A stretch of DNA of 64,000 nt from Nisaea sp. GTDB taxonomy: Bacteria; Pseudomonadota; Alphaproteobacteria; Thalassobaculales; Thalassobaculaceae. The stretch lies in assembly GCF_017640745.1 (NCBI RefSeq), contig NZ_JAEPQA010000027.1, forward strand, positions 1 through 64,000, read 5' to 3'. The notes below the pieces were generated by a model. The model ran no database searches and had not been told where the DNA came from. It was given only the letters and a program-made list of their open reading frames with translations. This document shows, piece after piece, positions 1 to 64,000 of this stretch. Positions within the stretch are counted from its first letter, which is position 1, and the number at the start of each line of letters is the position of its first letter. The position numbers and the translations under genes are program-made.

Positions 1-1
1 C

Positions 2-73
2 GCGAAGGATCTGGCCGACCGCGGCGAACTCGTCATCGGAGGCTCCGGCGGCGACGACCAGCTGGTCTACTGA
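2..73 (+). CDS. C-terminal fragment of an unidentified protein
   Basis: The window opens inside a reading frame that runs to a TGA at 71-73 and leaves only 23 codons, ending ...GDDQLVY. The frame is open from the left edge with codon use like the neighbouring genes. It stops 18 bases before the end of the convergent amidohydrolase gene, which fits the tail of a real upstream gene. The fragment is too short to assign a family, and no function is proposed. Confidence 0.35.
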   Translation, partial: AKDLADRGELVIGGSGGDDQLVY

Positions 74-91
74 TCCGGCCGCTCCAGCTCT

Positions 92-1315
92 TCAGCCATC
101 CCCGAGCACCGGCAACGGCCGGTGCACGGTCTGCCGGCCGGCCTTGAACGCATAGAGCGGTTGCGAGAGTTCCGCGACCGCCATTGACGGATCCGAATTG
201 TCGATCACCACCAGATCCGCCGTCTTGCCCACCGAGATCCCGTAATCCTTCAGGTTCATCAGTCTCGCGGAGCGGCTCGTCACCATTTCGAGGCAGGCCT
301 TCAGCATTTCGGTGCGGCCGATCTGCGCGACATTGGCATAGAGATTGGCCATCCGGATCAGCGAGCCGTCGCCGAACGGGGTGAAGGGGTTCAGCACGTT
401 GTTGGTGGAGAGCGAGCAGGTCACGCCATGCTCCAGCATCTTGTGCACGGGCGTCACCCCGCGCGGCACCGAATAATCGTGTTCCCGTCCCATCAGGAAG
501 AGATCCGTCGAGGGCAGCACCGTCACTGCGACGCCGGCAGTCGCGAGCCGCCTTGCATAGTCCTCGAATTGCGCCGGCGGCATGGCCGAGAACTTGCTGA
601 CATGGCCGATGGCGACACGTCCGCCCCATCCGTACTCGTCCGTCTTCCGCATCACGTAATCCGCGTCGACGGAAGAGAGGTCGGTCGAGAAATCCAGATG
701 CATGTCGATATCGACATCGAACTCCCGTGCCATCTCGAACACCCGGTCGATCTGGCCGTTCGGATCCGTATCCGTATAGGGCGTGGCGCCGACGCAGCGG
801 GCGCCGTCTTTCAGCGCGGCCACCATCAACTCGTCCGTTCCGGGATTGTTCAGCAATCCCTCCTGCGGGAAGACGCAGATCTCGGTTTCCACAGCCCAGC
901 GCCAGTCCGCGATCGCGGCCTTCACCCCCTCGAGCCCGCGCAAGCCGATCACCGGGTCGACCTCGACATGGGTGCGGATGCGCGTGGTGCCGTTGACGAC
1001 ACATTTGCGCAGGGTGCGGCCCGCCCGCTCCGCGATATCCTCTTCGGTGAAGTCCGGCTTCACGCGCGAGACCTCGGAGATCGCCTCGGCGACGTCGCCG
1101 CGTTCCGAGGAGCAGCGGTGGAGGATGCAGGACTTGTCGAGATGGATATGGGTTTCGACGAACCCGGGCAGCAACAGGCGACCTTCGAGATCCAGGGTGC
1201 GCGCACCGTCGGGAAGCGCTTCGCCGATAGCAGCGATCCTTCCGCCGGCAACGCCGACATCGAGCATCCGGTCCGGCGCCTCCATCAACCGCGCATTGCG
1301 GAACGTCAGATCCAC
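92..1315 (-). CDS. Cytosine-deaminase-like amidohydrolase
   Basis: A 407-residue amidohydrolase-superfamily protein related to cytosine/isoguanine deaminases; it probably hydrolyses a C-N bond of a cyclic amide or amino-heterocycle in the cytoplasm. The HxH metal motif is at about residues 56-58 (ETHIHLDKS). Further expected His positions occur in THVEVDP, DMHLDF and GHVSKF. Where cytosine deaminase has its metal-binding Asp (HDDVFDPW-type), this protein reads STNNVLNPF around residues 303-311, so the usual Asp is Asn. I chose the GTG start at 1315 because GGAGG lies 7 bases upstream at 1323-1327; an in-frame ATG at 1351 would add 12 residues. It is divergent from the NTF2-like gene. The substrate is unknown. 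Confidence 0.88.
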   Translation of the reverse strand: MDLTFRNARLMEAPDRMLDVGVAGGRIAAIGEALPDGARTLDLEGRLLLPGFVETHIHLDKSCILHRCSSERGDVAEAISEVSRVKPDFTEEDIAERAGRTLRKCVVNGTTRIRTHVEVDPVIGLRGLEGVKAAIADWRWAVETEICVFPQEGLLNNPGTDELMVAALKDGARCVGATPYTDTDPNGQIDRVFEMAREFDVDIDMHLDFSTDLSSVDADYVMRKTDEYGWGGRVAIGHVSKFSAMPPAQFEDYARRLATAGVAVTVLPSTDLFLMGREHDYSVPRGVTPVHKMLEHGVTCSLSTNNVLNPFTPFGDGSLIRMANLYANVAQIGRTEMLKACLEMVTSRSARLMNLKDYGISVGKTADLVVIDNSDPSMAVAELSQPLYAFKAGRQTVHRPLPVLGDG

Positions 1316-1424
1316 GGGACGACCTCCAGAAATCGAATGGCTGAACGACACCCCATGGCGCCGACGCAGAAAAGGAGTCTAACTTTATTGCAGGTGCGAA
1401 GGCGAGAGCCGATGGAGGAGCGAA

Positions 1425-1838
1425 ATGGCGGTGGACGATGAAGTGCAAGAGGCCAGGAGCATGGTCGAGCGTTTCCTTGAGGTTTCCATGATCCCGGATC
1501 CGGACAGCGCCGCCCGGTTTCTCGCGCCGGATGCAGAGATCTATTTCACCGGCAAGACGCGCATGTTCCATCCTCGGGAAATGGCGGCCTACAACGCGTG
1601 CCGGTACAAATGGGTGAAGAAGAAGTTCGGGACCCTCGATATCGCCCGAGCCGAAGATCACATCGTGGCCTACGGAACCGGCACGCTCTACGGGGAATGG
1701 CCTGACGGAACGCCGTTCGAGGGCAACCGCTATGTCGACCGCTTCGAAATCCGCAACGGCAAGATCACCCGCATCGATGTCCTGAATGACAGCGCCGAAC
1801 GACTCCTTAAGCGACAGGCCGGAGAACCGGAAATCTGA
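1425..1838 (+). CDS. SnoaL/NTF2-like fold protein
   Basis: A 137-residue protein with the size and pattern of the SnoaL-like NTF2 superfamily. It has an N-terminal helix (VERFLEVSMIPDPD), a repeated aromatic-rich beta sheet (YFTGKTRMF, VAYGTGTLYGEWPDGTPF) and a closing strand FEIRNGKITRIDV. Proteins of this fold are small cytoplasmic enzymes (isomerase, dehydratase) or ligand-binding domains, and the sequence alone does not separate these. GAGGAG precedes the ATG by about 5 bases. It is divergent from the amidohydrolase gene, with about 110 bases between them, so it may share that promoter region and substrate, but this is inference. Confidence 0.75.
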   Translation: MAVDDEVQEARSMVERFLEVSMIPDPDSAARFLAPDAEIYFTGKTRMFHPREMAAYNACRYKWVKKKFGTLDIARAEDHIVAYGTGTLYGEWPDGTPFEGNRYVDRFEIRNGKITRIDVLNDSAERLLKRQAGEPEI

Positions 1839-1966
1839 CCGGCGTTCCGCGTGATCAGCGCCACCACTTATTCGCGCATCGCTTGACGCCAGCACGTCAG
1901 GCTCCTCAAACTCCAGCTTTCATTCGGCCGAAGGCCGACGCTCAGGGTTGGGGACCGGAGAGCAGA

Positions 1967-2422
1967 ATGCGAAAACTTCTTATGAGCCTGGCGACGCTCC
2001 TGATGCTCGCCACAGGCGCCGCAGCTCAGGATGCGGGCACCATCGGCAGGGTCAAGGTCGCAAGCGGCGAAGCCAGCGTGCAGCGGGACGGAAAGATGCT
2101 CCCGGCATCCGAGGGCTTCGACGTCGAACGCAAGGACACGCTCATGACCGGCGCAGACGGGTCGCTCGGCATTACGCTGAACGACGGTACACTGATCTCT
2201 CTCGGCCCGAACTCGCGCTTCGAGCTGGCCGCCTTCGAATTCTCGCCGAGGCGGGATGCCTTCAATTTCTTCGGCAAGATCCTGGAAGGTACGCTGATCT
2301 ACCAGTCCGGCCGGATCGGCAAGATCGCGCCGGAAAAGACCCGGATAGAGACCCCCCTCTCTGTCATCGCGGTACGCGGGACACGTTTCGCTGTCCGCGT
2401 TCCGGCAAGCTCGGGGAACTAG
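1967..2422 (+). CDS. Secreted FecR-domain protein
   Basis: A 151-residue exported protein. Residues 1-22 form a signal peptide (MRKLLMSLATLLMLATGAAA). The rest is a FecR domain: VASGEASVQRDGK, a variable strand, TGADGSLGITLNDGTLISLGPNSRF, and the end IAVRGTRFAV. FecR-domain proteins are periplasmic beta-rich modules. A longer frame begins at 1883, but the ATG at 1967 follows GGAG and gives the signal peptide directly. It lies 3 bases before the OmpA-family gene and upstream of a CHASE2 kinase, so the three probably form one envelope-sensing operon. It lacks the N-terminal cytoplasmic helix of the classical FecR anti-sigma factor. Confidence 0.88.
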   Translation: MRKLLMSLATLLMLATGAAAQDAGTIGRVKVASGEASVQRDGKMLPASEGFDVERKDTLMTGADGSLGITLNDGTLISLGPNSRFELAAFEFSPRRDAFNFFGKILEGTLIYQSGRIGKIAPEKTRIETPLSVIAVRGTRFAVRVPASSGN

Positions 2423-2425
2423 ACG

Positions 2426-3469
2426 ATGCGTGCAAAGACACCTTTCCGCCCGCTCCGCGCCCTTCTTGCCGTTACGGCATTGACCCTCGGCATGAGCGCC
2501 TGTGCCTTCGGTCCCTATGACACGGAGGAACTCAAGCAGCTTCCGCCGCCCGACTCCCAGTTCCTGCAGACCCTGAGCGCCGAGTACACGTCACTCGGTG
2601 ACCTCGAACGCGAGGAATATGACTGGCCGGATACCGCCAGGTTCTACGACCGTGCCATCCGGGCGGCGAAGGGCGAGGTTTTCGAGCCGGAACCCCTGGA
2701 TGCCCGCGATCTCACGCCGGCGGCCCTTGAGGAACTCGCGGAGGCCCGCACCCGTCTCATGGCGCTGTTCTCCGCCGGTGCCAGATCCATCGCCGGACCG
2801 GGAAGCGCCCGCGGTCAGGCCGGGTTCGACTGCTGGATGCAGGAACTCGAGGAAGGCCACCAGCCCGACGACATCGCCGCATGCCGGGCAATCTTCGTTG
2901 CCGCCGTCACCGAGATCGAAGGGGCGGTAAAGGGCGCGCTCGTGGTGCTGCTGCCCGACGCCGACGGAAAACTCGGCGCCGTCAGCGTCGGCAATCCGGG
3001 AGGCCAGGTCCTGCTCGACACGGAACGGGCAAGCGCGCTGGTCGCGGCGGCGAACGCCGCGCCGCAAAGCTCCGGCATCTTCGATCCGGCGGATGTCCAG
3101 ATCGTGTTCGGAGACGCGATCGCGGCCAGCCCGGTGCCCCCGGTGACCTTCATCCTCTATTTCGAGCAGGGCACCGACACGCTCACACCGGCCTCTCAGG
3201 AGCTTCTCGCACAGGTTCTGGAAACGATCCGCACCCGGAAACTGCCCCAGGTCGAGATCTCGGGACACACCGATAGGGCCGGCTCCGTCGCCTATAACGA
3301 CGGACTGGCTCTCGACCGGGCCCGGATCGTCAACTCCTCGGTGCTCGGCCTCGGTGTCCCCGAGCGGGTGGTTACGGTCGAATCCTTCGGCGAACGCGCG
3401 CCGATCGTTCCGACCGCGGACGGCGTTTCCGAACCCCGCAACCGGCGGGTCGAGATCGTCATCCGCTAG
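2426..3469 (+). CDS. OmpA-family lipoprotein
   Basis: A 347-residue protein with an N-terminal export signal ending in a lipobox-like stretch (LGMSAC, Cys at about residue 26) and a C-terminal OmpA/Pal peptidoglycan-binding domain from about residue 240. The domain shows FEQGTDTLTPASQELL, the signature ISGHTDRAGSVAYNDGLALDRA and the ending EPRNRRVEIVIR. The middle section (about residues 40-235) is not recognisable and may be helical or repeat-like. The lipid anchor and OmpA domain place it between the outer membrane and peptidoglycan. It sits 3 bases after the FecR gene and upstream of the CHASE2 kinase gene, suggesting co-expression as an envelope sensor or tether. Confidence 0.88.
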   Translation: MRAKTPFRPLRALLAVTALTLGMSACAFGPYDTEELKQLPPPDSQFLQTLSAEYTSLGDLEREEYDWPDTARFYDRAIRAAKGEVFEPEPLDARDLTPAALEELAEARTRLMALFSAGARSIAGPGSARGQAGFDCWMQELEEGHQPDDIAACRAIFVAAVTEIEGAVKGALVVLLPDADGKLGAVSVGNPGGQVLLDTERASALVAAANAAPQSSGIFDPADVQIVFGDAIAASPVPPVTFILYFEQGTDTLTPASQELLAQVLETIRTRKLPQVEISGHTDRAGSVAYNDGLALDRARIVNSSVLGLGVPERVVTVESFGERAPIVPTADGVSEPRNRRVEIVIR

Positions 3470-3500
3470 CCTCCTTGCCTGCCCCGGGCATCCCGGGTTC

Positions 3501-3525
3501 GTATGGGCCGGGTTCACGCCCATAC
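3501..3525 (+). other. Intercistronic stem-loop between OmpA-lipoprotein and kinase genes
   Basis: GTATGGGC at 3501-3508 pairs exactly with GCCCATAC at 3518-3525 around a 9-base loop. It lies in the 147-base gap between the OmpA-family gene and the sensor kinase. There is no T-run after it, so it looks more like an mRNA-processing or partial-attenuation stem than a full terminator. Confidence 0.4.
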
Positions 3526-3616
3526 CGCATGGCGCTACCGTCATCCGGAAGGCTGGCTCATACAGAAACCGCAGAGAGGGCGCTATCCGCCGCGCCGCTG
3601 CACCACCGAGGCTTGA

Positions 3617-6523
3617 ATGGACGGCAGAGCACGCAACGAGATCGGCCAGGCGCTGCCAGCGGAAGGCAGTGCGTTTCCGTGGCTGGACGATCAGGATGAA
3701 GGCCGGCCCGCGAAATTCGTTCGCCAAGGCAGGCTGATCGCCCTGCTTCTGCTTCTTCTGCTCGTTGTCCTCCGAGTCCTCGATGTCTCGCCGCTCGAGA
3801 TTCCCCGGCTCTGGGCCTTCGACCAGCAGATCGGACTGCGCGCAGCTCCACCCGTCCCTTCTCCCGTGCTTGCCGTCGACGTGACGGATGAGAGCCTGGC
3901 GCAGATGGGCCAGTGGCCCTGGCCGAGACGGTACTATGCCGATCTGGTCGAGAAGCTCCATCAGGCGGGTGCGGCGATGATCGTCTTCGACATCCTGTTC
4001 GCTGAACCGGACCGGATGTCGCCCGACCTGCTCGCCGAGACGCTCCCCGGTCTTGAAGCCGATCTTCGCCGCACTCTCTCGGAACGGGGCAGCTACGACG
4101 ATGATCTCGCGGCGGCCATCCGCCTGCTTCCGACGGTGACCGCGACCGCGGCGGCACCCGCCGGAACAGAGGATCCGGACGGTACGAAGCGGCAAGGCCG
4201 CTTCGCGGTGCGCGGCACACCGGACCTCGGGAGCCTGCCCGACATCGGTGGTGTAATCGAGAATATCCCCGTGCTCAGCGCGGCGAGCGCCGGCGCGGGC
4301 ATCGTCAATCTGCTTCCGGAACCGGACGGTAACGCGCGCCGTGTCCCGGCCGTGTTCCATGTCCTGGACCGGCTGGAACCCGGCCTCGCACTCGAAGCAG
4401 CGCGTGTCGCTCTCGGTCAATCCGGAATGTTGCTGGAGGTTCCCTCAGCCCTGGGATTAAGCGGCATCTCGGTGGGTCCCCTATACGTGCCGACCGACCG
4501 GGAGGGCCGGGTCTGGATCGACACCGCCCGGCCAGAGCGGGTCACGGCAGTCGCGGCCCATGACGTGCTTCAGGGCAACGTCCCGGCCGCAGATATCGAG
4601 GGCCGCATCGTGATGATCGGCACCTCCGCTTCCGGCATCGGAGACCGGGTCCGGGCTGCCGGAAGAGAAAACTTCTCGGCATTGCGGTTCCAGGCGCTTG
4701 CGCTCGATACCATTCTGACGGGTCGTACGCCGGCCCGCCCGCCGGTGTTCGCACCTCTGGAAATCGCCGCGACGCTTCTCCTGTGCGGTCTGATGATCTG
4801 GCTATTGCCGTCGCTGACTCTGGCCTGGAAACCGGTGGCTGCCTTTTCGCTGACCGCCGGCGCGGCGGGGCTCACGGCGGCCGCGCATGCAGGTTTCGGC
4901 GTCCTCCTCGATCCGACCTTTCCCGGCCTCGCGTTTCTGCTCACCGGCGCGATTTTCGTCCTTTCGGATCTCCGTGCGGAGATCTTCCTCCGGCGCCGCA
5001 ACGAGACGACGCTGAAACGGCATGATGCCTATATCCGGGAAGTCGTCGATGCCAGCTTCGACGCGATCGTGACAGTCGGGGAGGATGCCCGGATCCGTAC
5101 TGCGAACCGGGCCGCCGGGCATCTCTTCGGCCTTCCGGCCGCGCATCTGATCGGGCATCCGGTCGCGGGCCGCCTGCGCGGAGACTGGGCGGAAGGCCTT
5201 TCGGCCGAACCCGCGGATCACCTGCGCCGCGCCGCAGGTTCCGGGGGCATCCTTGAAGCCGATATCCTCGACCCGGACGGCACAACCTCCCATCCGACGG
5301 AGATAACGCTGGCCGCATCTGTGGCCGGAACCGAACGGATCTATGTGCTCGTGCTGAGAGATGTCTCGGTCCGGAAGGCGGCGGAAGCGTCTGCCGATCG
5401 GGCGGCCCAGCGCCTGCGCGACGCCATCGACTCGATCTCCGACGGCTTCGCGCTGTTTTCTCCGGACCGGAGGCTCGTGCTCTGCAACCGCCATTTCCGC
5501 GACATGCTCGGTTCCGCCGGCGATCTCGCCGAACCCGGCGCGCCTTATGCGACGATGCTGGAACGCTTCTCCGAGATCAGGCGCGGATCCACGACCGGAG
5601 ACGAGCGGTCCGGCTCTTGGATTGCCGGCCGGCTTGCATCCTTCGGCTCCGACAGTGCGCCTTGTGAACTCGCCACCACCGACGGCAAGTGGTACCGCAT
5701 CGACGAACGCCGCACCGCCGATGCCGGGATGGTCTGCGTCTATACGGATATCAGCGAACTCAAGAACCGCGAACTCGAGCTTGGAGCGGCAAAGGAACTG
5801 GCGGAGCGGGCAAGCCGCGCCAAATCGGAGTTCCTCGCCAACATGAGTCACGAGCTCCGGACTCCGCTCAATGCCATCATCGGCTTTGCCGACATGCTGC
5901 GCAGCCAGCCATACGGCCCGCTCGGCAACGGGCGCTATCTCGGTTATGCGGGCGACATTTCCAACAGCGGCTTCCGCCTCCTCGCAATGATCGATCAGAT
6001 CCTCGAATTCGCCCGGCTGGAGAAACTCCCGACCACGGTCGAAGCGGTCGCGACGGAGCCCGCCGCAATCATCCGGAACGCGCTGACCGACCTGATCCCG
6101 GCCATCCAGCAGCGCGGGATCACAGTGGAAACCGCACTCGCGAGCGATATGCCGAACCTGCTCGCGGACCCGCAGATGCTGTACCAGATCGTGCAGAACC
6201 TGATCGGCAACGCCGTCAAGTTCTCGCGGGACGGCGCATCGATCGAGATTGGTGGATGGTGTGACGAGCAGAACAGGATCGCCCTTTCCGTGCGTGACCA
6301 TGGGATCGGAATACCGCCGGAGCTGATCGCCCTCGTCACCCAGCCCTTCTGGCAGCGCCCGGGCGCGATGACGAGCACGCATGACGGCGTCGGCCTCGGC
6401 CTCGCCATCGTCAGCGCTCATGTCGAAGCCCATGGCGCGAAGCTCAAGATCGACAGCACGCCCGGAGAAGGAACGACGGTGACAATTACCTTCCCGGCAT
6501 CGCGCACCCTGGCGCGCGCCTGA
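3617..6523 (+). CDS. CHASE2-PAS-PAS sensor histidine kinase
   Basis: A 968-residue membrane sensor kinase. A transmembrane helix at about residues 39-56 is followed by a large extracytoplasmic CHASE2 domain (about 60-370; VLAVDVTDESL, WPWPRRYYADL, IVFDILFAEPD). Two or three more membrane helices lie at about 375-450. Then come a PAS domain (VVDASFDAIVTVGEDARI), a second PAS-like domain (DSISDGFALFSPDRRLVLC), a HisKA box with phospho-acceptor His at about 745 (MSHELRTPLNAIIGF), and an ATPase domain with N box (QNLIGNAVKFS), G1 (DHGIGIPPEL) and G2 (GVGLGLAI). No receiver domain or adjacent response regulator is present, so the partner is elsewhere. It probably reads an envelope signal handled by the FecR and OmpA proteins. 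Confidence 0.93.
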   Translation: MDGRARNEIGQALPAEGSAFPWLDDQDEGRPAKFVRQGRLIALLLLLLLVVLRVLDVSPLEIPRLWAFDQQIGLRAAPPVPSPVLAVDVTDESLAQMGQWPWPRRYYADLVEKLHQAGAAMIVFDILFAEPDRMSPDLLAETLPGLEADLRRTLSERGSYDDDLAAAIRLLPTVTATAAAPAGTEDPDGTKRQGRFAVRGTPDLGSLPDIGGVIENIPVLSAASAGAGIVNLLPEPDGNARRVPAVFHVLDRLEPGLALEAARVALGQSGMLLEVPSALGLSGISVGPLYVPTDREGRVWIDTARPERVTAVAAHDVLQGNVPAADIEGRIVMIGTSASGIGDRVRAAGRENFSALRFQALALDTILTGRTPARPPVFAPLEIAATLLLCGLMIWLLPSLTLAWKPVAAFSLTAGAAGLTAAAHAGFGVLLDPTFPGLAFLLTGAIFVLSDLRAEIFLRRRNETTLKRHDAYIREVVDASFDAIVTVGEDARIRTANRAAGHLFGLPAAHLIGHPVAGRLRGDWAEGLSAEPADHLRRAAGSGGILEADILDPDGTTSHPTEITLAASVAGTERIYVLVLRDVSVRKAAEASADRAAQRLRDAIDSISDGFALFSPDRRLVLCNRHFRDMLGSAGDLAEPGAPYATMLERFSEIRRGSTTGDERSGSWIAGRLASFGSDSAPCELATTDGKWYRIDERRTADAGMVCVYTDISELKNRELELGAAKELAERASRAKSEFLANMSHELRTPLNAIIGFADMLRSQPYGPLGNGRYLGYAGDISNSGFRLLAMIDQILEFARLEKLPTTVEAVATEPAAIIRNALTDLIPAIQQRGITVETALASDMPNLLADPQMLYQIVQNLIGNAVKFSRDGASIEIGGWCDEQNRIALSVRDHGIGIPPELIALVTQPFWQRPGAMTSTHDGVGLGLAIVSAHVEAHGAKLKIDSTPGEGTTVTITFPASRTLARA

Positions 6524-6621
6524 TCTGCTCCGCGCCAAGACGCAGTTTATGTATTCACTTTTCTGAATCTCGCACACGGAATCGCTGTTTTTGCGCCTCA
6601 AAGAGCCAAAATCTCGAATAT

Positions 6622-6631
6622 CTGTATACAG
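6622..6631. promoter_or_regulatory. GTATAC-type palindrome upstream of pca regulator
   Basis: CTGTATACAG is a perfect 10-base palindrome in the A+T-rich gap before the GntR regulator gene, 58 bases ahead of its start. The same GTATAC core occurs upstream of vanA and between tcuA and the second ThDP gene. FCD-subfamily GntR proteins commonly bind short palindromes of this kind, so an autoregulatory operator is likely. Confidence 0.5.
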
Positions 6632-6689
6632 CTTGGTTTTTGATTCTTAATATTCCAACGCAATCCAGCAAGAGATTGGAGCGGGGAGA

Positions 6690-7430
6690 ATGACAAACGC
6701 GACCGAGGACCGCCTGCCGACGCAGTCGCAGCGCGCACTCGAAGGCATTCGCGAGTTGTTGTTCTCCGGTGTTTTCGTGCCCGGAGCCCGCCTGTCCGAG
6801 CCGGCCATCGCCGACCGTCTGCAGATTTCCCGCACCCCGGTCCGCGCAGCCCTCGCCCGCCTCGAGCAGGAAGGCGTGGTCGACGCGATCCCGTCGGGCG
6901 GCTTCGCGGTCCGCAGTTTCGCCCCGAGAGACATTCTCGACGCCATCGAACTGCGCGGCGTGCTGGAAGGCACCGCGGCGCGCCTCGCCGCCGAGCGCGG
7001 GATCTCACCGGCCCAGTCCATCGCCATGCAAAAGATTCTGGCGGAGATCGACGAGGTTCTGGAGGCAACGCATTACGCCCTAGACCATGACAGCTACACG
7101 CGCTGCAATGCCGCATTCCACGAGCTCGTCAAGAACGCAGCCGACAGTCCGGTCATCGGGCGCGAGATCTCCCGGCTTGTCTCGCTTCCTTTCTCGGGCC
7201 CGAACGCCCTGCTGATGGTTCAGCGCGAACTGCCGGAATTTCACGGCTCTCTGCTGCTCGCCCAGTCGCAGCACAAGGCAATCCTGGAGGCGATCGAGCT
7301 GCGCGAGGGCACCCGCGCGGAGAACCTCGCCCGCGAACATGCGCGGCTCGCGCGCCGCAATCTCGAGGTCGCGATGAACGACGACCGGATCAAGGCGCGT
7401 TACCCGGCCCTCACCCTGGTGACCGGCTGA
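6690..7430 (+). CDS. GntR-family (FCD) regulator of pca genes
   Basis: A 246-residue transcription regulator. The N-terminal winged helix (about residues 15-80) contains SEPAIADRLQISRTPVRAAL, then VIDAIELRGVLEGTAARLAA-type FCD sequence over about 90-230, where His/Asp residues usually bind a metal and an organic-acid effector. GGAGCGGGGAG precedes the ATG. It is very similar to the GntR protein encoded at 11575-12324, so the two are paralogues. It lies 34 bases upstream of pcaC and so probably controls the protocatechuate genes, with an aromatic acid as inducer. Function is by family and context. Confidence 0.9.
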   Translation: MTNATEDRLPTQSQRALEGIRELLFSGVFVPGARLSEPAIADRLQISRTPVRAALARLEQEGVVDAIPSGGFAVRSFAPRDILDAIELRGVLEGTAARLAAERGISPAQSIAMQKILAEIDEVLEATHYALDHDSYTRCNAAFHELVKNAADSPVIGREISRLVSLPFSGPNALLMVQRELPEFHGSLLLAQSQHKAILEAIELREGTRAENLAREHARLARRNLEVAMNDDRIKARYPALTLVTG

Positions 7431-7464
7431 CGCACAAATGACTGACCAGCATGGAGCCATCTGA

Positions 7465-7845
7465 ATGAGTGAACGCTACGACAACGGCATGAAGATCCGC
7501 CGCTCGGTCCTGGGAGACGCCCATGTCGACCGCGCCGAGGCGGCGAAGACGGCGTTCGACGAACCGTTCCAGAGCTTCATCACCGAGGGCGCCTGGGGTA
7601 CCGTCTGGGCGAGCGACAAGCTGACCAAGCGCGAGCGCTCCATGATCACCCTCGCCCTGCTCGCGGCGCTCGGCCAATGGGACGAGGTGGCGATGCATGT
7701 GCGCGCCACGGCCAATACCGGCGCGACGCCCGAGGATGTCCGAGAGGCGATGATGCATGTCGCGGTCTATGCCGGCGTTCCGGCGGCGAACCATGCCCTC
7801 AAGATCATCAAGAAGACCTATTCCGAGATGGGAGTGAAGATATGA
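7465..7845 (+). CDS. pcaC: 4-carboxymuconolactone decarboxylase
   Basis: A 126-residue protein of the carboxymuconolactone decarboxylase/AhpD fold and of normal length. In the beta-ketoadipate pathway this enzyme decarboxylates 4-carboxymuconolactone to beta-ketoadipate enol-lactone. Recognisable segments are [43 protein letters not shown] and the family segment [19 protein letters not shown]. Its stop overlaps the pcaH start (ATGA), so the genes are translationally coupled. The pathway steps between ring cleavage and this one (pcaB) and after it (pcaD, pcaIJ, pcaF) are not in the window. Confidence 0.95.
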
Positions 7846-8585
7846 GCCTGACGAACCAGAGGCCGGCAGCCAGTTTCTTTGCCAGGGACCGGGGCTGGCA
7901 ACCGGAGGCACTGACCCCGCAATACAAAACCTCGGTCGCGCGCTCGCCGAGCCGGGCGCTGCTCAGCATGCCGCAGACCCTGAGCGAGATCACCGGCCCG
8001 GTGTTCGGACACAACATCATCGGCCCGCTGGACAACGATCTGATCCTGAACTTCGCCAAACCGGGCGAGAGCGCGATCGGCCCGCGGATCTACGTCTATG
8101 GCCGCGTGCTCGACGAGACCGGCCGGGGCGTTCCGAACGTGCTCGTGGAGTTCTGGCAGGCCAATGCCGGCGGCCGTTATCGCCACGCCAAGGAAGGTTA
8201 TATCGCGCCGCTCGATCCGAATTTCGGCGGCTGCGGGCGCTGCATCACCGCAGAGGACGGCTCTTACGAGTTCCGGACCGTGCAGCCCGGCCCCTATCCC
8301 TGGCCGAACCGTGGCAACGACTGGCGCCCGGCGCATATTCATTTCTCGCTGTTCGGACAGGGCTTCGCCCAGCGTCTGATCACGCAGATGTATTTCGAAG
8401 GCGATCCGATGATCTGGAAATGCCCGATCGTCGACGTGGTGCCGCACCGCGAGGGCATCGAAAGCCTGATCGCCCAGCTCGACATGGACAGCACCGTGCC
8501 GATGGATGCCCGTGCCTACAAATTCGACATGGTCCTGCGCGGCCGGCGCTCGACCCTGTTCGAGAATCGCCTGGAGGGGAACTGA
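7842..8585 (+). CDS. pcaH: Protocatechuate 3,4-dioxygenase beta subunit
   Basis: A 247-residue beta subunit of the intradiol dioxygenase that opens protocatechuate to 3-carboxy-cis,cis-muconate. The N-terminal PcaH extension (about residues 1-60) precedes the intradiol domain: [32 protein letters not shown], then GPYPWPN and WRPAHIHFS, which contain the tyrosine and paired His ligands of the non-haem Fe(III). The catalytic iron belongs to this subunit in the family, consistent with these ligands. The ATG at 7842 overlaps the pcaC stop, and the gene stop overlaps the pcaG start (TGATG). Confidence 0.96.
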
Positions 8586-9199
8586 TGCAATCGCTCTATC
8601 GTCTGAAGGAAAGCCCGAGCCAGACCGCGGGCCCCTACGTCCATATCGGCTGCGTGCCGAATTTCTCCGGCATCGGCGGGGTCTACGAGGAAGATCTCGG
8701 CACCACGATGGTGAACGAGAAGACCAAGGGCGAACGCATCAAGGTGTCCGGCACCGTCTATGACGGCACCGGCACGCCGCTGAAGGATGCCCTGATCGAG
8801 ATCTGGCAGGCCGATGCGGACGGGCTCTATCCGAGCCCGGAAGAACATCGCGGCACCGCCGACCCGAACTTCACCGGTTTCGGCCGCAAGGCCGGCGACT
8901 ACCAGACCGGCGAATGGGTGTTCGAGACCGTCAAGCCCGGCGCCGTGCCGTTCCCGGACGGCCGCAAAATGGCGCCGCATATCAGCTTCTGGATCGTCGC
9001 CCGCGGCATCAATATCGGCCTGCAGACGCGGATGTACTTCCCGGACGAGGCCGAGGCGAACGCCAAGGATCCGATCCTGACGAAGATCGAGCACCAGAAC
9101 CGGGTGCCCACCCTGATCGCGAAAAAGGAGGGCGACGGCGCTTATCGCTTCGACATCTATCTGCAGGGCGAGAACGAGACCGTGTTCTTCGACTTCTGA
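8585..9199 (+). CDS. pcaG: Protocatechuate 3,4-dioxygenase alpha subunit
   Basis: A 204-residue alpha subunit that pairs with PcaH in the dioxygenase. It opens with SPSQTAGPYVHIGCVPNF, typical of PcaG, and has the intradiol core (VSGTVYDGTGTPLKDALIEI, AHIS-like MAPHISFWIVARGINIGLQT). The alpha subunit shapes the active site but lacks a full iron ligand set, and here HIHF is replaced by HISF. The start overlaps the pcaH stop. A strong hairpin 26 bases downstream ends the operon. Confidence 0.96.
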   Translation: MQSLYRLKESPSQTAGPYVHIGCVPNFSGIGGVYEEDLGTTMVNEKTKGERIKVSGTVYDGTGTPLKDALIEIWQADADGLYPSPEEHRGTADPNFTGFGRKAGDYQTGEWVFETVKPGAVPFPDGRKMAPHISFWIVARGINIGLQTRMYFPDEAEANAKDPILTKIEHQNRVPTLIAKKEGDGAYRFDIYLQGENETVFFDF

Positions 9200-9224
9200 A
9201 TCGGCGGCTCTGCACACATAGAAA

Positions 9225-9255
9225 CGGGCGCTCCCTTCCGGAGCGCCCGCTTTCG
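9225..9255 (+). terminator. Hairpin terminator after pcaG
   Basis: CGGGCGCTCC (9225-9234) pairs with GGAGCGCCCG (9240-9249) around a five-base loop, and a short T-containing tract follows. It separates pcaCHG from the convergent MetE-like gene and may serve both strands. Confidence 0.75.
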
Positions 9256-9281
9256 TTCAAACAACAGGTTGAGGACGTCGA

Positions 9282-10394
9282 TCAGACCTCGCCCCAGACT
9301 TCCTTCGCCACGTCGACGATGAAGGAGAGCTTCCGCCACTGCTCCTCCTCTGAGAGGATGTTGCCTTCCTCGGTCGAGGCGAAGCCGCATTGCGGGCTGA
9401 GACAGAACTGCTCGAGCGGCGCGAACTTGCTCGCCTCCTCGATCCGGGCCAGTACGCCCTCACGGTTCTCCAGCTCGCCAAACTTGGAGGTCACGAGGCC
9501 GAGCACGACCCGCTTCTTGCCTTTCGGCAGGAAGCGCAGCGGCTCGAAACCGCCGGCCCGCTCGGAATCGTATTCGAGGAAATAGCCGTCATACGGCAGC
9601 TCGCCAAGCAGCACTTCCGCGACCGGCTCGTAGCCGCCCTCTGAGATCCAGCTCGAGCGGAAATTGCCGCGGCAGACATGGGTGGTGATCGTCATGTCCG
9701 CCGGCTTCGCCTTCAGGGCATGCGCGATCATCGCCGCGTAGTTCTTCTTCAGGTCGTCCGGATCGTCACCGCGCTCGCGGATACCGGCGCGTTCCTTTTC
9801 CGAGCAGAGATAGGCCCAGACCGTGTCGTCGAACTGAAGGTAACGGCAGCCCGCGTCGTAGAAGCTGCGCACCGCCTGCGCGTAAGCCTCCGCCGTGTCC
9901 GCATAGAAGCCGTCCATGTCCGGATAGACCTCTTTCGAGATCGCATCGCGGCCACCGCGGAAATGCAGCACCGAGGGCGACGGGATCGTGAGCTTCGGCA
10001 TTGCCGTCTTCACCGCGCCTTTGAGAAAGCTGAAATGCTCCAGCATCGGATGGCCAGAGAACCCGACCTTGCCCGTGACCGCGATGCTTTCCGACTTGGT
10101 CTGCACCCCGGCGAACTGGATCGCCTTGGCGCCGCTGACCAGCTCGACGCCGTCGAGACCGGCGAGGAAATCGAAATGCCACCAGGAGCGGCGGAACTCA
10201 CCGTCGGTCACGGCCTTGAGGCCGGTGCTCTCCTGTTTGGCGACGACTTCACGGATGCATTCGTCTTCGACCTTCTTCAGGCCTGCGCCGTCGAGGGTCC
10301 CGGCCTGAAAGGCGGCTCGAGCCTCTTTCAGACGCTGCGGACGAAGCAGGCTTCCGACCTCGTCGGCACGGAACGGAGGGGTCGTGGCAGTCAT
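9282..10394 (-). CDS. MetE-like cobalamin-independent methyltransferase
   Basis: A 370-residue protein matching the C-terminal catalytic barrel of cobalamin-independent methionine synthase (MetE/YxjG-like short form). It starts FRADEVGSLLRP, has LKAVTDGEFRRSWWHFDF and FDDTVWAYL, and carries the zinc-site pattern HVC (TTHVCRGNFRSSW) with the last Cys in LSPQCGF. Full MetE is about twice this length because of an N-terminal duplicated barrel. GGGAG precedes the ATG. It is divergent from vanA and shares its operator region, suggesting a role in handling methyl groups released from methoxy-aromatics. A housekeeping methionine role is the alternative. Confidence 0.85.
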   Translation of the reverse strand: MTATTPPFRADEVGSLLRPQRLKEARAAFQAGTLDGAGLKKVEDECIREVVAKQESTGLKAVTDGEFRRSWWHFDFLAGLDGVELVSGAKAIQFAGVQTKSESIAVTGKVGFSGHPMLEHFSFLKGAVKTAMPKLTIPSPSVLHFRGGRDAISKEVYPDMDGFYADTAEAYAQAVRSFYDAGCRYLQFDDTVWAYLCSEKERAGIRERGDDPDDLKKNYAAMIAHALKAKPADMTITTHVCRGNFRSSWISEGGYEPVAEVLLGELPYDGYFLEYDSERAGGFEPLRFLPKGKKRVVLGLVTSKFGELENREGVLARIEEASKFAPLEQFCLSPQCGFASTEEGNILSEEEQWRKLSFIVDVAKEVWGEV

Positions 10395-10462
10395 GGAGAA
10401 CTCCCTTGATCTTTTTCTTATCGGATTGCCGTGAATCGAATGCGAAATCTGGCAGAAGAACC

Positions 10463-10490
10463 TTGTATACGCAACTTTCGACTTGTATAC
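10463..10490. promoter_or_regulatory. Paired TTGTATAC operator between MetE-like gene and vanA
   Basis: TTGTATAC occurs at 10463-10470 and again at 10483-10490, exactly 20 bases apart, so both copies lie on the same face of the helix. They sit in the 137-base divergent region and are the strongest operator candidate for the GntR regulator encoded just after vanA. Each repeat is an asymmetric half of the palindrome seen at 32241-32252. Confidence 0.55.
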
Positions 10491-10531
10491 ATTCTGACCA
10501 AAATCAAAAAGAAAAAGTGGCTGGGAGGATC

Positions 10532-11578
10532 ATGGGACAGCACAGCTTTCCGCTCAATGCGTGGTACGCGGCGGCGTGGGACGTCGAGGTCGGACGCACG
10601 CTTCTCCCGCGCAAGATCGCGGGTGCGCCGATCGTGCTGTATCGCAAGGAAAGCGGCGAAGCGACAGCGCTTGCCGATGCCTGCTGGCACCGCCTTCTTC
10701 CGCTCTCGAAAGGCTGGCTCAACGGCGACAATGTGGTCTGCGGCTACCACGGGCTTGAATATGACGAGGCCGGCCGATGTGTATACATGCCGTCGCAGGA
10801 CACGATTAACCCCTCCGCCTGCGTGAAGAGCTATCCGATCGTCGAGCGCCACCGTTTCGTCTGGATCTGGCCCGGCGATCCAGCACTGGCAGATCCGGAT
10901 CTCGTCCCTGACCTGCACTGGAACGACAGTCCGGGCTGGAGTTCGGACGGGAAGATGATCCCGGTCCGCTGCAACTACCGCCTCGTGGTCGACAATTTGA
11001 TGGACCTGACCCACGAAACCTATGTGCACGGGTCCTCCATCGGGAACCGGGCGGTGGCGGAGTCCCCGTTTACGGTGACTCATTCCGAGAAAACCGCGAC
11101 GGTCACCCGCTGGATGGAAAACATCGAGCCGCCGCCCTTCTGGCGCGCCCAGCTCGGCAAGCCGGGGAACGTGGACCGCTGGCAGATTATCAATTTCGAG
11201 GCGCCCTGCACCGTCGCCATCGATGTCGGCGTGGCGCCTGCCGGAACCGGCGCGCCGGACGGCGACCGCAGCCAGGGCGTCAACGGCTTCGTGCTCAACA
11301 CGATTACGCCCGAGACGGAGAGCACCTGCCTCTATTTCTGGGCTTTCGCGCGCAACTACGACCTCGAGAACCAGGCGCGCACGCACCAGCTGCGCGAAGG
11401 CGTCGCCACGATCTTCCGCGAAGACGAGGACGTCCTGGAGGCGCAACAGAAGGCCATCGAGGCCAATCCGGATCATGTCTTCTACAATCTGAACATCGAT
11501 GCAGGCTCGATGCGGGCGCGCAAGCTGATCGACCGGATGATCGCGCGCGAAACCTCGCTCGCAGAGGCGGCGGAATGA
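10532..11578 (+). CDS. vanA: Vanillate O-demethylase oxygenase subunit (Rieske)
   Basis: A 348-residue Rieske non-haem iron oxygenase. It would remove the methyl group of vanillate, giving protocatechuate and formaldehyde. The Rieske cluster motif is CWHR ... CGYHGLEYD (C-x-H then C-x2-H, about residues 50-75). The mononuclear iron site lies in NLMDLTHETYVHGSS. It starts MGQHSFPLNAWYAAAWDVE, as VanA proteins do. GGGAGG precedes the ATG at 10532; a longer frame from 10406 has no such signal and would run through the operator. It is followed by a coupled GntR gene and vanB. Close relatives act on other methoxybenzoates, so the exact substrate is inferred. Confidence 0.92.
   Translation: MGQHSFPLNAWYAAAWDVEVGRTLLPRKIAGAPIVLYRKESGEATALADACWHRLLPLSKGWLNGDNVVCGYHGLEYDEAGRCVYMPSQDTINPSACVKSYPIVERHRFVWIWPGDPALADPDLVPDLHWNDSPGWSSDGKMIPVRCNYRLVVDNLMDLTHETYVHGSSIGNRAVAESPFTVTHSEKTATVTRWMENIEPPPFWRAQLGKPGNVDRWQIINFEAPCTVAIDVGVAPAGTGAPDGDRSQGVNGFVLNTITPETESTCLYFWAFARNYDLENQARTHQLREGVATIFREDEDVLEAQQKAIEANPDHVFYNLNIDAGSMRARKLIDRMIARETSLAEAAE
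10780..10787. promoter_or_regulatory. Possible intragenic GTATAC operator in vanA
   Basis: TGTATACA, an 8-base palindrome with the same core as the upstream sites, lies about 250 bases inside vanA. It could be an auxiliary operator for looping. It also simply encodes Val-Tyr in an ordinary context, so confidence is low. Confidence 0.2.
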
Positions 11579-12324
11579 AATCCGAACCGGATGGACGGCG
11601 GACGCGGGCGACCTCGCAGTCCCTGAAAGCGGTGCTCGGCGTCCGCGATCTGGTGATGTCCGGCAGCTTCGCGCCGGGCGAGCGCCTGTCGGAACCCGTT
11701 ATTGCACGTCAGCTCGGAATCTCGCGGACGCCGGTACGCGCGGCGCTCGCCCGCCTGGAACAGGAAGGCCTGCTGGAGGTGATCCCGTCCGGCGGATATT
11801 CGGTCAGGCGCTTCTCTGTTTCCGACGTCATCGACGCGATCGAACTACGTGGCGTGCTGGAAGGCACGGCGGCACGGCTCGCCGCGGAACGCGGGCTTTC
11901 CCCCGCGCGGTTCGCCGCATTCGGCAGCCTGCTGACCGAAATGGACAAAATCGTCGCGGAGCCGGCCGAACGCTTTTCCTACGAGGCCTATATCGAGAGG
12001 AACGCCGAGTTCCACGACATGCTGAAGGACGCCTGCAACAGTCCGCTGATCGCGCGGGAAATCGAACGGGTGACCAATCTCTCCTTCGCCAATCCGAGCG
12101 CTTTCCTGCAGGCCCAGATCGAGCTGCCGAATTTCCTCGGCAGTCTCACGGTCGCCCAGGGCCAGCACAGGGCAATCATCGGCGCGATCGAGATGCGTGA
12201 GGGGTTCCGCGCCGAGGCGCTGGCCCGAGAACATGCCCGCCTCGCCCGGGAGAACCTCGATTTCGTGCTGCAGGACGAGCGTATGATCGAGCGGGTCCCC
12301 GCCCTCTCCCTGGTCGCGGACTGA
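11575..12324 (+). CDS. GntR-family (FCD) regulator, VanR-like
   Basis: A 249-residue GntR/FCD regulator paralogous to the one at 6690-7430. The winged helix contains SEPVIARQLGISRTPVRAAL and is followed by LLEVIPSGGYSVRRF, IELRGVLEGTAARLAAERG and the FCD fold. It lies inside the vanA-vanB transcript, its ATG overlapping the vanA stop (ATGA). This position is typical of a repressor of the vanillate genes released by vanillate. It probably binds the TTGTATAC repeats upstream of vanA and so regulates itself. The VanR role is by context, and cross-talk with the pca-linked paralogue is likely given the shared operator core. Confidence 0.88.
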   Translation: MKSEPDGRRTRATSQSLKAVLGVRDLVMSGSFAPGERLSEPVIARQLGISRTPVRAALARLEQEGLLEVIPSGGYSVRRFSVSDVIDAIELRGVLEGTAARLAAERGLSPARFAAFGSLLTEMDKIVAEPAERFSYEAYIERNAEFHDMLKDACNSPLIAREIERVTNLSFANPSAFLQAQIELPNFLGSLTVAQGQHRAIIGAIEMREGFRAEALAREHARLARENLDFVLQDERMIERVPALSLVAD

Positions 12325-12338
12325 GCGCGGAGACCGTC

Positions 12339-13322
12339 ATGAAGGGCAAACTGAACTGGCAGACAGCCATCGTCACCGCAACCACCGACGCAGCGCCGGG
12401 CGTGCGCGTTATAGATTTTGCGGTCGAAGCTTCGGACGCCGCCTTTTCCTTCTCGCCCGGATCGCACTCGACCTTCGAGATCCCGCTTGGGGGAAAATCG
12501 GCCCAGCGCTCCTACAGCTGCCTGCCGAGCCCGCCGGGGACGATCCGGGTCGGCGTGAAACGCCATGCGCTGAGCCGCGGCGGCTCGGCCTTTATGTGGA
12601 GCCTCGCCCCCGGCGCGAAAGTACGTCTCAGCCTGCCGGAAAACCGTTTCGAGCTGTCCTGGCGCGCCCCGTCCTACCTGCTGGTCGCCGGCGGCATCGG
12701 GATCACGCCGCTCTACGGCATGGCGCTCGCCCTCGCAAGGCGCAAGATGCCGGTCCGTCTCGCTTATGCCGTCGCGAAACGCAGTGAGGCCGCTTTCGCG
12801 GAAGAGCTCGGGGCGGCGCTTGGCGATGCCTGCGCCCTCTACGCGGCCGATGAGGGCAATCGGCTCGATCTTGGCGCCGAGATAGACCGGCTGCCGCCGG
12901 ATGGAGAGCTTTATGTCTGCGGCCCGGTCCGCATGCTGAACGAGGCGAAAGCGCTTTGGGCCAGCTCCGGTCGGCCGACCAGCAAGCTGCGGTTCGAAGT
13001 TTTCGGCGCCATGGAAGATCCGGCCGACCGCCCCTTCACCGTCCGGCTTTCGGGCGACTCACGCGTAATCGAGGTCCGGCCCGGCCAGACCATGCTCGAC
13101 GCGCTGACCAATGCCGGTGTCGACATGATCTGGGATTGCCTGCGCGGTGAATGCGGGCTCTGCGCCGTCGACGTCGTCGAGCTCGACGGCGCGATCGACC
13201 ATCGCGACGTATTTTTCTCAAGCGAACAGAAGGCGGAGAACAGGAGCCTCTGCACCTGCGTCTCCCGCCTCACGAGTGGAAGCGCGACCATCGATACCGG
13301 ATTTCGCCCCGGATCGCGCTGA
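12339..13322 (+). CDS. vanB: Vanillate O-demethylase oxidoreductase subunit
   Basis: A 327-residue electron-transfer partner of VanA. It has a ferredoxin-reductase-type flavin domain (RSYSCLPSPPG near residue 55), an NAD(P)H-binding domain (LVAGGIGITPLYGM, YVCGPVRML) and a C-terminal plant-type [2Fe-2S] ferredoxin domain with ECGLCAVDV preceded by CLRG and a later Cys (RSLCTCVSRL). It moves electrons from NADH through the flavin and the cluster to the Rieske centre of VanA. It starts 15 bases after the regulator gene. Confidence 0.92.
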   Translation: MKGKLNWQTAIVTATTDAAPGVRVIDFAVEASDAAFSFSPGSHSTFEIPLGGKSAQRSYSCLPSPPGTIRVGVKRHALSRGGSAFMWSLAPGAKVRLSLPENRFELSWRAPSYLLVAGGIGITPLYGMALALARRKMPVRLAYAVAKRSEAAFAEELGAALGDACALYAADEGNRLDLGAEIDRLPPDGELYVCGPVRMLNEAKALWASSGRPTSKLRFEVFGAMEDPADRPFTVRLSGDSRVIEVRPGQTMLDALTNAGVDMIWDCLRGECGLCAVDVVELDGAIDHRDVFFSSEQKAENRSLCTCVSRLTSGSATIDTGFRPGSR

Positions 13323-13365
13323 TACAGGCGTCAGAAACCAATCAAGCAACAGAGGAGGACCCCCG

Positions 13366-14394
13366 ATGCTCAAGAAACTGATCGCCGCCGGCTTCGTCGC
13401 CGGCCTTGCGCTCTCGCCGCTGGCGGCGAAGGCGCAGGACGTAACCCTGAAACTGCACCAGCTGCTGCCACTGAAGGCCGCCGTTCCGGCCGGCTTCATC
13501 ACGCCGTGGATCGAGAAGGTCGAGAAGGATTCCGGCGGACGGATCAAGATCGAGCACTATCCCTCGATGCAGCTCGGCGGCAAGCCGCCGCAGCTCGCCC
13601 AGCAGGTGACCGACGGCGTCGTCGACATCATCTGGACCGTCATGGGCTACACGCCGGGCCGCTTCCCGAAAGCCGAGGCCTTCGAGCTGCCCTTCATGAT
13701 CTCGACCAGCGCCGAGGCTTCTTCCCGCGCCTTCATGGAATATGCCGAGAAACATATGAAGGACGATTTCCCCGGCATGAAGGTCATCGCCGTTCATACC
13801 CACGGCCCGGGACTGATCCACTCCAAGAACCCCGTCAACACGCTTGACGACCTGAAGGGCATGAAACTGCGCGGCCCGACCCGCGTCATCACCGACATGC
13901 TCGCCACTCTCGGCGCCGTGCCGGTCGGCATGCCGGTCCCGGCGGTTCCGGAAGCAGTCTCCAAAGGCGTGATCGACGGCGCGGTGATTCCGTGGGAAGT
14001 GACCCTGCCGCTGAAGATGAGCGAACTCGTGAAGAATCATACCGGTTTCAGCGGCAACAAGGCGCTCTACACCGCGACCTTCCTCTTCGCCATGAACCAG
14101 GCGAGCTATGACAAGCTGCCGGACGACCTGAAGAAGGTCATCGACGACAATTCCGGCGTCGAAGCCGCCGCATGGGCGGGCCGCGCGATGGAAGCGGGCG
14201 ATGCCGTCGGCCTGAAGAAGGCGCAGGAAGCCGGCAACAACATCATCACGCTCGACGATGCCCAGACCAAGCGCTGGGCGGAAGCGGCCGCGGCCGTCGA
14301 AAAGGGCTGGGTCGCCGAGATGTCCGGCAAGGGTATCGACGCGCAGGCTCTGGTGGACGATGCCAAGGCGCTGATCGCCAAGCACAGCAAGTAA
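13366..14394 (+). CDS. TRAP transporter solute-binding protein (DctP family)
   Basis: A 342-residue periplasmic binding protein with a signal peptide at residues 1-24 (MLKKLIAAGFVAGLALSPLA, cleaved near AKA). DctP-family features include LKLHQLLPLKAAVPAG, KIEHYPSMQLGG, GPTRVITDMLATLGAVPVG and the conserved region VPEAVSKGVIDGAVIPWEV. The arginine in LRGPTR is the usual contact for a carboxylate ligand. AGGAGGA precedes the ATG at 13366. Directly after vanB and before the two membrane subunits, it probably captures an aromatic acid such as vanillate for the neighbouring demethylase. Confidence 0.93.
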   Translation: MLKKLIAAGFVAGLALSPLAAKAQDVTLKLHQLLPLKAAVPAGFITPWIEKVEKDSGGRIKIEHYPSMQLGGKPPQLAQQVTDGVVDIIWTVMGYTPGRFPKAEAFELPFMISTSAEASSRAFMEYAEKHMKDDFPGMKVIAVHTHGPGLIHSKNPVNTLDDLKGMKLRGPTRVITDMLATLGAVPVGMPVPAVPEAVSKGVIDGAVIPWEVTLPLKMSELVKNHTGFSGNKALYTATFLFAMNQASYDKLPDDLKKVIDDNSGVEAAAWAGRAMEAGDAVGLKKAQEAGNNIITLDDAQTKRWAEAAAAVEKGWVAEMSGKGIDAQALVDDAKALIAKHSK

Positions 14395-14426
14395 TCCGCT
14401 CCCGGATTGCGAAACCTCGATGCGTT

Positions 14427-14453
14427 GCGGCGGCGGAGCCGATCCGCCGCCGC
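14427..14453 (+). other. GC-rich stem-loop between TRAP dctP and dctQ genes
   Basis: An 11-base perfect stem (14427-14437 with 14443-14453, five-base loop) lies in the 100-base gap after the binding-protein gene. No T-run follows. A stem here usually protects the upstream mRNA or weakens read-through, giving more binding protein than membrane subunits. Confidence 0.5.
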
Positions 14454-14494
14454 AGCGGTTACGTGACAACAGAAAACCGGTACGCTGGCGCCCG

Positions 14495-15010
14495 ATGCTT
14501 ACACAACTCTGCCGATACCTGGCCCTTTTCGGAGGCGCCCTGCTGCTCTTCATCACGATCCTCGTCGTGACGAGCGTCACCGGACGCGCCCTCATCCCCG
14601 TCGGGCTCGGTCCGATACCGGGCGACTTCGAACTCGTCGAATTCGCGACGGCGCTGGCCGTGTTCAGCTTCCTGCCCTGGTGCCAGCTGCAGCGCGGCCA
14701 TGTTTCCGTGGACATCCTGCAATCGGTCCTCGGCAAGACCGTCGATAGCTGGCTGGCGGCCATCTACAACGTGGTCATGACGGCGGTGTCTGCCGTTATT
14801 CTCTGGCGCCTCTGGGGCGGCATGGAGGATCTGCAGACCTACGCCGAGACCACCTTCATCCTGCAAATTCCCGTCTGGTGGGCCTATGCCGCCTGCCTGC
14901 CGCTCGCCGCGCTTTCGGTCTTCGCCTCGCTCTGGACCGTGCTGCGGGATATTCGCGAGGCCCTGGCGGCCTCGCGCGGCGGACATTCCGGTACGGAGGC
15001 CGGCCGATGA
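14495..15010 (+). CDS. TRAP transporter small permease (DctQ family)
   Basis: A 171-residue inner-membrane protein with four predicted membrane helices, starting LCRYLALFGGALLLFITIL. It contains the DctQ-type segment GDFELVEFATALAVFSFLPWCQLQRGHVSVD. This is the small membrane subunit of the tripartite carrier and supports the large subunit. The ATG at 14495 begins just before the first helix; an upstream frame from 14420 runs through the intergenic stem-loop. The stop overlaps the start of the large permease (ATGA). Confidence 0.9.
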   Translation: MLTQLCRYLALFGGALLLFITILVVTSVTGRALIPVGLGPIPGDFELVEFATALAVFSFLPWCQLQRGHVSVDILQSVLGKTVDSWLAAIYNVVMTAVSAVILWRLWGGMEDLQTYAETTFILQIPVWWAYAACLPLAALSVFASLWTVLRDIREALAASRGGHSGTEAGR

Positions 15011-16323
15011 CCAAGCTCGAAATCGCGATCTGGTCCTTTCCGGTCCTGCTGCTCCTGATCCTGTTCCGCATGCCCATCGGGCTCGCCATGCTGGTAATCG
15101 GCATCGGCGGCTCGGTCCTGGTGAACGGAAGCTGGATCCCCGTGCTCTCGCAGCTGAAGTCGCTGCCCTTCGAGACCTTCTCGAACTATTCCCTCGGCAT
15201 CATTCCGCTGTTTCTGATGATGGGCCAGTTCGCGACCCATGGCGGGCTCTCGAAATCCCTGTTCGACGCCGCAGCGTCCTGGCTCGGACACCGCAAGGGC
15301 GGCGTCGCGATGGCCGCCGTCGGGGCCTGCGCGGGTTTCGGCGCCGTCTGCGGCTCCTCCCTCGCGACCGCCGCGACCATGGCCCAGGTGGCCTTGCCCG
15401 AACTCAAGCGCTTCGGCTATTCCGGCTCGCTGTCGACCGGCGCGCTGGCGGCCGGCGGCACCCTTGGGATCCTCATTCCGCCCTCCGTCGTGCTGGTGAT
15501 CTACGCCCTGCTGACCGAGCAGAACATTGCCAAGCTGTTCCTTGCCGCCGTCGTGCCCGGCATCATCGCCGCGGCCGGCTACATGCTGGCAATCGCGATC
15601 TATGTGCGCCTGAAGCCGGATAGCGCAGGACAGCGGGACGCGACCCCGATGCGCCAGCGGATCAAGGCGACCATCGCCATCTGGCCGGTGCTGACGGTCT
15701 TCATCGTCGTCGTCGGCGGGATCTATGCCGGGTTCTTCACCCCGACCGAGGGCGCCGCTTTCGGTGCGGCGGGAACCGGGCTGATCGCGCTGCTGAACGG
15801 CGGCCTGACGAAGGAACGGCTGGTCGCCTCGCTCAGCCAGACCGCGAGCTCGAGCGCCATGATCTTCTTCATCGTGCTCGGAGCGGCGGCGTTCAATTCC
15901 TTCCTCGCCTTCGCCCAGTTGCCGCAGGAAGCCGCGCTCTGGGTGACCTCGCAGGGCTTCGCGCCCTACACGGTGCTTATCGCGATCCTCATCCTCTATC
16001 TGATCCTCGGCTGCTTCATGGACTCGCTCTCCATGATCCTCTTGACCGTGCCGATCTTCTTCCCGGTCGTGAGCCAGCTCGATTACGGCATGTCGGCGGA
16101 AGCCTTCGGGCTCTGGTTCGGCGTGCTGGTGCTGATCGTCGTGGAGGTCGGCTTGATTACGCCGCCGGTCGGCATGAACCTCTTCGTCATCAACTCGATG
16201 GCGCGGAATACCCCGATGCTTCAGACCTACAGAGGCGTCGTGCCGTTCCTTGTGAGCGACATGCTGAGGGTCGTCCTGCTCACGGCCTTTCCGATCTTCT
16301 CGATCTGGTTCCTGACCTCCTGA
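15007..16323 (+). CDS. TRAP transporter large permease (DctM family)
   Basis: A 438-residue inner-membrane protein with about a dozen hydrophobic helices. This subunit carries the sodium-coupled substrate path of the TRAP transporter. Characteristic DctM stretches are FETFSNYSLGIIPLFLMMG, CAGFGAVCGSSLATAATMAQ, LAAGGTLGILIPPSVVLVIY and the C-terminal VEVGLITPPVGMNLFVINSM. Its ATG overlaps the dctQ stop. A long perfect hairpin 17 bases after the stop ends the van/TRAP unit. Confidence 0.94.
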   Translation: MTKLEIAIWSFPVLLLLILFRMPIGLAMLVIGIGGSVLVNGSWIPVLSQLKSLPFETFSNYSLGIIPLFLMMGQFATHGGLSKSLFDAAASWLGHRKGGVAMAAVGACAGFGAVCGSSLATAATMAQVALPELKRFGYSGSLSTGALAAGGTLGILIPPSVVLVIYALLTEQNIAKLFLAAVVPGIIAAAGYMLAIAIYVRLKPDSAGQRDATPMRQRIKATIAIWPVLTVFIVVVGGIYAGFFTPTEGAAFGAAGTGLIALLNGGLTKERLVASLSQTASSSAMIFFIVLGAAAFNSFLAFAQLPQEAALWVTSQGFAPYTVLIAILILYLILGCFMDSLSMILLTVPIFFPVVSQLDYGMSAEAFGLWFGVLVLIVVEVGLITPPVGMNLFVINSMARNTPMLQTYRGVVPFLVSDMLRVVLLTAFPIFSIWFLTS

Positions 16324-16339
16324 CCGGCCCCCTCTTATC

Positions 16340-16379
16340 CAGTTGATGCCGGGCGTTCTTTCGCGCCCGGCATCAACTG
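16340..16379 (+). terminator. Long hairpin terminator after TRAP operon
   Basis: Sixteen bases (16340-16355) pair perfectly with 16364-16379 around an 8-base loop. The T-run is weak (GTTG), so the efficiency is uncertain, but the stem is the strongest dyad in this region and marks the end of the van-TRAP block. Confidence 0.7.
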
Positions 16380-16542
16380 TTGCCCGGGCCGCACAAAACC
16401 CGTTGCAACAGTTGGGGTTGTTACCGGTCCCTCCGCCCGTGTAGCCTCTCCCTATTCGCTCATCCAAGTTGGAACGCCTCCCTTCAAGAACGTGGCGGCG
16501 GATCGGGTTTGCGGATTGGGGAACGACGCTGGGAAAATCTTT

Positions 16543-17412
16543 ATGACAGAGATCCAATACGTTGCGCCGTCGACACTCGACGAGGCCATCAGCGCCTATG
16601 CCGCGGCAAGCGGTGCGGCACGCATTATGGCCGGCGGCACTGACCTTCTGGTGCAGATGCGCTCAGGCATGGTCAAGCCGGGGCTGATCGTCGACATCAA
16701 GAAGGTCGCGGAACTGAACGCAATCGAGCAGACGCCGGAGGGTGGCTTCAGGATCGGCGCCGCTGTACCCGGCGCCGTTCTGGAAGAGCATCCGACTTTC
16801 GGCAAAGTCTGGCCCGGCGTGCTTGAAGGCCTCAACCTGATCGGATCGACGCAGGTCCAGGGACGGGCTTCGGCCGGCGGAAACCTCTGCAACGGCTCGC
16901 CCGCCGCGGACAGCGTCCCCGCACTTGTTGCTGCCGGCGCGATCGCGAACATCAAGGGACCGAACGGTACCCGCGAACTGCCGGTCGAAAAGGTTCCGGC
17001 CGGCCCGGGCAAGACCAACCTCGCCCCGGGCGAGATCCTGGTCAGCTTCACCTTCCCCGCCAGACCGAAAGGCTCGAGCGACGCCTATCTCAGGATGATC
17101 CCGCGCACCGAGATGGATATCGCGGTGGTCGGCTGCGGCGTCAGCCTGACGATGGAGGGCGACACCTGCACGGCGGCCCGGGTCAGTCTCGGCGCCGTCG
17201 CGCCGACGGTCCTGCTGGTCGAGGACGCGGCGAAGGCGCTCATCGGCAGCAAGCTCGACGATGCCGCGCTGGAAAAAGCCGCGGCAGCCTGCAGCGCTGC
17301 CTGCAATCCGATCAACGACAAACGCGGCACCATCGCCTACCGGACGAAGGTCGCAGGCGTGCTGTTGAAACGCACCACGGCGATCGCCGCCGATCGCGCC
17401 AAGGGAGGCTGA
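16543..17412 (+). CDS. Molybdenum hydroxylase FAD subunit (CoxM/CutM-like)
   Basis: A 289-residue FAD-binding subunit of the xanthine oxidase family. The flavin-binding segments are IMAGGTDLLVQMRSG near residue 30 and RASAGGNLCNGSPAADSVPAL near 110, with a C-terminal CO-dehydrogenase flavoprotein domain. In these enzymes it takes electrons from the iron-sulfur subunit. The ATG at 16543 lies just before TEIQYVAPSTLDEAI, the usual N terminus. It is followed 4 bases later by the [2Fe-2S] subunit gene, and the matching Mo subunit is probably the gene at 20613-22865. The substrate is unknown. Confidence 0.9.
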   Translation: MTEIQYVAPSTLDEAISAYAAASGAARIMAGGTDLLVQMRSGMVKPGLIVDIKKVAELNAIEQTPEGGFRIGAAVPGAVLEEHPTFGKVWPGVLEGLNLIGSTQVQGRASAGGNLCNGSPAADSVPALVAAGAIANIKGPNGTRELPVEKVPAGPGKTNLAPGEILVSFTFPARPKGSSDAYLRMIPRTEMDIAVVGCGVSLTMEGDTCTAARVSLGAVAPTVLLVEDAAKALIGSKLDDAALEKAAAACSAACNPINDKRGTIAYRTKVAGVLLKRTTAIAADRAKGG

Positions 17413-17416
17413 TACC

Positions 17417-17899
17417 ATGGCGAAACTCCATGTGACCACCACGATCAACGGCGAGCCGACGGAGTTCCTTTGCGAGCCGCACCACACCATGCTCGACGTC
17501 CTGCGCGACACCCTGGATCTTACCGGTTCCAAGGAAGGCTGCGGATCCGGCGACTGCGGTGCCTGCAGCATCACGCTCGATGACCGGCTGGTCTGCTCCT
17601 GTCTCATGCTCGCCGCCGAGGCGGAAGGCCATGAGATCAAGACCATCGAAGGCATGGCGGACGGCGACAAACTGCATCCGCTGCAGCAGAAGTTCCTCGA
17701 GATGGCCGCGCTCCAGTGCGGCATCTGCACGCCGGGCGTGCTCGTCGCCGCCGACGCGCTTCTGAAGAAGAACCCGAACCCGAGCGAGACCGAAGTGCGG
17801 TACTGGCTCGCCGGCAACCTCTGCCGCTGCACCGGGTACGACAAGATCGTCCGCGCCGTCCTCGAGACCGCCGCGGAAATGCGCGGCGCCGCCGAATAA
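17417..17899 (+). CDS. Molybdenum hydroxylase [2Fe-2S] subunit (CoxS/CutS-like)
   Basis: A 160-residue iron-sulfur subunit of the xanthine oxidase family. The N-terminal plant-type cluster is bound by GCGSGDCGAC ... CSC, and the C-terminal all-helical cluster domain has CGICTPG and CRCTGYD. Electrons pass from the Mo site through both clusters to the FAD subunit encoded just upstream. The length is normal. A hairpin 12 bases downstream suggests that part of the transcription ends here before the Rieske genes. Confidence 0.94.
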   Translation: MAKLHVTTTINGEPTEFLCEPHHTMLDVLRDTLDLTGSKEGCGSGDCGACSITLDDRLVCSCLMLAAEAEGHEIKTIEGMADGDKLHPLQQKFLEMAALQCGICTPGVLVAADALLKKNPNPSETEVRYWLAGNLCRCTGYDKIVRAVLETAAEMRGAAE

Positions 17900-17910
17900 C
17901 ATCCTTTCAT

Positions 17911-17951
17911 CGGGAAACCGCCGGAAACACTCAGCTTCCAGCGGTTTCCCG
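17911..17951 (+). terminator. Imperfect hairpin after CoxS-like gene
   Basis: CGGGAAACCGC at 17911-17921 pairs with GCGGTTTCCCG at 17941-17951, extended by GGAA/TTCC inside. No clear T-run follows. It is a probable terminator or attenuator splitting the FAD/Fe-S genes from the Rieske pair. Confidence 0.5.
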
Positions 17952-18000
17952 GCAATTCCTCGCGATGTCGTTTTGCGACGCAGCGATGTCGCTCCCATGA

Positions 18001-19371
<1,371 letters not shown>

Positions 19372-19374
19372 GAG

Positions 19375-20451
19375 ATGGCCGCGACCAATGCGATCCTCGG
19401 CTCCGCGATCTGGAAGGACAGCGAGCCGCTCGAATGTGTCTCTGTACTGCCGGAAATCCCGAACACCTCGACCTTCACCTTCCAGGCCCCGTCTGGCGCC
19501 CTTTTCGACTACCAGCCGGGCCAGTTTCTGACGCTGGAACTCCCGGTATCGGGCGGCCCGCTCTACCGGACCTACACGATCTCCTCCTCTCCCTCGCGGC
19601 CGCGCTCGATATCGATCACGGCGAAAGCGCAGGAAGGCAGCATCGGCACCCGCTGGATGCTGGACAATCTGAAGCCGGGCATGCGGATCAAGGCCCTGGG
19701 CCCTGCCGGGCTGTTCTCCATGGCGGAACATCCGGCGAAGAAATATCTCTTCATCTCCGCCGGGTCGGGCATCACGCCGATGATGTCCATGGCGACCTAC
19801 ATGTTCGATCTCGGGACAGAGCCCGACGTCGTCCTGATCAACTGCGCCCGCCGCCCGTCCGAAATCATCTTCCGCGAGCGTCTGGAGCACATGGCGAGCC
19901 GCGTGCCGGGCATCGACCTCAAGTTCGTGGTCAAGGAGCCTGACCGCTATCGTCCCTGGACCGGCTATCAGGGCCGCTTCAACCAGCTCATGCTTGGCCT
20001 GATGTGCCCGGACTATCTGGAGCGCGAAGTCTTCTGCTGCGGCCCGGAACCTTTCATGCAGGCGGTCCGCGAGGCCCTTGCCGGCTTCGGTTTCGACATG
20101 GAGCAATACCACCAGGAAAGCTTCCAGGCCCCGGCCGAAACGGCGGAGGACATCCCGGAACTGGACGACACAACGCCCGAGGAAGGGGCGCAGGCAGAGG
20201 TGCATTTCGCGCTTTCCGGAGTCACCGGCAAGTTTGCGGAGACGGACACCATCCTCGCCGCAGCCAAGGCCTCCGGCCTCAACATCCCGTCGGGCTGCAC
20301 CTTCGGGGTCTGCGGTACCTGCAAGGTGAAGAAGCTCTCCGGCGAGGTGCACATGGTGCATAACGGCGGCATATCCGAGGACGATATCGAGGCCGGCTAC
20401 ATCCTCGCCTGCTGCTCGCATCCGATCGGAGAAGTCGCGGTCGAGGTCTAG
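19375..20451 (+). CDS. Rieske oxygenase reductase, GbcB-like
   Basis: A 358-residue NAD(P)H-flavin-[2Fe-2S] reductase that would feed electrons to the oxygenase encoded just upstream. It has a flavin domain (YQPGQFLTLELP, YRTYTISSSPSR), a pyridine nucleotide domain (LFISAGSGITPMMSM, FCCGPEPFM) and a C-terminal ferredoxin domain whose cluster ligands lie in CTFGVCGTCKVK and the late Cys of LACCSHP. A variable linker of about 30 acidic residues joins the last two domains. The organisation and order match GbcB partners of glycine-betaine-type demethylases. Confidence 0.88.
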   Translation: MAATNAILGSAIWKDSEPLECVSVLPEIPNTSTFTFQAPSGALFDYQPGQFLTLELPVSGGPLYRTYTISSSPSRPRSISITAKAQEGSIGTRWMLDNLKPGMRIKALGPAGLFSMAEHPAKKYLFISAGSGITPMMSMATYMFDLGTEPDVVLINCARRPSEIIFRERLEHMASRVPGIDLKFVVKEPDRYRPWTGYQGRFNQLMLGLMCPDYLEREVFCCGPEPFMQAVREALAGFGFDMEQYHQESFQAPAETAEDIPELDDTTPEEGAQAEVHFALSGVTGKFAETDTILAAAKASGLNIPSGCTFGVCGTCKVKKLSGEVHMVHNGGISEDDIEAGYILACCSHPIGEVAVEV

Positions 20452-20612
20452 AGCACGCCGATCTTTCGCAAATCGGCACATTCCCTTCGCGCAGGCGATC
20501 TTGTTCGAATGCGCGGTGACCGTGTACGCTTCTGCCAAGCGAAGAACAATGCGCCGGCCAGGCGCGTGGACAATCCGGACGCGTCGCGCCGCGGACCGCA
20601 GGGAGAGGCAGA

Positions 20613-22865
20613 ATGAGCGATATGACGAATAAATGGATCGGCACCAGCACGGTCCGGCCTGACGGCGTCGACAAGGTTGTCGGCCGGGCCCAGTACGCGG
20701 CGGACGCCACGATGCCCGGGATGATCTGGGGCAAGGTGCTGCGCAGCCCTCACCCCCATGCCGTCATCCGCAGCATCGACACCTCCAAGGCGGAGGCGCT
20801 TCCGGGCGTGAAGTCCGTCGTCACCGCGAAGGACATCGTCGACTTCTCCGTCGGCACCCCGGTGCCGCTCGGCATTCAGGACATGCGCTGGATGTGCCGC
20901 AACGTGATGGCGCGCGAGAAGGCGCTGTTCCACGGTCACCCGGTCGCCGCGGTCGCCGCCATGTCGGCCGACATCGCCGCCAAGGCATGCGAGCTGATCG
21001 AGGTCGATTACGAGGTCCTGCCCTGGGCGATCGAGATCGAGGACGCGATCGCGCCGGACGCGCCGATCCTGCACGATTTCATCAAGTTCGAGGGCAAGCC
21101 GTCGAACATCGCCGGCACGCTGGAGCACAAGCTCGGCGATATCGAGGCCGGTTTCGAGCAAGCCGACGTGATCGTCGAGCGCAGCTTCGACACACGGCCG
21201 GTGCACCAGGGCTACATCGAGCCGCATGCCTGCCTCGTCAGCGTCGCGGCCGACGGCAAGACGACGATCTGGAGCTCCAGCCAGGGCCAGTTCATGGTCC
21301 GCGCGATGACCGCCTTCCTGACCGGCATCCCGCAGAGCGACATCCGCGCCATTCCGGCGGAGATCGGCGGCGGTTTCGGCGGCAAGACGATCATCTATCT
21401 CGAGCCCGTCGCGGCCATGCTGTCGAAGAAGGCGGGCCGTCCCGTGAAGATGGTGATGACCCGCGAAGAGGTGATGCGGGCGACCGGTCCGACCTCCGGC
21501 GCCAAGAGCACGGTGAAGATCGGCGCCAAGAAGGACGGCACCATCGTCTCCGCGCAGGCCACCCACTACCTGCAGGCCGGCGCCTTCCCGGGCTCTCCGA
21601 TTCGCGGCGCCTGCGGCTGCTGCTTCGCGCCCTACGATATCCCGAACGTCTATACGCTCGGCTATGACGTGGTTTCCAACCGCTCCAAAGTCGCGGCTTA
21701 TCGCGCTCCGGGCTCGCCGATCGGTGCCTTCGCCGTCGAGAGCACGATGGACGAACTGGCCGAGCAGCTCGGCATCGATCCGCTGGAGCTGCGTCTGAAA
21801 AACGCGGCCAAGCAGGGCACCAAGGCCGCACACGGTCCGGTCTATCCGGTCATGGGCTATGCCGAAACGGTGAAGGCCGCGCTTGCGCACGATCACTACA
21901 AGGCGCCGCTCGGCAAGTTCCAGGGACGGGGCGTGGCCAGCGGTTACTGGTTCAACGCCGGCGGCGAATCCTCCGCCCAGGTGAACATCACCGAGGACGG
22001 CAACGTCGTCGTGACCACCGGGCACCCGGATATCGGCGGCTCCCGCGCTTCCATCGCCAACATCACGGCGGAACTGCTCGGCATCGACTATCGCCGGGTC
22101 TCCGTCCTGATCGGCGACACCGCGACCATCGGTTACAGCAACCTGACCGGCGGCAGCCGCGTGCTGTTCGCCTCCGCCATGGTGGTCACCCAGTCGACCG
22201 AAAAGGTCATCGAGACCCTGAAGGGGCTCGCGGCGAAGATCTGGGGCATCCCGGCCGACGCGGTCACCTGGTCCGATGGCGCGGCTCGTCCGGCAGGCGA
22301 CAATGCGGGCAAGTTCGAGCCCCTGACGCTCGAGGAACTGGCCGCCAAGGCGAACATGACCGGCGGTCCGATCGGGGCCGGCACCCAGCTCAACACGACC
22401 GGCGCTGAAGGCGGCTTCGCGACGCATATCTGCGACGTCGAGGTCGACGTCGATCTCGGGATCGTGCGCGTGATCCGCTACACCTCGTTCCAGGACGTCG
22501 GCAAGGCGGTGCATCCGGCCTATGTCGAGGGCCAGATGCAGGGCGGCGCCGTCCAGGGCATCGGCTGGGCGCTGAACGAGGAGTACATCTACAACAAGGA
22601 CGGCAAGGTCGATAATCCGGGCTTCCTGGATTACCGGATGCCGGTCTGCTCCGACGTTCCGATGCTCGACAACGTCATCATCGAGGTCCCGAACCCGCTG
22701 CATCCGCAGGGCGTGCGGGGCGTCGGCGAGGTTCCGCTCGTGCCGCCGCTCGCGGCCATTCGCAACGCGGTCTACAACGCGCTCGGCATCCGCTTCAACA
22801 GCCTGCCGATGTCGCCGCCGCGGGTCCTCGAGAAGCTCGACGCAATGAAGCAGGCGGCGGAATAG
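20613..22865 (+). CDS. Molybdenum hydroxylase large subunit (CoxL/xanthine oxidase family)
   Basis: A 750-residue Mo-cofactor subunit. The N terminus (RPDGVDKVVGRAQYAADATM) and the Mo-pterin segments GGGFGGKTIIYLEP, AAYRAPGSPIGAFAVES, TTGHPDIGGSRAS and the active-site Glu loop RGVGEVPLVPPLAA are clear. The loop AYRAPG differs from the AYRGAGR form-II motif of the gene at 60980. It probably assembles with the FAD and [2Fe-2S] subunits at 16543-17899 although two Rieske genes intervene. It hydroxylates an unknown, probably heterocyclic or aldehyde, substrate. GGGAGAGG precedes the ATG. Confidence 0.9.
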   Translation: MSDMTNKWIGTSTVRPDGVDKVVGRAQYAADATMPGMIWGKVLRSPHPHAVIRSIDTSKAEALPGVKSVVTAKDIVDFSVGTPVPLGIQDMRWMCRNVMAREKALFHGHPVAAVAAMSADIAAKACELIEVDYEVLPWAIEIEDAIAPDAPILHDFIKFEGKPSNIAGTLEHKLGDIEAGFEQADVIVERSFDTRPVHQGYIEPHACLVSVAADGKTTIWSSSQGQFMVRAMTAFLTGIPQSDIRAIPAEIGGGFGGKTIIYLEPVAAMLSKKAGRPVKMVMTREEVMRATGPTSGAKSTVKIGAKKDGTIVSAQATHYLQAGAFPGSPIRGACGCCFAPYDIPNVYTLGYDVVSNRSKVAAYRAPGSPIGAFAVESTMDELAEQLGIDPLELRLKNAAKQGTKAAHGPVYPVMGYAETVKAALAHDHYKAPLGKFQGRGVASGYWFNAGGESSAQVNITEDGNVVVTTGHPDIGGSRASIANITAELLGIDYRRVSVLIGDTATIGYSNLTGGSRVLFASAMVVTQSTEKVIETLKGLAAKIWGIPADAVTWSDGAARPAGDNAGKFEPLTLEELAAKANMTGGPIGAGTQLNTTGAEGGFATHICDVEVDVDLGIVRVIRYTSFQDVGKAVHPAYVEGQMQGGAVQGIGWALNEEYIYNKDGKVDNPGFLDYRMPVCSDVPMLDNVIIEVPNPLHPQGVRGVGEVPLVPPLAAIRNAVYNALGIRFNSLPMSPPRVLEKLDAMKQAAE

Positions 22866-22898
22866 TTCGCCGCCCTCGGGCCTCCGGGAGCGACCGGA

Positions 22899-24623
22899 AT
22901 GTCTGGATCTGATGGAAAGATCACCTCGGGAGGGGTGATCTTTTCGCGTCTGAAAGACCTCGGCATCGACTACGTGTTCTGCAACTCGGGCACCGACTTC
23001 CCACCGATCATCGAAGGCCTCGTCGCCGCCAGGGCGAAGGGACTGCCGCTGCCCGAAGCCATCACCGTGCCGCACGAGCATGCGGCGATGAGCATGGCGC
23101 ACGGCTACTACCAGATCTCCGGCAAGTGCGCGGCGGTCATGCTGCATACCAATGTCGGGCTATCCAACGGCGTCACCGGCGCGATCAATGCCGCCTGCGC
23201 CCATGTGCCCGTACTGATGATGTCCGGCCGGACGCCCGTTACCGAGCATTCCCGCTTCGGCGCCCGCACGGTGCCGATCGGATGGGGTCAGGAGATGCGC
23301 GACCAGGCGGCGATGGTGCGCGAATGCTGCAAGTGGGAGTTCGAGCTTAAGTTCCCGGAGCAGATCGGCGAGCATCTCGACCGCGCCTTCGCGATCTCCA
23401 ATTCGACGCCGAAAGGCCCCTCGTACCTCTCCCTGCCCCGCGAGACGCTGTGCGAGGAGATCGACCCGGCGACGCTCGCGCCGGCAGGCTCCATCGCGCC
23501 CGTCCGCATGGTGCCGGACCCGGAAAGTCTGAAACGCGCCGCGGCGGCGATTGCCGGTGCCAAGGCGCCGCTCATCGTCGCCCAGCGCGGCGCCGGCGAT
23601 GAGGCGAGCTTCCGACTGTTCCAGAAGCTGGTCGAGGACTGGGCGATACCGGTCTGCTCCTATTGGGCCGTCGAGCTGGCGATCCCGACAGAGCATCCCT
23701 GCCATATCGGCGCCTCGCCCTCGCCCTGGATCGAGGAGGCGGATGTCATCGTCATCCTCGACAGCCTCGCTCCCTGGCAGCCGGACGTTCACAAGCCGCG
23801 CGCCGACGCGACCATCATCAATGTCGGCCCCGACCCGGTCTTCTCCCGCTTCCCCGTGCGCGGTTTCCGCTCTGACATCACGCTGGCGGGCGAGTCCGCC
23901 GACACCATCCCGGCACTCGCCGAAATGCTCTCCGGGATGAAGCGGGACGAGACTGCGATCGCCGCCCGTCGCAAGCGTATCGCCGCCGCCTCCGACGCGA
24001 CGAGGCAGAAGCAGCGCGAGATCGCCGAACAGGGCAAGGGCGGGCCGATGACCAAGCAGTGGGTCAGCCAGTGCCTCGGTGAGGCGCTCGCCCCTCTCGA
24101 GAAAGCGGGCCGTAGGTCGACAGTCTATGCCGAGCTCGGCGCCATGCTCGGCTTCCTGAAGCGGAGCGAGCGCAACAGCTTCTTCCAGGAGCCGCATTCC
24201 GGCGGTCTCGGCTGGGGTTTCGGTGCGGCGCTCGGTGCCCAGCTTGCCGACCCGGACCGGGTCGTCGTCGCAACCATGGGCGACGGCTCCTACATGTTCT
24301 CCAACCCGATCGTCTGCCACATGATCGCCGAGGGACTGAAACTGCCGGTGATCACGCTGGTCCTGAACAACCACGAATGGGGCGCGGTCCGGCAGTCGGT
24401 CGTGGGACTCTATCCGGACGGGCATGCTGCGAAGGCGAACGAGGTGCCGCTGACGGCGCTGACGCCGAGCCCGAACTTCGTGCAGACCGCGAAAGCGAGC
24501 AACGCCCATGCAGAGCGGGTGGAGCGAGGCGAGGAACTCCCGGCCGCTCTTGAGCGCGCAATCCGTATCGCGACGGAGGAACGCCGTCAGGTCCTGCTGG
24601 ATATCCAGGTCGCCAAGGGCTGA
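22899..24623 (+). CDS. ThDP-dependent 2-oxo-acid decarboxylase/synthase-like enzyme
   Basis: A 574-residue thiamine-diphosphate enzyme of the acetolactate synthase/benzoylformate decarboxylase superfamily. The catalytic Glu is in VPHEHAAMSMAHGYY (about residues 63-77). The cofactor-binding GDG...N motif is MGDGSYMFSN ... LVLNNHEWG (about 464-495). Its N terminus (FCNSGTDFPPIIEGL) is unlike that of true acetolactate synthase. It lies 33 bases after the Mo large subunit and is likely in the same transcript, so it may act on a 2-oxo acid or 1,2-dione made in that pathway. The exact reaction cannot be deduced. Confidence 0.85.
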   Translation: MSGSDGKITSGGVIFSRLKDLGIDYVFCNSGTDFPPIIEGLVAARAKGLPLPEAITVPHEHAAMSMAHGYYQISGKCAAVMLHTNVGLSNGVTGAINAACAHVPVLMMSGRTPVTEHSRFGARTVPIGWGQEMRDQAAMVRECCKWEFELKFPEQIGEHLDRAFAISNSTPKGPSYLSLPRETLCEEIDPATLAPAGSIAPVRMVPDPESLKRAAAAIAGAKAPLIVAQRGAGDEASFRLFQKLVEDWAIPVCSYWAVELAIPTEHPCHIGASPSPWIEEADVIVILDSLAPWQPDVHKPRADATIINVGPDPVFSRFPVRGFRSDITLAGESADTIPALAEMLSGMKRDETAIAARRKRIAAASDATRQKQREIAEQGKGGPMTKQWVSQCLGEALAPLEKAGRRSTVYAELGAMLGFLKRSERNSFFQEPHSGGLGWGFGAALGAQLADPDRVVVATMGDGSYMFSNPIVCHMIAEGLKLPVITLVLNNHEWGAVRQSVVGLYPDGHAAKANEVPLTALTPSPNFVQTAKASNAHAERVERGEELPAALERAIRIATEERRQVLLDIQVAKG

Positions 24624-24641
24624 ACGGAGACTCCGTTCAGC
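24619..24641. terminator. Bidirectional terminator covering two stop codons
   Basis: An 11-base perfect inverted repeat (24619-24629 and 24631-24641) separated by one base contains the stop codon of the ThDP gene on one strand and that of the ABC permease gene on the other. It serves two convergent genes only 13 bases apart. Confidence 0.6.
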
Positions 24642-25389
24642 GTTTAGCCGCGTAATATGAGACCCGCCGCTCGAGATAGGCGAGGAACTCCGAGATCGTG
24701 AAGGCGAGCGCGAAGAGCACGACCAGCACGGCCCAGAAATGCGCCATCAGGAAGTTGTTGGCGTAAAGCTCGAAGAGCGCGCCAAAGCCGACGATCGAGA
24801 TCAGCAGCTGACCGATGATCACCCCCTTCACCGCGCGGATCACACCGATGCGCACCCCGCCGAGGATCTCTGGCAGCGCCGCCCAGAAATAGATCTTGAA
24901 GAAGGCGTCCAGCGGCGTGGCGCCGTAGGAGCGCGCCATCTCGACCAGCGAGCGGTTGATCTGCAGCACGCCGGCCCGGGAATTCAGGATGATGATCCAG
25001 ATCGCGAACAGCGTCGTCGTGATGATGATCGCCTTCATGCCGAAGCCGAACAGCACCATCAGCACCGGGACCAGCGCAGTCAGCGGAGCGCTGAGGAACA
25101 TGTTCACCCAGGGCAGCAGCAGCTCGTCGAGGAGGCGGCTCTTGCCCATCAGGATGCCGGTCGGAATGCCGATCGCGACGGCGAAGAAGACACCGGCGAA
25201 GAAGGCATAGGCCGTCTCCGTCAGGGCCTTCAGGAAGGCCGGCGTGCCGATCACGGCGAAGAGCGTGCTCACCACCTCGGTCAGCGGCGGCAGGAAGAAT
25301 GTCAGGTCGAGCCGGCCGACGATCTCCCAGAGCAGCCCCCAGAGGATCAGCGACGACATGCCGGGCAGTGGATAGCCGAATAGCCGCAT
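24637..25389 (-). CDS. ABC transporter permease (SsuC/TauC family), distal
   Basis: A 250-residue inner-membrane permease of the binding-protein-dependent type with about six helices. The cytoplasmic ATPase-docking EAA loop is seen as MARSYGATPLDAFFKIYFWAALPEILGG. Family members import sulfonates, nitrate, thiamine precursors or aromatic acids. It is the last of four genes (binding protein, permease, ATPase, this permease) read leftwards and lies 10 bases after the ATPase gene. With two different permease genes the transporter is probably a heterodimer. Confidence 0.9.
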   Translation of the reverse strand: MRLFGYPLPGMSSLILWGLLWEIVGRLDLTFFLPPLTEVVSTLFAVIGTPAFLKALTETAYAFFAGVFFAVAIGIPTGILMGKSRLLDELLLPWVNMFLSAPLTALVPVLMVLFGFGMKAIIITTTLFAIWIIILNSRAGVLQINRSLVEMARSYGATPLDAFFKIYFWAALPEILGGVRIGVIRAVKGVIIGQLLISIVGFGALFELYANNFLMAHFWAVLVVLFALAFTISEFLAYLERRVSYYAAKR

Positions 25390-25399
25390 CTCTCAGCCC

Positions 25400-26206
25400 T
25401 CACTCGACATAGCTGCGCAGCGAGGCCCAGATCCGGTCCACGATGTCGAGATATTCCGGATCGCGGCGGATATTGTCGGCACCCTTGCCGCGGATACCGG
25501 AGGGCCGGATGATCTCCGAGACCCGGCTCGGGCGTGGCAGCAGGATGGCGATCTGGTCGGAGACATAGACCGCCTCCTCGATCGAGTGGGTGACGAAGAT
25601 GAAGGTCTTGTTCTCGTTCTCCACCAGCGCCAGAAGGTCTTCCTGGAACTTGCGCCTTGTCTGCTCGTCGACGGCGGAGAACGGCTCGTCCATCAGCAGG
25701 ACCTGCGCGTCGACGGAGAGCGCCCGGGCAAGGCCGACACGCTGGCGCATACCGCCGGAAAGCTGGTGCGGATAGCTGTCCTCGAAACCGGCGAGCCCGA
25801 CATCGCGGATATAGCGCTCGGCGATGGCCTCCCTCTCCGATCTGGCGACGCCGCGCAATTCCAGCCCGAAGGCGACGTTGCGCATCACGTTCGCCCAGGG
25901 CAGCAGGGCGAAATCCTGAAAGACGAAGGCGCGGTCCGGCCCGGGACCGGTCACCTGCTCGCCGTTGACGAGGATCTCGCCCGAAGTCGGCTCCAGCAGG
26001 CCCGCGATGATCTTCAGCAGCGTCGTCTTCCCGCAGCCGGACGGGCCGAGCAGAGAGGTCAGCTGTCCGCGCGGGAACTCGAGGGTGAGGTCGCGCAAGG
26101 CCTCGACGGGCCCGTAATGCTTCGAGACATTGCGCGCGACAACGGCGTTCTCCGGCGCCGGTTCCCGGATGGGACGGGGCGCGTCGCTAATCTGAGACAT
26201 AGCCAC
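25400..26206 (-). CDS. ABC transporter ATP-binding protein (SsuB/TauB family)
   Basis: A 268-residue ATPase. It has a Walker A motif GPSGCGKTT near residue 54, a Q-loop VFQDFALLPW, signature LSGGMRQRVGLARAL, Walker B VLLMDEPFSAVD and switch His FVTHSIEEAV. It powers the importer formed by the two flanking permeases. Its start overlaps the upstream permease gene by 20 bases, so translation is coupled. The substrate is unknown. Confidence 0.93.
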   Translation of the reverse strand: MAMSQISDAPRPIREPAPENAVVARNVSKHYGPVEALRDLTLEFPRGQLTSLLGPSGCGKTTLLKIIAGLLEPTSGEILVNGEQVTGPGPDRAFVFQDFALLPWANVMRNVAFGLELRGVARSEREAIAERYIRDVGLAGFEDSYPHQLSGGMRQRVGLARALSVDAQVLLMDEPFSAVDEQTRRKFQEDLLALVENENKTFIFVTHSIEEAVYVSDQIAILLPRPSRVSEIIRPSGIRGKGADNIRRDPEYLDIVDRIWASLRSYVE

Positions 26207-26954
26207 GATTGTTTCCTTTGAAGAGGATGAATTCGAGCCGTTCGACCAGGTTCAGGAACAGCACGGCGAAAAGGATGATCGAGAAGATCGCCGCATACAT
26301 GCTCGGGTAATCGGCGATCGATCGGCTGTAGGTGATGATGTCCCCGACGCCGGTCGGCGTGATCTTCAGCTCCGCCAGAATGGCCCCGATGAAGCCGGCC
26401 GAGATGCCGAGCCGGAGTCCGGAAAAGATCACCGGCGAGGCCGCCGGGATGATCACCTTGAGGATGATCTGGTCCTCGCGGGCGAGGAACGCCTTGCCCA
26501 TCTCCTTCAGCGAGGACGGCGTGTTGCGCACGGCCGCGCCGGTATTCAGCACGATCACCGGCATCGCCATGATGCAGACCACGAAGACCTTCGAGGTCAG
26601 CCCGATGCCGTAGGCCATCACCAGCAGCGGGATGAGTGCTGCCAGCGGCGCCGCCTGCATGACGATGAAGATCGGCGAGAACAGCCAATCGAAACGCGCG
26701 CTGAGACCGACCCAGAGCCCGATCCCGATGCCGAACACGGCCGATATCGTGACACCCACTGCGAGCGGCTGAAGGGTTTCCGCATAGGCGCGGAGCATGG
26801 TTCCGTCGAGCGTCAGGGCCGCCAGCGCCGACATCGTGTCGAGGAAGGTCGGGAAGGAGTAGCTGACCGGAATCCGGCCGGCGATCTCCCAGGCCCCGAA
26901 CACGAGCACGGCGGAGAGAAGTTTCAGAAAAAGGGAACGATAAGAGGTCATCAA
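26187..26954 (-). CDS. ABC transporter permease (SsuC/TauC family), proximal
   Basis: A 255-residue inner-membrane permease, paralogous to the one at 24637-25389. It has about six helices and an EAA-type loop (LKEMGKAFLAREDQIILKVI followed by an Ala/Pro-rich turn). It begins 68 bases after the binding-protein gene and overlaps the ATPase gene by 20 bases. Confidence 0.9.
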   Translation of the reverse strand: MMTSYRSLFLKLLSAVLVFGAWEIAGRIPVSYSFPTFLDTMSALAALTLDGTMLRAYAETLQPLAVGVTISAVFGIGIGLWVGLSARFDWLFSPIFIVMQAAPLAALIPLLVMAYGIGLTSKVFVVCIMAMPVIVLNTGAAVRNTPSSLKEMGKAFLAREDQIILKVIIPAASPVIFSGLRLGISAGFIGAILAELKITPTGVGDIITYSRSIADYPSMYAAIFSIILFAVLFLNLVERLEFILFKGNNRGYVSD

Positions 26955-27022
26955 GCGCCTCTATGGGTTTGCGGAAGAAGGAGGCGGCCGCCGGACAGGG
27001 AACCGGCGACCGCCGCAGGGTC

Positions 27023-27997
27023 CTAGTTCGAGGCGGCGTCAAGCGGCGCCAGGTACCAGAAATCCTCGATCTTCAGGGCTGCCGGATCGCCGGTCAGCTG
27101 TCCCGCGGCCGAGTACCACTCCATGTCGGCCTTCGCCGCCTTGCGGCCGCCGCCGTTCGGGTCGTAGAGACCGCCCTCAACCGCGTCCTTGTAGAAGCCG
27201 TCGAGACCGTCCAGCACTTCCTTCGGAAGCTGCCCGATCGGACCGTCCGGATTGGTCTCCTTGCGGATGATCGTCGGGTCTTTGCTCATGTCGCGCCAGA
27301 CGCTCAGCAGCGCCTTAACGAAGATGTCGACATCCTTTTCGTTCGCCTTGATCCAGTCGAGATTGGCGAACAGCGCCTCGTCGCTGGCATCGACCTCGAA
27401 CATCGGCAGGACGTTGAACTTGTCGCCCTGCAGCTTCATCAGCTTGTTCTTGTTCGAAAGGTCGACGATCGTCGCGTCGGTCTGCCCGGCGATCAGCGCC
27501 GCGATACGGTTCGAGGAGCCCGGCACGTAGGACCGCGTGCCGAACTTGATATTGAGCTTTTCCTCGATGACGTTGGCGATCGAGTCCGTGCCGCCGCCGC
27601 GGGAATGCAGCATGATCGGCTCGCCGTTCAGATCCTCGAGCTTGCTGTATTTCTTCGACGTCACCGGAAAGAATTTCAGCTTGGAGAGCTGAAAGACGAT
27701 GCGGATCGGCGCCCGCGAACGCTGCATTGCCGCGTAGGGCGTGCCGAAGCCGATATCCATCTGGCCGCTGAGAACGGCCTGGATGGCGAGTTCCTCGTCC
27801 GAGAATGCCGTCCACTCGTAATCGAGACCGTTGGCCTTGGCCCTTTCGAGCGCGACGAAGAAGGCCGCGAGTTCGTCCGACGGGGTTTCCGCCAGCGCGA
27901 TCCTGATCTTTTCCGCCTTCGCCGCCGACACCATCAGTGCGGCGGCAACCGGTATGGCAACACAGAGCGACAGAGCCGCCCTCAGTAATTTCTTCAT
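27023..27997 (-). CDS. ABC transporter substrate-binding protein (SsuA/NMT1-like)
   Basis: A 324-residue periplasmic protein. Residues 1-28 are a signal peptide (MKKLLRAALSLCVAIPVAAA, ending SAAKA). The mature part has the NMT1/SsuA two-lobe pattern: IRIALAETPSDELAAFFVAL, QAVLSGQMDIGFGTPYAAM, PIMLHSRGGGTDSIANVIEE and ADVWRDM-type C-terminal helices. GGGAGGAAGC precedes the ATG at 27997; an upstream extension to 28195 would bury the signal peptide. The ligand is not predictable; aromatic or heterocyclic acids fit the catabolic setting. Confidence 0.9.
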   Translation of the reverse strand: MKKLLRAALSLCVAIPVAAALMVSAAKAEKIRIALAETPSDELAAFFVALERAKANGLDYEWTAFSDEELAIQAVLSGQMDIGFGTPYAAMQRSRAPIRIVFQLSKLKFFPVTSKKYSKLEDLNGEPIMLHSRGGGTDSIANVIEEKLNIKFGTRSYVPGSSNRIAALIAGQTDATIVDLSNKNKLMKLQGDKFNVLPMFEVDASDEALFANLDWIKANEKDVDIFVKALLSVWRDMSKDPTIIRKETNPDGPIGQLPKEVLDGLDGFYKDAVEGGLYDPNGGGRKAAKADMEWYSAAGQLTGDPAALKIEDFWYLAPLDAASN

Positions 27998-28088
27998 TGC
28001 TTCCTCCCTTTTTGTTCGCTTTCCGGGATTTGAGATCCCGAGGCTGGGGGTTTTCCCCTCTTTCGCCGCGAAAAGACCTGACTGGTGC

Positions 28089-28778
28089 TCAGTCCTCCCC
28101 GAAAAGCCGTGCTGAGACGGAGGCGATATGCTGGCGCATGGCCGCTTCCGCTCCCGAAGGATCCCGTGCCTCGATGGCAGCCGAGATCCGTTCATGCTCT
28201 GTGAAACTGGAGTGGTTATCCGGCGGCCGTTCCGAGCCGCGCACCACGTTGCCGAGCGCGACCGCGCGCCGCACCTGGTTCAGCTGGTCGAACATGCCGA
28301 GCAGCAGCGGATTGTCCGTGCATTCGGCGATCGCGCGGTGCATGTGGTCGTCTTCCGCCTCATAGGCCTCCCAGGTCAGCGCCTCGCGTGCCCGTTCCTT
28401 GGCCGCGTTGATCCGGTTGATCGCATCGCGGGAGGCATTGATCGCCGCTTCCCGGGCAATCGCCGGTTCGATACAGAGCCGGGCGCGGATCATCTTCACC
28501 GGCGTGAGATGGCGGCCGAGTTCGAGCAGGTTTCCGGAGCTTCCCGGCCCGCCCTGGCTGGAGATGAAGGTGCCCTTGCCGACATGACGCCAGATCATCC
28601 CGTCGCGTTCCAGCACGTCGAGCGCCTTGCGGAGCGTCGCCCGGCTCACGCCGAGCTCGACGATCAGTTCACGCTCCGCCGGAAGCCGGTCTCCGGGGAC
28701 ATATCCGCCCTCGGAGATGAACTCCTTCAATGTCGCGACCGGATCGTCCCGCTCTCTGGCATCCAGAACCTTAAGCAC
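28089..28778 (-). CDS. FadR/GntR-family (FCD) regulator
   Basis: A 229-residue regulator. Its N-terminal winged helix has GDRLPAERELIVELGVSRAT and RKALDVLERDGMIWRHVGKGTFI, the longer FadR-type head that includes the PAERELA-like motif. The C-terminal FCD domain shows ARLCIEPAIAREAA and DDHMHRAIAECTDNPLL, the latter holding His ligands. It lies between the leftward ABC operon and the rightward FAH gene, so it probably controls one or both. An inverted repeat just upstream (28793-28804) fits autoregulation. It differs clearly from the two van/pca GntR proteins. Confidence 0.9.
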   Translation of the reverse strand: MLKVLDARERDDPVATLKEFISEGGYVPGDRLPAERELIVELGVSRATLRKALDVLERDGMIWRHVGKGTFISSQGGPGSSGNLLELGRHLTPVKMIRARLCIEPAIAREAAINASRDAINRINAAKERAREALTWEAYEAEDDHMHRAIAECTDNPLLLGMFDQLNQVRRAVALGNVVRGSERPPDNHSSFTEHERISAAIEARDPSGAEAAMRQHIASVSARLFGED

Positions 28779-28792
28779 GCCGGAACCTCATT

Positions 28793-28804
28793 TTGGTTGA
28801 CCAA
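28793..28804. promoter_or_regulatory. FadR-type operator candidate
   Basis: TTGGT-TG-ACCAA is a perfect 5+2+5 inverted repeat in the divergent gap between the FadR-type regulator and the FAH gene, followed at once by CCAATTGG. FadR-subfamily operators have TGGT/ACCA arms of this type. Confidence 0.5.
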
Positions 28805-28946
28805 TTGGCTGCTATTGGTACGAATATGGCAGATCAATCTGCGCTTCGGAAGCGTAAAAGCTGAAATTCCGAAATTGGTTTCGATTGATTTTTCTTCTAC
28901 GCGCCCCTAAAAGCGGCGCTCGCCCAACAGCACGATGGAGGTTCGC

Positions 28947-29633
28947 GTGCCCGACTACGTCATCGAAAAACCCCGGCAGGTCGCCATCCCGGTCGCCGGC
29001 TCTGACGCGCTCTTCCCGGTGCGCCGCGTCTACTGCATCGGCCGCAACTACGCGGCGCATGCGGTCGAGATGGGGCATGATCCGGACCGCGAACCGCCCT
29101 TCTTCTTCCAGAAGAACCCGGACAATCTCGACGCGTCGGGTGAGTTCCCCTACCCGCCCGAATCCAACGACGTCCATCATGAGATGGAAATGCTGGTCGC
29201 GCTCAAATCCGGCGGCAGCAACATCGCCCTCGAGGACGCGCTCAATCATGTCTACGGCTACGGCCTCTCGCTCGACATGACCCGCCGCGACCTCCAGGGG
29301 GAGCAGAAGAAGCTCGGCCGTCCGTGGGAAATAGGCAAGGCCTTCGAGCGCTCCGCGCCCTGCGGCCCGGTGCATCCGGTGGAGAAGGTCGGCCATCTCG
29401 ACGCGGGCCGTGTCGCGCTCAGCATCAACGGCGAGCTGAAGCAGGAAGGCGACCTCAACCAGATGATCTGGAAGGTGCCGGAGATGATCTCCTACCTGTC
29501 GCGCTTCTTCGAACTGGCTGCAGGCGACGTCATCCTGTCCGGCACGCCCTCCGGCGTCGGCCCTGTCTCCCGCGGCGACGTGATGGAAGCCAGCGTCGAG
29601 GGTCTCGGCAGCATGACGGTGAAGGTCGTCTAA
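28947..29633 (+). CDS. Fumarylacetoacetate hydrolase-family protein (fumarylpyruvate hydrolase-like)
   Basis: A 228-residue FAH-family hydrolase that breaks a C-C bond in acylpyruvates. VYCIGRNYAAHAVEMGHDP, PPFFFQKNPDNL and the metal ligands in HHEMEMLVAL (E-x-E) and GYGLSLDMTRRDLQ are clear, and the end ILSGTPSGVGPVSRGD is standard. The FFFQKP-type segment is typical of fumarylpyruvate hydrolases of the gentisate pathway. I prefer the GTG at 28947, with GGAGG six bases before it; an ATG at 28935 would overlap that Shine-Dalgarno sequence. No gentisate dioxygenase is nearby, so its pathway is open. Confidence 0.88.
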   Translation: MPDYVIEKPRQVAIPVAGSDALFPVRRVYCIGRNYAAHAVEMGHDPDREPPFFFQKNPDNLDASGEFPYPPESNDVHHEMEMLVALKSGGSNIALEDALNHVYGYGLSLDMTRRDLQGEQKKLGRPWEIGKAFERSAPCGPVHPVEKVGHLDAGRVALSINGELKQEGDLNQMIWKVPEMISYLSRFFELAAGDVILSGTPSGVGPVSRGDVMEASVEGLGSMTVKVV

Positions 29634-29645
29634 GCAAACTTAGTG

Positions 29646-29670
29646 GAGCCGCGCCATTCCGGCGCGGCTC
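29646..29670. terminator. Bidirectional hairpin between FAH and tcuB genes
   Basis: GAGCCGCGCC (29646-29655) pairs with GGCGCGGCTC (29661-29670) around ATTCC. It lies between the convergent FAH and tcuB genes, with a T-containing stretch on the right side. Confidence 0.7.
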
Positions 29671-29674
29671 TATC

Positions 29675-30760
29675 CTACTTTTCCTGCATCTGCGCGTTCC
29701 GGACCAGCGCCGCCAGCCGGAAGAAGCCGTGCACCATCTTGGTGTAGGGCGCCGTCAGGAAGAAGGCGAGCACCGCCCCCAGATGGACCGGCAGCAAAAT
29801 GCCGACCAGCGCCGTTCCCGTCGCGGCATAGAGCGCAAGTCCGCTCGCGCCGGTGAAGGACAGCAGCAGCACGAAGGCCATCTCCCCGCCCCAGAGCGCG
29901 GGCGCGCCGAGCTCTTTCTCGCCCCGCGTCTTCAGCACCGCCATGCCGAGCCCGCCGAGGGTCAGCAGCAGCCCGCCCGGAATGCCGAGCAGCTTCGGCA
30001 GGGAAAAGAGCCCGTAGGGCGCCGGCATATCGAAGACGTAATGCAGCAGCGTCGCCGACCCGGTCGAGGCGAAGCAGAGCAGGAAGCCGTACATCACCGC
30101 CTGGTGGTGCCAACGGCGTACATTGGTATAGCGGTCTTCCTTCTCGAAATTGCAGCCTCCTGCCACGCCGCCGGAAAGATCCTTCAGCCGTGCGGCCTCA
30201 GCAAACGCCCGCTTCAGGTGCGACAGACGTACAGATGCTCCGCCAACCTCGCTCCAATAGCCCCGGAGACCGAGCGCGATGGCGAGCAACGGCAGCAGGA
30301 AGGCCGGCATGAAGATCGCGACCATCACCGAATGGGAGAGGAAGGCATAGAAGCCCTCGCCGCTCTCCGGACGCAGCGCCTGTCCGGCCCAGAAGAGCAG
30401 AGCGAACCCTGCAATCAATGCCGCCACGACGGCGACGCCGCTGCGCTGAAACAGGCCCGAGAAGATGCCCGGCCAGGCGAACCGCTCCCAGCTTTCCGTC
30501 CGCGCCTCGGCCAGTGCCTTCGGCAGGTTGATCTGGAACTCGTGCGGGTCGGTATACTGGCAGGCGTAATAGCAGCCGCGGCAATTGTGGCAGAGGTTCG
30601 CGAGCTGGGTGATGTCCCCGTCGCTGAAGCTGCGCTGCAGGGTGATCGCCGGGAAGACCGAGCAATAGCCCTCGCAATAGCGGCAGGCATTGCAGATCTC
30701 GATCTGGCGGCGCGCCTCCTCGGTCGTCGAGAGCTCGGTCCGGGTCTGGTCAAGCGGCAT
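29675..30760 (-). CDS. tcuB: Tricarballylate utilization protein B (TcuB/CitB-like)
   Basis: A 361-residue membrane-bound iron-sulfur protein. The N terminus has two ferredoxin-type motifs, CNACRYCEGYC and CHNCRGCYYACQY. The rest contains several hydrophobic helices, as expected for a haem/quinone-linked membrane part. In known systems TcuB reoxidises the FADH2 of TcuA and passes electrons to the membrane quinone pool. It overlaps the end of tcuA by 11 bases. The TcuC permease and TcuR regulator usually linked to these genes are absent here. Confidence 0.9.
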   Translation of the reverse strand: MPLDQTRTELSTTEEARRQIEICNACRYCEGYCSVFPAITLQRSFSDGDITQLANLCHNCRGCYYACQYTDPHEFQINLPKALAEARTESWERFAWPGIFSGLFQRSGVAVVAALIAGFALLFWAGQALRPESGEGFYAFLSHSVMVAIFMPAFLLPLLAIALGLRGYWSEVGGASVRLSHLKRAFAEAARLKDLSGGVAGGCNFEKEDRYTNVRRWHHQAVMYGFLLCFASTGSATLLHYVFDMPAPYGLFSLPKLLGIPGGLLLTLGGLGMAVLKTRGEKELGAPALWGGEMAFVLLLSFTGASGLALYAATGTALVGILLPVHLGAVLAFFLTAPYTKMVHGFFRLAALVRNAQMQEK

Positions 30761-32171
30761 GGGAGTTCTCCCCCCGGACCGCGCCTTTCGCGGCCTGCTG
30801 GCCGGCGATGCGGCCGAACACGGTACCGATGGTCATGCCGAAACCGGCGAGATAGCCCTCGCCGAGGATACTGCCCGCCATGATCTCTCCCGCGGCCCAG
30901 ACATTTTCGAGTTTGCGTCCGCCCATCGTCACCCGCGCGGTCTCGTCCACCTTGAGGCCGAGATAGGTGAAGGTGACGCCGGGTCGGAGCGAATAGCCAT
31001 AGAAGGGCGGGTCGGTGATCGGACGGGCCCAGTTCGTTTTCTGCGGCTCGACCCCTTCGGTCGCGAGACCGTCGAGCTCGGTCGGATGGAAGGTGCCATC
31101 GCGGCAGGCGGCGTTGAAGGCGTCCACCGTCTGTCGCAGCTTACCCGCCGGAAGCCCCATCTTTTCGGCCAGCCCCTCCAGCGTGTCCGCCTGGACTGCA
31201 GGGAACACGGACGGCATGAAAAGGTTGGCGCTCTTGCTGTCGATGATCGAGTAGGCGACCTGGTCCGGCTGCGCGGCGACGAGACGGCCCCAGATCGCGT
31301 AGCGCTTCGGCCAGACATCCTCGCCCTCGTCATAGAAGCGCTCGCCATTCTTGTTCACCACGACGGAGAACGGTACGCAGTCGAGCCGGGTGACGATCCC
31401 GCCGTCGAATTTCGGCGCGCGGCCGTCGATCGCGACCGCGTGGCACTGGGTCGGATCGCCAACGCTGTCCGCGCCCTGATCCAGCATGTCCTTCAGAACG
31501 ACGCCGCGATTGTAGGGCGTGCCGCGGATCAGGAAATTCCGTGCCGCCGGGCCCCAGGCCCGCGCAAGCCAGTCGATATCACCCTGGAAACCGCCGGAGG
31601 CGAGGACCACTGTGCGGCCCTCGATACGCTGTTTTGCGCCGCCCGCAATCTCGACCTCGACTGCATTGAAGCGCCCGTCCTCGATTTCCACGTGCGTGAC
31701 CTGCGCCTCGTAGACGACTTCGACGCCGAGATCGGCGGCTGTGTTGTAATAGGCATTCACCAGCGCCTTGCCGCCGCCGAGGAAGAAGGCGTTGGTCCGG
31801 CCAAGCGACAGGGTGCCGGAAAGCGACGGCTGGAAGCGGACGCCATGCGCCTCCATCCAGGGCAGGCACTTCTCCGAGGTGCGAATAGCCAGGCGCGCCA
31901 GTTCCTCATCGGTATTGCCCTTGGTGACCCGGATCAGGTCGTCGAAATACTCGTCTTCCTCGTAACTGTCCGTGAGCACCGAGAGCGGTCCCCGGTGCAT
32001 GCAGCGGAAGTTCCTTGTGTGGCGCGAATTGCCGCCGCGATAGGTCTTCGGCGCGCCCTCCAGGATGATCACGCTCCGGCCCGATTCCGCCGCCTCGATG
32101 GCCGCGCACAGGGCCGCATTCCCGCCGCCGACAACGACGACGTCCCACACCTTTTCGGCTATGGCTGACAA
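30750..32171 (-). CDS. tcuA: FAD-dependent tricarballylate dehydrogenase-like protein (TcuA)
   Basis: A 473-residue flavoprotein of the fumarate reductase/succinate dehydrogenase-like family; TcuA oxidises tricarballylate to cis-aconitate. The dinucleotide motif is VVVGGGNAALCAAIEAAESG near residue 13, followed by GGNSRHTRNF; the C terminus has GEIMAGSILGEGYLAGFGMT. I place the start at TTG 32171: it follows GAGGAGAGGA closely and gives the normal N terminus, whereas the frame stays open far upstream only by chance and is antisense to the next gene. Related dehydrogenases act on other carboxylates, so the substrate is tentative. Confidence 0.88.
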   Translation of the reverse strand: MSAIAEKVWDVVVVGGGNAALCAAIEAAESGRSVIILEGAPKTYRGGNSRHTRNFRCMHRGPLSVLTDSYEEDEYFDDLIRVTKGNTDEELARLAIRTSEKCLPWMEAHGVRFQPSLSGTLSLGRTNAFFLGGGKALVNAYYNTAADLGVEVVYEAQVTHVEIEDGRFNAVEVEIAGGAKQRIEGRTVVLASGGFQGDIDWLARAWGPAARNFLIRGTPYNRGVVLKDMLDQGADSVGDPTQCHAVAIDGRAPKFDGGIVTRLDCVPFSVVVNKNGERFYDEGEDVWPKRYAIWGRLVAAQPDQVAYSIIDSKSANLFMPSVFPAVQADTLEGLAEKMGLPAGKLRQTVDAFNAACRDGTFHPTELDGLATEGVEPQKTNWARPITDPPFYGYSLRPGVTFTYLGLKVDETARVTMGGRKLENVWAAGEIMAGSILGEGYLAGFGMTIGTVFGRIAGQQAAKGAVRGENSHAA

Positions 32172-32240
32172 GGTATCCTCTCCTCGTAACGGACCGCTTG
32201 GCGACTTCGAAACGCCGCCATCCGCAGCCTTCTTGACTAT

Positions 32241-32252
32241 ATTGTATACAAT
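32241..32252. promoter_or_regulatory. GTATAC palindrome between tcuA and ThDP gene
   Basis: ATTGTATACAAT is a perfect 12-base palindrome in the 186-base divergent region, followed by a degenerate repeat TTGAATAC. It shares its core with sites upstream of the pca regulator and vanA, suggesting control by one of the two FCD-type GntR proteins. Confidence 0.55.
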
Positions 32253-32357
32253 TGAATACCGTAGCGTCAAACCACGAAAACAGACGGGTTTTGCACCGGC
32301 CGGGCAGCTGACGCACCATGGTCCGCAAACCGGTCGGCCCAAGGGAGCGCGCGCGTC

Positions 32358-34016
32358 ATGTCGGCAAAGAAAACCTACGAAATTCTGGCAGAAGCCTTTC
32401 ATCAGGAACAGGTGGAAACCTGCTTCGCCCTGCTCGGCGACGCCAACATGAACTGGGCGACGGCGCTCGCCGGGCTCGGCTGCGATTTCGTCTATGTCCG
32501 GCATGAGCATTGCGCCGTCGCTGCGGCGATGGCCTATGCGCGCTCCAAGAACGCGGTCGGCGTCGCCACGGTCACCTGCGGACCCGGCCTGACCCAGGTC
32601 ATGACCGCCCTGCCCGCCGCCGTCCGCGCCCATATCCCGCTCGTCGTCTTCGCCGGCGAGTCGCCGCTGAAGAACCATTGGTACAATCAGGAGCTCGAAC
32701 AGGCACCGTTCGTGAAAGCCTGCGGCGCCGACTATCACGCGCTGCATCACCCGGACCGCATGCTCCGCCAGATCCGCGACGCCTTCGTGCAGGCGCAGGA
32801 AGAAATGCGGCCGGTCGTGCTCGGAGTCCCGTTCGACCTGCAAAATCTCGACTGGAAGGGCGACAGCAAGCTTCCGGCACCGTCCCGCGAGGTGCTGCCG
32901 AAAATGCGGCCGATGCCGCCGCACCCGGACGACGTTGCCGACATGGCGGCGGTGATCTCGGAGAAGCGCAAGGTCATCGTGATGGCCGGTCTCGGCGCGT
33001 TGCGCTCGGAAGGCGCGGCCGAAGCCTGCAAGGCGCTGGCGGAGCGCTGCGGCGGTCTGCTTGCAACCACCCTGCCCGCGCGAGGGCTGTTCCATGACGA
33101 CCCGTTCAATCTCAGCATTGCCGGCGGCTTCTCCAGCGACGTCACACGGGACTGCTTCCAGGACGCCGACATGGTCATCGCGGTCGGCGCCAGCCTTGCC
33201 AACCACAATTCCTATAACGGCACGCTCTACCCGAACGCCGAGGTGCTGCGCATCGACACCGCCCCGACCACCATTACCCAGGGCCGTATCACCGCGCACC
33301 GCCATCTGCGCGGCGATGCCGGAATGAGCGTCCGCGCGCTTGTCGAGGCGCTCGGCCCGCGTGACGCCAATGCCCCGAGCTGGCGCAGCCCGGAACTGGC
33401 GGACCGGATCCGGAGCGCTCCGGCGGACGGCTCCGTCCATGCGCAGGAACAGGGCCTGCTCGACCCGCGCGATGTCGCCACGGCGCTTGACGCGGCGCTG
33501 CCGAAGACCTGGGAGGCGGTGAATTCCTCCGGCCACTGCTCCTATTTCTTCGCCCAGATGCCGGACCGCCCGGTGGAGAACTTCCTCACCATCCGGGAGT
33601 TCGGCGCCATCGGAAACGGCACCTCCTTCGCGATGGGCGTCGCGGCCGCGAACCCGGGCAAGCCGGTCGTCATGTTCGACGGTGACGGCAGCCTGCTGAT
33701 GCATATCCAGGAGCTGGAGACCATGAAGCGGCACGGCATGAAGGTGCTGATCTGCGTCATGAACGACGGCGCCTACGGCTCGGAGATCCACAAACTCCGC
33801 TCGGAAGGCCTGACAGACGAAGGCGCGGTCTTCGGCCGTCCGGACTTCGCCGCCATCGCACGCGGCTTCGGACTGCAGGGCGAAACGGTAACGGACCTCG
33901 ACAGCCTTCCAGATCTCGCACGCAAATTCGAAGCCTCAAGCGGTCCCGCGATCTGGGACTTCCATGTCTCCGACCAGATTCTCTCGCCGCTGATGCAGCG
34001 CGCGCACCCGAAGTAG
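32358..34016 (+). CDS. ThDP-dependent enzyme of acetolactate synthase superfamily
   Basis: A 552-residue thiamine-diphosphate enzyme. The catalytic Glu lies in VRHEHCAVAAAMAYARS (about residue 52). The cofactor motif GDG...N is FDGDGSLLMHIQ ... ICVMNDGAYGSEIH (about 440-475). It has the three-domain layout of the decarboxylase/synthase superfamily but is distinct from the protein at 22899-24623. It is divergent from tcuA and shares the GTATAC operator region. It may convert a 2-oxo acid from the carboxylate or aromatic pathway; benzoylformate decarboxylase or acetolactate synthase activity cannot be told apart by eye. Confidence 0.86.
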   Translation: MSAKKTYEILAEAFHQEQVETCFALLGDANMNWATALAGLGCDFVYVRHEHCAVAAAMAYARSKNAVGVATVTCGPGLTQVMTALPAAVRAHIPLVVFAGESPLKNHWYNQELEQAPFVKACGADYHALHHPDRMLRQIRDAFVQAQEEMRPVVLGVPFDLQNLDWKGDSKLPAPSREVLPKMRPMPPHPDDVADMAAVISEKRKVIVMAGLGALRSEGAAEACKALAERCGGLLATTLPARGLFHDDPFNLSIAGGFSSDVTRDCFQDADMVIAVGASLANHNSYNGTLYPNAEVLRIDTAPTTITQGRITAHRHLRGDAGMSVRALVEALGPRDANAPSWRSPELADRIRSAPADGSVHAQEQGLLDPRDVATALDAALPKTWEAVNSSGHCSYFFAQMPDRPVENFLTIREFGAIGNGTSFAMGVAAANPGKPVVMFDGDGSLLMHIQELETMKRHGMKVLICVMNDGAYGSEIHKLRSEGLTDEGAVFGRPDFAAIARGFGLQGETVTDLDSLPDLARKFEASSGPAIWDFHVSDQILSPLMQRAHPK

Positions 34017-34231
34017 CGGGAGCCGTCAGAGGGCGGGAACACCCGTATTTCTGCGCCGATTCCGCCGCTCCCGCAGAGCGCGCATATCGGTCTCCCGACT
34101 TTCGCCAAGATTGATTGCCGCACGCTGGCTGGGTAAACTGGCGTCAGTGAAATCTTTGCTGTGAATTCATCCGACCCTCAGAAGAGGCAAATGTCGGCAT
34201 TCGCGCTTTCTGCCAGGGTAGAGGTGAGAAA

Positions 34232-35176
34232 ATGAGCACCGACACTTTCTCCAGCTCCGAAATGGCCCTGAGCCTGGAGGCCAATGCGAACGAATCCCGG
34301 ACTGGGAAATACTTGGGGGAGCAAGCAGAGATCGCCGACATCAAGGTGAATTCCGATGCAATCCAAGCCCTTAGCCTTGCATTCGAAGCTCTGAAAGAAG
34401 GGTCGGGCAGCCCCTACTCGTTCCAGCAGGAAGTACGGCCACATTCCAGCGGGTCGACCGTCGGCTCCGTTTCGCAATCTCTCGAAACGATCGAGTTCGA
34501 GATCTTCAAGATCACCGAGATGGCACGGCGCTGGATCGTCGAGAACGGTCTTTCACCCTACAAGCTCGCCCTGACCGCCGAAACGTCTCCCAGCCAGGTG
34601 CACCGGATCATGGAGCCGGGATGGACACCGTCGCTGAAGCTCGCCCGGCGTATCGCCTCTTCTCTGCCCGAGGACTGGGTCAGCAGTTTCGAACGTGACT
34701 GCAATACCTGCCTGCCGCGGCTTTTCTACCTGCAGCCGTCCTCGGTCATGAAGTCGGCTCCGATCAATCAGGTGATGCAGGCAATCGATCATAAGACGAC
34801 CGAAGAGGCACTGGCCGATCTGGTCGAGGACGAGTTCAATTACTGCCGGTACAGCTTTCTGTCCAAATCCGAACTCTCGGTCCAGACAGCCCGACACAAC
34901 GCGTCCGGCCTGATGAGCGACACGCCCTACATGCCACCTGCACCGAGGCTCATTTGGGAGGCCGGTCAGGGCCGCGCGGAGTGCCGCAGCTACTCCTTCT
35001 CGATTCACCGCATCCCGCTCAAGTCGAAGGATCGTACGATCCTTTCAACCGCCCACATCGTCGAGTTCGACGGGCAGAACTGGGCAATCCAGCTCTGGAA
35101 GATCGAGAACAGCCGTCCGCTCACCGACCAGCGGCAGCTGGACATTCTCGCCGCTTACCAGAACGTGTTTTCCTAG
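34232..35176 (+). CDS. Uncharacterised protein with central HTH-like segment
   Basis: A 314-residue protein I do not recognise. Residues 1-85 are polar and low in structure. Residues about 85-150 contain NGLSPYKLALTAETSPSQVH followed by RIMEPGWTPSLKLARRIASS, which resembles a Cro/XRE-type helix-turn-helix. The C-terminal half (YSFSIHRIPLKSKDRTILST, then QNWAIQLWKIEN) looks like a mixed alpha-beta sensory fold, possibly PAS-like. No signal peptide or membrane helix is seen. GAGGTGAG precedes the ATG. It lies between the ThDP gene and convergent guaD. A DNA-binding regulator is the best inference. Confidence 0.7.
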   Translation: MSTDTFSSSEMALSLEANANESRTGKYLGEQAEIADIKVNSDAIQALSLAFEALKEGSGSPYSFQQEVRPHSSGSTVGSVSQSLETIEFEIFKITEMARRWIVENGLSPYKLALTAETSPSQVHRIMEPGWTPSLKLARRIASSLPEDWVSSFERDCNTCLPRLFYLQPSSVMKSAPINQVMQAIDHKTTEEALADLVEDEFNYCRYSFLSKSELSVQTARHNASGLMSDTPYMPPAPRLIWEAGQGRAECRSYSFSIHRIPLKSKDRTILSTAHIVEFDGQNWAIQLWKIENSRPLTDQRQLDILAAYQNVFS

Positions 35177-35190
35177 ATAAGGCTGCGGCT

Positions 35191-36480
35191 TCAGGCCCGC
35201 TTTACCGGCACACCGGCCACATAGGTCTCGACCACCGTTCGGTCATCGCCAAGCGTCTGCAGAAGGAAGAGTTCCTCCTGCAGGCTCCGGACCCGTTCCA
35301 TGCGCAGCGCCATGACCGGCGTCGCGCGGCTGTCGAGCACGGCGATGTCCGCGTCCGTGCCCGGCTCCAGCGTGCCGATGCGATCTTCGAGCGAAAGCGC
35401 ATGGGCATTGCCGAGGGTCGCCCAGTAGAAGCTGTGCAGCGGGTCCATCCGCTGGCCGCGCAACGCCAGGACCTTGTAGCCCTCATCCAGGGTGCGGAGC
35501 ATCGAGTAGTTGGTGCCGCCGCCGACATCGGTCGCGATCGCCCGGCGCACCCCGTCGGCGCGCAGTCCGGCTTCGTCATAGAGACCGCTGCCGAGGAAAA
35601 GATTCGAGGTCGGGCAGAAGACCGCCACGGAGTCGGTCTCCGCCATCCGCTTCTGCTCGCGCTCGGTCAGGTGGATAGCGTGGCCGAAGAGGCTCTTCGC
35701 GCCGAGCAACCCATAGCTCTCGTAGACGTCGAAATAGTCCCGCGCGCCGGGATAGAGCTGCCGCGTCAGCTCGATCTCCGCCGTGTTCTCGGAGAGATGG
35801 GTCTGCAGGTAGCAATCCGGATGCTCGCGCACCAGCGCCTCGGCCATCTCGAGCTGTTCCGGCGTCGAGGTGATGGCGAAGCGCGGCGTGATGGCATAGA
35901 GCGCCCGTCCCCTGCCGTGCCATTTGGCGATCAGCGCCTTGCTGTCGTCGTAGGAACTCTGTGGCGTGTCGAGCAGTCCTTCCGGCGCGTTCCGGTCCAT
36001 CATCACCTTGCCGGCGATCATCGCCATGTTCCGGCGCTCTGCCTCGGTGAAGAAGGCCTCGGCGGATTGCGGATGCACGGTGCAGTAGACTGCGGCCGTC
36101 GTGGTGCCGTGCGCCGCGAGCGTGTCGAGAAAATGTCCCGCGATATCGGCCGCATGGTCCGGGTCGGAGAAACGGGTCTCCTCCGGGAAAGTGTATTTCT
36201 CCAGCCAGTCGAGCAGCGTCGCGCCCCAGGAGGCGATGACCTGCATCTGCGGGAAATGGGCGTGGGTGTCGATGAAACCCGGGACGATCAGGTGCGGGCG
36301 GTGATCGACGACGTTTGCTCCCTCCGCAGTTTTCGGATCGTAGGTGCCGACATCGAGGATCTTCCCGTCTGCGACCCGGACAGCGCCATCCTCGATATAG
36401 AGAAAACTGTCCGTGTCGTCGTAATGCGTCGGCTCGGCACGGAAGCTCAGCACCCGGCCGCGCAGGATCGTGTCGGTCAT
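35191..36480 (-). CDS. guaD: Guanine deaminase
   Basis: A 429-residue zinc amidohydrolase that deaminates guanine to xanthine. Metal ligands are visible in IDTHAHFPQMQV (HxH), THLSENTAEI, FGHAIHLTERE and the Asp of ATDVGGGTNYSMLRTL. The TxHxHxPQ pattern is specific to guanine deaminases within the family. The ATG at 36480 overlaps the puuD stop by one base (TGATG), so the two are translationally coupled. It supplies xanthine to the Xdh genes at 43.4-48 kb. Confidence 0.95.
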   Translation of the reverse strand: MTDTILRGRVLSFRAEPTHYDDTDSFLYIEDGAVRVADGKILDVGTYDPKTAEGANVVDHRPHLIVPGFIDTHAHFPQMQVIASWGATLLDWLEKYTFPEETRFSDPDHAADIAGHFLDTLAAHGTTTAAVYCTVHPQSAEAFFTEAERRNMAMIAGKVMMDRNAPEGLLDTPQSSYDDSKALIAKWHGRGRALYAITPRFAITSTPEQLEMAEALVREHPDCYLQTHLSENTAEIELTRQLYPGARDYFDVYESYGLLGAKSLFGHAIHLTEREQKRMAETDSVAVFCPTSNLFLGSGLYDEAGLRADGVRRAIATDVGGGTNYSMLRTLDEGYKVLALRGQRMDPLHSFYWATLGNAHALSLEDRIGTLEPGTDADIAVLDSRATPVMALRMERVRSLQEELFLLQTLGDDRTVVETYVAGVPVKRA

Positions 36481-37730
36481 CAGTTCACCGCCAGGGAGCT
36501 GTCCTCGTACCAGCGCACGATCGCCGCGCGCTCGGATGGCTCCATGTAGGAGACGTTGGCCGGCGGCATCGCATGGCTTCGGCCCGCCTGCAGGTAGATC
36601 TCCCGCGCATGCATCGCGATCTCCGCTTCGGTCTCCAGCTTCACGCCCTTCGGTGCGGCCGCGATCCCGTCCCAGACAGGCTCCGTCGCATGGCACATGG
36701 AGCAGCGGCCAAGCACGGCCTCGAGCACCGGCTCGAAGTGCGGCGAGGCGACGAGCTGCTGAGCAGCCGGGCTGAGTTCCGCTGCGGCGGCCTCTTCGCC
36801 CGCCTGTTTCGGTCCCGCCGTGGAAAGCCAGACGATGGCGAGAAAGAGCGCGACGGTCAGCCCCCAGGTCCACCAGGGCTGGCCCTTGCGGGCATGCATA
36901 CTGTTGAAGAAATGCCGGATGGTGACGCCCATCAGGAAGACCAGGCTCGCGATGACCCAGTTGTACTCGGTCGCGAAGGCGAGCGGGTAATGGTTCGAGA
37001 GCATCAGGAAAAGAACGGGCAGGGTCAGGTAGTTGTTGTGCGTCGAGCGCAGCTTGGCGATGGCGCCGTATTTCGCGTCCGGCACCCGGCCCGCCTTCAG
37101 GTCGGCGACGACGATCTTCTGGTTCGGGATGATCACCATGAAGACATTGGCCGACATGATGGTCGCGGTGATCGCGCCCAGATGCACGAAGGCGGCGCGC
37201 CCGGTGAAGATCTGCGTGAAGCCCCAGGCGAGCGCAACCAGAGCCGCATAGAGGATAACCATCAGCAGGGTCGGGTTCTTCGCCAGCGGCGAGCGGCAGG
37301 CCAGCGTGTAGACGGTCCAGCCGAGCGCAAGAGAGCCGAGCGAGACGGCGATCGCCTGCCAGCTCTCGGCGGCCCAGACATTATGGTCGATCAGGTAGAG
37401 ATCGGCATGGCCGTAATAGACGATGCAGAGCAGCGCGAAGCCCGACACCCAGGTCCAGTAGCTCTCCCACTTGAACCAGGTCAGGTGCTCCGGCAGCGCG
37501 GCGGGGGCCACGAGGTATTTCTGGATGTGATAGAAGCCGCCGCCATGCACCTGCCATTCCTCGCCATGGGCGCCTTCCGGCAGGTTTGCCGCCTTGCGCA
37601 GGCCGAGGTCGAGGGCGATGAAATAGAAGGACGAGCCGATCCAGGCGATGGCGGTTATGACATGCAGCCAGCGCGCGGCGAAGGACGCCCAGTCCCAGAC
37701 GACCGCCGAATTCGGCAACAACTCAAGCAT
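36480..37730 (-). CDS. puuD: Urate hydroxylase PuuD, membrane-bound with cytochrome c domain
   Basis: A 416-residue inner-membrane protein with about eight helices (RWLHVITAIAWIGSSFYFIA is the first) and a C-terminal periplasmic cytochrome c domain with haem site CSMCH near residue 345 and a likely distal Met in HAMPPANVSYM. PuuD-type enzymes oxidise urate to 5-hydroxyisourate and pass electrons to the respiratory chain in place of making hydrogen peroxide. I chose the ATG at 37730 (GGGGG upstream) over 37763. It is coupled to guaD. No soluble uricase is present, so this would supply that step. Confidence 0.93.
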   Translation of the reverse strand: MLELLPNSAVVWDWASFAARWLHVITAIAWIGSSFYFIALDLGLRKAANLPEGAHGEEWQVHGGGFYHIQKYLVAPAALPEHLTWFKWESYWTWVSGFALLCIVYYGHADLYLIDHNVWAAESWQAIAVSLGSLALGWTVYTLACRSPLAKNPTLLMVILYAALVALAWGFTQIFTGRAAFVHLGAITATIMSANVFMVIIPNQKIVVADLKAGRVPDAKYGAIAKLRSTHNNYLTLPVLFLMLSNHYPLAFATEYNWVIASLVFLMGVTIRHFFNSMHARKGQPWWTWGLTVALFLAIVWLSTAGPKQAGEEAAAAELSPAAQQLVASPHFEPVLEAVLGRCSMCHATEPVWDGIAAAPKGVKLETEAEIAMHAREIYLQAGRSHAMPPANVSYMEPSERAAIVRWYEDSSLAVN

Positions 37731-37842
37731 CCGCACACCCCCAGCAGCATCCCATGGCGACACTCTGGCAAATCCGCGGCGCTTCCAAAAGTCAGATATC
37801 TCCGCTTTACTTTATAGGAATTTTTGAAAATCAGAGGCGGAC

Positions 37843-38760
37843 ATGCCCTACCTCGACAGCATCCGGGTCTTCGTGCGCACGGTCGAACTCGGCAGCATTA
37901 CCGCGGGCGGCAGGGATCTGCGGCTGACCCCTGCGGTCGCGAGCAATCGTATACGGGAGCTTGAAAACCGCCTCGGCATCCGCCTCTTCAACCGGACCAC
38001 GCGGAAGATCGCCCCGACCGAGGTCGGGCGCCTGTTCTACGACCATGCCAAGGAGATCATCGACGCGCTCGACAAGGCGGAAGCGGCCGTCGCGGAGTAC
38101 TCGCAGCATCCGCGCGGTTCGATCAAGGTCCTTTCGCCCCTCGGCCTCGCGCGCCGCGTCGTGGCGCCGCTGGTGCCCGAGTTCAACGATCTCTATCCCG
38201 ACCTCGCGATCCAGCTCCGGCTCTCCGACCGCAAGGTCGACATCTTCGACGAGCGGGTCGATGTCGCCATCGTGCTCGGCACGCCGGAAGATTCGAGCCT
38301 GAAGGCGCGGAAGATCATGGATTGTCCGCGCGTGCTCTGCGCCGCGCCGATCTATCTCGACCATTTCGGCACGCCTGAAAAGCCGGAGGACCTGGTCGAG
38401 GGCGGCCACCGCTGCCTGCTGCTGCGTTTCCCGGGCGCGCAGGAATATTTCTGGACCCTGCAGACGAAAACCGGCCCGACCCGCTTCAACGTCCGCGGTC
38501 CCTACGATGCCGACGAGGGCGACGTGCTGACCGAATGGGCGCTCGCCGGCCGCGGTATCGTCAACAAGCCCTATTTCGAGGTCGCAAGCCATATCCGCAG
38601 CGGCGCTCTCGTACCGGTGCTCGAAGACACGCCGCCACCGCCGGTGGCCCTCGCCTGCCTCTATCCCCACCGGCGCCTGCTCGACCCGAAGATTCGGCTC
38701 TTCGTCGATTTCATGATCAGGAAGTGCAAGGCACGTGTCGAGGGAATGATGAAGAGTTGA
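37843..38760 (+). CDS. LysR-family transcriptional regulator
   Basis: A 305-residue LysR regulator. The N-terminal HTH (LDSIRVFVRTVELGSITAGG, then LTPAVASNRIRELENRLGIR and LFNRTTRKIAPTEVG) is canonical, followed by a two-lobed effector domain (FNDLYPDLAIQLRLSDRKVD). It is divergent from puuD across an A+T-rich 112-base gap and so probably controls puuD-guaD, with a purine or ureide as effector. A glycosyltransferase gene follows after only 9 bases. Confidence 0.92.
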   Translation: MPYLDSIRVFVRTVELGSITAGGRDLRLTPAVASNRIRELENRLGIRLFNRTTRKIAPTEVGRLFYDHAKEIIDALDKAEAAVAEYSQHPRGSIKVLSPLGLARRVVAPLVPEFNDLYPDLAIQLRLSDRKVDIFDERVDVAIVLGTPEDSSLKARKIMDCPRVLCAAPIYLDHFGTPEKPEDLVEGGHRCLLLRFPGAQEYFWTLQTKTGPTRFNVRGPYDADEGDVLTEWALAGRGIVNKPYFEVASHIRSGALVPVLEDTPPPPVALACLYPHRRLLDPKIRLFVDFMIRKCKARVEGMMKS

Positions 38761-38769
38761 ACACTGCTC

Positions 38770-39852
38770 ATGTCTGATCGGAAACTTCGCATCCTCGCCT
38801 GCTGTCACCGGTTCGACTATTCCGGAGCCCCGTTATTGCTTTTCCGGCTCCTGGCAGCGCTCGCAGACCGTCACGAGATAACCGTGCTCGGTCCCAAGGG
38901 CGAAACGGTCGAGCCGGGTCTCCTCAAAGAGGACATAGCCGCCGGGATCCAGATCGTCGACACGGTGGTTACCGGAGAATTCGATCTCCTGCTCGCAAAC
39001 ACCCTTCACGGCGCGAAATCCATCGCGCAAGTAGCGGGTAAGTTTCCAACGGTTTTCTGGATTCACGAACCGAAAGAAGGGCCCCGTTTCATAGAGAAGG
39101 GGCTAATTTCTACGGAAGCTTTCGCGCTGTCGGATGCCATCATCTTTCCCACGCGCTGGCAGGCGGAAGAGCTATACGCGCCATATCTGAAAGGCAGGAC
39201 ATACGACATCGTGCCTTACGGTATCGAGCCACGGTCCAAACCGCGCGCGAAACCATTCGAGCTGCCGGACGGCGCGACCGCTCTTTTGCAGCTCGGCTGG
39301 CTTTCGCCGCGCAAAGGCCAACACCTGACGGCGGCCGCACTCGACTACCTGGGCGACCCGAACATTCATGTGTTCATCGCGGGATCCGACGCAGTCGATC
39401 CGCGCTTCGCCGACCAGCTAAAAGCGAGGGTCTCGGAATTGGAAAACATTGCCAGTCAGGTTCATTTCCTCGGCGTACTCGGCCCGGACGAGGTTGACGC
39501 GTATCTGGCCCACGTGGATGCCCTGGTCTTCCCGACGAACGACGATCTGATAACGGTATCCATTCTGGAAGCCATGGCCCGGAAAACGCCTGTGATCTCC
39601 AGCGATTTTGGGCCGATACCGGAAACCGTGATCGACGGAGAAACGGGGCTGCTGTTTCCCGTCGGAGACGTCAAAGCCTTCATGGACTGCATCCACCGGG
39701 TCGCTGGGGATGGTGCGCTTCGGAAACGGCTTGGAGACGCCGGGCACGCAATGTTCCAGAAGAAACACGGCTTCGCGGATCATGTCTCTGCTATGGAAGC
39801 CGTCTTCCTGCGGACTTTTTGCGAGTGGAAGACGGCGCCCCCGCGAAACTAG
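38770..39852 (+). CDS. Family-4 glycosyltransferase
   Basis: A 360-residue GT-B glycosyltransferase. The N-terminal domain shows LACCHRFDYSGAPLLLFRLL and VFWIHEP. The C-terminal GT4 nucleotide-sugar domain shows LLQLGWLSPRKGQHLTAAAL, VFIAGSD, and the E-x7-E signature in TVSILEAMARKTPVISSDFG. It transfers a sugar from an activated donor to an unknown acceptor. Its codon use is less biased to G/C in third positions than in the neighbours, and it has no functional link to purine degradation, so it looks like a recent insertion. It follows the LysR gene by 9 bases. Confidence 0.88.
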   Translation: MSDRKLRILACCHRFDYSGAPLLLFRLLAALADRHEITVLGPKGETVEPGLLKEDIAAGIQIVDTVVTGEFDLLLANTLHGAKSIAQVAGKFPTVFWIHEPKEGPRFIEKGLISTEAFALSDAIIFPTRWQAEELYAPYLKGRTYDIVPYGIEPRSKPRAKPFELPDGATALLQLGWLSPRKGQHLTAAALDYLGDPNIHVFIAGSDAVDPRFADQLKARVSELENIASQVHFLGVLGPDEVDAYLAHVDALVFPTNDDLITVSILEAMARKTPVISSDFGPIPETVIDGETGLLFPVGDVKAFMDCIHRVAGDGALRKRLGDAGHAMFQKKHGFADHVSAMEAVFLRTFCEWKTAPPRN

Positions 39853-39870
39853 CGAAGTAACCAAGACGTG

Positions 39871-40794
39871 TCAGGTCGACGGCTTGAACGGCTGGCCGAG
39901 GCACGCCGGGGCCTGCGAACCGACGGACTTCCGCAGCGAGATCAGCGCCAGCACGACGATGGTCGCGAGGTAGGGCATCGCGGCGAGAAATTCCGGCGGA
40001 ACATATTCGAAGCCGGCCGCCTTGGCGTGCAATTCCAGCGTCATCACGACACCGAAGAGATAGGCGCCCGCAAGCAACCGCATCGGCCGCCAGGCAGAGA
40101 ACACGACGAGCGCCAGCGCGATCCAGCCGCGGCCTGCCGTCAGCCGTTCGGCCCACATCGGGGTCAGGACCAGCGAATAGTAGCAGCCGCCGATCCCCGC
40201 CATCGCGCCACCGAAAGCAACCGCCATGTAGCGCACGGAGATCACCGAATAGCCGATCGAATGGGCGGAGACGTCGTTCTCCCCGACCGCGCGCAGGATC
40301 AGCCCGGCACGGGTGCGGCGGAGGAACCAGGCCACCACAAGGGTCATGGCGAAGGAGAAATAGACTACCGGATCGTAGCCGAAGAGGATCCGCAGATGCT
40401 CGTGCTCGGCCAGCGCCGGCGGGAAGAGCGGGCCTATCCGCTCCACCGTCTGGCCGACGAAACCGGCGCCCATCAGCGAGGAAAGGCCGATGCCGAAGAT
40501 GGTAAGCGCGAGGCCGGTCGCGACCTGGTTGGCGGTCAGCGTGAGTGTCAGGTAGCCGAAGATCATCGAGGCACCCGCCGCCGCGCAAGCCGCCGCGACG
40601 ATGCCGACGAAGGTCACACCTGTCATCGTGGTGACGGCGAAGCCGGTGACGGCGCCGACAAGCATCATGCCCTCGACCCCGAGATTGAGGACGCCGGACT
40701 TCTCCACCACCAATTCGCCAAGCCCCGCCAGCAGGATCGGCGTCGCCGCGCCGACGACCGTGACGAGGATGGAGATCAGGATCGCTTCGGTCAT
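39871..40794 (-). CDS. Nucleoside/BMP-type ABC permease
   Basis: A 307-residue inner-membrane permease of the ribose/nucleoside (YufQ-like) class with about eight to nine helices. The start LVTVVGAATPILLAGLGELV, VEKSGVLNLGVEGMMLVGAV, and the loop RAVGENDVSAHSIGYSVISV are typical. Its ATG overlaps the stop of the upstream permease (ATGA). With the two genes upstream it forms a purine or nucleoside importer next to xanthine dehydrogenase genes. Confidence 0.92.
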   Translation of the reverse strand: MTEAILISILVTVVGAATPILLAGLGELVVEKSGVLNLGVEGMMLVGAVTGFAVTTMTGVTFVGIVAAACAAAGASMIFGYLTLTLTANQVATGLALTIFGIGLSSLMGAGFVGQTVERIGPLFPPALAEHEHLRILFGYDPVVYFSFAMTLVVAWFLRRTRAGLILRAVGENDVSAHSIGYSVISVRYMAVAFGGAMAGIGGCYYSLVLTPMWAERLTAGRGWIALALVVFSAWRPMRLLAGAYLFGVVMTLELHAKAAGFEYVPPEFLAAMPYLATIVVLALISLRKSVGSQAPACLGQPFKPST

Positions 40795-41867
40795 GCCGCG
40801 CCTCCGCTGCGCGCACCGCCGAAGCGGAGGCGATAGGTCACCAGAATGTCGGTCGCTAGCAGGAAGAACAGCATCATCGCCTGGAAGAGGCCGCTCGCCG
40901 CGTTCGGAAGCCCGATGGAGGATTGCGCGATCTCACCGCCGACATAGGAAATCGCGAGAATGAGCGCGCCGAGCACGATGCCCGCCGGGTGCAGGCGGCC
41001 GAGGAAGGCAACGATGATGGCCGTGAAGCCGTAACCGGTCGGGAATTGCGGCACCATCTGACCGTAGGGCCCGGCCGCTTCCAGGATGCCCGCGAACCCA
41101 GCGAATCCGCCGCCGGCCAGAAGCGCCAGCCAGATCGTCCGCTTCTGGTTGAACCCGCCATAGCGCGCCGCATGCGGCGCTGCGCCGACAACCCGGATCT
41201 CGAAGCCGAACACGGTCTTCGAGAGCACGTACCAGGCGATCACGGCGACGATGAAGGCAATCGGTACGCCGAGATGGACGAAGGTATTGCCGATCTCGGG
41301 CAAGAGCTGGCTGTCGTTGAACATCCGGCTCTGCGGAAAGTTGAAACCCTCCGGGTCTTTCCAGGGCCCGCGCATCAGGAAATAGAGCAGCTGGATCGAC
41401 ACGTAGGTCAGCATCAGGCTGCTGAGGATCTCGCTGACATTGAGCTTCGTTTTCAGGAAGGCCGGGATCGCGGCATAGAGCGCGCCGCCGATCACGCCGG
41501 CGAAACACATTGCCGGCAGAATCCACCAGCCTTCCAGCTCCCAGGTCGCAAGCGCGACGCCGGTACCGGCAAGCCCGCCCATCACGTACTGCCCCTCGGC
41601 ACCGATGTTCCAGACATTGGCCCGGAATCCGATGGAGAGCCCGGTCGCGATCAGGATCAACGGCGCCGCCTTGATACCAAGATCCTGCCAGGCGCCGATA
41701 TCCAGCACCGGCACGAAGAAGATCGCCCAGACTGCGCCCGGCCCGTCGTAGCCGAGCAGGGAAAAGATCGTGGCGCCCGCAATCATTGTCAGCAGGACCG
41801 AAATGACCGGCGTCAGGTAGAGCATCCGGCGGCTCGGCTGCTTGCGCTTCTCCAGTTCAAGCAACAT
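40791..41867 (-). CDS. Nucleoside/BMP-type ABC permease (YufP-like)
   Basis: A 358-residue inner-membrane permease with about nine helices. LKAAPLILIATGLSIGFR-like sequence and WNIGAEGQYVMGGLAGTGVA are the class signature, and RVVGAAPHAARYGGFNQKRT is the cytoplasmic coupling loop. The ATG at 41867 has GGGAG seven bases upstream; an in-frame ATG at 41882 is possible. Either start overlaps the ATPase gene end. Confidence 0.91.
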   Translation of the reverse strand: MLLELEKRKQPSRRMLYLTPVISVLLTMIAGATIFSLLGYDGPGAVWAIFFVPVLDIGAWQDLGIKAAPLILIATGLSIGFRANVWNIGAEGQYVMGGLAGTGVALATWELEGWWILPAMCFAGVIGGALYAAIPAFLKTKLNVSEILSSLMLTYVSIQLLYFLMRGPWKDPEGFNFPQSRMFNDSQLLPEIGNTFVHLGVPIAFIVAVIAWYVLSKTVFGFEIRVVGAAPHAARYGGFNQKRTIWLALLAGGGFAGFAGILEAAGPYGQMVPQFPTGYGFTAIIVAFLGRLHPAGIVLGALILAISYVGGEIAQSSIGLPNAASGLFQAMMLFFLLATDILVTYRLRFGGARSGGAA

Positions 41868-43416
41868 GGGCGGCTCCCGCATATTCGCGTGTCGCTTCGG
41901 GATCGCCGTGCACGCCGCCCATGAGCAGTCCGATCTCGTCCACAGAGGCCTCGCCCACCTTCAGGCTGCGCGAGAGCACGCCCTCGTTCATCACTGCGAG
42001 TGTGTCGGAGATCGCGAGCAGTTCGTCGAGATCCTGACTGATCACCACCACCGCCGAACCCCGCGCGGCGAGATCGACGATCTCCTGGTGGATCGCCGCC
42101 GCAGCGCCCGCATCGACTCCCCAGGTCGGCTGCGAGACCACCAGCACTTCCGGCGCCTGCATGATTTCCCGCCCCATGATGAATTTCTGCAGATTGCCGC
42201 CGGAAAGCGATCCGGCGGGCGACGACGCGCCGGTCGTCTTAACCGCAAAGGTATGGATCACCTCGTCCGTATAACGCTCGGCGAGACGGCTGTTGATCAC
42301 GCCCCAGTTCACCATGTTCTTGCGGTTGCGCGCGGTCAGGATCGCATTGTCGATGAGCGAGAAACCCGGCACCGCGCCATGGCCGTTGCGCTCCTCCGGA
42401 ACGGCGCAGAGGCCGTGCCTCCGGCGTGCATCCGCCCCGAGCATGCCGACCGGCGTGCCGTCGATCTTCACCGCGTCGGAGAACGGCACCGGCCGCTCCC
42501 CGCTGAGGGCCAACAGCAGCTCGTTCTGGCCATTTCCGGCCACCCCGGCGACGCCGAAGATCTCGCCCGCACGGACCGAAAAGGTGATGTTCCTGAGCGT
42601 CGTGCCGAACTCGTCATCGGCCGGCAGCGAAAGGTCCGCGACGACGAAGCGTTCGGCTCCGAAGCTGCGGCCCTCCGCCTTCTCAATCTCCTTCAGCGAG
42701 CCGCCGATCATCATTTCCGCCATCGAGCGGGAGGATTCCTTCTTCGGATCGCATTCCGCCACAACCTTGCCGCCGCGCAAGATCGTCGCCTTGTCGCAGA
42801 GCTCCACGATCTCGTGCAGCTTGTGGCTGATATAGAGGATCGAGCATCCGCGCTTCGCGAGCGCCCGGAGCGTGTCGAAGAGCTGAGCGACCTCCTGCGG
42901 CGTCAGCACCGAGGTCGGCTCGTCCATGATCAGCAACTGCGGGGTCAGCAGCAGGGCCCGGACGATCTCGATGCGCTGACGTTCGCCGACGCTGAGGGTG
43001 GCGACGGTGCGGTGCGGATCGAGATGCAGGTGATACTGCTCGAGCACGGCACGAATGCGACTTTCGAGCTCGGAATAGGAGACGGCCTCGTCGAGTCCGA
43101 GGGCGATGTTCTCCAGCACAGTCATCGCCTCGAAGAGCGAGAAATGCTGGAACACCATGCCGACGCCCATGGCACGGGCCGCCTTCGGGTTCGCGACCTG
43201 GACCGGCTTGCCGTCGAAACGGATTTCACCGGCATCGGGATGCATGATCCCGTAGATCATTTTCACCAGCGTGGACTTACCGGCCCCGTTCTCGCCGAGC
43301 AGCGCGTGGATCGTGCCCGGCGCCACGGAGAAACTCACATCGTCATTGGCGAGCACGCCCGGAAACGACTTGGTGATCCCCGTCAGTTCCAGGCGGCTCG
43401 TCACCCCATCACTCAT
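41857..43416 (-). CDS. Nucleoside/BMP-type ABC ATPase (tandem domains)
   Basis: A 519-residue ATPase with two ABC domains, as in sugar and nucleoside importers. The first domain has LLGENGAGKSTLVKMIYG, LSVGERQRIEIVRALL and LLIMDEPTSVLTPQE. The second, from about residue 260, has a degenerate Walker A (VAGVAGNGQNELLLALSG) and signature LSGGNLQKFIMGREI. It energises the two permeases downstream. Its start overlaps the end of xdhC by 8 bases, tying the transporter to the xdh operon. A BMP-family binding protein gene is missing beside it. Confidence 0.93.
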   Translation of the reverse strand: MSDGVTSRLELTGITKSFPGVLANDDVSFSVAPGTIHALLGENGAGKSTLVKMIYGIMHPDAGEIRFDGKPVQVANPKAARAMGVGMVFQHFSLFEAMTVLENIALGLDEAVSYSELESRIRAVLEQYHLHLDPHRTVATLSVGERQRIEIVRALLLTPQLLIMDEPTSVLTPQEVAQLFDTLRALAKRGCSILYISHKLHEIVELCDKATILRGGKVVAECDPKKESSRSMAEMMIGGSLKEIEKAEGRSFGAERFVVADLSLPADDEFGTTLRNITFSVRAGEIFGVAGVAGNGQNELLLALSGERPVPFSDAVKIDGTPVGMLGADARRRHGLCAVPEERNGHGAVPGFSLIDNAILTARNRKNMVNWGVINSRLAERYTDEVIHTFAVKTTGASSPAGSLSGGNLQKFIMGREIMQAPEVLVVSQPTWGVDAGAAAAIHQEIVDLAARGSAVVVISQDLDELLAISDTLAVMNEGVLSRSLKVGEASVDEIGLLMGGVHGDPEATREYAGAAHVA

Positions 43417-44254
43417 TCAGCCCGTCCCCCGCTTCAGCCTGTTGCGGCGCAGCATCCCCCGCGGCCCGCGCCTCCGTCAATCGCGCGATCACCTCTGCCG
43501 CGACGAAGGCAGCGATCACTTCCGGTCGCTTGTCGTCGCTCCCCGTCGCCCCGATCGGACAGACCAGCGGCACCGTATCGCCCACCGGCGCACTGCTTTT
43601 CGCGCACCAGCGCTCGAAGGAGGCGCGCTTGGTCTTCGAGCCGATCATGCCGACATAGGCCGCGTCCCCGCGCATGAGCGCCTCGGCGGTGATGATGAAA
43701 TCAAGTGCATGATCATGGGTCAGGACGACGAAGGCGCTGCCCCGCGGTGCGCTCCGCACTTCGGCCTCCGGCAGCGGAGTCAGACGCTGCTCGACCACCG
43801 CCCGGCAGAGCGCGAGTTGCTCCTCGCGCTCGTCGACCAGCACGGTGCGGACCGGCAGCAGGCTCATCGCGGCTGCCAGCGCGCGGCCAACATGGCCAGC
43901 GCCGAAGATGTAGATTGACGGATTGTTCCGCTGCGCCGCCGCGAGGTGCGCTCCCTCGCGGGCGAGCATGGCGGAGTCGAGCAAAAGCATGCTGAGGGCA
44001 ACGTAGCCGCCGCAGCACTGGCCGATTTCCGGGCCGAGCGGCATTTCGAGCCGGCGCTCGGCAGAACCGGCGGCGAGCATCTCGCGCGCCGCCTCGATGG
44101 CAATGTGTTCAAGACGACCGCCGCCGATCGTGCCTTCGGTGCTGTCGGCGGAGACATACATCACCGTCCCGGCCGCGCGCGGCGTCGAGCCATGCGCCGA
44201 AACCACCTCCAGCCGGATTGCCGTTCCGGCGGTCTCGAAGAACGACCCGCTCAT
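43409..44254 (-). CDS. xdhC: Xanthine dehydrogenase accessory protein XdhC
   Basis: A 281-residue chaperone that binds molybdenum cofactor, helps its sulfuration and inserts it into XdhB. The N-terminal domain has VSAHGSTPRAAGTVMYVSAD, GTIGGGRLEHIAIEAAR and CCGGYVALSMLL. The C-terminal Rossmann-like domain has IYIFGAGHVGRALAAAM and VLTHDHALDFIITAEAL, then YVGMIGSKTKRASFE. It overlaps xdhB by 4 bases (ATGA). This is the only xdhC in the window, although three Mo large subunits are encoded. Confidence 0.94.
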   Translation of the reverse strand: MSGSFFETAGTAIRLEVVSAHGSTPRAAGTVMYVSADSTEGTIGGGRLEHIAIEAAREMLAAGSAERRLEMPLGPEIGQCCGGYVALSMLLLDSAMLAREGAHLAAAQRNNPSIYIFGAGHVGRALAAAMSLLPVRTVLVDEREEQLALCRAVVEQRLTPLPEAEVRSAPRGSAFVVLTHDHALDFIITAEALMRGDAAYVGMIGSKTKRASFERWCAKSSAPVGDTVPLVCPIGATGSDDKRPEVIAAFVAAEVIARLTEARAAGDAAPQQAEAGDGLNE

Positions 44255-46593
44255 GCCGCCGCTCCGTCCACAGTCCGCAGCCGCTCGACGGCGAGCAGGA
44301 TTCGCTCCGGCGTTGCGGGCGTATCGAGGCGCGGGCATTCGCGGTAGCCGGCGACGCTCGCCACCGCCATGGAAAGCGCCTCCAGCACCGAGATCGCGAG
44401 CATCAGCGGCGGCTCGCCCACGGCCTTGGAACGGCGGATGGTGCGTTCTTTATTCTCAGACCATTCGGCGAGAGCGACATTGAAGATCCGCGGCACATCG
44501 GAGGCGAGCGGGATCTTGTAGGTTGAGGGCGCATGGGTGCGCAACCGCCCGTCCCTGTCCCACCAGAGTTCCTCAGTCGTCAGCCAGCCGACGCCCTGGA
44601 TGAAACCGCCCTCGACCTGACCCCTGTCGATTGCCGGATTGAGGGACTTCCCGACGTCGTGCAGGACGTCCGAGCGGTCGATCCGGTATTCGCCGGTCAG
44701 CGTGTCGATGGTGACCTCGGAGACCGCCGCGCCGTAGGCGAAATAATAGAAGGGCCGGCCCTTGCCCGCCGCGCGGTCCCAGTGGATGTCAGGCGTCTTG
44801 TAGAATCCGGCGGCCGAGAGATGCACCCGCGCCATGTAGGCGGCGGCGATGAACTCTTCGAAGCCCAGGACCTCGCTGCCGACAAGGATCTGCCCTGCCT
44901 CGAAGCGCACCGTGTCTTCGGGAACGTCCCATTTCTCGGCCGCGAAAGCTCTCAGCCTGCTCTTGATCTGCTCGGCCGCGTCCTGGGCCGCCATGCCGTT
45001 CAGGTCCGAACCCGAGGAAGCGGCCGTCGCGGAGGTGTTCGGCACCTTTTCCGTCGTCGTCGCGCTCACCCTGATGCGGTCGAGATCGACCTGGAAACAG
45101 TCGGCCACGACCTGCGCCACCTTGGTGAAGAGCCCCTGCCCCATCTCCGTACCGCCATGGTTCAGGTGAATCGAGCCGTCCTTGTAGACATGCACTAGCG
45201 CGCCCGCCTGATTGTACCAGGTCGCGGTGAAGGAGATGCCGAACTTGACCGGCGTCAGCGCGATGCCCTTGCGGAGGATGCCGCCCTTCGCGTTGAAATC
45301 GAGGATCGCTTTCCGGCGCGCCTGATAGTCCGCGCTTTCCTCCAGCTCCGACACCAGCCGGTCGAGGATGCTGTCCGTGACCTGCTGGTGGTAGGGCGTG
45401 ACATCCCGGTCCGGGCCGGCGCAGTAGAAGTTCGCCTTGCGGATCTCCAGCGGATCCTTGCCGAGCGCGTAGGCGATTTCCTCCACGATCCGTTCCGCCC
45501 CGACCACGCCCTGCGGTCCGCCGAAGCCGCGGAAAGCGGTGTTGGAGACCGTGTTGGTGCGGAGCGGCTGCGAGCGCAGGCGAACGGCCGGGTAGTAGTA
45601 GGCATTGTCCGCATGGAAAAGCGCGCGGTCCGTCACCGGGCCTGAGAGATCGGCCGAGAAGCCGCAACGCGCCGCAAAGGTTCCGTCGACCGCGAGGATC
45701 CGTCCCTCCTCGTCATAGCCGACATCGTAGCTGACCTTGAAATCGTGCCGTTTCCCGGTCGCGATCATGTCATCGTCGCGGTCGGGGCGGACCTTCACCG
45801 CACGGTTCAGCTTCTTGGCGGCCAGCGCAGCGACCGCGGCGAAGAGCGCCGGCTGGCTTTCCTTGCCGCCGAACCCGCCGCCCATGCGCCGGACAACGAC
45901 CGAGACCGCATTCGCAGGGATGCCGAGCACCTGTGCGACCAGAACTTGCCCCTCGCTCGGATGCTGGGTCGAGGAATGAATTGTGACGGTCTCGTCCTCG
46001 CCCGGAATGGCGAGCGCGATATGCCCCTCTAGATAGAAATGATCCTGCCCGCCGATCTCCATCCCGCCCTTGAGGCGGTGCGGTGCGGCTTTCAGCGCGC
46101 TTTCAACGTCTCCGCGTTCGAGCTTCAGCGGCGCGGTCACGAGATCGCCGCCCGCCTCCAGCGCTTCGTCGATCGTGACCAGAGCCGGAAGCGCGCGATA
46201 CTCGATCTTCGCCAGCGCCGCCGCCCTGCGCGCGGCGTCTCGGGTCTCCGCGATCACCGCGAAGATGGGCTGACCCCGGAACATGACCTTGCCGTCGGCG
46301 AAGACCGGATCGTCATGGGCATGGACAGGGCTGACGTCGTTCTCGCCCGGAATGTCGGCGGCCGTCAGGACCAGCGCGACGCCGGGTGCCGCACGGACCG
46401 CGGAGAGATCCATTGAGACGATCTCCGCATGGGCCGCTTCCGAGAGCCCGAGCCAGCCGTGCAGAGTGCCCGCCGGCTCGACCATGTCGTCGATATAGTC
46501 CGCCGAACCCGCCACGTGCTTGTGGGCAGAGTCGTGCCGCTCGGGGCTGTGCACGCCGCCGCGGATCGTTCCCTGTTTTCGGCCCCCGTCCAT
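44251..46593 (-). CDS. xdhB: Xanthine dehydrogenase, molybdenum-binding subunit
   Basis: A 780-residue Mo-cofactor subunit of the two-subunit bacterial xanthine dehydrogenase. It oxidises hypoxanthine and xanthine to urate. Features are HVAGSADYIDDM, the Mo-pterin loops RMGGGFGGKESQ, NTAFRGFGGPQG, GGTEMGQGLFTK and the catalytic Glu loop KAVGEPPLMLAISV. The Arg in FRGFGGP orients purines in characterised enzymes, which supports xanthine as substrate. The ATG at 46593 overlaps the xdhA stop by one base. Confidence 0.95.
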   Translation of the reverse strand: MDGGRKQGTIRGGVHSPERHDSAHKHVAGSADYIDDMVEPAGTLHGWLGLSEAAHAEIVSMDLSAVRAAPGVALVLTAADIPGENDVSPVHAHDDPVFADGKVMFRGQPIFAVIAETRDAARRAAALAKIEYRALPALVTIDEALEAGGDLVTAPLKLERGDVESALKAAPHRLKGGMEIGGQDHFYLEGHIALAIPGEDETVTIHSSTQHPSEGQVLVAQVLGIPANAVSVVVRRMGGGFGGKESQPALFAAVAALAAKKLNRAVKVRPDRDDDMIATGKRHDFKVSYDVGYDEEGRILAVDGTFAARCGFSADLSGPVTDRALFHADNAYYYPAVRLRSQPLRTNTVSNTAFRGFGGPQGVVGAERIVEEIAYALGKDPLEIRKANFYCAGPDRDVTPYHQQVTDSILDRLVSELEESADYQARRKAILDFNAKGGILRKGIALTPVKFGISFTATWYNQAGALVHVYKDGSIHLNHGGTEMGQGLFTKVAQVVADCFQVDLDRIRVSATTTEKVPNTSATAASSGSDLNGMAAQDAAEQIKSRLRAFAAEKWDVPEDTVRFEAGQILVGSEVLGFEEFIAAAYMARVHLSAAGFYKTPDIHWDRAAGKGRPFYYFAYGAAVSEVTIDTLTGEYRIDRSDVLHDVGKSLNPAIDRGQVEGGFIQGVGWLTTEELWWDRDGRLRTHAPSTYKIPLASDVPRIFNVALAEWSENKERTIRRSKAVGEPPLMLAISVLEALSMAVASVAGYRECPRLDTPATPERILLAVERLRTVDGAAA

Positions 46594-48050
46594 CACGCGC
46601 TCAGCCTCGCGGGAGTTTCCCCGCCGGAAGTTTCGAGGAAGAACCGCAGCAGCAGGTTGGCCGCCACCTTGGAGCGGTAGTCGGCCGAAGCCCGCCAGTC
46701 GGAGAGCGGAGTAAAGTCCTGCCCCATCGCCGCCATCGCCGCCCGCACGCTCGCCTCGTTCCAGGGCTGGCCCAGCAGAGCCGCCTCCGTCTTCGCCGCC
46801 CGTTTCGGCGTCGCCGCCATGCCGCCGAATGCAAGCCGGACCGACGTCACTTTCCCGCCGTCGAGCGCCACTGAAAAGGCCCCGCAGACCGCCGAGATAT
46901 CCTCGTCCCGCCGCTTGGAGATCTTGTAGGCCGCGTTCAGCGTGCCCGACACAGGGAGCGGGATGCGCACGCTCTCGACGAACTCGTCCGGTGCCCGGTC
47001 CTGCTTGCCGTAATCGATGAAGAAGTCCTCGAGCGGGATCGTCCGCCGCTTGCTGCCCCGGCGCAGCATCAGTTCGGCGCCGAGCGCGATCAGGGCGGGC
47101 GGCGTGTCGCCGATCGGCGAACCGTTGGCGATATTGCCGCCGATGGTGCCCATGTTCCGGACCTGCCAGCCGCCGATCCGGTCCCAGAATTCGGCGAGAT
47201 GCGGGAAGTGTTCCGCGATCACCGAAGCGCTCTCGCTGTAGGTCACGCCCGCACCGAGGAAGAGCGCGTCCCCGGTCACGCTGATTCGCTTCAGATCCGC
47301 GACATGGCCGATGAAGACCGCCGGAGAGATGTCCTTCATGTGCTTGGTGATCCAGAGCCCGACATCGGTCGAGCCCGCCACCATGGTGGCATTGCCGACC
47401 TCAAGCAGCACGCGTGCGAGATCGTCCGCATCCGCCGGCAGGATCGCCGTGCTGCCGCCGCGCGAGACGACGACCCGCGCTCCATCGTCCATCTCCGCCA
47501 GCTTCGCCGTCACGGCCTCGCGCTCCGACACAAGCGGGTCTTCAGCCACGGCTCCGCGACCGGCCGCGTCGAGCGCCGCCCGGACGATCGGGGCATATCC
47601 GGTGCAGCGGCAGAGATTGCCCTGGAGCGCTGTTTCCACCGCCTCGACGGTACCGCAGCCGCCCTCCATCCAGAGCGCGTAGAGCGACATCACGACCCCC
47701 GGAGTGCAGAAGCCGCACTGGCTGCCGTGATGCTCCACCATGGCCTGCTGGACAACGTGCAGCCCGCCCTCGGGGTCGCGGAGATATTCCACAGTCACGA
47801 CATGGCAGAGATCGACCGAGGCCAGCAGGCGGATGCAGGCATTCACGGTCTCGTATTTCAGTCCGTCGGGTGTGCGCCGCCCGACCAGCACGGTGCAGGC
47901 GCCGCAATCGCCCTCGGCGCAACCTTCCTTGGTACCGCGCAGCCGCTGCTCCAGACGGAGATGATCGAGCAGTGTGTCGCCGGCGCCGACGGCCCCGAGC
48001 CGCACCTCGCGGTCGTTCAGCAGGAACCGGATCTCGCCGCGCGCCGACAT
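46593..48050 (-). CDS. xdhA: Xanthine dehydrogenase, Fe-S/FAD subunit
   Basis: A 485-residue small subunit. The first [2Fe-2S] cluster is in GCAEGDCGACTVLVG, the second in CGFCTPGVVMSLYAL and CRCTGYAPIVRAAL. The FAD domain from about residue 190 has TMVAGSTDVGLWITK and NMGTIGGNIANGSPIGDTPP, followed by the C-terminal flavoprotein domain. It carries electrons from XdhB to NAD+. It starts the xdhABC-ABC transporter unit together with uraH, whose stop is 3 bases upstream. Confidence 0.95.
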   Translation of the reverse strand: MSARGEIRFLLNDREVRLGAVGAGDTLLDHLRLEQRLRGTKEGCAEGDCGACTVLVGRRTPDGLKYETVNACIRLLASVDLCHVVTVEYLRDPEGGLHVVQQAMVEHHGSQCGFCTPGVVMSLYALWMEGGCGTVEAVETALQGNLCRCTGYAPIVRAALDAAGRGAVAEDPLVSEREAVTAKLAEMDDGARVVVSRGGSTAILPADADDLARVLLEVGNATMVAGSTDVGLWITKHMKDISPAVFIGHVADLKRISVTGDALFLGAGVTYSESASVIAEHFPHLAEFWDRIGGWQVRNMGTIGGNIANGSPIGDTPPALIALGAELMLRRGSKRRTIPLEDFFIDYGKQDRAPDEFVESVRIPLPVSGTLNAAYKISKRRDEDISAVCGAFSVALDGGKVTSVRLAFGGMAATPKRAAKTEAALLGQPWNEASVRAAMAAMGQDFTPLSDWRASADYRSKVAANLLLRFFLETSGGETPARLSA

Positions 48051-48053
48051 GGC

Positions 48054-48413
48054 TCAGCTCCCCCGGTAGGTCGCGTAGCCGTAGGGTGAGAGCAGCAGCG
48101 GTACGTGGAAATGCTGCGACGCATCGGCGATGCCGAAGCGGAGCGGGATCCGGTCGAGGAAGAGGATCTCGCCCGAGACGTGTCCCGCGCGGCGCAGATA
48201 ATCGCCTGCGTCGAACACCAGCTCGTACTGGCCCTCGATAAAGCTGTCGCCGCTCGCCATCGGCGCGTCGGTGCGGCCATCGTCGTTGGTGACGGTCGAG
48301 GAGACCAGTTCGCGCGCTTCCCCGTCGAGGCGGTAGAGCGCGATCTTCAGTCCCGCCGCGGGTTTCCCGGCGGCCTGATCCAACACATGCGTTGTCAGAC
48401 GTCCCGACGCCAT
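48054..48413 (-). CDS. uraH: 5-hydroxyisourate hydrolase (transthyretin-like)
   Basis: A 119-residue transthyretin-like enzyme that hydrolyses 5-hydroxyisourate, the product of PuuD, to OHCU. It has the diagnostic N-terminal [16 protein letters not shown], central residues in [15 protein letters not shown] and the C-terminal tetrapeptide YRGS. The conserved His, Arg and Tyr positions are all present. It is the first gene of the leftward uraH-xdhABC-ABC unit and is divergent from puuE-uraD. Confidence 0.96.
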
Positions 48414-48599
48414 AGTCTCTCTGTCCCTGTTCGCTCGGCATATCGCGCCGGTTTTCCCGGCTGCTCTTTGACCGAATTAGATTCTCAAGGAATTGTATAT
48501 GAAAGGCGCCATGTCATAAGAGTCTTTCAAAATTTTGTTGAATGTCCGCGCGCGCGTTCTCCGGAACAATGGCGCCGGTACCGACGATGAGGTGGGATG

Positions 48600-50015
48600 A
48601 TGGGGGACTATCCGCGCGACCTCGAAGGCTACGGCCCAAACGCGCCCGATGCGGACTGGCCGGGCGGCGCCCGGGTCGCGGTCCAGTTCGTACTGAACTA
48701 CGAGGAAGGCGGGGAGAACAACCTGCTGCACGGGGACGCGGCCTCCGAGGCCTTTCTCTCGGAAATCGTCGGCGCGGCGGCCTGGCCCCGACAGCGCCAT
48801 TGGAACATGGAATCGATCTACGAATACGGCGCCCGCGCCGGCTTCTGGCGGCTGCACCGGATGTTCACCGACGCCGGGATCCCGCTCACCGTCTACGGCG
48901 TCGCCACGGCGCTCGCCCGCAGCCCCTCCCAGGTAAAGGCGATGAAACAGGCCGGTTGGGAAATCGCCTCGCACGGCCTGAAATGGATCGAGCACAAGGA
49001 CATGACCGAGGCGGAGGAGCTGGCGCAGATCGTCGAGGCCATCCGGCTCCATACCGAGGTCACCGGCGAGGCGCCGCGCGGCTGGTATACCGGCCGCTGC
49101 TCGATGAACACGGTCGAGCTGGTCGCCGCACGCGGGGACTTCGACTATATCTCCGACAGCTATGCCGACGACCTGCCCTACTGGATGGAAGCGGGTGAGC
49201 GCGACCAGCTGATCATCCCCTATACGCTCGACGCCAACGACATGCGCTTCGCGACGCCGCAGGGTTTCAATACCGGCGAGCAGTTCTTCCAGTATCTGAA
49301 GGACAGCTTCGATGCGCTCTACGATGAGGGCAAGGAAGGGCGCCCGGCGATGATGTCCGTCGGACTGCATTGCCGGCTGGCCGGACGCCCTGGCCGGGCG
49401 GCGGGCCTGAAGCGCTTCCTCGACTATGCGAAAGCCAAGGACAAGGTCTGGTTCGCACGCCGGATCGAGATCGCCGAGCACTGGAAGGCGAAACACCCGC
49501 CGAAGCGCTTCGAGCGGCCAAGCCGGATGGACAAGGCGAGTTTCGTCGCCCGCTTTGGTGGCATCTATGAGAACTCGCCCTGGATCGCCGAGGCGGCCTT
49601 CGATCTCGAACGCGGCCCCGCGCACGACACCGCGACCGGACTGCATTCCGCCCTCACCCGGATCTTCCGCTCGGCAAGCCCGGAGCAGCGGCTGGCCGTT
49701 CTCAATGCGCATCCGGACCTCGCGGGCAAGCTCGCGCAGGCCAAGCGCCTGACCGAGAACTCAACCGCCGAACAGGCAAGCGCCGGGCTCGACGCACTGA
49801 CCGACGAGGAGCGCGCGAGCTTCGAGGACCTCAACCGGCGCTATGTGGAGAAGCACGGCTTCCCCTTCATCATCGCCGTGCGCGACAACACGAAGCCCAG
49901 CATCCTCGCGGCCTTCAAGAGGCGCATCGAAAACGACCGCGAGACTGAAATGGCCGAGGCCTGTCGACAGGTCGAACGCATCACCGAACTCCGACTGAAG
50001 GATCTCCTGCCATGA
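48600..50015 (+). CDS. puuE: Allantoinase PuuE fused to OHCU decarboxylase UraD
   Basis: A 471-residue fusion of two purine enzymes. Residues 1 to about 305 are PuuE, a polysaccharide-deacetylase-like allantoinase (VAVQFVLNYEEGGENNLLHG, WEIASHGLKWIEHKDMTEAE, YTGRCSMNTVELVA). Residues from about 310 to 471 are OHCU decarboxylase (FGGIYENSPWIAEAAFD, NAHPDLAGKLA with its catalytic His, KHGFPFIIAV). UraD makes S-allantoin, which PuuE opens to allantoate, so the fusion joins consecutive steps in reverse order. Tandem ATGs occur at 48597 and 48600 after GAGGTGGG. It is coupled to the next gene by ATGA. Confidence 0.94.
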   Translation: MGDYPRDLEGYGPNAPDADWPGGARVAVQFVLNYEEGGENNLLHGDAASEAFLSEIVGAAAWPRQRHWNMESIYEYGARAGFWRLHRMFTDAGIPLTVYGVATALARSPSQVKAMKQAGWEIASHGLKWIEHKDMTEAEELAQIVEAIRLHTEVTGEAPRGWYTGRCSMNTVELVAARGDFDYISDSYADDLPYWMEAGERDQLIIPYTLDANDMRFATPQGFNTGEQFFQYLKDSFDALYDEGKEGRPAMMSVGLHCRLAGRPGRAAGLKRFLDYAKAKDKVWFARRIEIAEHWKAKHPPKRFERPSRMDKASFVARFGGIYENSPWIAEAAFDLERGPAHDTATGLHSALTRIFRSASPEQRLAVLNAHPDLAGKLAQAKRLTENSTAEQASAGLDALTDEERASFEDLNRRYVEKHGFPFIIAVRDNTKPSILAAFKRRIENDRETEMAEACRQVERITELRLKDLLP

Positions 50016-50860
50016 GTGGCGCCGACCGTTCCTACTACGCAATTCCCGGCGGTCTTCCGGGGCAGACGCAGCTGATGACAGGCCGGGCCGTCTTCACCGA
50101 GGCCTATGCTGTGATTCCGAAGGGCGTGATGACGGACATCGTCGCCAGCCTCTTCCCGTTCTGGGAGAACACCCGCGGCTGGATCATCGCCCGCCCGCTC
50201 TCCGGTTTCGCCGAGACCTTCTCGCATTACGTCATGGAGGTCTCCCCCGGCGGCGGCTCGACGAAGCCGGAACCGGAAGCGGGCGCCGAGGGTGCGCTCT
50301 TCGTCGTCTCCGGCGCGATCACCGTCACAGTTGGCGGCAAGGAAAAGGTTCTGACACCTGGCGGTTTTGCCTACCTGCCGCCATCAAGCGGCTGGACGCT
50401 AAGAAACGATGGCGCAAAACCCGCGCAGTTCCACTGGATCCGGAAGATGTACGAGAAGGTCGAGGGCATCGACGCGCCCGAGCCTGTCTTCGCCCGCGAC
50501 CAGGACATCGCGCCCGCCGCGATGCCGGATACCGAGGGACGGTGGGCGACCACGCGCTTCGTCGACCCGTCGGATCTTCGCCACGACATGCACATTACCG
50601 TCGTGACCTTCCTGCCGGGAGGTACCATTCCCTTCGAGGAGACGCATGTGATGGAGCACGGGCTCTACGTGCTCGAGGGCAAGGGCGTCTACAAGCTGAA
50701 CCGGGACTGGGTCGAGGTCGAGGCGGGCGACTACATGTGGCTGCGCGCCTTCTGCCCGCAGGCCTGCTACGCCGCCGGGCCGGGACCGTTCCGCTACCTG
50801 CTCTACAAGGACATGCACCGCCATCCGCGGCTGACCGGTGTCGGAGCCTTCGGGCGATGA
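50012..50860 (+). CDS. allE: (S)-ureidoglycine aminohydrolase (bicupin)
   Basis: A 282-residue bicupin. It releases ammonia from S-ureidoglycine to give S-ureidoglycolate. The N-terminal cupin has FSHYVMEVSPGGGSTKPEP, and the C-terminal, metal-binding cupin has GGTIPFEETHVMEHGLYVLE with the Glu/His ligands, then GDYMWLRAFCPQACYAAGP. Length and layout match the ureidoglycine aminohydrolase family. It sits between puuE-uraD and allA with 4-base overlaps on both sides. The upstream enzyme that makes ureidoglycine (allantoate amidohydrolase) is not in the window. Confidence 0.93.
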   Translation: MSGADRSYYAIPGGLPGQTQLMTGRAVFTEAYAVIPKGVMTDIVASLFPFWENTRGWIIARPLSGFAETFSHYVMEVSPGGGSTKPEPEAGAEGALFVVSGAITVTVGGKEKVLTPGGFAYLPPSSGWTLRNDGAKPAQFHWIRKMYEKVEGIDAPEPVFARDQDIAPAAMPDTEGRWATTRFVDPSDLRHDMHITVVTFLPGGTIPFEETHVMEHGLYVLEGKGVYKLNRDWVEVEAGDYMWLRAFCPQACYAAGPGPFRYLLYKDMHRHPRLTGVGAFGR

Positions 50861-51348
50861 GCCGGACGATCACCGCACAGCCGCTGACGGCGGAGGCGTT
50901 CGCCCCCTACGGCGAGGTCCTGGAGGCCGCCGGCGCGCCGGATTACATGATCAATGCCGGGCTTTGCGGGCGGTATCACGATCGCGCACGGCCGGAAACG
51001 GACGCGGAGGGCAAGGTCACGCTCAGCATCGGCCGAAGCGATGCGGTTTCCCTGCCCCTTAGCCTGAAAATGATGGAACGGCATCCGGACGGCAGCCAGG
51101 CCTTCGTGCCGATGAACGGGACACGCTTCCTTGTCATCGTCGCCGCAGACGAAAACGGTGCGCCGGGCAAACCGGAAGCCTTCCTCACGGACGGGGCCCA
51201 GGGCATTCAGTACAAGCGGAACTGCTGGCACGGCGTGCTCGCGCCGCTTTCCGGCCCGGCGGATTTCCTGATCGTCGACAGGATCGGACCCGGCGCCAAT
51301 CTTGAAGAACACCACCTCCCGGAGCCCTACACAATTGTCGCCGGCTAG
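50857..51348 (+). CDS. allA: Ureidoglycolate lyase
   Basis: A 163-residue AllA-family lyase that splits ureidoglycolate to glyoxylate and urea. It shows TAEAFAPYGEVLEA, the ligand region MMERHPDGSQAFVPMNGTRF and the conserved WHGVLAPL ... FLIVDRIGPGAN near the C terminus. The ATG overlaps the previous stop (ATGA). It is the last gene of the rightward ureide unit, which ends at a hairpin about 55 bases downstream. Glyoxylate would enter central metabolism; no urease is seen here. Confidence 0.95.
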   Translation: MSRTITAQPLTAEAFAPYGEVLEAAGAPDYMINAGLCGRYHDRARPETDAEGKVTLSIGRSDAVSLPLSLKMMERHPDGSQAFVPMNGTRFLVIVAADENGAPGKPEAFLTDGAQGIQYKRNCWHGVLAPLSGPADFLIVDRIGPGANLEEHHLPEPYTIVAG

Positions 51349-51402
51349 GACGCGTACCGGCGGCGCCGCGACGCGTCTTCGGCCGATACTCCAAAAAGCA
51401 AA

Positions 51403-51440
51403 CCGCCCGCACAACCGAAGCGGCGCGGGCGGCGATATTT
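51403..51440. terminator. Hairpin between allA and XRE regulator
   Basis: CCGCCCGC (51403-51410) pairs with GCGGGCGG (51425-51432) around a 14-base loop, followed by CGATATTTT. It lies between convergent genes and probably terminates allA transcription. Confidence 0.6.
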
Positions 51441-51467
51441 TGACCCCAAGAGGCTGATCACAGCCGC

Positions 51468-52007
51468 TTAGTGATGTTCCTTGTCATGGCCGGGTTCGGC
51501 CAGTTCGGACATGGTCCGGACGAGATCGACGATCCGCGCGCGGGCGTGTTCCGGCAGGTCCCCCCAGAGACGCACCAGTTCATTCGCCTGACGGCGGGCC
51601 AGCGGAGAGTCCATCTCGACATCGTGGGCGCTGGCAACCGGCGGCGCGATATCCTCGGCACCCAGCAGCCGGGCGGGCGATTGTGAAATCGTCTGCTCGT
51701 CCATCTCGTCGAAGAAGTAGGACACCGGCGTATTCAAGACCGAAGCGACATCGAACAGACGGGACGCGCTGATGCGATTGTCCCCACGCTCGTATTTCAT
51801 GTATTGCTGCGACGTCACGCCGATCTTCTGCGCGACGATCCGCTGCGTCATTCCCATTTCCTTGCGGCGGCGGCGCAGGCGCGCGCCGACGAATACATCG
51901 ACCGGATTGTTCGCATTCGTCTTGCCCCGATCCGCCGAGTCTTTTTCGGACGCCTGCCCGGAAGCGTCCGCTGCCTCGTCAATAAGACGATTGGCGGCAT
52001 TTTTCAT
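51468..52007 (-). CDS. XRE-family transcriptional regulator (PraR/SinR type)
   Basis: A 179-residue DNA-binding protein. A polar N-terminal stretch of about 40 residues precedes a Cro/XRE domain (VGARLRRRRKEMGMTQRIVA, then QKIGVTSQQYMKYERGDNRI and VASVLNTPVSYFF). A C-terminal helical tail follows (ELVRLWGDLPEHARARIVDL). The arrangement matches the alphaproteobacterial PraR/SinR-like group that controls surface, motility and stress traits. GGGGGTG precedes the ATG at 52007. It is convergent with allA, so it is probably unrelated to purines, and its long upstream region suggests autoregulation. Confidence 0.9.
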   Translation of the reverse strand: MKNAANRLIDEAADASGQASEKDSADRGKTNANNPVDVFVGARLRRRRKEMGMTQRIVAQKIGVTSQQYMKYERGDNRISASRLFDVASVLNTPVSYFFDEMDEQTISQSPARLLGAEDIAPPVASAHDVEMDSPLARRQANELVRLWGDLPEHARARIVDLVRTMSELAEPGHDKEHH

Positions 52008-52476
52008 AATCACCCCCCGATCCCTCAAGAGTTCCCTAAACCGAAAATTGCCAAAACCCCGAATTCCGATGAGGTAGAGACAATAACTTTATCTCTGGTT
52101 GAGATTTCTGCCCTAAAAGCTTTCTGCTACGCTAGAAAACGCGCCGCCGGACTTTGATGCCGCGCTACCGAGACCTGAAACGGTTCTTGTATTTTCTTGC
52201 GTGGCTGGCGTCTAGGTCGTTAACCATACCATGTTGTGCCGGCACGATCAATTTCCACGTGGACGTTATAGGTGAATTTTTCGGCACCAAAGAAACAAAT
52301 ACTATTGGTTGCGTGGGCCTCCAAAAAGCTGACATTTGCGCTAAATACGGGCTTCACGGCAGATTCCAGGCCACGGCGTGACATCAACCTTTACGATCTA
52401 AAGTTGACCATGGGGCAATAACTTGAAGATTGCATTGTCGAACCCGAAGTCTACTATCCGATTGAAAGGAAGCGCC
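52008..52476. other. 469-base intergenic region upstream of XRE regulator
   Basis: This region separates the divergent XRE regulator and the FAD monooxygenase gene. It is richer in A+T than its surroundings and must hold both promoters. A dyad ATCTC-TGGTT-GAGAT is at 52091-52105. A frame of 75 codons at 52154-52381 has no convincing Shine-Dalgarno sequence and unusual composition, so I do not call it a gene. I see no tRNA or riboswitch. Confidence 0.5.
52091..52105. promoter_or_regulatory. Inverted repeat ATCTC-N5-GAGAT, possible XRE operator
   Basis: A perfect 5-base dyad lies 84 bases upstream of the XRE gene start. XRE/Cro-like regulators often repress themselves at short dyads in their own leader. 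There is no second copy nearby, so this is tentative. Confidence 0.3.
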
Positions 52477-53598
52477 ATGAAGCTCGATATCGCCGTCATC
52501 GGCAATGGTCCGACAGCCCAACTTGCGACCCATGCTCTTCGCGACGCCGGATTCGAGGCCGCGATGGTCGGCCCTAGAGCCGACCGGGAGACGGACCCCA
52601 GGACCACGGCCTTGGTGCCTTCCAGCGTTGATTCGCTTGATATCCTGGGCATAGACGTCCGTTCGAGAGCGACGCCATTGCTCGATCTCCGGATCGAGAC
52701 CACGGGCCCGTTCGGCCTGGTGACCGAAAATTTCACGGCAGACGACGCCGGAGAAGAGTTTCTCGCGCAAAACCTGTTTATTCGCGACCTGATGGCCGTC
52801 ATTCCGGAGGTGCCGTCCGTCGCATCGCGCGCCACCGGTGTGTTTCCCGGAGATCGGAGCGTCCGGATTGAAACTGCAGACGGCACGATGCTCGAAGCGG
52901 CCCTCGCGGTCGCCGCCGACGGCCTGCAATCCATCGCCCGGGAAGCCGCCGGCATCGCCCTTCGCAAACGTCCGCTTGGCCGCAGCGCGCTCTGCGTCCC
53001 GGTGCACCTCGAAAAGCCGCACCGGCGACTCTGCATCGAACGCTATGACGACACCGGCACGCTGACCCTGATCCCGGTCGCGGAATACGATGCCTCGCTG
53101 ATCACGATTGCCTCTCCGGGCGATATCGATGCGTTGGCCGCCTGTGACGACGAAACAATCGCGCGCAAGTTGTCACGCCGGCAACCCGCCTTCGGAAAAA
53201 TCGCGTTCAGTGGCGCCAAGGCGGTCTTCCCCCTCAATCTCGGCTTCACCCCCCGGCCGGCGCGCAATCGCGTGGTGGCGATCGGGGAGAGCGCGCACAT
53301 CGCGCCGCCGATCGCGGCCCAGGGCTGGAACATGTCGGTCCGTGACATCATGACGCTGACCGACCTGCTGCGCTCCGCGCGGGCCGAAGACCGGGATATC
53401 GGATCCGCCGAGACCCTTGCGCGATATGCGCCGCGGCGGCAGCCCGACGTCGCCGGGCGGCTTTCGGCGATCGGCGCTCTTGCCGGTGTGGCGACACGTC
53501 CTTATGCGCCTCAGAAACTGCTGCGTCAGGCGGGCCTGATGGCGCTCGGCCGCTTCCAGGGAGCCAAACGCGGCCTGATGCGCGCCGGCCTCAGGTGA
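52477..53598 (+). CDS. UbiH/COQ6-family FAD-dependent monooxygenase
   Basis: A 373-residue flavoprotein hydroxylase. The FAD-binding N terminus reads DIAVIGNGPTAQLATHALRD, a variant of the usual GxGxxG. The DG motif is AVAADGLQSIAREAAG (about residue 150). The second FAD motif reads VVAIGESAHIAPPIAAQGWN (about 267-290), with GE where most relatives have GD. These features place it with ubiquinone-type hydroxylases. The ATG at 52477 follows GAAAGGA; an upstream ATG at 52423 has no such signal. It is coupled to the next gene by GTGA. A ubiquinone role is possible but unproven. Confidence 0.85.
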   Translation: MKLDIAVIGNGPTAQLATHALRDAGFEAAMVGPRADRETDPRTTALVPSSVDSLDILGIDVRSRATPLLDLRIETTGPFGLVTENFTADDAGEEFLAQNLFIRDLMAVIPEVPSVASRATGVFPGDRSVRIETADGTMLEAALAVAADGLQSIAREAAGIALRKRPLGRSALCVPVHLEKPHRRLCIERYDDTGTLTLIPVAEYDASLITIASPGDIDALAACDDETIARKLSRRQPAFGKIAFSGAKAVFPLNLGFTPRPARNRVVAIGESAHIAPPIAAQGWNMSVRDIMTLTDLLRSARAEDRDIGSAETLARYAPRRQPDVAGRLSAIGALAGVATRPYAPQKLLRQAGLMALGRFQGAKRGLMRAGLR

Positions 53599-54257
53599 GA
53601 CGGCTGCGGACCGGCTCCGCAATTGCACTTGTGCTGGCTATCCTTGCCGCCGGCCTCGGTAACCGGGCCGCAGAAGCGGCCGAAACCGCACTTCCCCCTC
53701 CCCTTGCCCGGCTCAGCTTCGGCATGCCTCTCGACGGCGCACGCAACGCCCTGCCGGAGGCCCGCTATCTCGAAGACGGTCTCGACTTCGGCGCGCTGAA
53801 AGCCCGGCTCGTCCTGCCGTCCATTCCGACGCTGGGCTCGAGCTTCCGGCTCTATCTGCAGTTCGATGCTGAGGAGCGGCTCCGACAAGTGCTGTTTGAG
53901 CGGCGCCATGCGGCGGCGACGCGCGAGAGCGCCGGAGCCGTGCAGGACGCGCTTCAGCAGAGATACGGAAAGCCCGCGGAAATCTGTTTGCCGGCAAATG
54001 CGACGCCAGCCGCGGGCCGGATCACATGGCACACCGGGAGCTGGTCCCTGCATCTGATCGGGATCGACGATCTCGGCCTCGGCATGCTGACCGAGGACCC
54101 GGACCGCGGCGACGCCCTGGAGAACAGACCGGTCGCACGCAGCCGCGGCGAACGGTTTCGCGGCCGTCAGCAGCGCAGTCTGCCGCGCCGGATCCTGATC
54201 AGGATCCATGGGGCCGCAGACACACAGCTCCAGCCACCGCCCTGCGGTGCCAATTAG
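53595..54257 (+). CDS. Exported protein of unknown function
   Basis: A 220-residue protein starting at a GTG that overlaps the monooxygenase stop (GTGA). Residues 1-30 are a signal peptide (TGSAIALVLAILAAGL, ending AEAAE). The mature part has LSFGMPLDGARNALPEARYL and EERLRQVLFERRHAAATRES, then a WHTGSWSLHLIGIDDLGL segment that resembles small periplasmic proteins with a beta-alpha-beta core. The last 50 residues are Arg-rich and probably disordered. I do not recognise the family. Confidence 0.7.
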   Translation: MRRLRTGSAIALVLAILAAGLGNRAAEAAETALPPPLARLSFGMPLDGARNALPEARYLEDGLDFGALKARLVLPSIPTLGSSFRLYLQFDAEERLRQVLFERRHAAATRESAGAVQDALQQRYGKPAEICLPANATPAAGRITWHTGSWSLHLIGIDDLGLGMLTEDPDRGDALENRPVARSRGERFRGRQQRSLPRRILIRIHGAADTQLQPPPCGAN

Positions 54258-54642
54258 CGTATCGGGATCGGGACCCGCGCACCGACAGACGAAATTCTGT
54301 CAGCGGCGGCGCACCCCGAGAAACGCTCCTGCGACAAAAGGTGAGCTTAACATTGTTCCAACGCCTGCCGTGCCAAGACATGCCATAATACTCATCGACA
54401 AATCATGAATTCATCGATCCATGCAAAGTATACGCGAAACATTATTTAGTTTTTATGTTCAAAGCGTCTCAAAAAGAGATCGCACTTCCATTTTTCATTG
54501 AATTTTATTTGTCCGAATGATGACAAACAGATCTCCGTTATGTGACAACGCAAAAGTGCGCGGCACCACGCCGGGACCTTGACAGCGGAGAGGCCGCGGT
54601 GTTCGCTCTGCCCGTCTCGGAAACAGCCGGGTTTTCAAAGGG
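54258..54642. promoter_or_regulatory. A+T-rich 385-base leader of creatininase/RibD-like operon
   Basis: This gap contains a stretch (about 54400-54540) far richer in A+T than anything around it. An inverted repeat TTTGTC (54508-54513) and GACAAA (54522-54527) with an 8-base spacer lies about 115 bases before the creatininase-family gene, followed by another GTGACAA. No reading frame with a good start is present. It is probably the promoter and operator region of the rightward operon, and perhaps a transfer boundary. Confidence 0.45.
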
Positions 54643-55449
54643 ATGTCTGTCCATTTCTGGGGTCACTTGACGACGGAGGATGTCGCGGCGCTAAAGCCGT
54701 CGCGTACGCTGGCCCTTTTGCCCGTCGGCGCGATAGAGCAGCACGGCCCGCACCTTCCCTTGGCGACCGACATCCTGATCACCGAAGCGGTGCTCTCCTC
54801 CGCGGCCGAGCGTGTGGCGGACGACCTGACACTCCTGATCCTGCCGTCCCAGGCCATCGGTCTCAGCCCCGAGCATATGAGTTTTGCCGGCACCCTCACA
54901 CAAGCCGCGGAAACCCTCATCGCCTCCTGGACAGAAATCGGCCGTTCCGTCGCCGCGGCGGGCGTGCGCAAGCTGATCCTTCTCAACAGCCATGGCGGCC
55001 AGCCGCAGATCGTCGACCTCGTCGCGCAACGCCTGCGCAGCGAAGCCGGGATGCTGGCGGTCCGGGCGAACACTTTCCGGTTCGACCTGCCAGACGGACT
55101 GATCTCGGACGACGAACAGAAAACCGGCCTGCATGGGGGCCAGATCGAGACCGCCCTGATGCTGGCGATCGCGCCGGAGCTGGTGCGGAAGGACAAGATC
55201 GCGGATTTTCCCAATTCGGCCGCAACCCGCACCGCCACATCGAAACGGCTCGGACTCTCGGGGGCCGGCGGTTTCGCCTGGAACGCGGAGGATCTCAACC
55301 CGTCCGGCGCAACCGGTGCGGCGAGCCGCGCGACAGCGGACCAGGGGAGCGCCCTGCTCGCCGCCTACGGGCAACAGCTCGCGGACCTGATCGAGGATGT
55401 CGCGGACTGGCCGTTGAGTGGCGGTGCGCCTTTCGGCGAACAAAGATGA
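54643..55449 (+). CDS. Creatininase-family amidohydrolase (ArfB-like role possible)
   Basis: A 268-residue creatininase-family metalloenzyme. Metal ligands are visible in LPVGAIEQHGPHLPLATDIL (Glu/His/Asp), in LLNSHGGQPQIVDL and in GLHGGQIETALML. The family includes creatininase, the mycofactocin peptidase MftE and the archaeal ArfB deformylase, which removes formate from the GTP-derived formylaminopyrimidine before riboflavin and F420 synthesis. The next gene, coupled by ATGA, encodes a RibD-type pyrimidine reductase, so a deformylase-like step is the most interesting reading. Only the family is certain. Confidence 0.88.
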   Translation: MSVHFWGHLTTEDVAALKPSRTLALLPVGAIEQHGPHLPLATDILITEAVLSSAAERVADDLTLLILPSQAIGLSPEHMSFAGTLTQAAETLIASWTEIGRSVAAAGVRKLILLNSHGGQPQIVDLVAQRLRSEAGMLAVRANTFRFDLPDGLISDDEQKTGLHGGQIETALMLAIAPELVRKDKIADFPNSAATRTATSKRLGLSGAGGFAWNAEDLNPSGATGAASRATADQGSALLAAYGQQLADLIEDVADWPLSGGAPFGEQR

Positions 55450-56192
55450 GCGGCATCTGGAGGGAGATCCTCGCCGGGCTCGGAAAGAGCATCCCGGAAG
55501 ATACCGGGGTGGACGCGCAATACGTCCCCTGGGAGCTGTATCGCGACCTCGCCGCGGCCTGCGCGGAGCGACCGACCGTGATCGCCCAGATCGGACAGAG
55601 CCTCGACGGCCGCATCGCGACCGTGAGCGGTCATTCGCATTACGTGAACGGACCCGAGAGCCTCGATCACCTGCACCGTCTCCGCGCCATCGCCGATGCC
55701 GTCGTGGTCGGCGCGACGACCGCGGTACTCGACAATCCCCGCCTGACCACCCGCCGGGTACCCGGCCCGAACGCGGTCCGCGTGGTGATCGACACGCAGG
55801 GCAGAGTGCCGGCAGGCCATGCCCTGCTGACCGAACCGGATGCGGAAACCCTCCTCGTCTCCGGCACGTCCCGCAGCGATCTCCCGGCACATTGCGGCAT
55901 GCTGGACGCCACCGGCCCCAACGGCCGCGTGGATCCTCGTCTCCTGCTCGCGGCACTTCGCGGGCGCGGCCTCTGCACCATCCTGATCGAGGGCGGCGGG
56001 CTGACGATTTCCCGTTTCCTTTCGGAGAAGCTGATCGACCGGCTGCAGGTCTCGGTCGCGCCGTTGATCATCGGCTCGGGCCGCCCGGGACTTGTCCTGC
56101 CGGAAATCGAGAAACTCGATGCGGCACTCCGCTTCGAGGCGCGGACCTACCCGCTCGGCAAGGATACGCTGTTCGACTGCCGCCTCAGCTGA
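55446..56192 (+). CDS. RibD C-terminal-domain reductase
   Basis: A 248-residue protein of the RibD_C/dihydrofolate-reductase-like family, without the deaminase half of RibD. RPTVIAQIGQSLDGRIATVS is the typical substrate-binding start (about residue 40). SHYVNGPESLDHLHRLRAIA, ADAVVVGATTAVLDNPRLTT and ILIEGGGLTISRFLSEKLID complete the NADPH-binding core. Family members reduce the ribosyl chain of diaminopyrimidine phosphates or reduce pterins. Its first 40 residues are not part of the usual domain. It overlaps the creatininase gene by 4 bases and the convergent methyltransferase gene by 8 bases. Confidence 0.9.
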   Translation: MSGIWREILAGLGKSIPEDTGVDAQYVPWELYRDLAAACAERPTVIAQIGQSLDGRIATVSGHSHYVNGPESLDHLHRLRAIADAVVVGATTAVLDNPRLTTRRVPGPNAVRVVIDTQGRVPAGHALLTEPDAETLLVSGTSRSDLPAHCGMLDATGPNGRVDPRLLLAALRGRGLCTILIEGGGLTISRFLSEKLIDRLQVSVAPLIIGSGRPGLVLPEIEKLDAALRFEARTYPLGKDTLFDCRLS

Positions 56193-56985
56193 GCGGCACA
56201 GCGAACAGATCCCGGTGGCCGACATAGATCCGGGTTTCGGGGCGGGCGAGCAGTGCCGCGCCCCAGGTCGCGATTTCCTCGCGGTCGAGGGGCGCGATCT
56301 CGCCCGCGGCAGACACCCAGCCCTCGACCAGATCGCGCGCCCCCGGATCGCCCGCCGTCAGGCTCCAGTCGCTCGCGCCCTCATCGACCCGGTAACCGCG
56401 CCGCGTAAGGCCTTCGACCAGGGCCGGATGCGCGTCCGGACCGAGCGCCGGTCCGAAGCCCTTGTCGCCATGCTGATGATCGTTCATCAGCGCCTCGAGG
56501 TTTTCCGCCTCCTCGTGATCGCCTTCGACATCGATCCGCCCGTCATAGGTCAGCACCGCGAGCAAGGCACAGCCGCGCGATGCGACGGCATCGAGGAAGC
56601 GATCAAGCCATTCCGCCGAAACAAGATCGAAGAGCGCCGAAGCAGTAACCAGATCCACATCTTCCAGCAGCGGTGCGATATCCGATGTAGCGAGATCGAG
56701 GCTCTCCACCGCGATCCGGTCGTCAGTCTTCAGAGAGGCATGGCCAACGGCACGGTCCAGCAACGCAGCGTCGCTGTCCACCAAACGCCAGTCGCACGGC
56801 GTTTTCAGCAACGGTGCCAGATGGCGCTGGTTGTTTCCCGTCCCGGCGCCGAGATCGAGGATCCGGAGCGGCGCCGGCCGTCTCCCGGCCCATTGCACCA
56901 GTGCGCCCTCGACTTCCGGGCTTCGCGCCGCCCGATCCCATACCGCGCGCGCCGTCAGCCAATCTGCCGAAAACCCGCCGCTCAT
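56185..56985 (-). CDS. Class I SAM-dependent methyltransferase
   Basis: A 266-residue methyltransferase. Motif I is RILDLGAGTGNNQRHL (about residues 42-57), followed by the acidic motif WRLVDSDAALLDRA and a motif resembling LDLATSDIAPLLEDVDLV. The substrate cannot be read from sequence. It is the last gene of the leftward operon (dehydrogenase, PTPS-like, glycosyltransferase, this gene). Its start overlaps the stop of the glycosyltransferase (ATGA), and it is convergent with the RibD-like gene. Confidence 0.88.
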   Translation of the reverse strand: MSGGFSADWLTARAVWDRAARSPEVEGALVQWAGRRPAPLRILDLGAGTGNNQRHLAPLLKTPCDWRLVDSDAALLDRAVGHASLKTDDRIAVESLDLATSDIAPLLEDVDLVTASALFDLVSAEWLDRFLDAVASRGCALLAVLTYDGRIDVEGDHEEAENLEALMNDHQHGDKGFGPALGPDAHPALVEGLTRRGYRVDEGASDWSLTAGDPGARDLVEGWVSAAGEIAPLDREEIATWGAALLARPETRIYVGHRDLFAVPLS

Positions 56986-58064
56986 TGCAAAGTCACCCCG
57001 TCGACAGCACGCTGAAAGGCCGTTTGCGCCCGCGCCCAGTCGGACAGCCCTGCCGCCGCGTCCCGGCTCCGCGCCGCGCGTTGCAGGCGGGCACCGTCAT
57101 CCATCAGAAGGGTGCGGAGCGTGCGCCCGAGCGCGTTGCTGTCGCCAGCGGGCACCAGTTCGGCCGCCGCCCGGACCGCCTCGGCGACGGCCCCCTCTTC
57201 GGTCGTCACCACCGGAAGCCCGAAGGCGACCGCGTCCGCAAGCGCCATGCCGAACCCCTCGTGATAGGTGGCGGAGAGAAAGAGGCCGGCCCCGCGGTGC
57301 AACGCCACCAGCTTTTCTTCGACGAGCTCGCCATGGAAGGTTACACGCTCCAGGATTCCCAGCTCGCCCGCAAGCGTCTTCAGCGCCGCACCATGGTCCG
57401 GGTCGCGCGGCGCGCCGACGATGTCGAGGCGCCAGTCGAGGTCGCGGCAGGACGCGAGCGCCCTGAGGGCGATGTCGTGCCCCTTGCGCTTCGTCAGGGT
57501 CGCCACGGAAAGGATGCGGACCGGCGTACTCCCGCCGCCGGACCAGCGTTCACGCCGGGCCCATTCGGCGATACCCGGTTCGACCACGCGGACCGCGGAG
57601 GGATTCACCCCGAAATCGCGCAGCCTCAGGGCGGTCCGGGCGCTGGAGACGACAATCCGCGCGACCTCTGCCAGCACCGCCTTCTCGGCGGCGAAAAACG
57701 CTTCCTTCTCGCGGTCTCCAAGACCGGTCTCGTCGGCCAGCGGGTGGTGGATCATCGCCACCACGTCGAGCCGGGATGCGTGCTGGGCAACCGCCTGACC
57801 GAGCGCGGTCAGGGCCAGACCGTCGATGACGCAGAGCGCCCGGTCCGGAAGTCCGGCCAACACCGCCGCACCGGCCGCAACGTCGTAAGGCGCCGCACGC
57901 GGGAAGTCGCCCGAAATTTCATGGACGGCACCCAGCCGGCCGGCTGCCTTCAATCCCTCGACCATCTGCCGGTCATAGATGAAGCCGCCTGTCAGCGTGC
58001 CGAGCGGCCCTGGAACGATGAAATGGACCGGGAGGCTGGAATCCTGCAGACGTGCGGGGGTCAC
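56982..58064 (-). CDS. Glycosyltransferase, GT4-like
   Basis: A 360-residue GT-B glycosyltransferase. It starts [20 protein letters not shown], as do several small-molecule GT4 enzymes. The donor domain has [20 protein letters not shown], and the E-x7-E signature is in [20 protein letters not shown]. It would attach a sugar to a small molecule or lipid. The GTG start at 58064 overlaps the PTPS-like stop (GTGA). Within this operon the acceptor is most likely the product of the pterin/pyrimidine-type enzymes. Confidence 0.87.
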
Positions 58065-58459
58065 AATGTCCCCTCGTAGGAGGCCCAGGCAATGTGGGAC
58101 TCGTGAAGCGTAACCTTCATGCCGGCGAGCCCGAGGGCCGTCTCGCCGAGCTTTCCGGCGCGGATCGAGGCCGCCATGGCATCGAAGATGTGCCGGGCGA
58201 GGAACTCGGTCGTGGTGTTCTCGCCCTTGAATTCCGGCAGTTCGTCGAGATTGCGGTAGGCGAGCGGCGCCAGGACCGCCTTCAGTTCTTCCGAGGCGGC
58301 GCCGATATCGATCACGAGATTGTCCGCATCCAGCTCCGCGCGGCGGAACTCGACATCGACCACATAGGTCGCCCCGTGCAGGCGCTGCGCCGGCCCGAAG
58401 GTCGGGGAGTTGAAGCTGTGCGCGATCATCACGTGGTCGCGGACGGTAAGTGCGTACAT
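58061..58459 (-). CDS. PTPS/QueD-family paralogue lacking canonical active-site residues
   Basis: A 132-residue protein of the 6-pyruvoyltetrahydropterin synthase/QueD fold. [20 protein letters not shown] and the C-terminal [12 protein letters not shown] align with the family core (HGH motif and the pterin-binding Glu). However, the motif reads HGA where the family has HGH, so only His14 and His28 remain of the three zinc ligands. The catalytic Cys that precedes the motif by four residues is Ala24. It therefore should not be called queD or a standard PTPS. It is the second gene of the leftward operon, 12 bases after the dehydrogenase. Confidence 0.82.
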
Positions 58460-58471
58460 GAATGGCTCCGG

Positions 58472-59446
58472 TCAATCAGGATAGCGGATACGGTGGCAGA
58501 GAGTCTCGGGCGCGCCGGATGTAAGCTTGGCCATGATCTTCGGCAAGTCCTCGAACGGGCTTTCGCCGGTGATCAGCACATCGAGCGCAGGGTCGTCGAG
58601 CAGACCGATGGCTTCGGCAAGACGCTCCCGGTGCCTCGCACCCTGGCGCCGCGACGGGGCGACCGCGCCGACCTGGGAGGCCTGGATGGTGAGGCGCTGG
58701 GAATGAAAGGCGCCGCCGAGCGGCAGCGAGACCTCGCGGTCGCCATACCAGCTGAGTTCGATGATCGTCGCCTCGAAAGCGGCGAGGTCGAGCGCCCGGC
58801 GCAGCCCCGCCTCTGTCGCGCTCGCATGGAACAGCAGGCTGAATTTCTCGGGATGCCCGCCGGCTCCGGCATAGCGAAGACCGAGCGCCTCGCAGACCGC
58901 CGCCCGGCTTTCCACCGGATCGAAGACCCACACCTCTTCACCCCAGAAGCGACGGGCGAGATAGCCGGTGAGAAGCCCGACCATGCCGCCGCCGATGACG
59001 CAGAGCTCCTTTGAGCGCGCCGCCTCTGCATCCCAGACCGCATTGAGCGCGGTTTCCATATTCGCGGCCAGCACCGCCCGCTCCGGCGACACTTTCTTCG
59101 GCAGCGGGATCGCCGCGTCGGTCGGGACGACATAGCGGGTCTGGTGCGGGTAGAGCACAAAGACCGGCGTGCCCTTGGCCAGCCCGTCGCCCCCCGCGAC
59201 CCGCCCGACCGAGGCATAGCCGTATTTCACCGGACCCGGGAAACGTCCCTCCTGGAAAGGACAGGCCATCCGGTCCCATTCCGAGCGCGGCACGCCGCCG
59301 CGGAAGACGAGGCTCTCCGTCCCCTTGCTGACCGCGGAAAAAAGCGTCTCGACCAGAAGCTCGCCATCCGCCGGCTCCCGGAGCGTTTCCTCGCGGATTT
59401 CCCCCTGCCCGTTACCGTGCGACCAAAAGGCACTCGCAACGCGCAT
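58472..59446 (-). CDS. Medium-chain dehydrogenase/reductase, BchC-like, zinc motif absent
   Basis: A 324-residue protein of the medium-chain alcohol dehydrogenase superfamily. The region that normally holds the catalytic zinc Cys (GVCGTD-type) reads SAVSKGTESLVFRGGVP. SKGTE is typical of BchC-like and related zinc-free members. The Rossmann domain starts ELCVIGGGMVGLLTGYLARR, followed by EVWVFDPVESR. It would oxidise or reduce a hydroxyl or carbonyl group. I chose the ATG at 59446, just before RVASAFWSHGN; ATGs at 59470, 59479 and 59500 are also in frame. It is first in the operon. Confidence 0.83.
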   Translation of the reverse strand: MRVASAFWSHGNGQGEIREETLREPADGELLVETLFSAVSKGTESLVFRGGVPRSEWDRMACPFQEGRFPGPVKYGYASVGRVAGGDGLAKGTPVFVLYPHQTRYVVPTDAAIPLPKKVSPERAVLAANMETALNAVWDAEAARSKELCVIGGGMVGLLTGYLARRFWGEEVWVFDPVESRAAVCEALGLRYAGAGGHPEKFSLLFHASATEAGLRRALDLAAFEATIIELSWYGDREVSLPLGGAFHSQRLTIQASQVGAVAPSRRQGARHRERLAEAIGLLDDPALDVLITGESPFEDLPKIMAKLTSGAPETLCHRIRYPD

Positions 59447-59519
59447 ATTCCTGCCCAAATCTGATTTCATGGTTCCCATCCGGGCATCCGGCCCGAGCAT
59501 TCATCCCTGGAGGCGTAAT

Positions 59520-60098
59520 ATGGAACTCCCCTCGCGCGCAGCAAAAACTATCGTGAGCGTCGTCGCCGTTCTGGTGATGCTCGCGGCCGGCGCGGCGCCG
59601 AGGGCGGAACCCGCGCGATACGAGGTCGATCCGGATCATCTGTCGATTACCTTTCGGACCAGCCATCTCGGTCTGGCCGACAGCCGCGGCATGTTCCTGA
59701 TCGGCGCGGGCAGCTTCAGCTTCGACGAATCCGCCCCCGCGATCCGGGATATCCGTTTCACCGTCGCGCCGGCCGGCGCCTTCACGCCTCCTCAGACCGG
59801 GAGCGCGGACATCGCCGGAGCCGGGAGCAGAATCACTTTCGTCGGCAAACAGAGCCGGCAGACCGGCCCCCGCACCGGGACCGTCAGCGGTGATCTTACC
59901 CTGAACGGAATTACCCGGCCGGCAACGCTGGACCTCACCTGGATCGACAACCAGGACTTCCCCTTCCGCTCCAAGCACCACGCGGTGGCGCTCTCGGTCG
60001 AGACGCGGATCAGCGACCGCACTTTCGGCGGCACCGGGGCGCCCGGCGGCGAGATGGAGCTGCAGATCGATTTCGAAGCCAAGCGGGTCGAGGGATAG
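59520..60098 (+). CDS. Periplasmic YceI-family protein
   Basis: A 192-residue exported lipocalin-like protein. The signal peptide (about residues 1-28) is followed by ARYEVDPDHLSITFRTSHLG, GDLTLNGITRPATLDLTW and AVALSVETRISDRTFG, all YceI hallmarks. YceI proteins bind long isoprenoid or lipid-like ligands, such as polyprenyl chains, in a beta barrel. GGAGG precedes the ATG at 59520. It is divergent from the dehydrogenase gene and convergent with the glutathione transferase gene. Confidence 0.92.
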   Translation: MELPSRAAKTIVSVVAVLVMLAAGAAPRAEPARYEVDPDHLSITFRTSHLGLADSRGMFLIGAGSFSFDESAPAIRDIRFTVAPAGAFTPPQTGSADIAGAGSRITFVGKQSRQTGPRTGTVSGDLTLNGITRPATLDLTWIDNQDFPFRSKHHAVALSVETRISDRTFGGTGAPGGEMELQIDFEAKRVEG

Positions 60099-60119
60099 CT
60101 CGATCAGAATTTTTTGCAG

Positions 60120-60203
60120 TCGTCATTCCCGCGAACGCGGGAACCCAGCGACCGTAGAACAGAGACCGTCTTCCCTAAGTCCCTACTTGCGTGGGGATGA
60201 CGA
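60120..60203. repeat. 84-base element with near-perfect terminal inverted repeats
   Basis: TCGTCATTCCC at 60120-60130 and GGGGATGACGA at 60193-60203 are inverted copies with one mismatch. Inside the left end, CCCGCG-AA-CGCGGG makes a short perfect hairpin. This is the layout of palindromic, non-coding intergenic repeats common in proteobacteria (GTCATTCCCGCG family). It carries no gene. Other copies in the genome are expected but cannot be seen here. Confidence 0.65.
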
Positions 60204-60217
60204 CCCGAAACAAGAAA

Positions 60218-60241
60218 AAGGGCCGGCATTGCCGGCCCTTT
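60218..60241. terminator. Bidirectional terminator between YceI and GST genes
   Basis: GGGCCGGC and GCCGGCCC pair around ATT, flanked by A-run on the left and CTTT on the right. It is a symmetric rho-independent terminator suitable for both convergent genes. Confidence 0.8.
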
Positions 60242-60274
60242 CGCATTCTGGTCAATGAGGCCTGCGAACAAACC

Positions 60275-60901
60275 TCAGGGCAGTTCCATACCCCGCTGCA
60301 GGGCCGGACGCGCCATCATATTGTCGTACCAGCGCTTCACGTTCGGGAACTGGGCGAGGTCCACTTCCTGCCAGTCGTGCCGGAACACCCAGGGCAGGGT
60401 CGCGAAGTCGGCGATGGAAACCTCGTTATTGGCGAGATAGTCCCGGCCCTCGAGACGGCTGTTCAGCACGCCGTAGAGACGCAGGCATTCCTTGCCATAG
60501 CGCTCGATGCCGTAGGGCACCTTCTCCTTGGCGGCGCGCTTGAAATGGTGCACCTGGCCGAAGATCGGACCGATACCGCCCATCTGGAACATCAGCCACT
60601 GGATGACCTCGTAGCGCTTGCCCATCTCGGACGGCATGAACTTGCCGGTCTTCTCGGCGAGATACATCAGGATCGCGCCCGACTCGATGACCGTGTAGGG
60701 CTTCCCGCCCGGGCCGTCCGGATCGATGATCGCCGGGATCTTCGAGTTCGGGTTGATGGCGATATATTCCGGCGTGAACTGCTCGTCCTCGCCGATATTG
60801 ATCGGATGCAGGTTGTACGGAATCCCGCACTCCTCCAGCATGATCGTGATCTTGCGGCCGTTCGACGTCTTCCACGTGTAGCATTCGATCGGTGCCGTCA
60901 T
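60275..60901 (-). CDS. Glutathione S-transferase (nu/YfcG-like)
   Basis: A 208-residue cytosolic glutathione transferase. The thioredoxin-like domain begins IECYTWKTSNGRKITIMLEE, where TSNGRK matches the Thr/Asn active-site motif of nu-class (YfcG, Ure2p-like) enzymes. ESGAILMYLAEKTG is the glutathione gamma-glutamyl site. The helical C-terminal domain ends NVKRWYDNMMARPALQRG. Nu-class enzymes have disulfide-bond reductase or peroxidase activity. It lies 78 bases downstream of the CoxL-like gene on the same strand, so the two may be co-transcribed. Confidence 0.92.
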   Translation of the reverse strand: MTAPIECYTWKTSNGRKITIMLEECGIPYNLHPINIGEDEQFTPEYIAINPNSKIPAIIDPDGPGGKPYTVIESGAILMYLAEKTGKFMPSEMGKRYEVIQWLMFQMGGIGPIFGQVHHFKRAAKEKVPYGIERYGKECLRLYGVLNSRLEGRDYLANNEVSIADFATLPWVFRHDWQEVDLAQFPNVKRWYDNMMARPALQRGMELP

Positions 60902-60979
60902 GGCGTCCCCCTCTGAATTCTGGAACCTGCATACAAAAAAGACGGCTGCCTTTGTGCAACCGTCTTTTCGGAACGGGTC

Positions 60980-63283
60980 TTATTCGGCCGCGGCGAGCCG
61001 GCCCTCGTTGGCAACGGCCCAGATCTTCTCCTGGGTCGCCGGCATGTCGATATTCACCACGCCGAGCGCGTCGCAGACGGCGCTGATCGCCGCCGGCGGA
61101 GCGCCGATGGCGCCAGCCTCGCCCGAGCCCTTGATGCCGAGCGGGTTGGTCGTGCACCAGACATTGTGCGTGGTGAAGTCGATCATCGGCACCTGGTCCG
61201 CGCGCGGCAGGTTGTAGTCCATGTAGGAGCCGGTCATCAGCTGGCCGCTCTCCTCGTCATAGACCGCATGCTCGTAGAGCGCCTGGCCGAGGCCCTGGCC
61301 GACGCCGCCATGCACCTGGCCCGCCAGCATGTTCGGATTGATCACCGAGCCGAAATCGTCGACCACGGTGTAGCGCTGGATCTCGACGATGCCGGTATCC
61401 GGATCGATCTCGAGCTCGCAGACATGGCAGCCGTTCGGGAAGGTCGCGGCTTCCGGCACCCGGTGATGCGTGGTGTCGAGGTTCTCGTCACCCTCGGCCT
61501 GCCGGCTCACATCGAACAGCGACATGGTCTTGTCGGTGCCGGCGACGGTGAAGGTGCCGTCGGCGAACTCGATGTCCTCGACCGCCGCTTCCATAACGCG
61601 GGCTGCGACCTTCTTGCCCTTCTCGACGATCTCGCGGCCGCCGAGCAGCACCGCGACGCCGCCCACCGGCAGCGCGCGCGAGCCACCCGTCAGGCCCGGA
61701 GGCGTGCGGTCGGTATCGCCCTGGATGATCTTGATCCGCTCGCCGTCGATGCCGAGCACGTCGCCCAGCACCTGGGCATAGGCGGTCTCGTGCCCCTGCC
61801 CGTTCGACTGGTTGCCGATATAGATCTCGATCTTGTCGTCCTCGGTGAAGCGGATGTCCGCGGTCTCCGGATTGCCGCCACCGCATTTCTCGATGTAGTA
61901 GCCGAGCCCGATGCCGCGCAGCCTGCCGCGCTTTTCCGACTCCGCCTTGCGCGCCGGGAAGCCGTCCCAGTCCGCCCGCTTCATGCATTTTTCCATGACG
62001 GTCTGGAACTCGCCGGTGTCGTAGACGTTCCCGAGCGCGGTGCTGTAGGGCATCTGCTCCGGCTTGATGTAGTTCCGCCGACGGATCTCGTCGCGGGTAA
62101 GCCCTGTCTCGGCCGCGCAATTGTCCATCACCCGCTCGATCAGGTAGGCCGCTTCCGGACGGCCGGCGCCGCGATAGGCGTCAGTCGGCGTGGTGTTTGT
62201 GACGACACCCTTCACGTTCACATAGATGCTCGGGATGTCGTAGACGCCGGACAGCATGTGGGTGCCGGCCTCGGTCGGGATGAAGGCCGCGAAATTCGAC
62301 AGGTAACCGCCGAGATTGGCGAAGGTCTCGACCTTCATGGCGATGATCTTGCCGTTCTCGTCGAGAGCGGCCTTCACATAACTGATATTGTCCCGGCCCT
62401 GGGTGTCGGACATGAAGGCTTCCGAGCGGTCCGGCGTGTATTTCACCGTCCGCTTCAGCCGCCGCGAGGCCCAGGCGATCAGGCACTGTTCGGGATAGAG
62501 GAAGATCTTCATCCCAAAACCGCCGCCGACATCGGTGGTGATGCAGCGCAGCTTCGACTTGTCGATCTTCAGCACCGTCTCCGCCAGATGAGGGTGGATG
62601 AAGGACGGGCCCTGGGTCGAGCTGTAGAGCGTCGTGCGGTCGGTCTCCGCGTCATAGAGGCCGATGGCGCCGCGCGGCTCCATGGAATTAACGATGATGC
62701 GGTTGTTGACCACGCGGGTCTCGACCACCCGCGCCGCGCGGGTGAAGGCGGCGTCGTTGATCTCAAGATCGCCCTTGTGCCAGTCGAAGCAGATATTGTG
62801 CGGGATGTGATCGTAGAGCTGGGCCGCGCCCGGCTTGGTCGCCGCCTCTGCATCGGTCGCCGCCGCGAGCGGCTCGTATTCGATGTCGATCAGCTCGGCG
62901 GCATCGCGCGCCGCCGAAAGCGTCTCCGCGATCACCATGGCGACCGGGGTACCGACATGGCGCACCCTGTCGCCCTCAAGGATCGGCCGCGGGGTATCGG
63001 CCCGGGGGCTGCCGTCCTTGTTCGGCGCCGGCGCGAGCGAGGGCAGATCGCCGAGCCCGTCTTCTTTCACGTGTTTGTTGGTCAGCACCGCGACCACGCC
63101 CGGCACCGCCTCGGCGTCGGACGTCTCGACGGATTTGATCTTCGCATGCGCATAGGGCGAGCGGAGAATATAGGCACGCAGCGCGCCGTCCGGCGCCACA
63201 TCGTCCGTATAGTTCCCCTGGCCGGTCAGAAGGCGCTGGTCCTCGACACGTTTGATCGCCTGACCGATACCGAATTTAACCAT
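60980..63283 (-). CDS. Form-II CoxL-like molybdenum hydroxylase large subunit, orphan
   Basis: A 767-residue Mo-cofactor subunit of the xanthine oxidase/CO dehydrogenase family. The active-site loop reads DAYRGAGRPEAAYLIERVMD, the AYRGAGR signature of form-II CoxL proteins and not the AYRCSFR of true CO dehydrogenase. GGGFGMKIFLYPEQ, NQSNGQGHETAYAQ and the catalytic Glu loop IKGSGEAGAIGAPPAAI are also present. No FAD or [2Fe-2S] partner gene lies beside it, so the partners are elsewhere or shared with 16543-17899. GGAGG precedes the ATG at 63283. The substrate is probably an aldehyde or heterocycle, not CO. Confidence 0.9.
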   Translation of the reverse strand: MVKFGIGQAIKRVEDQRLLTGQGNYTDDVAPDGALRAYILRSPYAHAKIKSVETSDAEAVPGVVAVLTNKHVKEDGLGDLPSLAPAPNKDGSPRADTPRPILEGDRVRHVGTPVAMVIAETLSAARDAAELIDIEYEPLAAATDAEAATKPGAAQLYDHIPHNICFDWHKGDLEINDAAFTRAARVVETRVVNNRIIVNSMEPRGAIGLYDAETDRTTLYSSTQGPSFIHPHLAETVLKIDKSKLRCITTDVGGGFGMKIFLYPEQCLIAWASRRLKRTVKYTPDRSEAFMSDTQGRDNISYVKAALDENGKIIAMKVETFANLGGYLSNFAAFIPTEAGTHMLSGVYDIPSIYVNVKGVVTNTTPTDAYRGAGRPEAAYLIERVMDNCAAETGLTRDEIRRRNYIKPEQMPYSTALGNVYDTGEFQTVMEKCMKRADWDGFPARKAESEKRGRLRGIGLGYYIEKCGGGNPETADIRFTEDDKIEIYIGNQSNGQGHETAYAQVLGDVLGIDGERIKIIQGDTDRTPPGLTGGSRALPVGGVAVLLGGREIVEKGKKVAARVMEAAVEDIEFADGTFTVAGTDKTMSLFDVSRQAEGDENLDTTHHRVPEAATFPNGCHVCELEIDPDTGIVEIQRYTVVDDFGSVINPNMLAGQVHGGVGQGLGQALYEHAVYDEESGQLMTGSYMDYNLPRADQVPMIDFTTHNVWCTTNPLGIKGSGEAGAIGAPPAAISAVCDALGVVNIDMPATQEKIWAVANEGRLAAAE

Positions 63284-63435
63284 CAAAAGCCTCCATGTCG
63301 GATCGCAGCCTGATTGCCGCGCCGTTAATCTCTCGGGCGGGATGTTAGGAGGGGAGAAGTCTGGCGCTCAAGCATGAATTGGAGTAGCAAGACCTCTCTT
63401 CACGTACCCGTCACAGAGATAAGGGCTCAACGCCC

Positions 63436-64000
63436 GTGGTCAAACCCGGCACGCCCGACACTTCGGGCATCCCCGCTTTCGCTGTCTTTCTGCTCGCCAT
63501 GCTCGCCCTGCTCTGGGGCCTGAACTGGCCGGTGATGAAGCTGTCGCTCGCGGAATACCCGCCCTTCGTGTTCCGTGCGGTTGCCGGCTTGTCAGCGGCG
63601 GTCGGGCTATTCGCTCTGGCCCGGGCACGAGGCCTGCCGCTCCGCGTCCCGCGCGCCGAGTGGAAGGGCCTGATCATCGTCTCCGTGCTCAACATGTCCG
63701 TCTGGAATATCGCGGTGCTCTACGGCGTCGACCTGATGGAATCGGGGCGGGCGGCGATCCTCGCCTACACCATGCCGCTCTGGGCCTCGCTGACCGGCGC
63801 GTGGCTGGTGAAGGAGTGCCTGAGCGGCCGATCGATGATCGCCCTCGGCCTCGGTCTCGTCGGCATGGGACTGCTGTTCTTCGGCGACGAGCGCGCGCTC
63901 TCGGGCGGGCCGCTCGGCCCGGCGCTGGTGCTGTTCGCCGCCATCGCCTGGGGCTCGGGGACGGCTGCGGTGAAATATTTCGGCTTCTCGATCCCCGTCA
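63436..64000 (+). CDS. EamA/DMT-family transporter, 5' part
   Basis: The gene runs off the right edge; about 188 codons are present. The translation shows membrane helices FAVFLLAMLALLWGLNWPVM (from about residue 15), FRAVAGLSAAVGLFALAR, VLNMSVWNIAVLYGVDLM and RAAILAYTMPLWASLTGAWL, which is the EamA domain pattern of drug/metabolite exporters. The reading frame is open from GTG at 63436 with no in-frame stop. The exported compound is unknown. It is divergent from the CoxL-like gene across about 150 bases with no other feature seen. Confidence 0.85.
   Translation, partial: MVKPGTPDTSGIPAFAVFLLAMLALLWGLNWPVMKLSLAEYPPFVFRAVAGLSAAVGLFALARARGLPLRVPRAEWKGLIIVSVLNMSVWNIAVLYGVDLMESGRAAILAYTMPLWASLTGAWLVKECLSGRSMIALGLGLVGMGLLFFGDERALSGGPLGPALVLFAAIAWGSGTAAVKYFGFSIPV

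What the first reader, a model, noticed from the sequence alone, without database searches (positions are those of the whole stretch)
54643..59446. Candidate undescribed pathway: creatininase + RibD-like reductase facing methyltransferase + glycosyltransferase + PTPS-like + dehydrogenase
Six genes in two convergent, fully coupled operons (ATGA/GTGA overlaps, 8-base convergent overlap) combine three enzyme types tied to GTP-derived pyrimidines and pterins with methyl and sugar transfer. In archaea, ArfB (creatininase family) and a RibD-type reductase act consecutively on the GTP ring-opened formylaminopyrimidine. The same two families are adjacent and coupled here, with a PTPS-fold protein across the junction. 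I infer a methylated, glycosylated pterin, deazapurine or pyrimidine natural product or cofactor. I know of no characterised cluster with this set. The GTP cyclohydrolase expected to start the pathway is not in the window.
Basis: partly seen in the sequence, partly recalled or inferred. Interest (0 to 1): 0.8.

Follow-up and report, generated by a model that had tools for sequence, protein, structure and literature searches.

The report
Widespread uncharacterised GTP-derived pterin-like pathway
Six neighbouring genes belong to a gene set found in several bacterial phyla that probably turns GTP into a sugar- and methyl-decorated pterin-like molecule, often beside membrane-lipid genes; its product is not known to me.

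Summary
The six genes are real, correctly placed and tightly coupled, and the set is not a chance assembly. A search seeded with the PTPS-like protein kept 80 named loci from Pseudomonadota, Actinomycetota, Acidobacteriota and Gemmatimonadota. DH-PTPS-GT-MT is colinear in 75 of 80; the RibD-like reductase is in 57, GTP cyclohydrolase II (the predicted starter) in 46, the creatininase in 40. The PTPS-like protein lacks one zinc histidine (HGAT in 112 of 116 loci) and is closest to solved SCO6650. In Actinomycetota the creatininase goes with cyclohydrolases carrying Met/His at the Tyr105 position (15 of 15) and not with the Tyr form (0 of 8), as expected of a formamidopyrimidine deformylase, though this rests on few evolutionary events. 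Beyond the finding: a distinct CDP-alcohol phosphatidyltransferase is in 73 of 80 loci and a flippase-like gene in 59; in 240 alphaproteobacterial genomes 16 of 17 that have the transferase have the PTPS, six of them unlinked. So the product is probably membrane-linked or exported. The window's genome lacks this transferase and a dedicated cyclohydrolase, so its version is reduced. Chemistry and product are inferred. Ten searches of an open-access library found no paper on the set.

The parts
54643..55449 (+). Creatininase-family amidohydrolase (CRN), proposed formamidopyrimidine deformylase
   Evidence: Pfam PF02633 6.8e-68; five residues E32, H34, D43, H117, E169 invariant in 20 cluster members (their role as metal ligands is recalled from creatininase); AlphaFold model pLDDT 87.6 matches creatininase structures; only creatininase-family gene found in the genome
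55446..56192 (+). RibD C-terminal-type reductase without a deaminase domain (RED)
   Evidence: Pfam RibD_C 2.9e-37, only domain found; best PDB sequence matches are 2,5-diamino-6-ribosylaminopyrimidinone 5'-phosphate reductases 6p8c 1.3e-29 and 2azn 2.8e-24
56185..56985 (-). Class I SAM-dependent methyltransferase (MT)
   Evidence: Pfam Methyltransf_25 2.8e-6; homologue in 76 of 80 named loci
56982..58064 (-). GT4 glycosyltransferase (GT)
   Evidence: Pfam Glycos_transf_1 1.3e-25; homologue in 78 of 80 named loci
58061..58459 (-). PTPS-fold protein of the SCO6650 type, without the third zinc histidine (HGAT instead of HGH)
   Evidence: 3d7j SCO6650 3.9e-52; invariant H14, H28, A30, T84-E85, E120 in 12 aligned; HGAT in 112 of 116 loci; only PTPS-family gene found in the genome
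58472..59446 (-). Medium-chain dehydrogenase (DH), annotated elsewhere as 'zinc-binding alcohol dehydrogenase'
   Evidence: homologue in 80 of 80 named loci; profile matches polyol-type dehydrogenases in the PDB; model pLDDT 91, fold hits include TarJ; no cysteine among invariant columns
59520..60095 (+). YceI-like protein, divergent from DH; possible accessory member
   Evidence: Pfam YceI 1.7e-14; YceI beside the cluster in 20 of 80 named and 7 of 29 alpha loci; but not found in the locus of the congeneric genome G107 (L034), so membership in the window is uncertain

Best explanation
A GTP-derived biosynthetic pathway, present across several phyla, of which the window holds a reduced version. 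Proposed order: GCHII opens GTP to a formamidopyrimidine or diaminopyrimidine ribosyl phosphate; the creatininase removes the formyl group where GCHII leaves it on; the RibD-like reductase turns ribosyl into ribityl 5'-phosphate, leaving the 2-amino group because no deaminase domain is present; the dehydrogenase and the zinc-less PTPS-fold protein then work on this ribityl-diaminopyrimidine, most simply by oxidising a ribityl hydroxyl and closing a pterin ring with the free 5-amine; GT4 and the methyltransferase decorate it. In most relatives a CDP-alcohol phosphatidyltransferase and a flippase-like protein suggest that the product is attached to a phospholipid-type anchor and moved across the membrane. 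Shown here: gene content, co-conservation, colinearity, loss of a PTPS zinc ligand, the creatininase/GCHII residue association, co-occurrence with the transferase. Inferred: every reaction after GTP ring opening, the order of steps, the pterin ring, and the lipid anchor. In the window's genome the first step would have to come from the housekeeping RibA.
For: Core DH-PTPS-GT-MT colinear in 75 of 80 named and 26 of 29 alpha loci. RED 57, GCHII 46, CRN 40, CDP-alcohol transferase 73, flippase-like 59, FkbM 21, YceI 20 of 80. Actinomycetota: GCHII with Met/His at the Tyr105 position has CRN in the locus 15 of 15, Tyr form 0 of 8. Proteobacterial and Gemmatimonadota loci with CRN: residue 53 beside the first zinc Cys is A/S/C in 25 of 25; counting both changes, altered GCHII has CRN in 40 of 45, unaltered in 0 of 12. 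The 25 CRN-linked proteobacterial/Gemmatimonadota GCHIIs all lie outside a supported group (99/96) that holds the window's RibA and 22 of 24 other alphaproteobacterial GCHIIs. A creatininase-family enzyme (BrbF) does this deformylation in Sinorhizobium and Brucella (PMC9478397; abstract and passages seen). RED's best PDB relatives reduce the 2-amino substrate. Of 240 alpha genomes 30 have the PTPS, 17 the transferase, 16 both, six of these unlinked. Unlinked transferase genes sit beside YceI, FkbM, RED, a GCHII or the sulfatase-like gene in 6 of 7 loci.
Against: No reaction has been tested. The Met/His GCHIIs form one clade and the actinobacterial creatininases one clade, so the 15-versus-8 contrast rests on few events and the Fisher p of 2e-6 overstates it. 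Proteobacterial GCHIIs keep Tyr105; the residue-53 change is only a correlate, and 5 of 24 readable background alpha GCHIIs also lack Glu there, as do several others in cluster-bearing genomes. Five loci have an altered GCHII without CRN in the locus. The window breaks the rule: CRN present, but its only zinc-site GCHII is unaltered. Close homologues of the window's creatininase also occur unlinked in 9 alpha genomes (11 genes), so the subfamily is not exclusive to this pathway; two distant BrbF homologues failed to complement riboflavin auxotrophy (PMC9478397). RED is absent from 10 of 15 Met/His loci. The CDP-alcohol transferase is missing from the window's genome, from congeneric G107 and from 12 other PTPS-bearing alpha genomes, so it is not essential to the core.
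Confidence: 0.6

Rival explanations
1. The product is a soluble exported glycosylated, methylated pterin (like cyanobacterial pterin glycosides); the CDP-alcohol transferase and flippase serve an unrelated lipid that happens to be co-regulated.
For: The window, G107 and 12 other PTPS-bearing alpha genomes have the core without that transferase. Cyanobacteria make pterin glycosides with unclear roles, and periplasmic tetrahydropterin signalling with an unknown export route exists in Agrobacterium (PMC13259868, passages seen).
Against: The transferase is within the locus in 73 of 80 named loci, and in 240 alpha genomes it occurs almost only with the PTPS (16 of 17), even when unlinked.
Confidence: 0.25
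2. A duplicated or alternative riboflavin front end: GCHII, creatininase (BrbF-like) and RibD-like reductase make the riboflavin precursor and the other genes are an unrelated neighbour.
For: BrbF is a creatininase-family formamidase in riboflavin synthesis (PMC9478397). GCHII and RibD_C are riboflavin families.
Against: No deaminase domain in RED. RED, GCHII and CRN repeatedly accompany the four-gene core. The window's genome has RibA and, at L003, a locus with riboflavin-synthase-like (by eye), RibBA-type and NusB-like (by eye) genes elsewhere.
Confidence: 0.08
3. A queuosine, tetrahydrobiopterin or folate operon with a true QueD/PTPS.
For: NCBIfam QueD model matches at 9.7e-11; public annotation calls the homologues 6-carboxytetrahydropterin synthase.
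Against: Score 41.9 against a cut-off of 89.25; one zinc His lost in HGAT; no FolE, QueE or QueC model appeared among the six genes; SCO6650 was reported to lack zinc and PTPS activity (recalled, paper not held).
Confidence: 0.03
4. Unrelated genes brought together by chance, for instance a creatinine-degradation or mycofactocin fragment.
For: The creatininase scores on MftE (118.5) and creatininase (90.1) models, and its subfamily also occurs unlinked.
Against: Those scores are below the cut-offs 172 and 235. Co-conservation of the core in 75 of 80 loci and of all six genes in 31 of 80.
Confidence: 0.04

Closest known systems
Streptomyces coelicolor SCO6650 (PDB 3d7j) and SCO6655 region
   Same: SCO6650 is by far the best solved relative of the PTPS-like protein (3.9e-52); Streptomyces relatives carry the same core with a GCHII that has Met at the switch position.
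   Different: The Met switch making SCO6655 release a formamidopyrimidine, and SCO6650 lacking zinc and PTPS activity, are recalled from Bandarian-laboratory papers not held here; the S. coelicolor locus itself was not fetched. The window lacks the dedicated GCHII.
BrbF / ArfB formamidopyrimidine deformylases
   Same: Creatininase-family enzyme proposed to follow GTP ring opening (PMC9478397, abstract and passages).
   Different: Far below the ArfB model cut-off (19.9 against 180 bits); riboflavin context absent; BrbF itself was not fetched for comparison.
Archaeal/fungal-type 2,5-diamino-6-ribosylaminopyrimidinone 5'-phosphate reductase
   Same: RED has the RibD_C reductase domain and no deaminase domain.
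   Different: Below the archaeal equivalog cut-off (97.9 against 186.45 bits); activity untested.
Pterin glycosides of cyanobacteria and Chlorobium (pteridine glycosyltransferase)
   Same: Would also be a glycosylated pterin (PMC5683033 abstract start in listing; PMC13259868 passages).
   Different: Those start from tetrahydrobiopterin; here GCHII, an atypical PTPS and, in most relatives, a CDP-alcohol transferase and flippase are present.
PTPS (COG0720) subfamilies I-VI
   Same: PTPS fold; a 2016 review lists subfamily PTPS-V as of unclear function (PMC5041015, section 7 read).
   Different: I could not test whether this is PTPS-V; the defining motifs of PTPS-I, II and III given there (all with HGH) are not met.

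Membership tests
QueD / PTPS-I, II, III | HGH zinc motif (PMC5041015) | tested here: not met
   HGAT in the window and in 112 of 116 loci
QueD / PTPS-I, II, III | score above NCBIfam QueD cut-off | tested here: not met
   41.9 against 89.25 bits
SCO6650-type PTPS homologue | close sequence relation to 3d7j | tested here: met
   3.9e-52 over 131 residues
ArfB/BrbF deformylase | creatininase fold with conserved metal-site residues | tested here: met
   roles of the residues recalled
ArfB/BrbF deformylase | equivalog-level match to ArfB | tested here: not met
   19.9 against 180 bits
ArfB/BrbF deformylase | encoded with a GCHII that leaves the formyl group on | tested here: inconclusive
   fits in Actinomycetota (15 of 15 against 0 of 8) and in most proteobacterial loci, not in the window's own genome
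ArfB/BrbF deformylase | formate released from the formamidopyrimidine nucleotide | not testable with these tools
   needs an enzyme assay
Creatininase or MftE | score above NCBIfam cut-off | tested here: not met
   creatininase 90.1 against 235, MftE 118.5 against 172
Riboflavin RibD | deaminase plus reductase domains | tested here: not met
   reductase domain only
Zinc-dependent alcohol dehydrogenase (public annotation of DH) | conserved catalytic zinc ligands including a cysteine | tested here: not met
   no cysteine among invariant columns of 31 DH proteins; ligand positions recalled

The most novel reading that the evidence does not exclude
These clusters make a lipid-anchored pterin (or ribityl-pyrimidine) glycolipid: the ribityl 5'-phosphate made by RED is accepted by the CDP-alcohol phosphatidyltransferase, as glycerol 3-phosphate is by PgsA or inositol phosphate by PIP synthase, the head group is cyclised by DH and the zinc-less PTPS, glycosylated and methylated, then flipped outward, where YceI and cytochrome b561 could use it as a redox-active membrane cofactor or signal.
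Probability: 0.3. Interest if true: 0.92.

Novelty: new variant of a known kind. Interest (0 to 1): 0.72.

Why it matters
It would give a role to the orphan structure SCO6650, and link GTP-derived pyrimidines or pterins to membrane lipids, which bears on how pterins reach the bacterial envelope (export route called unknown in PMC13259868).

Tried and rejected
Rejected: canonical QueD/PTPS (zinc motif, scores); creatinine or mycofactocin function (scores below cut-off); chance neighbours (co-conservation); a simple riboflavin operon (no deaminase, accompanying core). The idea that every cluster creatininase answers a Tyr105 change was rejected: proteobacterial GCHIIs keep Tyr; the residue-53 change was then found by comparing columns after the fact, so it is a hypothesis and not a planned test. 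The idea that the window's genome keeps the CDP-alcohol transferase elsewhere was rejected: its two family members are next to molybdopterin-type genes (PgsA-like) and PssA-like by eye, and the cluster-type profile finds none. Its two flippase-family genes lie near polysaccharide-type genes by eye and show no special link. Control for neighbours: in 75 other alphaproteobacterial loci (345 kb) YceI occurs twice, both in regions near such clusters; the transferase query hits three, two in such regions and one the PgsA chosen for that family; the control is alpha-only, while the 80 named loci are mostly gamma- and actinobacterial. One annotated plasmid region (H7, Streptomyces anthocyanicus) has the PTPS without any other cluster gene. 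Literature: ten searches found nothing on the gene set; the library holds only open-licence papers.
Full report
Observation. Pfam confirms the creatininase, RibD_C, GT4, PTPS and (weakly) methyltransferase families; the dehydrogenase has no Pfam match.

Co-conservation. The PTPS-like protein was found at E <= 1e-15 in 30 of 240 alphaproteobacterial genomes, the own one included; 29 of the other genomes' loci were fetched. In those 80: PTPS 80, DH 80, GT 78, MT 76, CDP-alcohol phosphatidyltransferase 73, flippase-like 59, RED 57, GCHII 46, CRN 40, FkbM methyltransferase 21, YceI 20, sulfatase-like 17 (tblastn E <= 1e-4). In the 29 alpha loci: PTPS 29, DH 28, GT 27, MT 27, RED 22, transferase 10, GCHII 9 (one of them, L047, being a RibBA without the zinc motif), YceI 7, cytochrome b561 6, CRN 5. 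The core order DH-PTPS-GT-MT on one strand holds in 75 of 80 and 26 of 29. All six window genes occur together in 31 of 80 and 5 of 29; with GCHII and the transferase in 28 of 80. Several loci are cut by contig ends, so absences are upper bounds. Seven annotated plasmid regions gave the names of the neighbours; one of them holds the PTPS alone.

The PTPS-like protein. Its best solved relative is SCO6650 (3d7j, 3.9e-52; the next is at 5.3e-5). His14 and His28 are invariant but the third zinc histidine of the HGH motif is Ala; Glu120 and Thr84-Glu85 are kept. HGAT was read in 112 of 116 loci. That SCO6650 lacks zinc and PTPS activity but could bind a pterin is recalled, the paper is not held.

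GCHII and the creatininase. In 23 actinobacterial loci with GCHII (22 named, one plasmid), the residue at the position of E. coli Tyr105 (numbering by motif, E. coli RibA not fetched) is Met in 9, His in 6, Tyr in 8. The creatininase is in the locus in 15 of 15 Met/His and 0 of 8 Tyr cases. The Met switch was shown for SCO6655 to leave the formyl group on (recalled). In the other 34 loci the residue is Tyr in all; but residue 53 is Ala, Ser or Cys in 25 of 25 with creatininase, and Glu in 4 and Ala/Ser in 5 of the 9 without. Among 24 readable background alpha GCHIIs residue 53 is Glu in 19, Ser in 4, Ala in 1 (one further locus could not be read, and the background sample includes L257, which is the cluster-linked gene of L037). 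Altered GCHII: creatininase in 40 of 45; unaltered: 0 of 12 (Fisher 8.7e-9; related sequences make this too small). The tree shows Met/His forms as one clade and the proteobacterial creatininase-linked forms outside the supported group holding the window's RibA. The creatininase tree puts the actinobacterial ones in a clade of their own (100/100) and the proteobacterial ones, the window's included, in a moderately supported group that also takes in unlinked alpha genes. So the deformylase role is well motivated in Actinomycetota, plausible in proteobacterial loci with a dedicated GCHII, and open for the window, whose genome has only an unaltered RibA and a RibBA without the zinc motif. It also has a GTP cyclohydrolase I, as expected for folate.

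Membrane link. The cluster-type CDP-alcohol phosphatidyltransferase profile (A2; the DG-x2-AR-x8-G-x3-D-x3-D motif recalled and seen in the alignment) matches 17 of 240 alpha genomes at E <= 1e-20, 16 of them with the PTPS; the exception, G127, is 74% complete and has RED beside the transferase. In 10 of the 16 the gene is in the cluster and in 6 it is elsewhere. Seven unlinked copies were examined: YceI, FkbM, RED, a GCHII or the sulfatase-like gene is nearby in six. The protein is far below PgsA, PssA and PIP-synthase cut-offs. Neither the window's genome nor congeneric G107 has it.

Mechanism. RED's best solved relatives reduce the 2-amino ribosyl substrate to ribityl. DH falls with polyol-type dehydrogenases by profile (L-iditol, galactitol-1-phosphate, xylitol, sorbitol) and its model (pLDDT 91) matches many medium-chain dehydrogenases, TarJ among them at ranks 6 and 7; this is compatible with, but not specific for, a ribityl phosphate. 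A ribityl 2'-ketone next to the free 5-amine would close to a dihydropterin without GTP cyclohydrolase I; this is my inference. RED is missing from 10 of 15 Met/His loci, which weakens it unless RibD elsewhere serves.

Novelty. Ten open-library searches found no description of the gene set. SCO6655 is named once in one listed modelling paper (PMC2853524) and SCO6652 once in a transcriptome paper (PMC3610822), listings only seen. The individual families are known and two Streptomyces members were studied; the pathway and product are, as far as I could search, undescribed. I call it a new variant of a known kind (GTP-derived pyrimidine/pterin biosynthesis); the lipid-linked reading would be more than that.

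Noticed in passing
window 48597-51348 and 60980-63286: Allantoin/ureide-degradation-like genes upstream and a xanthine-dehydrogenase-type large subunit downstream, judged by eye from translations; purine catabolism flanks a GTP-derived pathway.
   Followed up: no
L003 1462-2652 (own genome, contig C11): RibBA-type protein whose GCHII domain lacks the zinc cysteine motif, while a separate RibA (L002) keeps it.
   Followed up: partly
own genome: Only one PTPS-family gene was found, the cluster one, so no QueD was found for queuosine synthesis (genome 97% complete).
   Followed up: partly
L148 4113-11887 (Palleronia plasmid): Rearranged cluster with an inositol-monophosphatase-family gene and a PfkB-type kinase, possible steps on a polyol phosphate.
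   Followed up: no
L146 9001-9426 (Streptomyces anthocyanicus plasmid): PTPS homologue in a different context, beside MEKHLA and cupin genes, with no other cluster gene.
   Followed up: no
L172, L174-L176, L178-L182, L197, L198 (subset named): Unlinked creatininases of nine alphaproteobacterial genomes group near the window's creatininase; their function is unknown.
   Followed up: partly
L102 7029-15671 (Kiloniellales MAG): A near-complete set in one alphaproteobacterial locus: transferase, YceI, FkbM, DH, PTPS, GT, MT, RED, GCHII, creatininase.
   Followed up: partly
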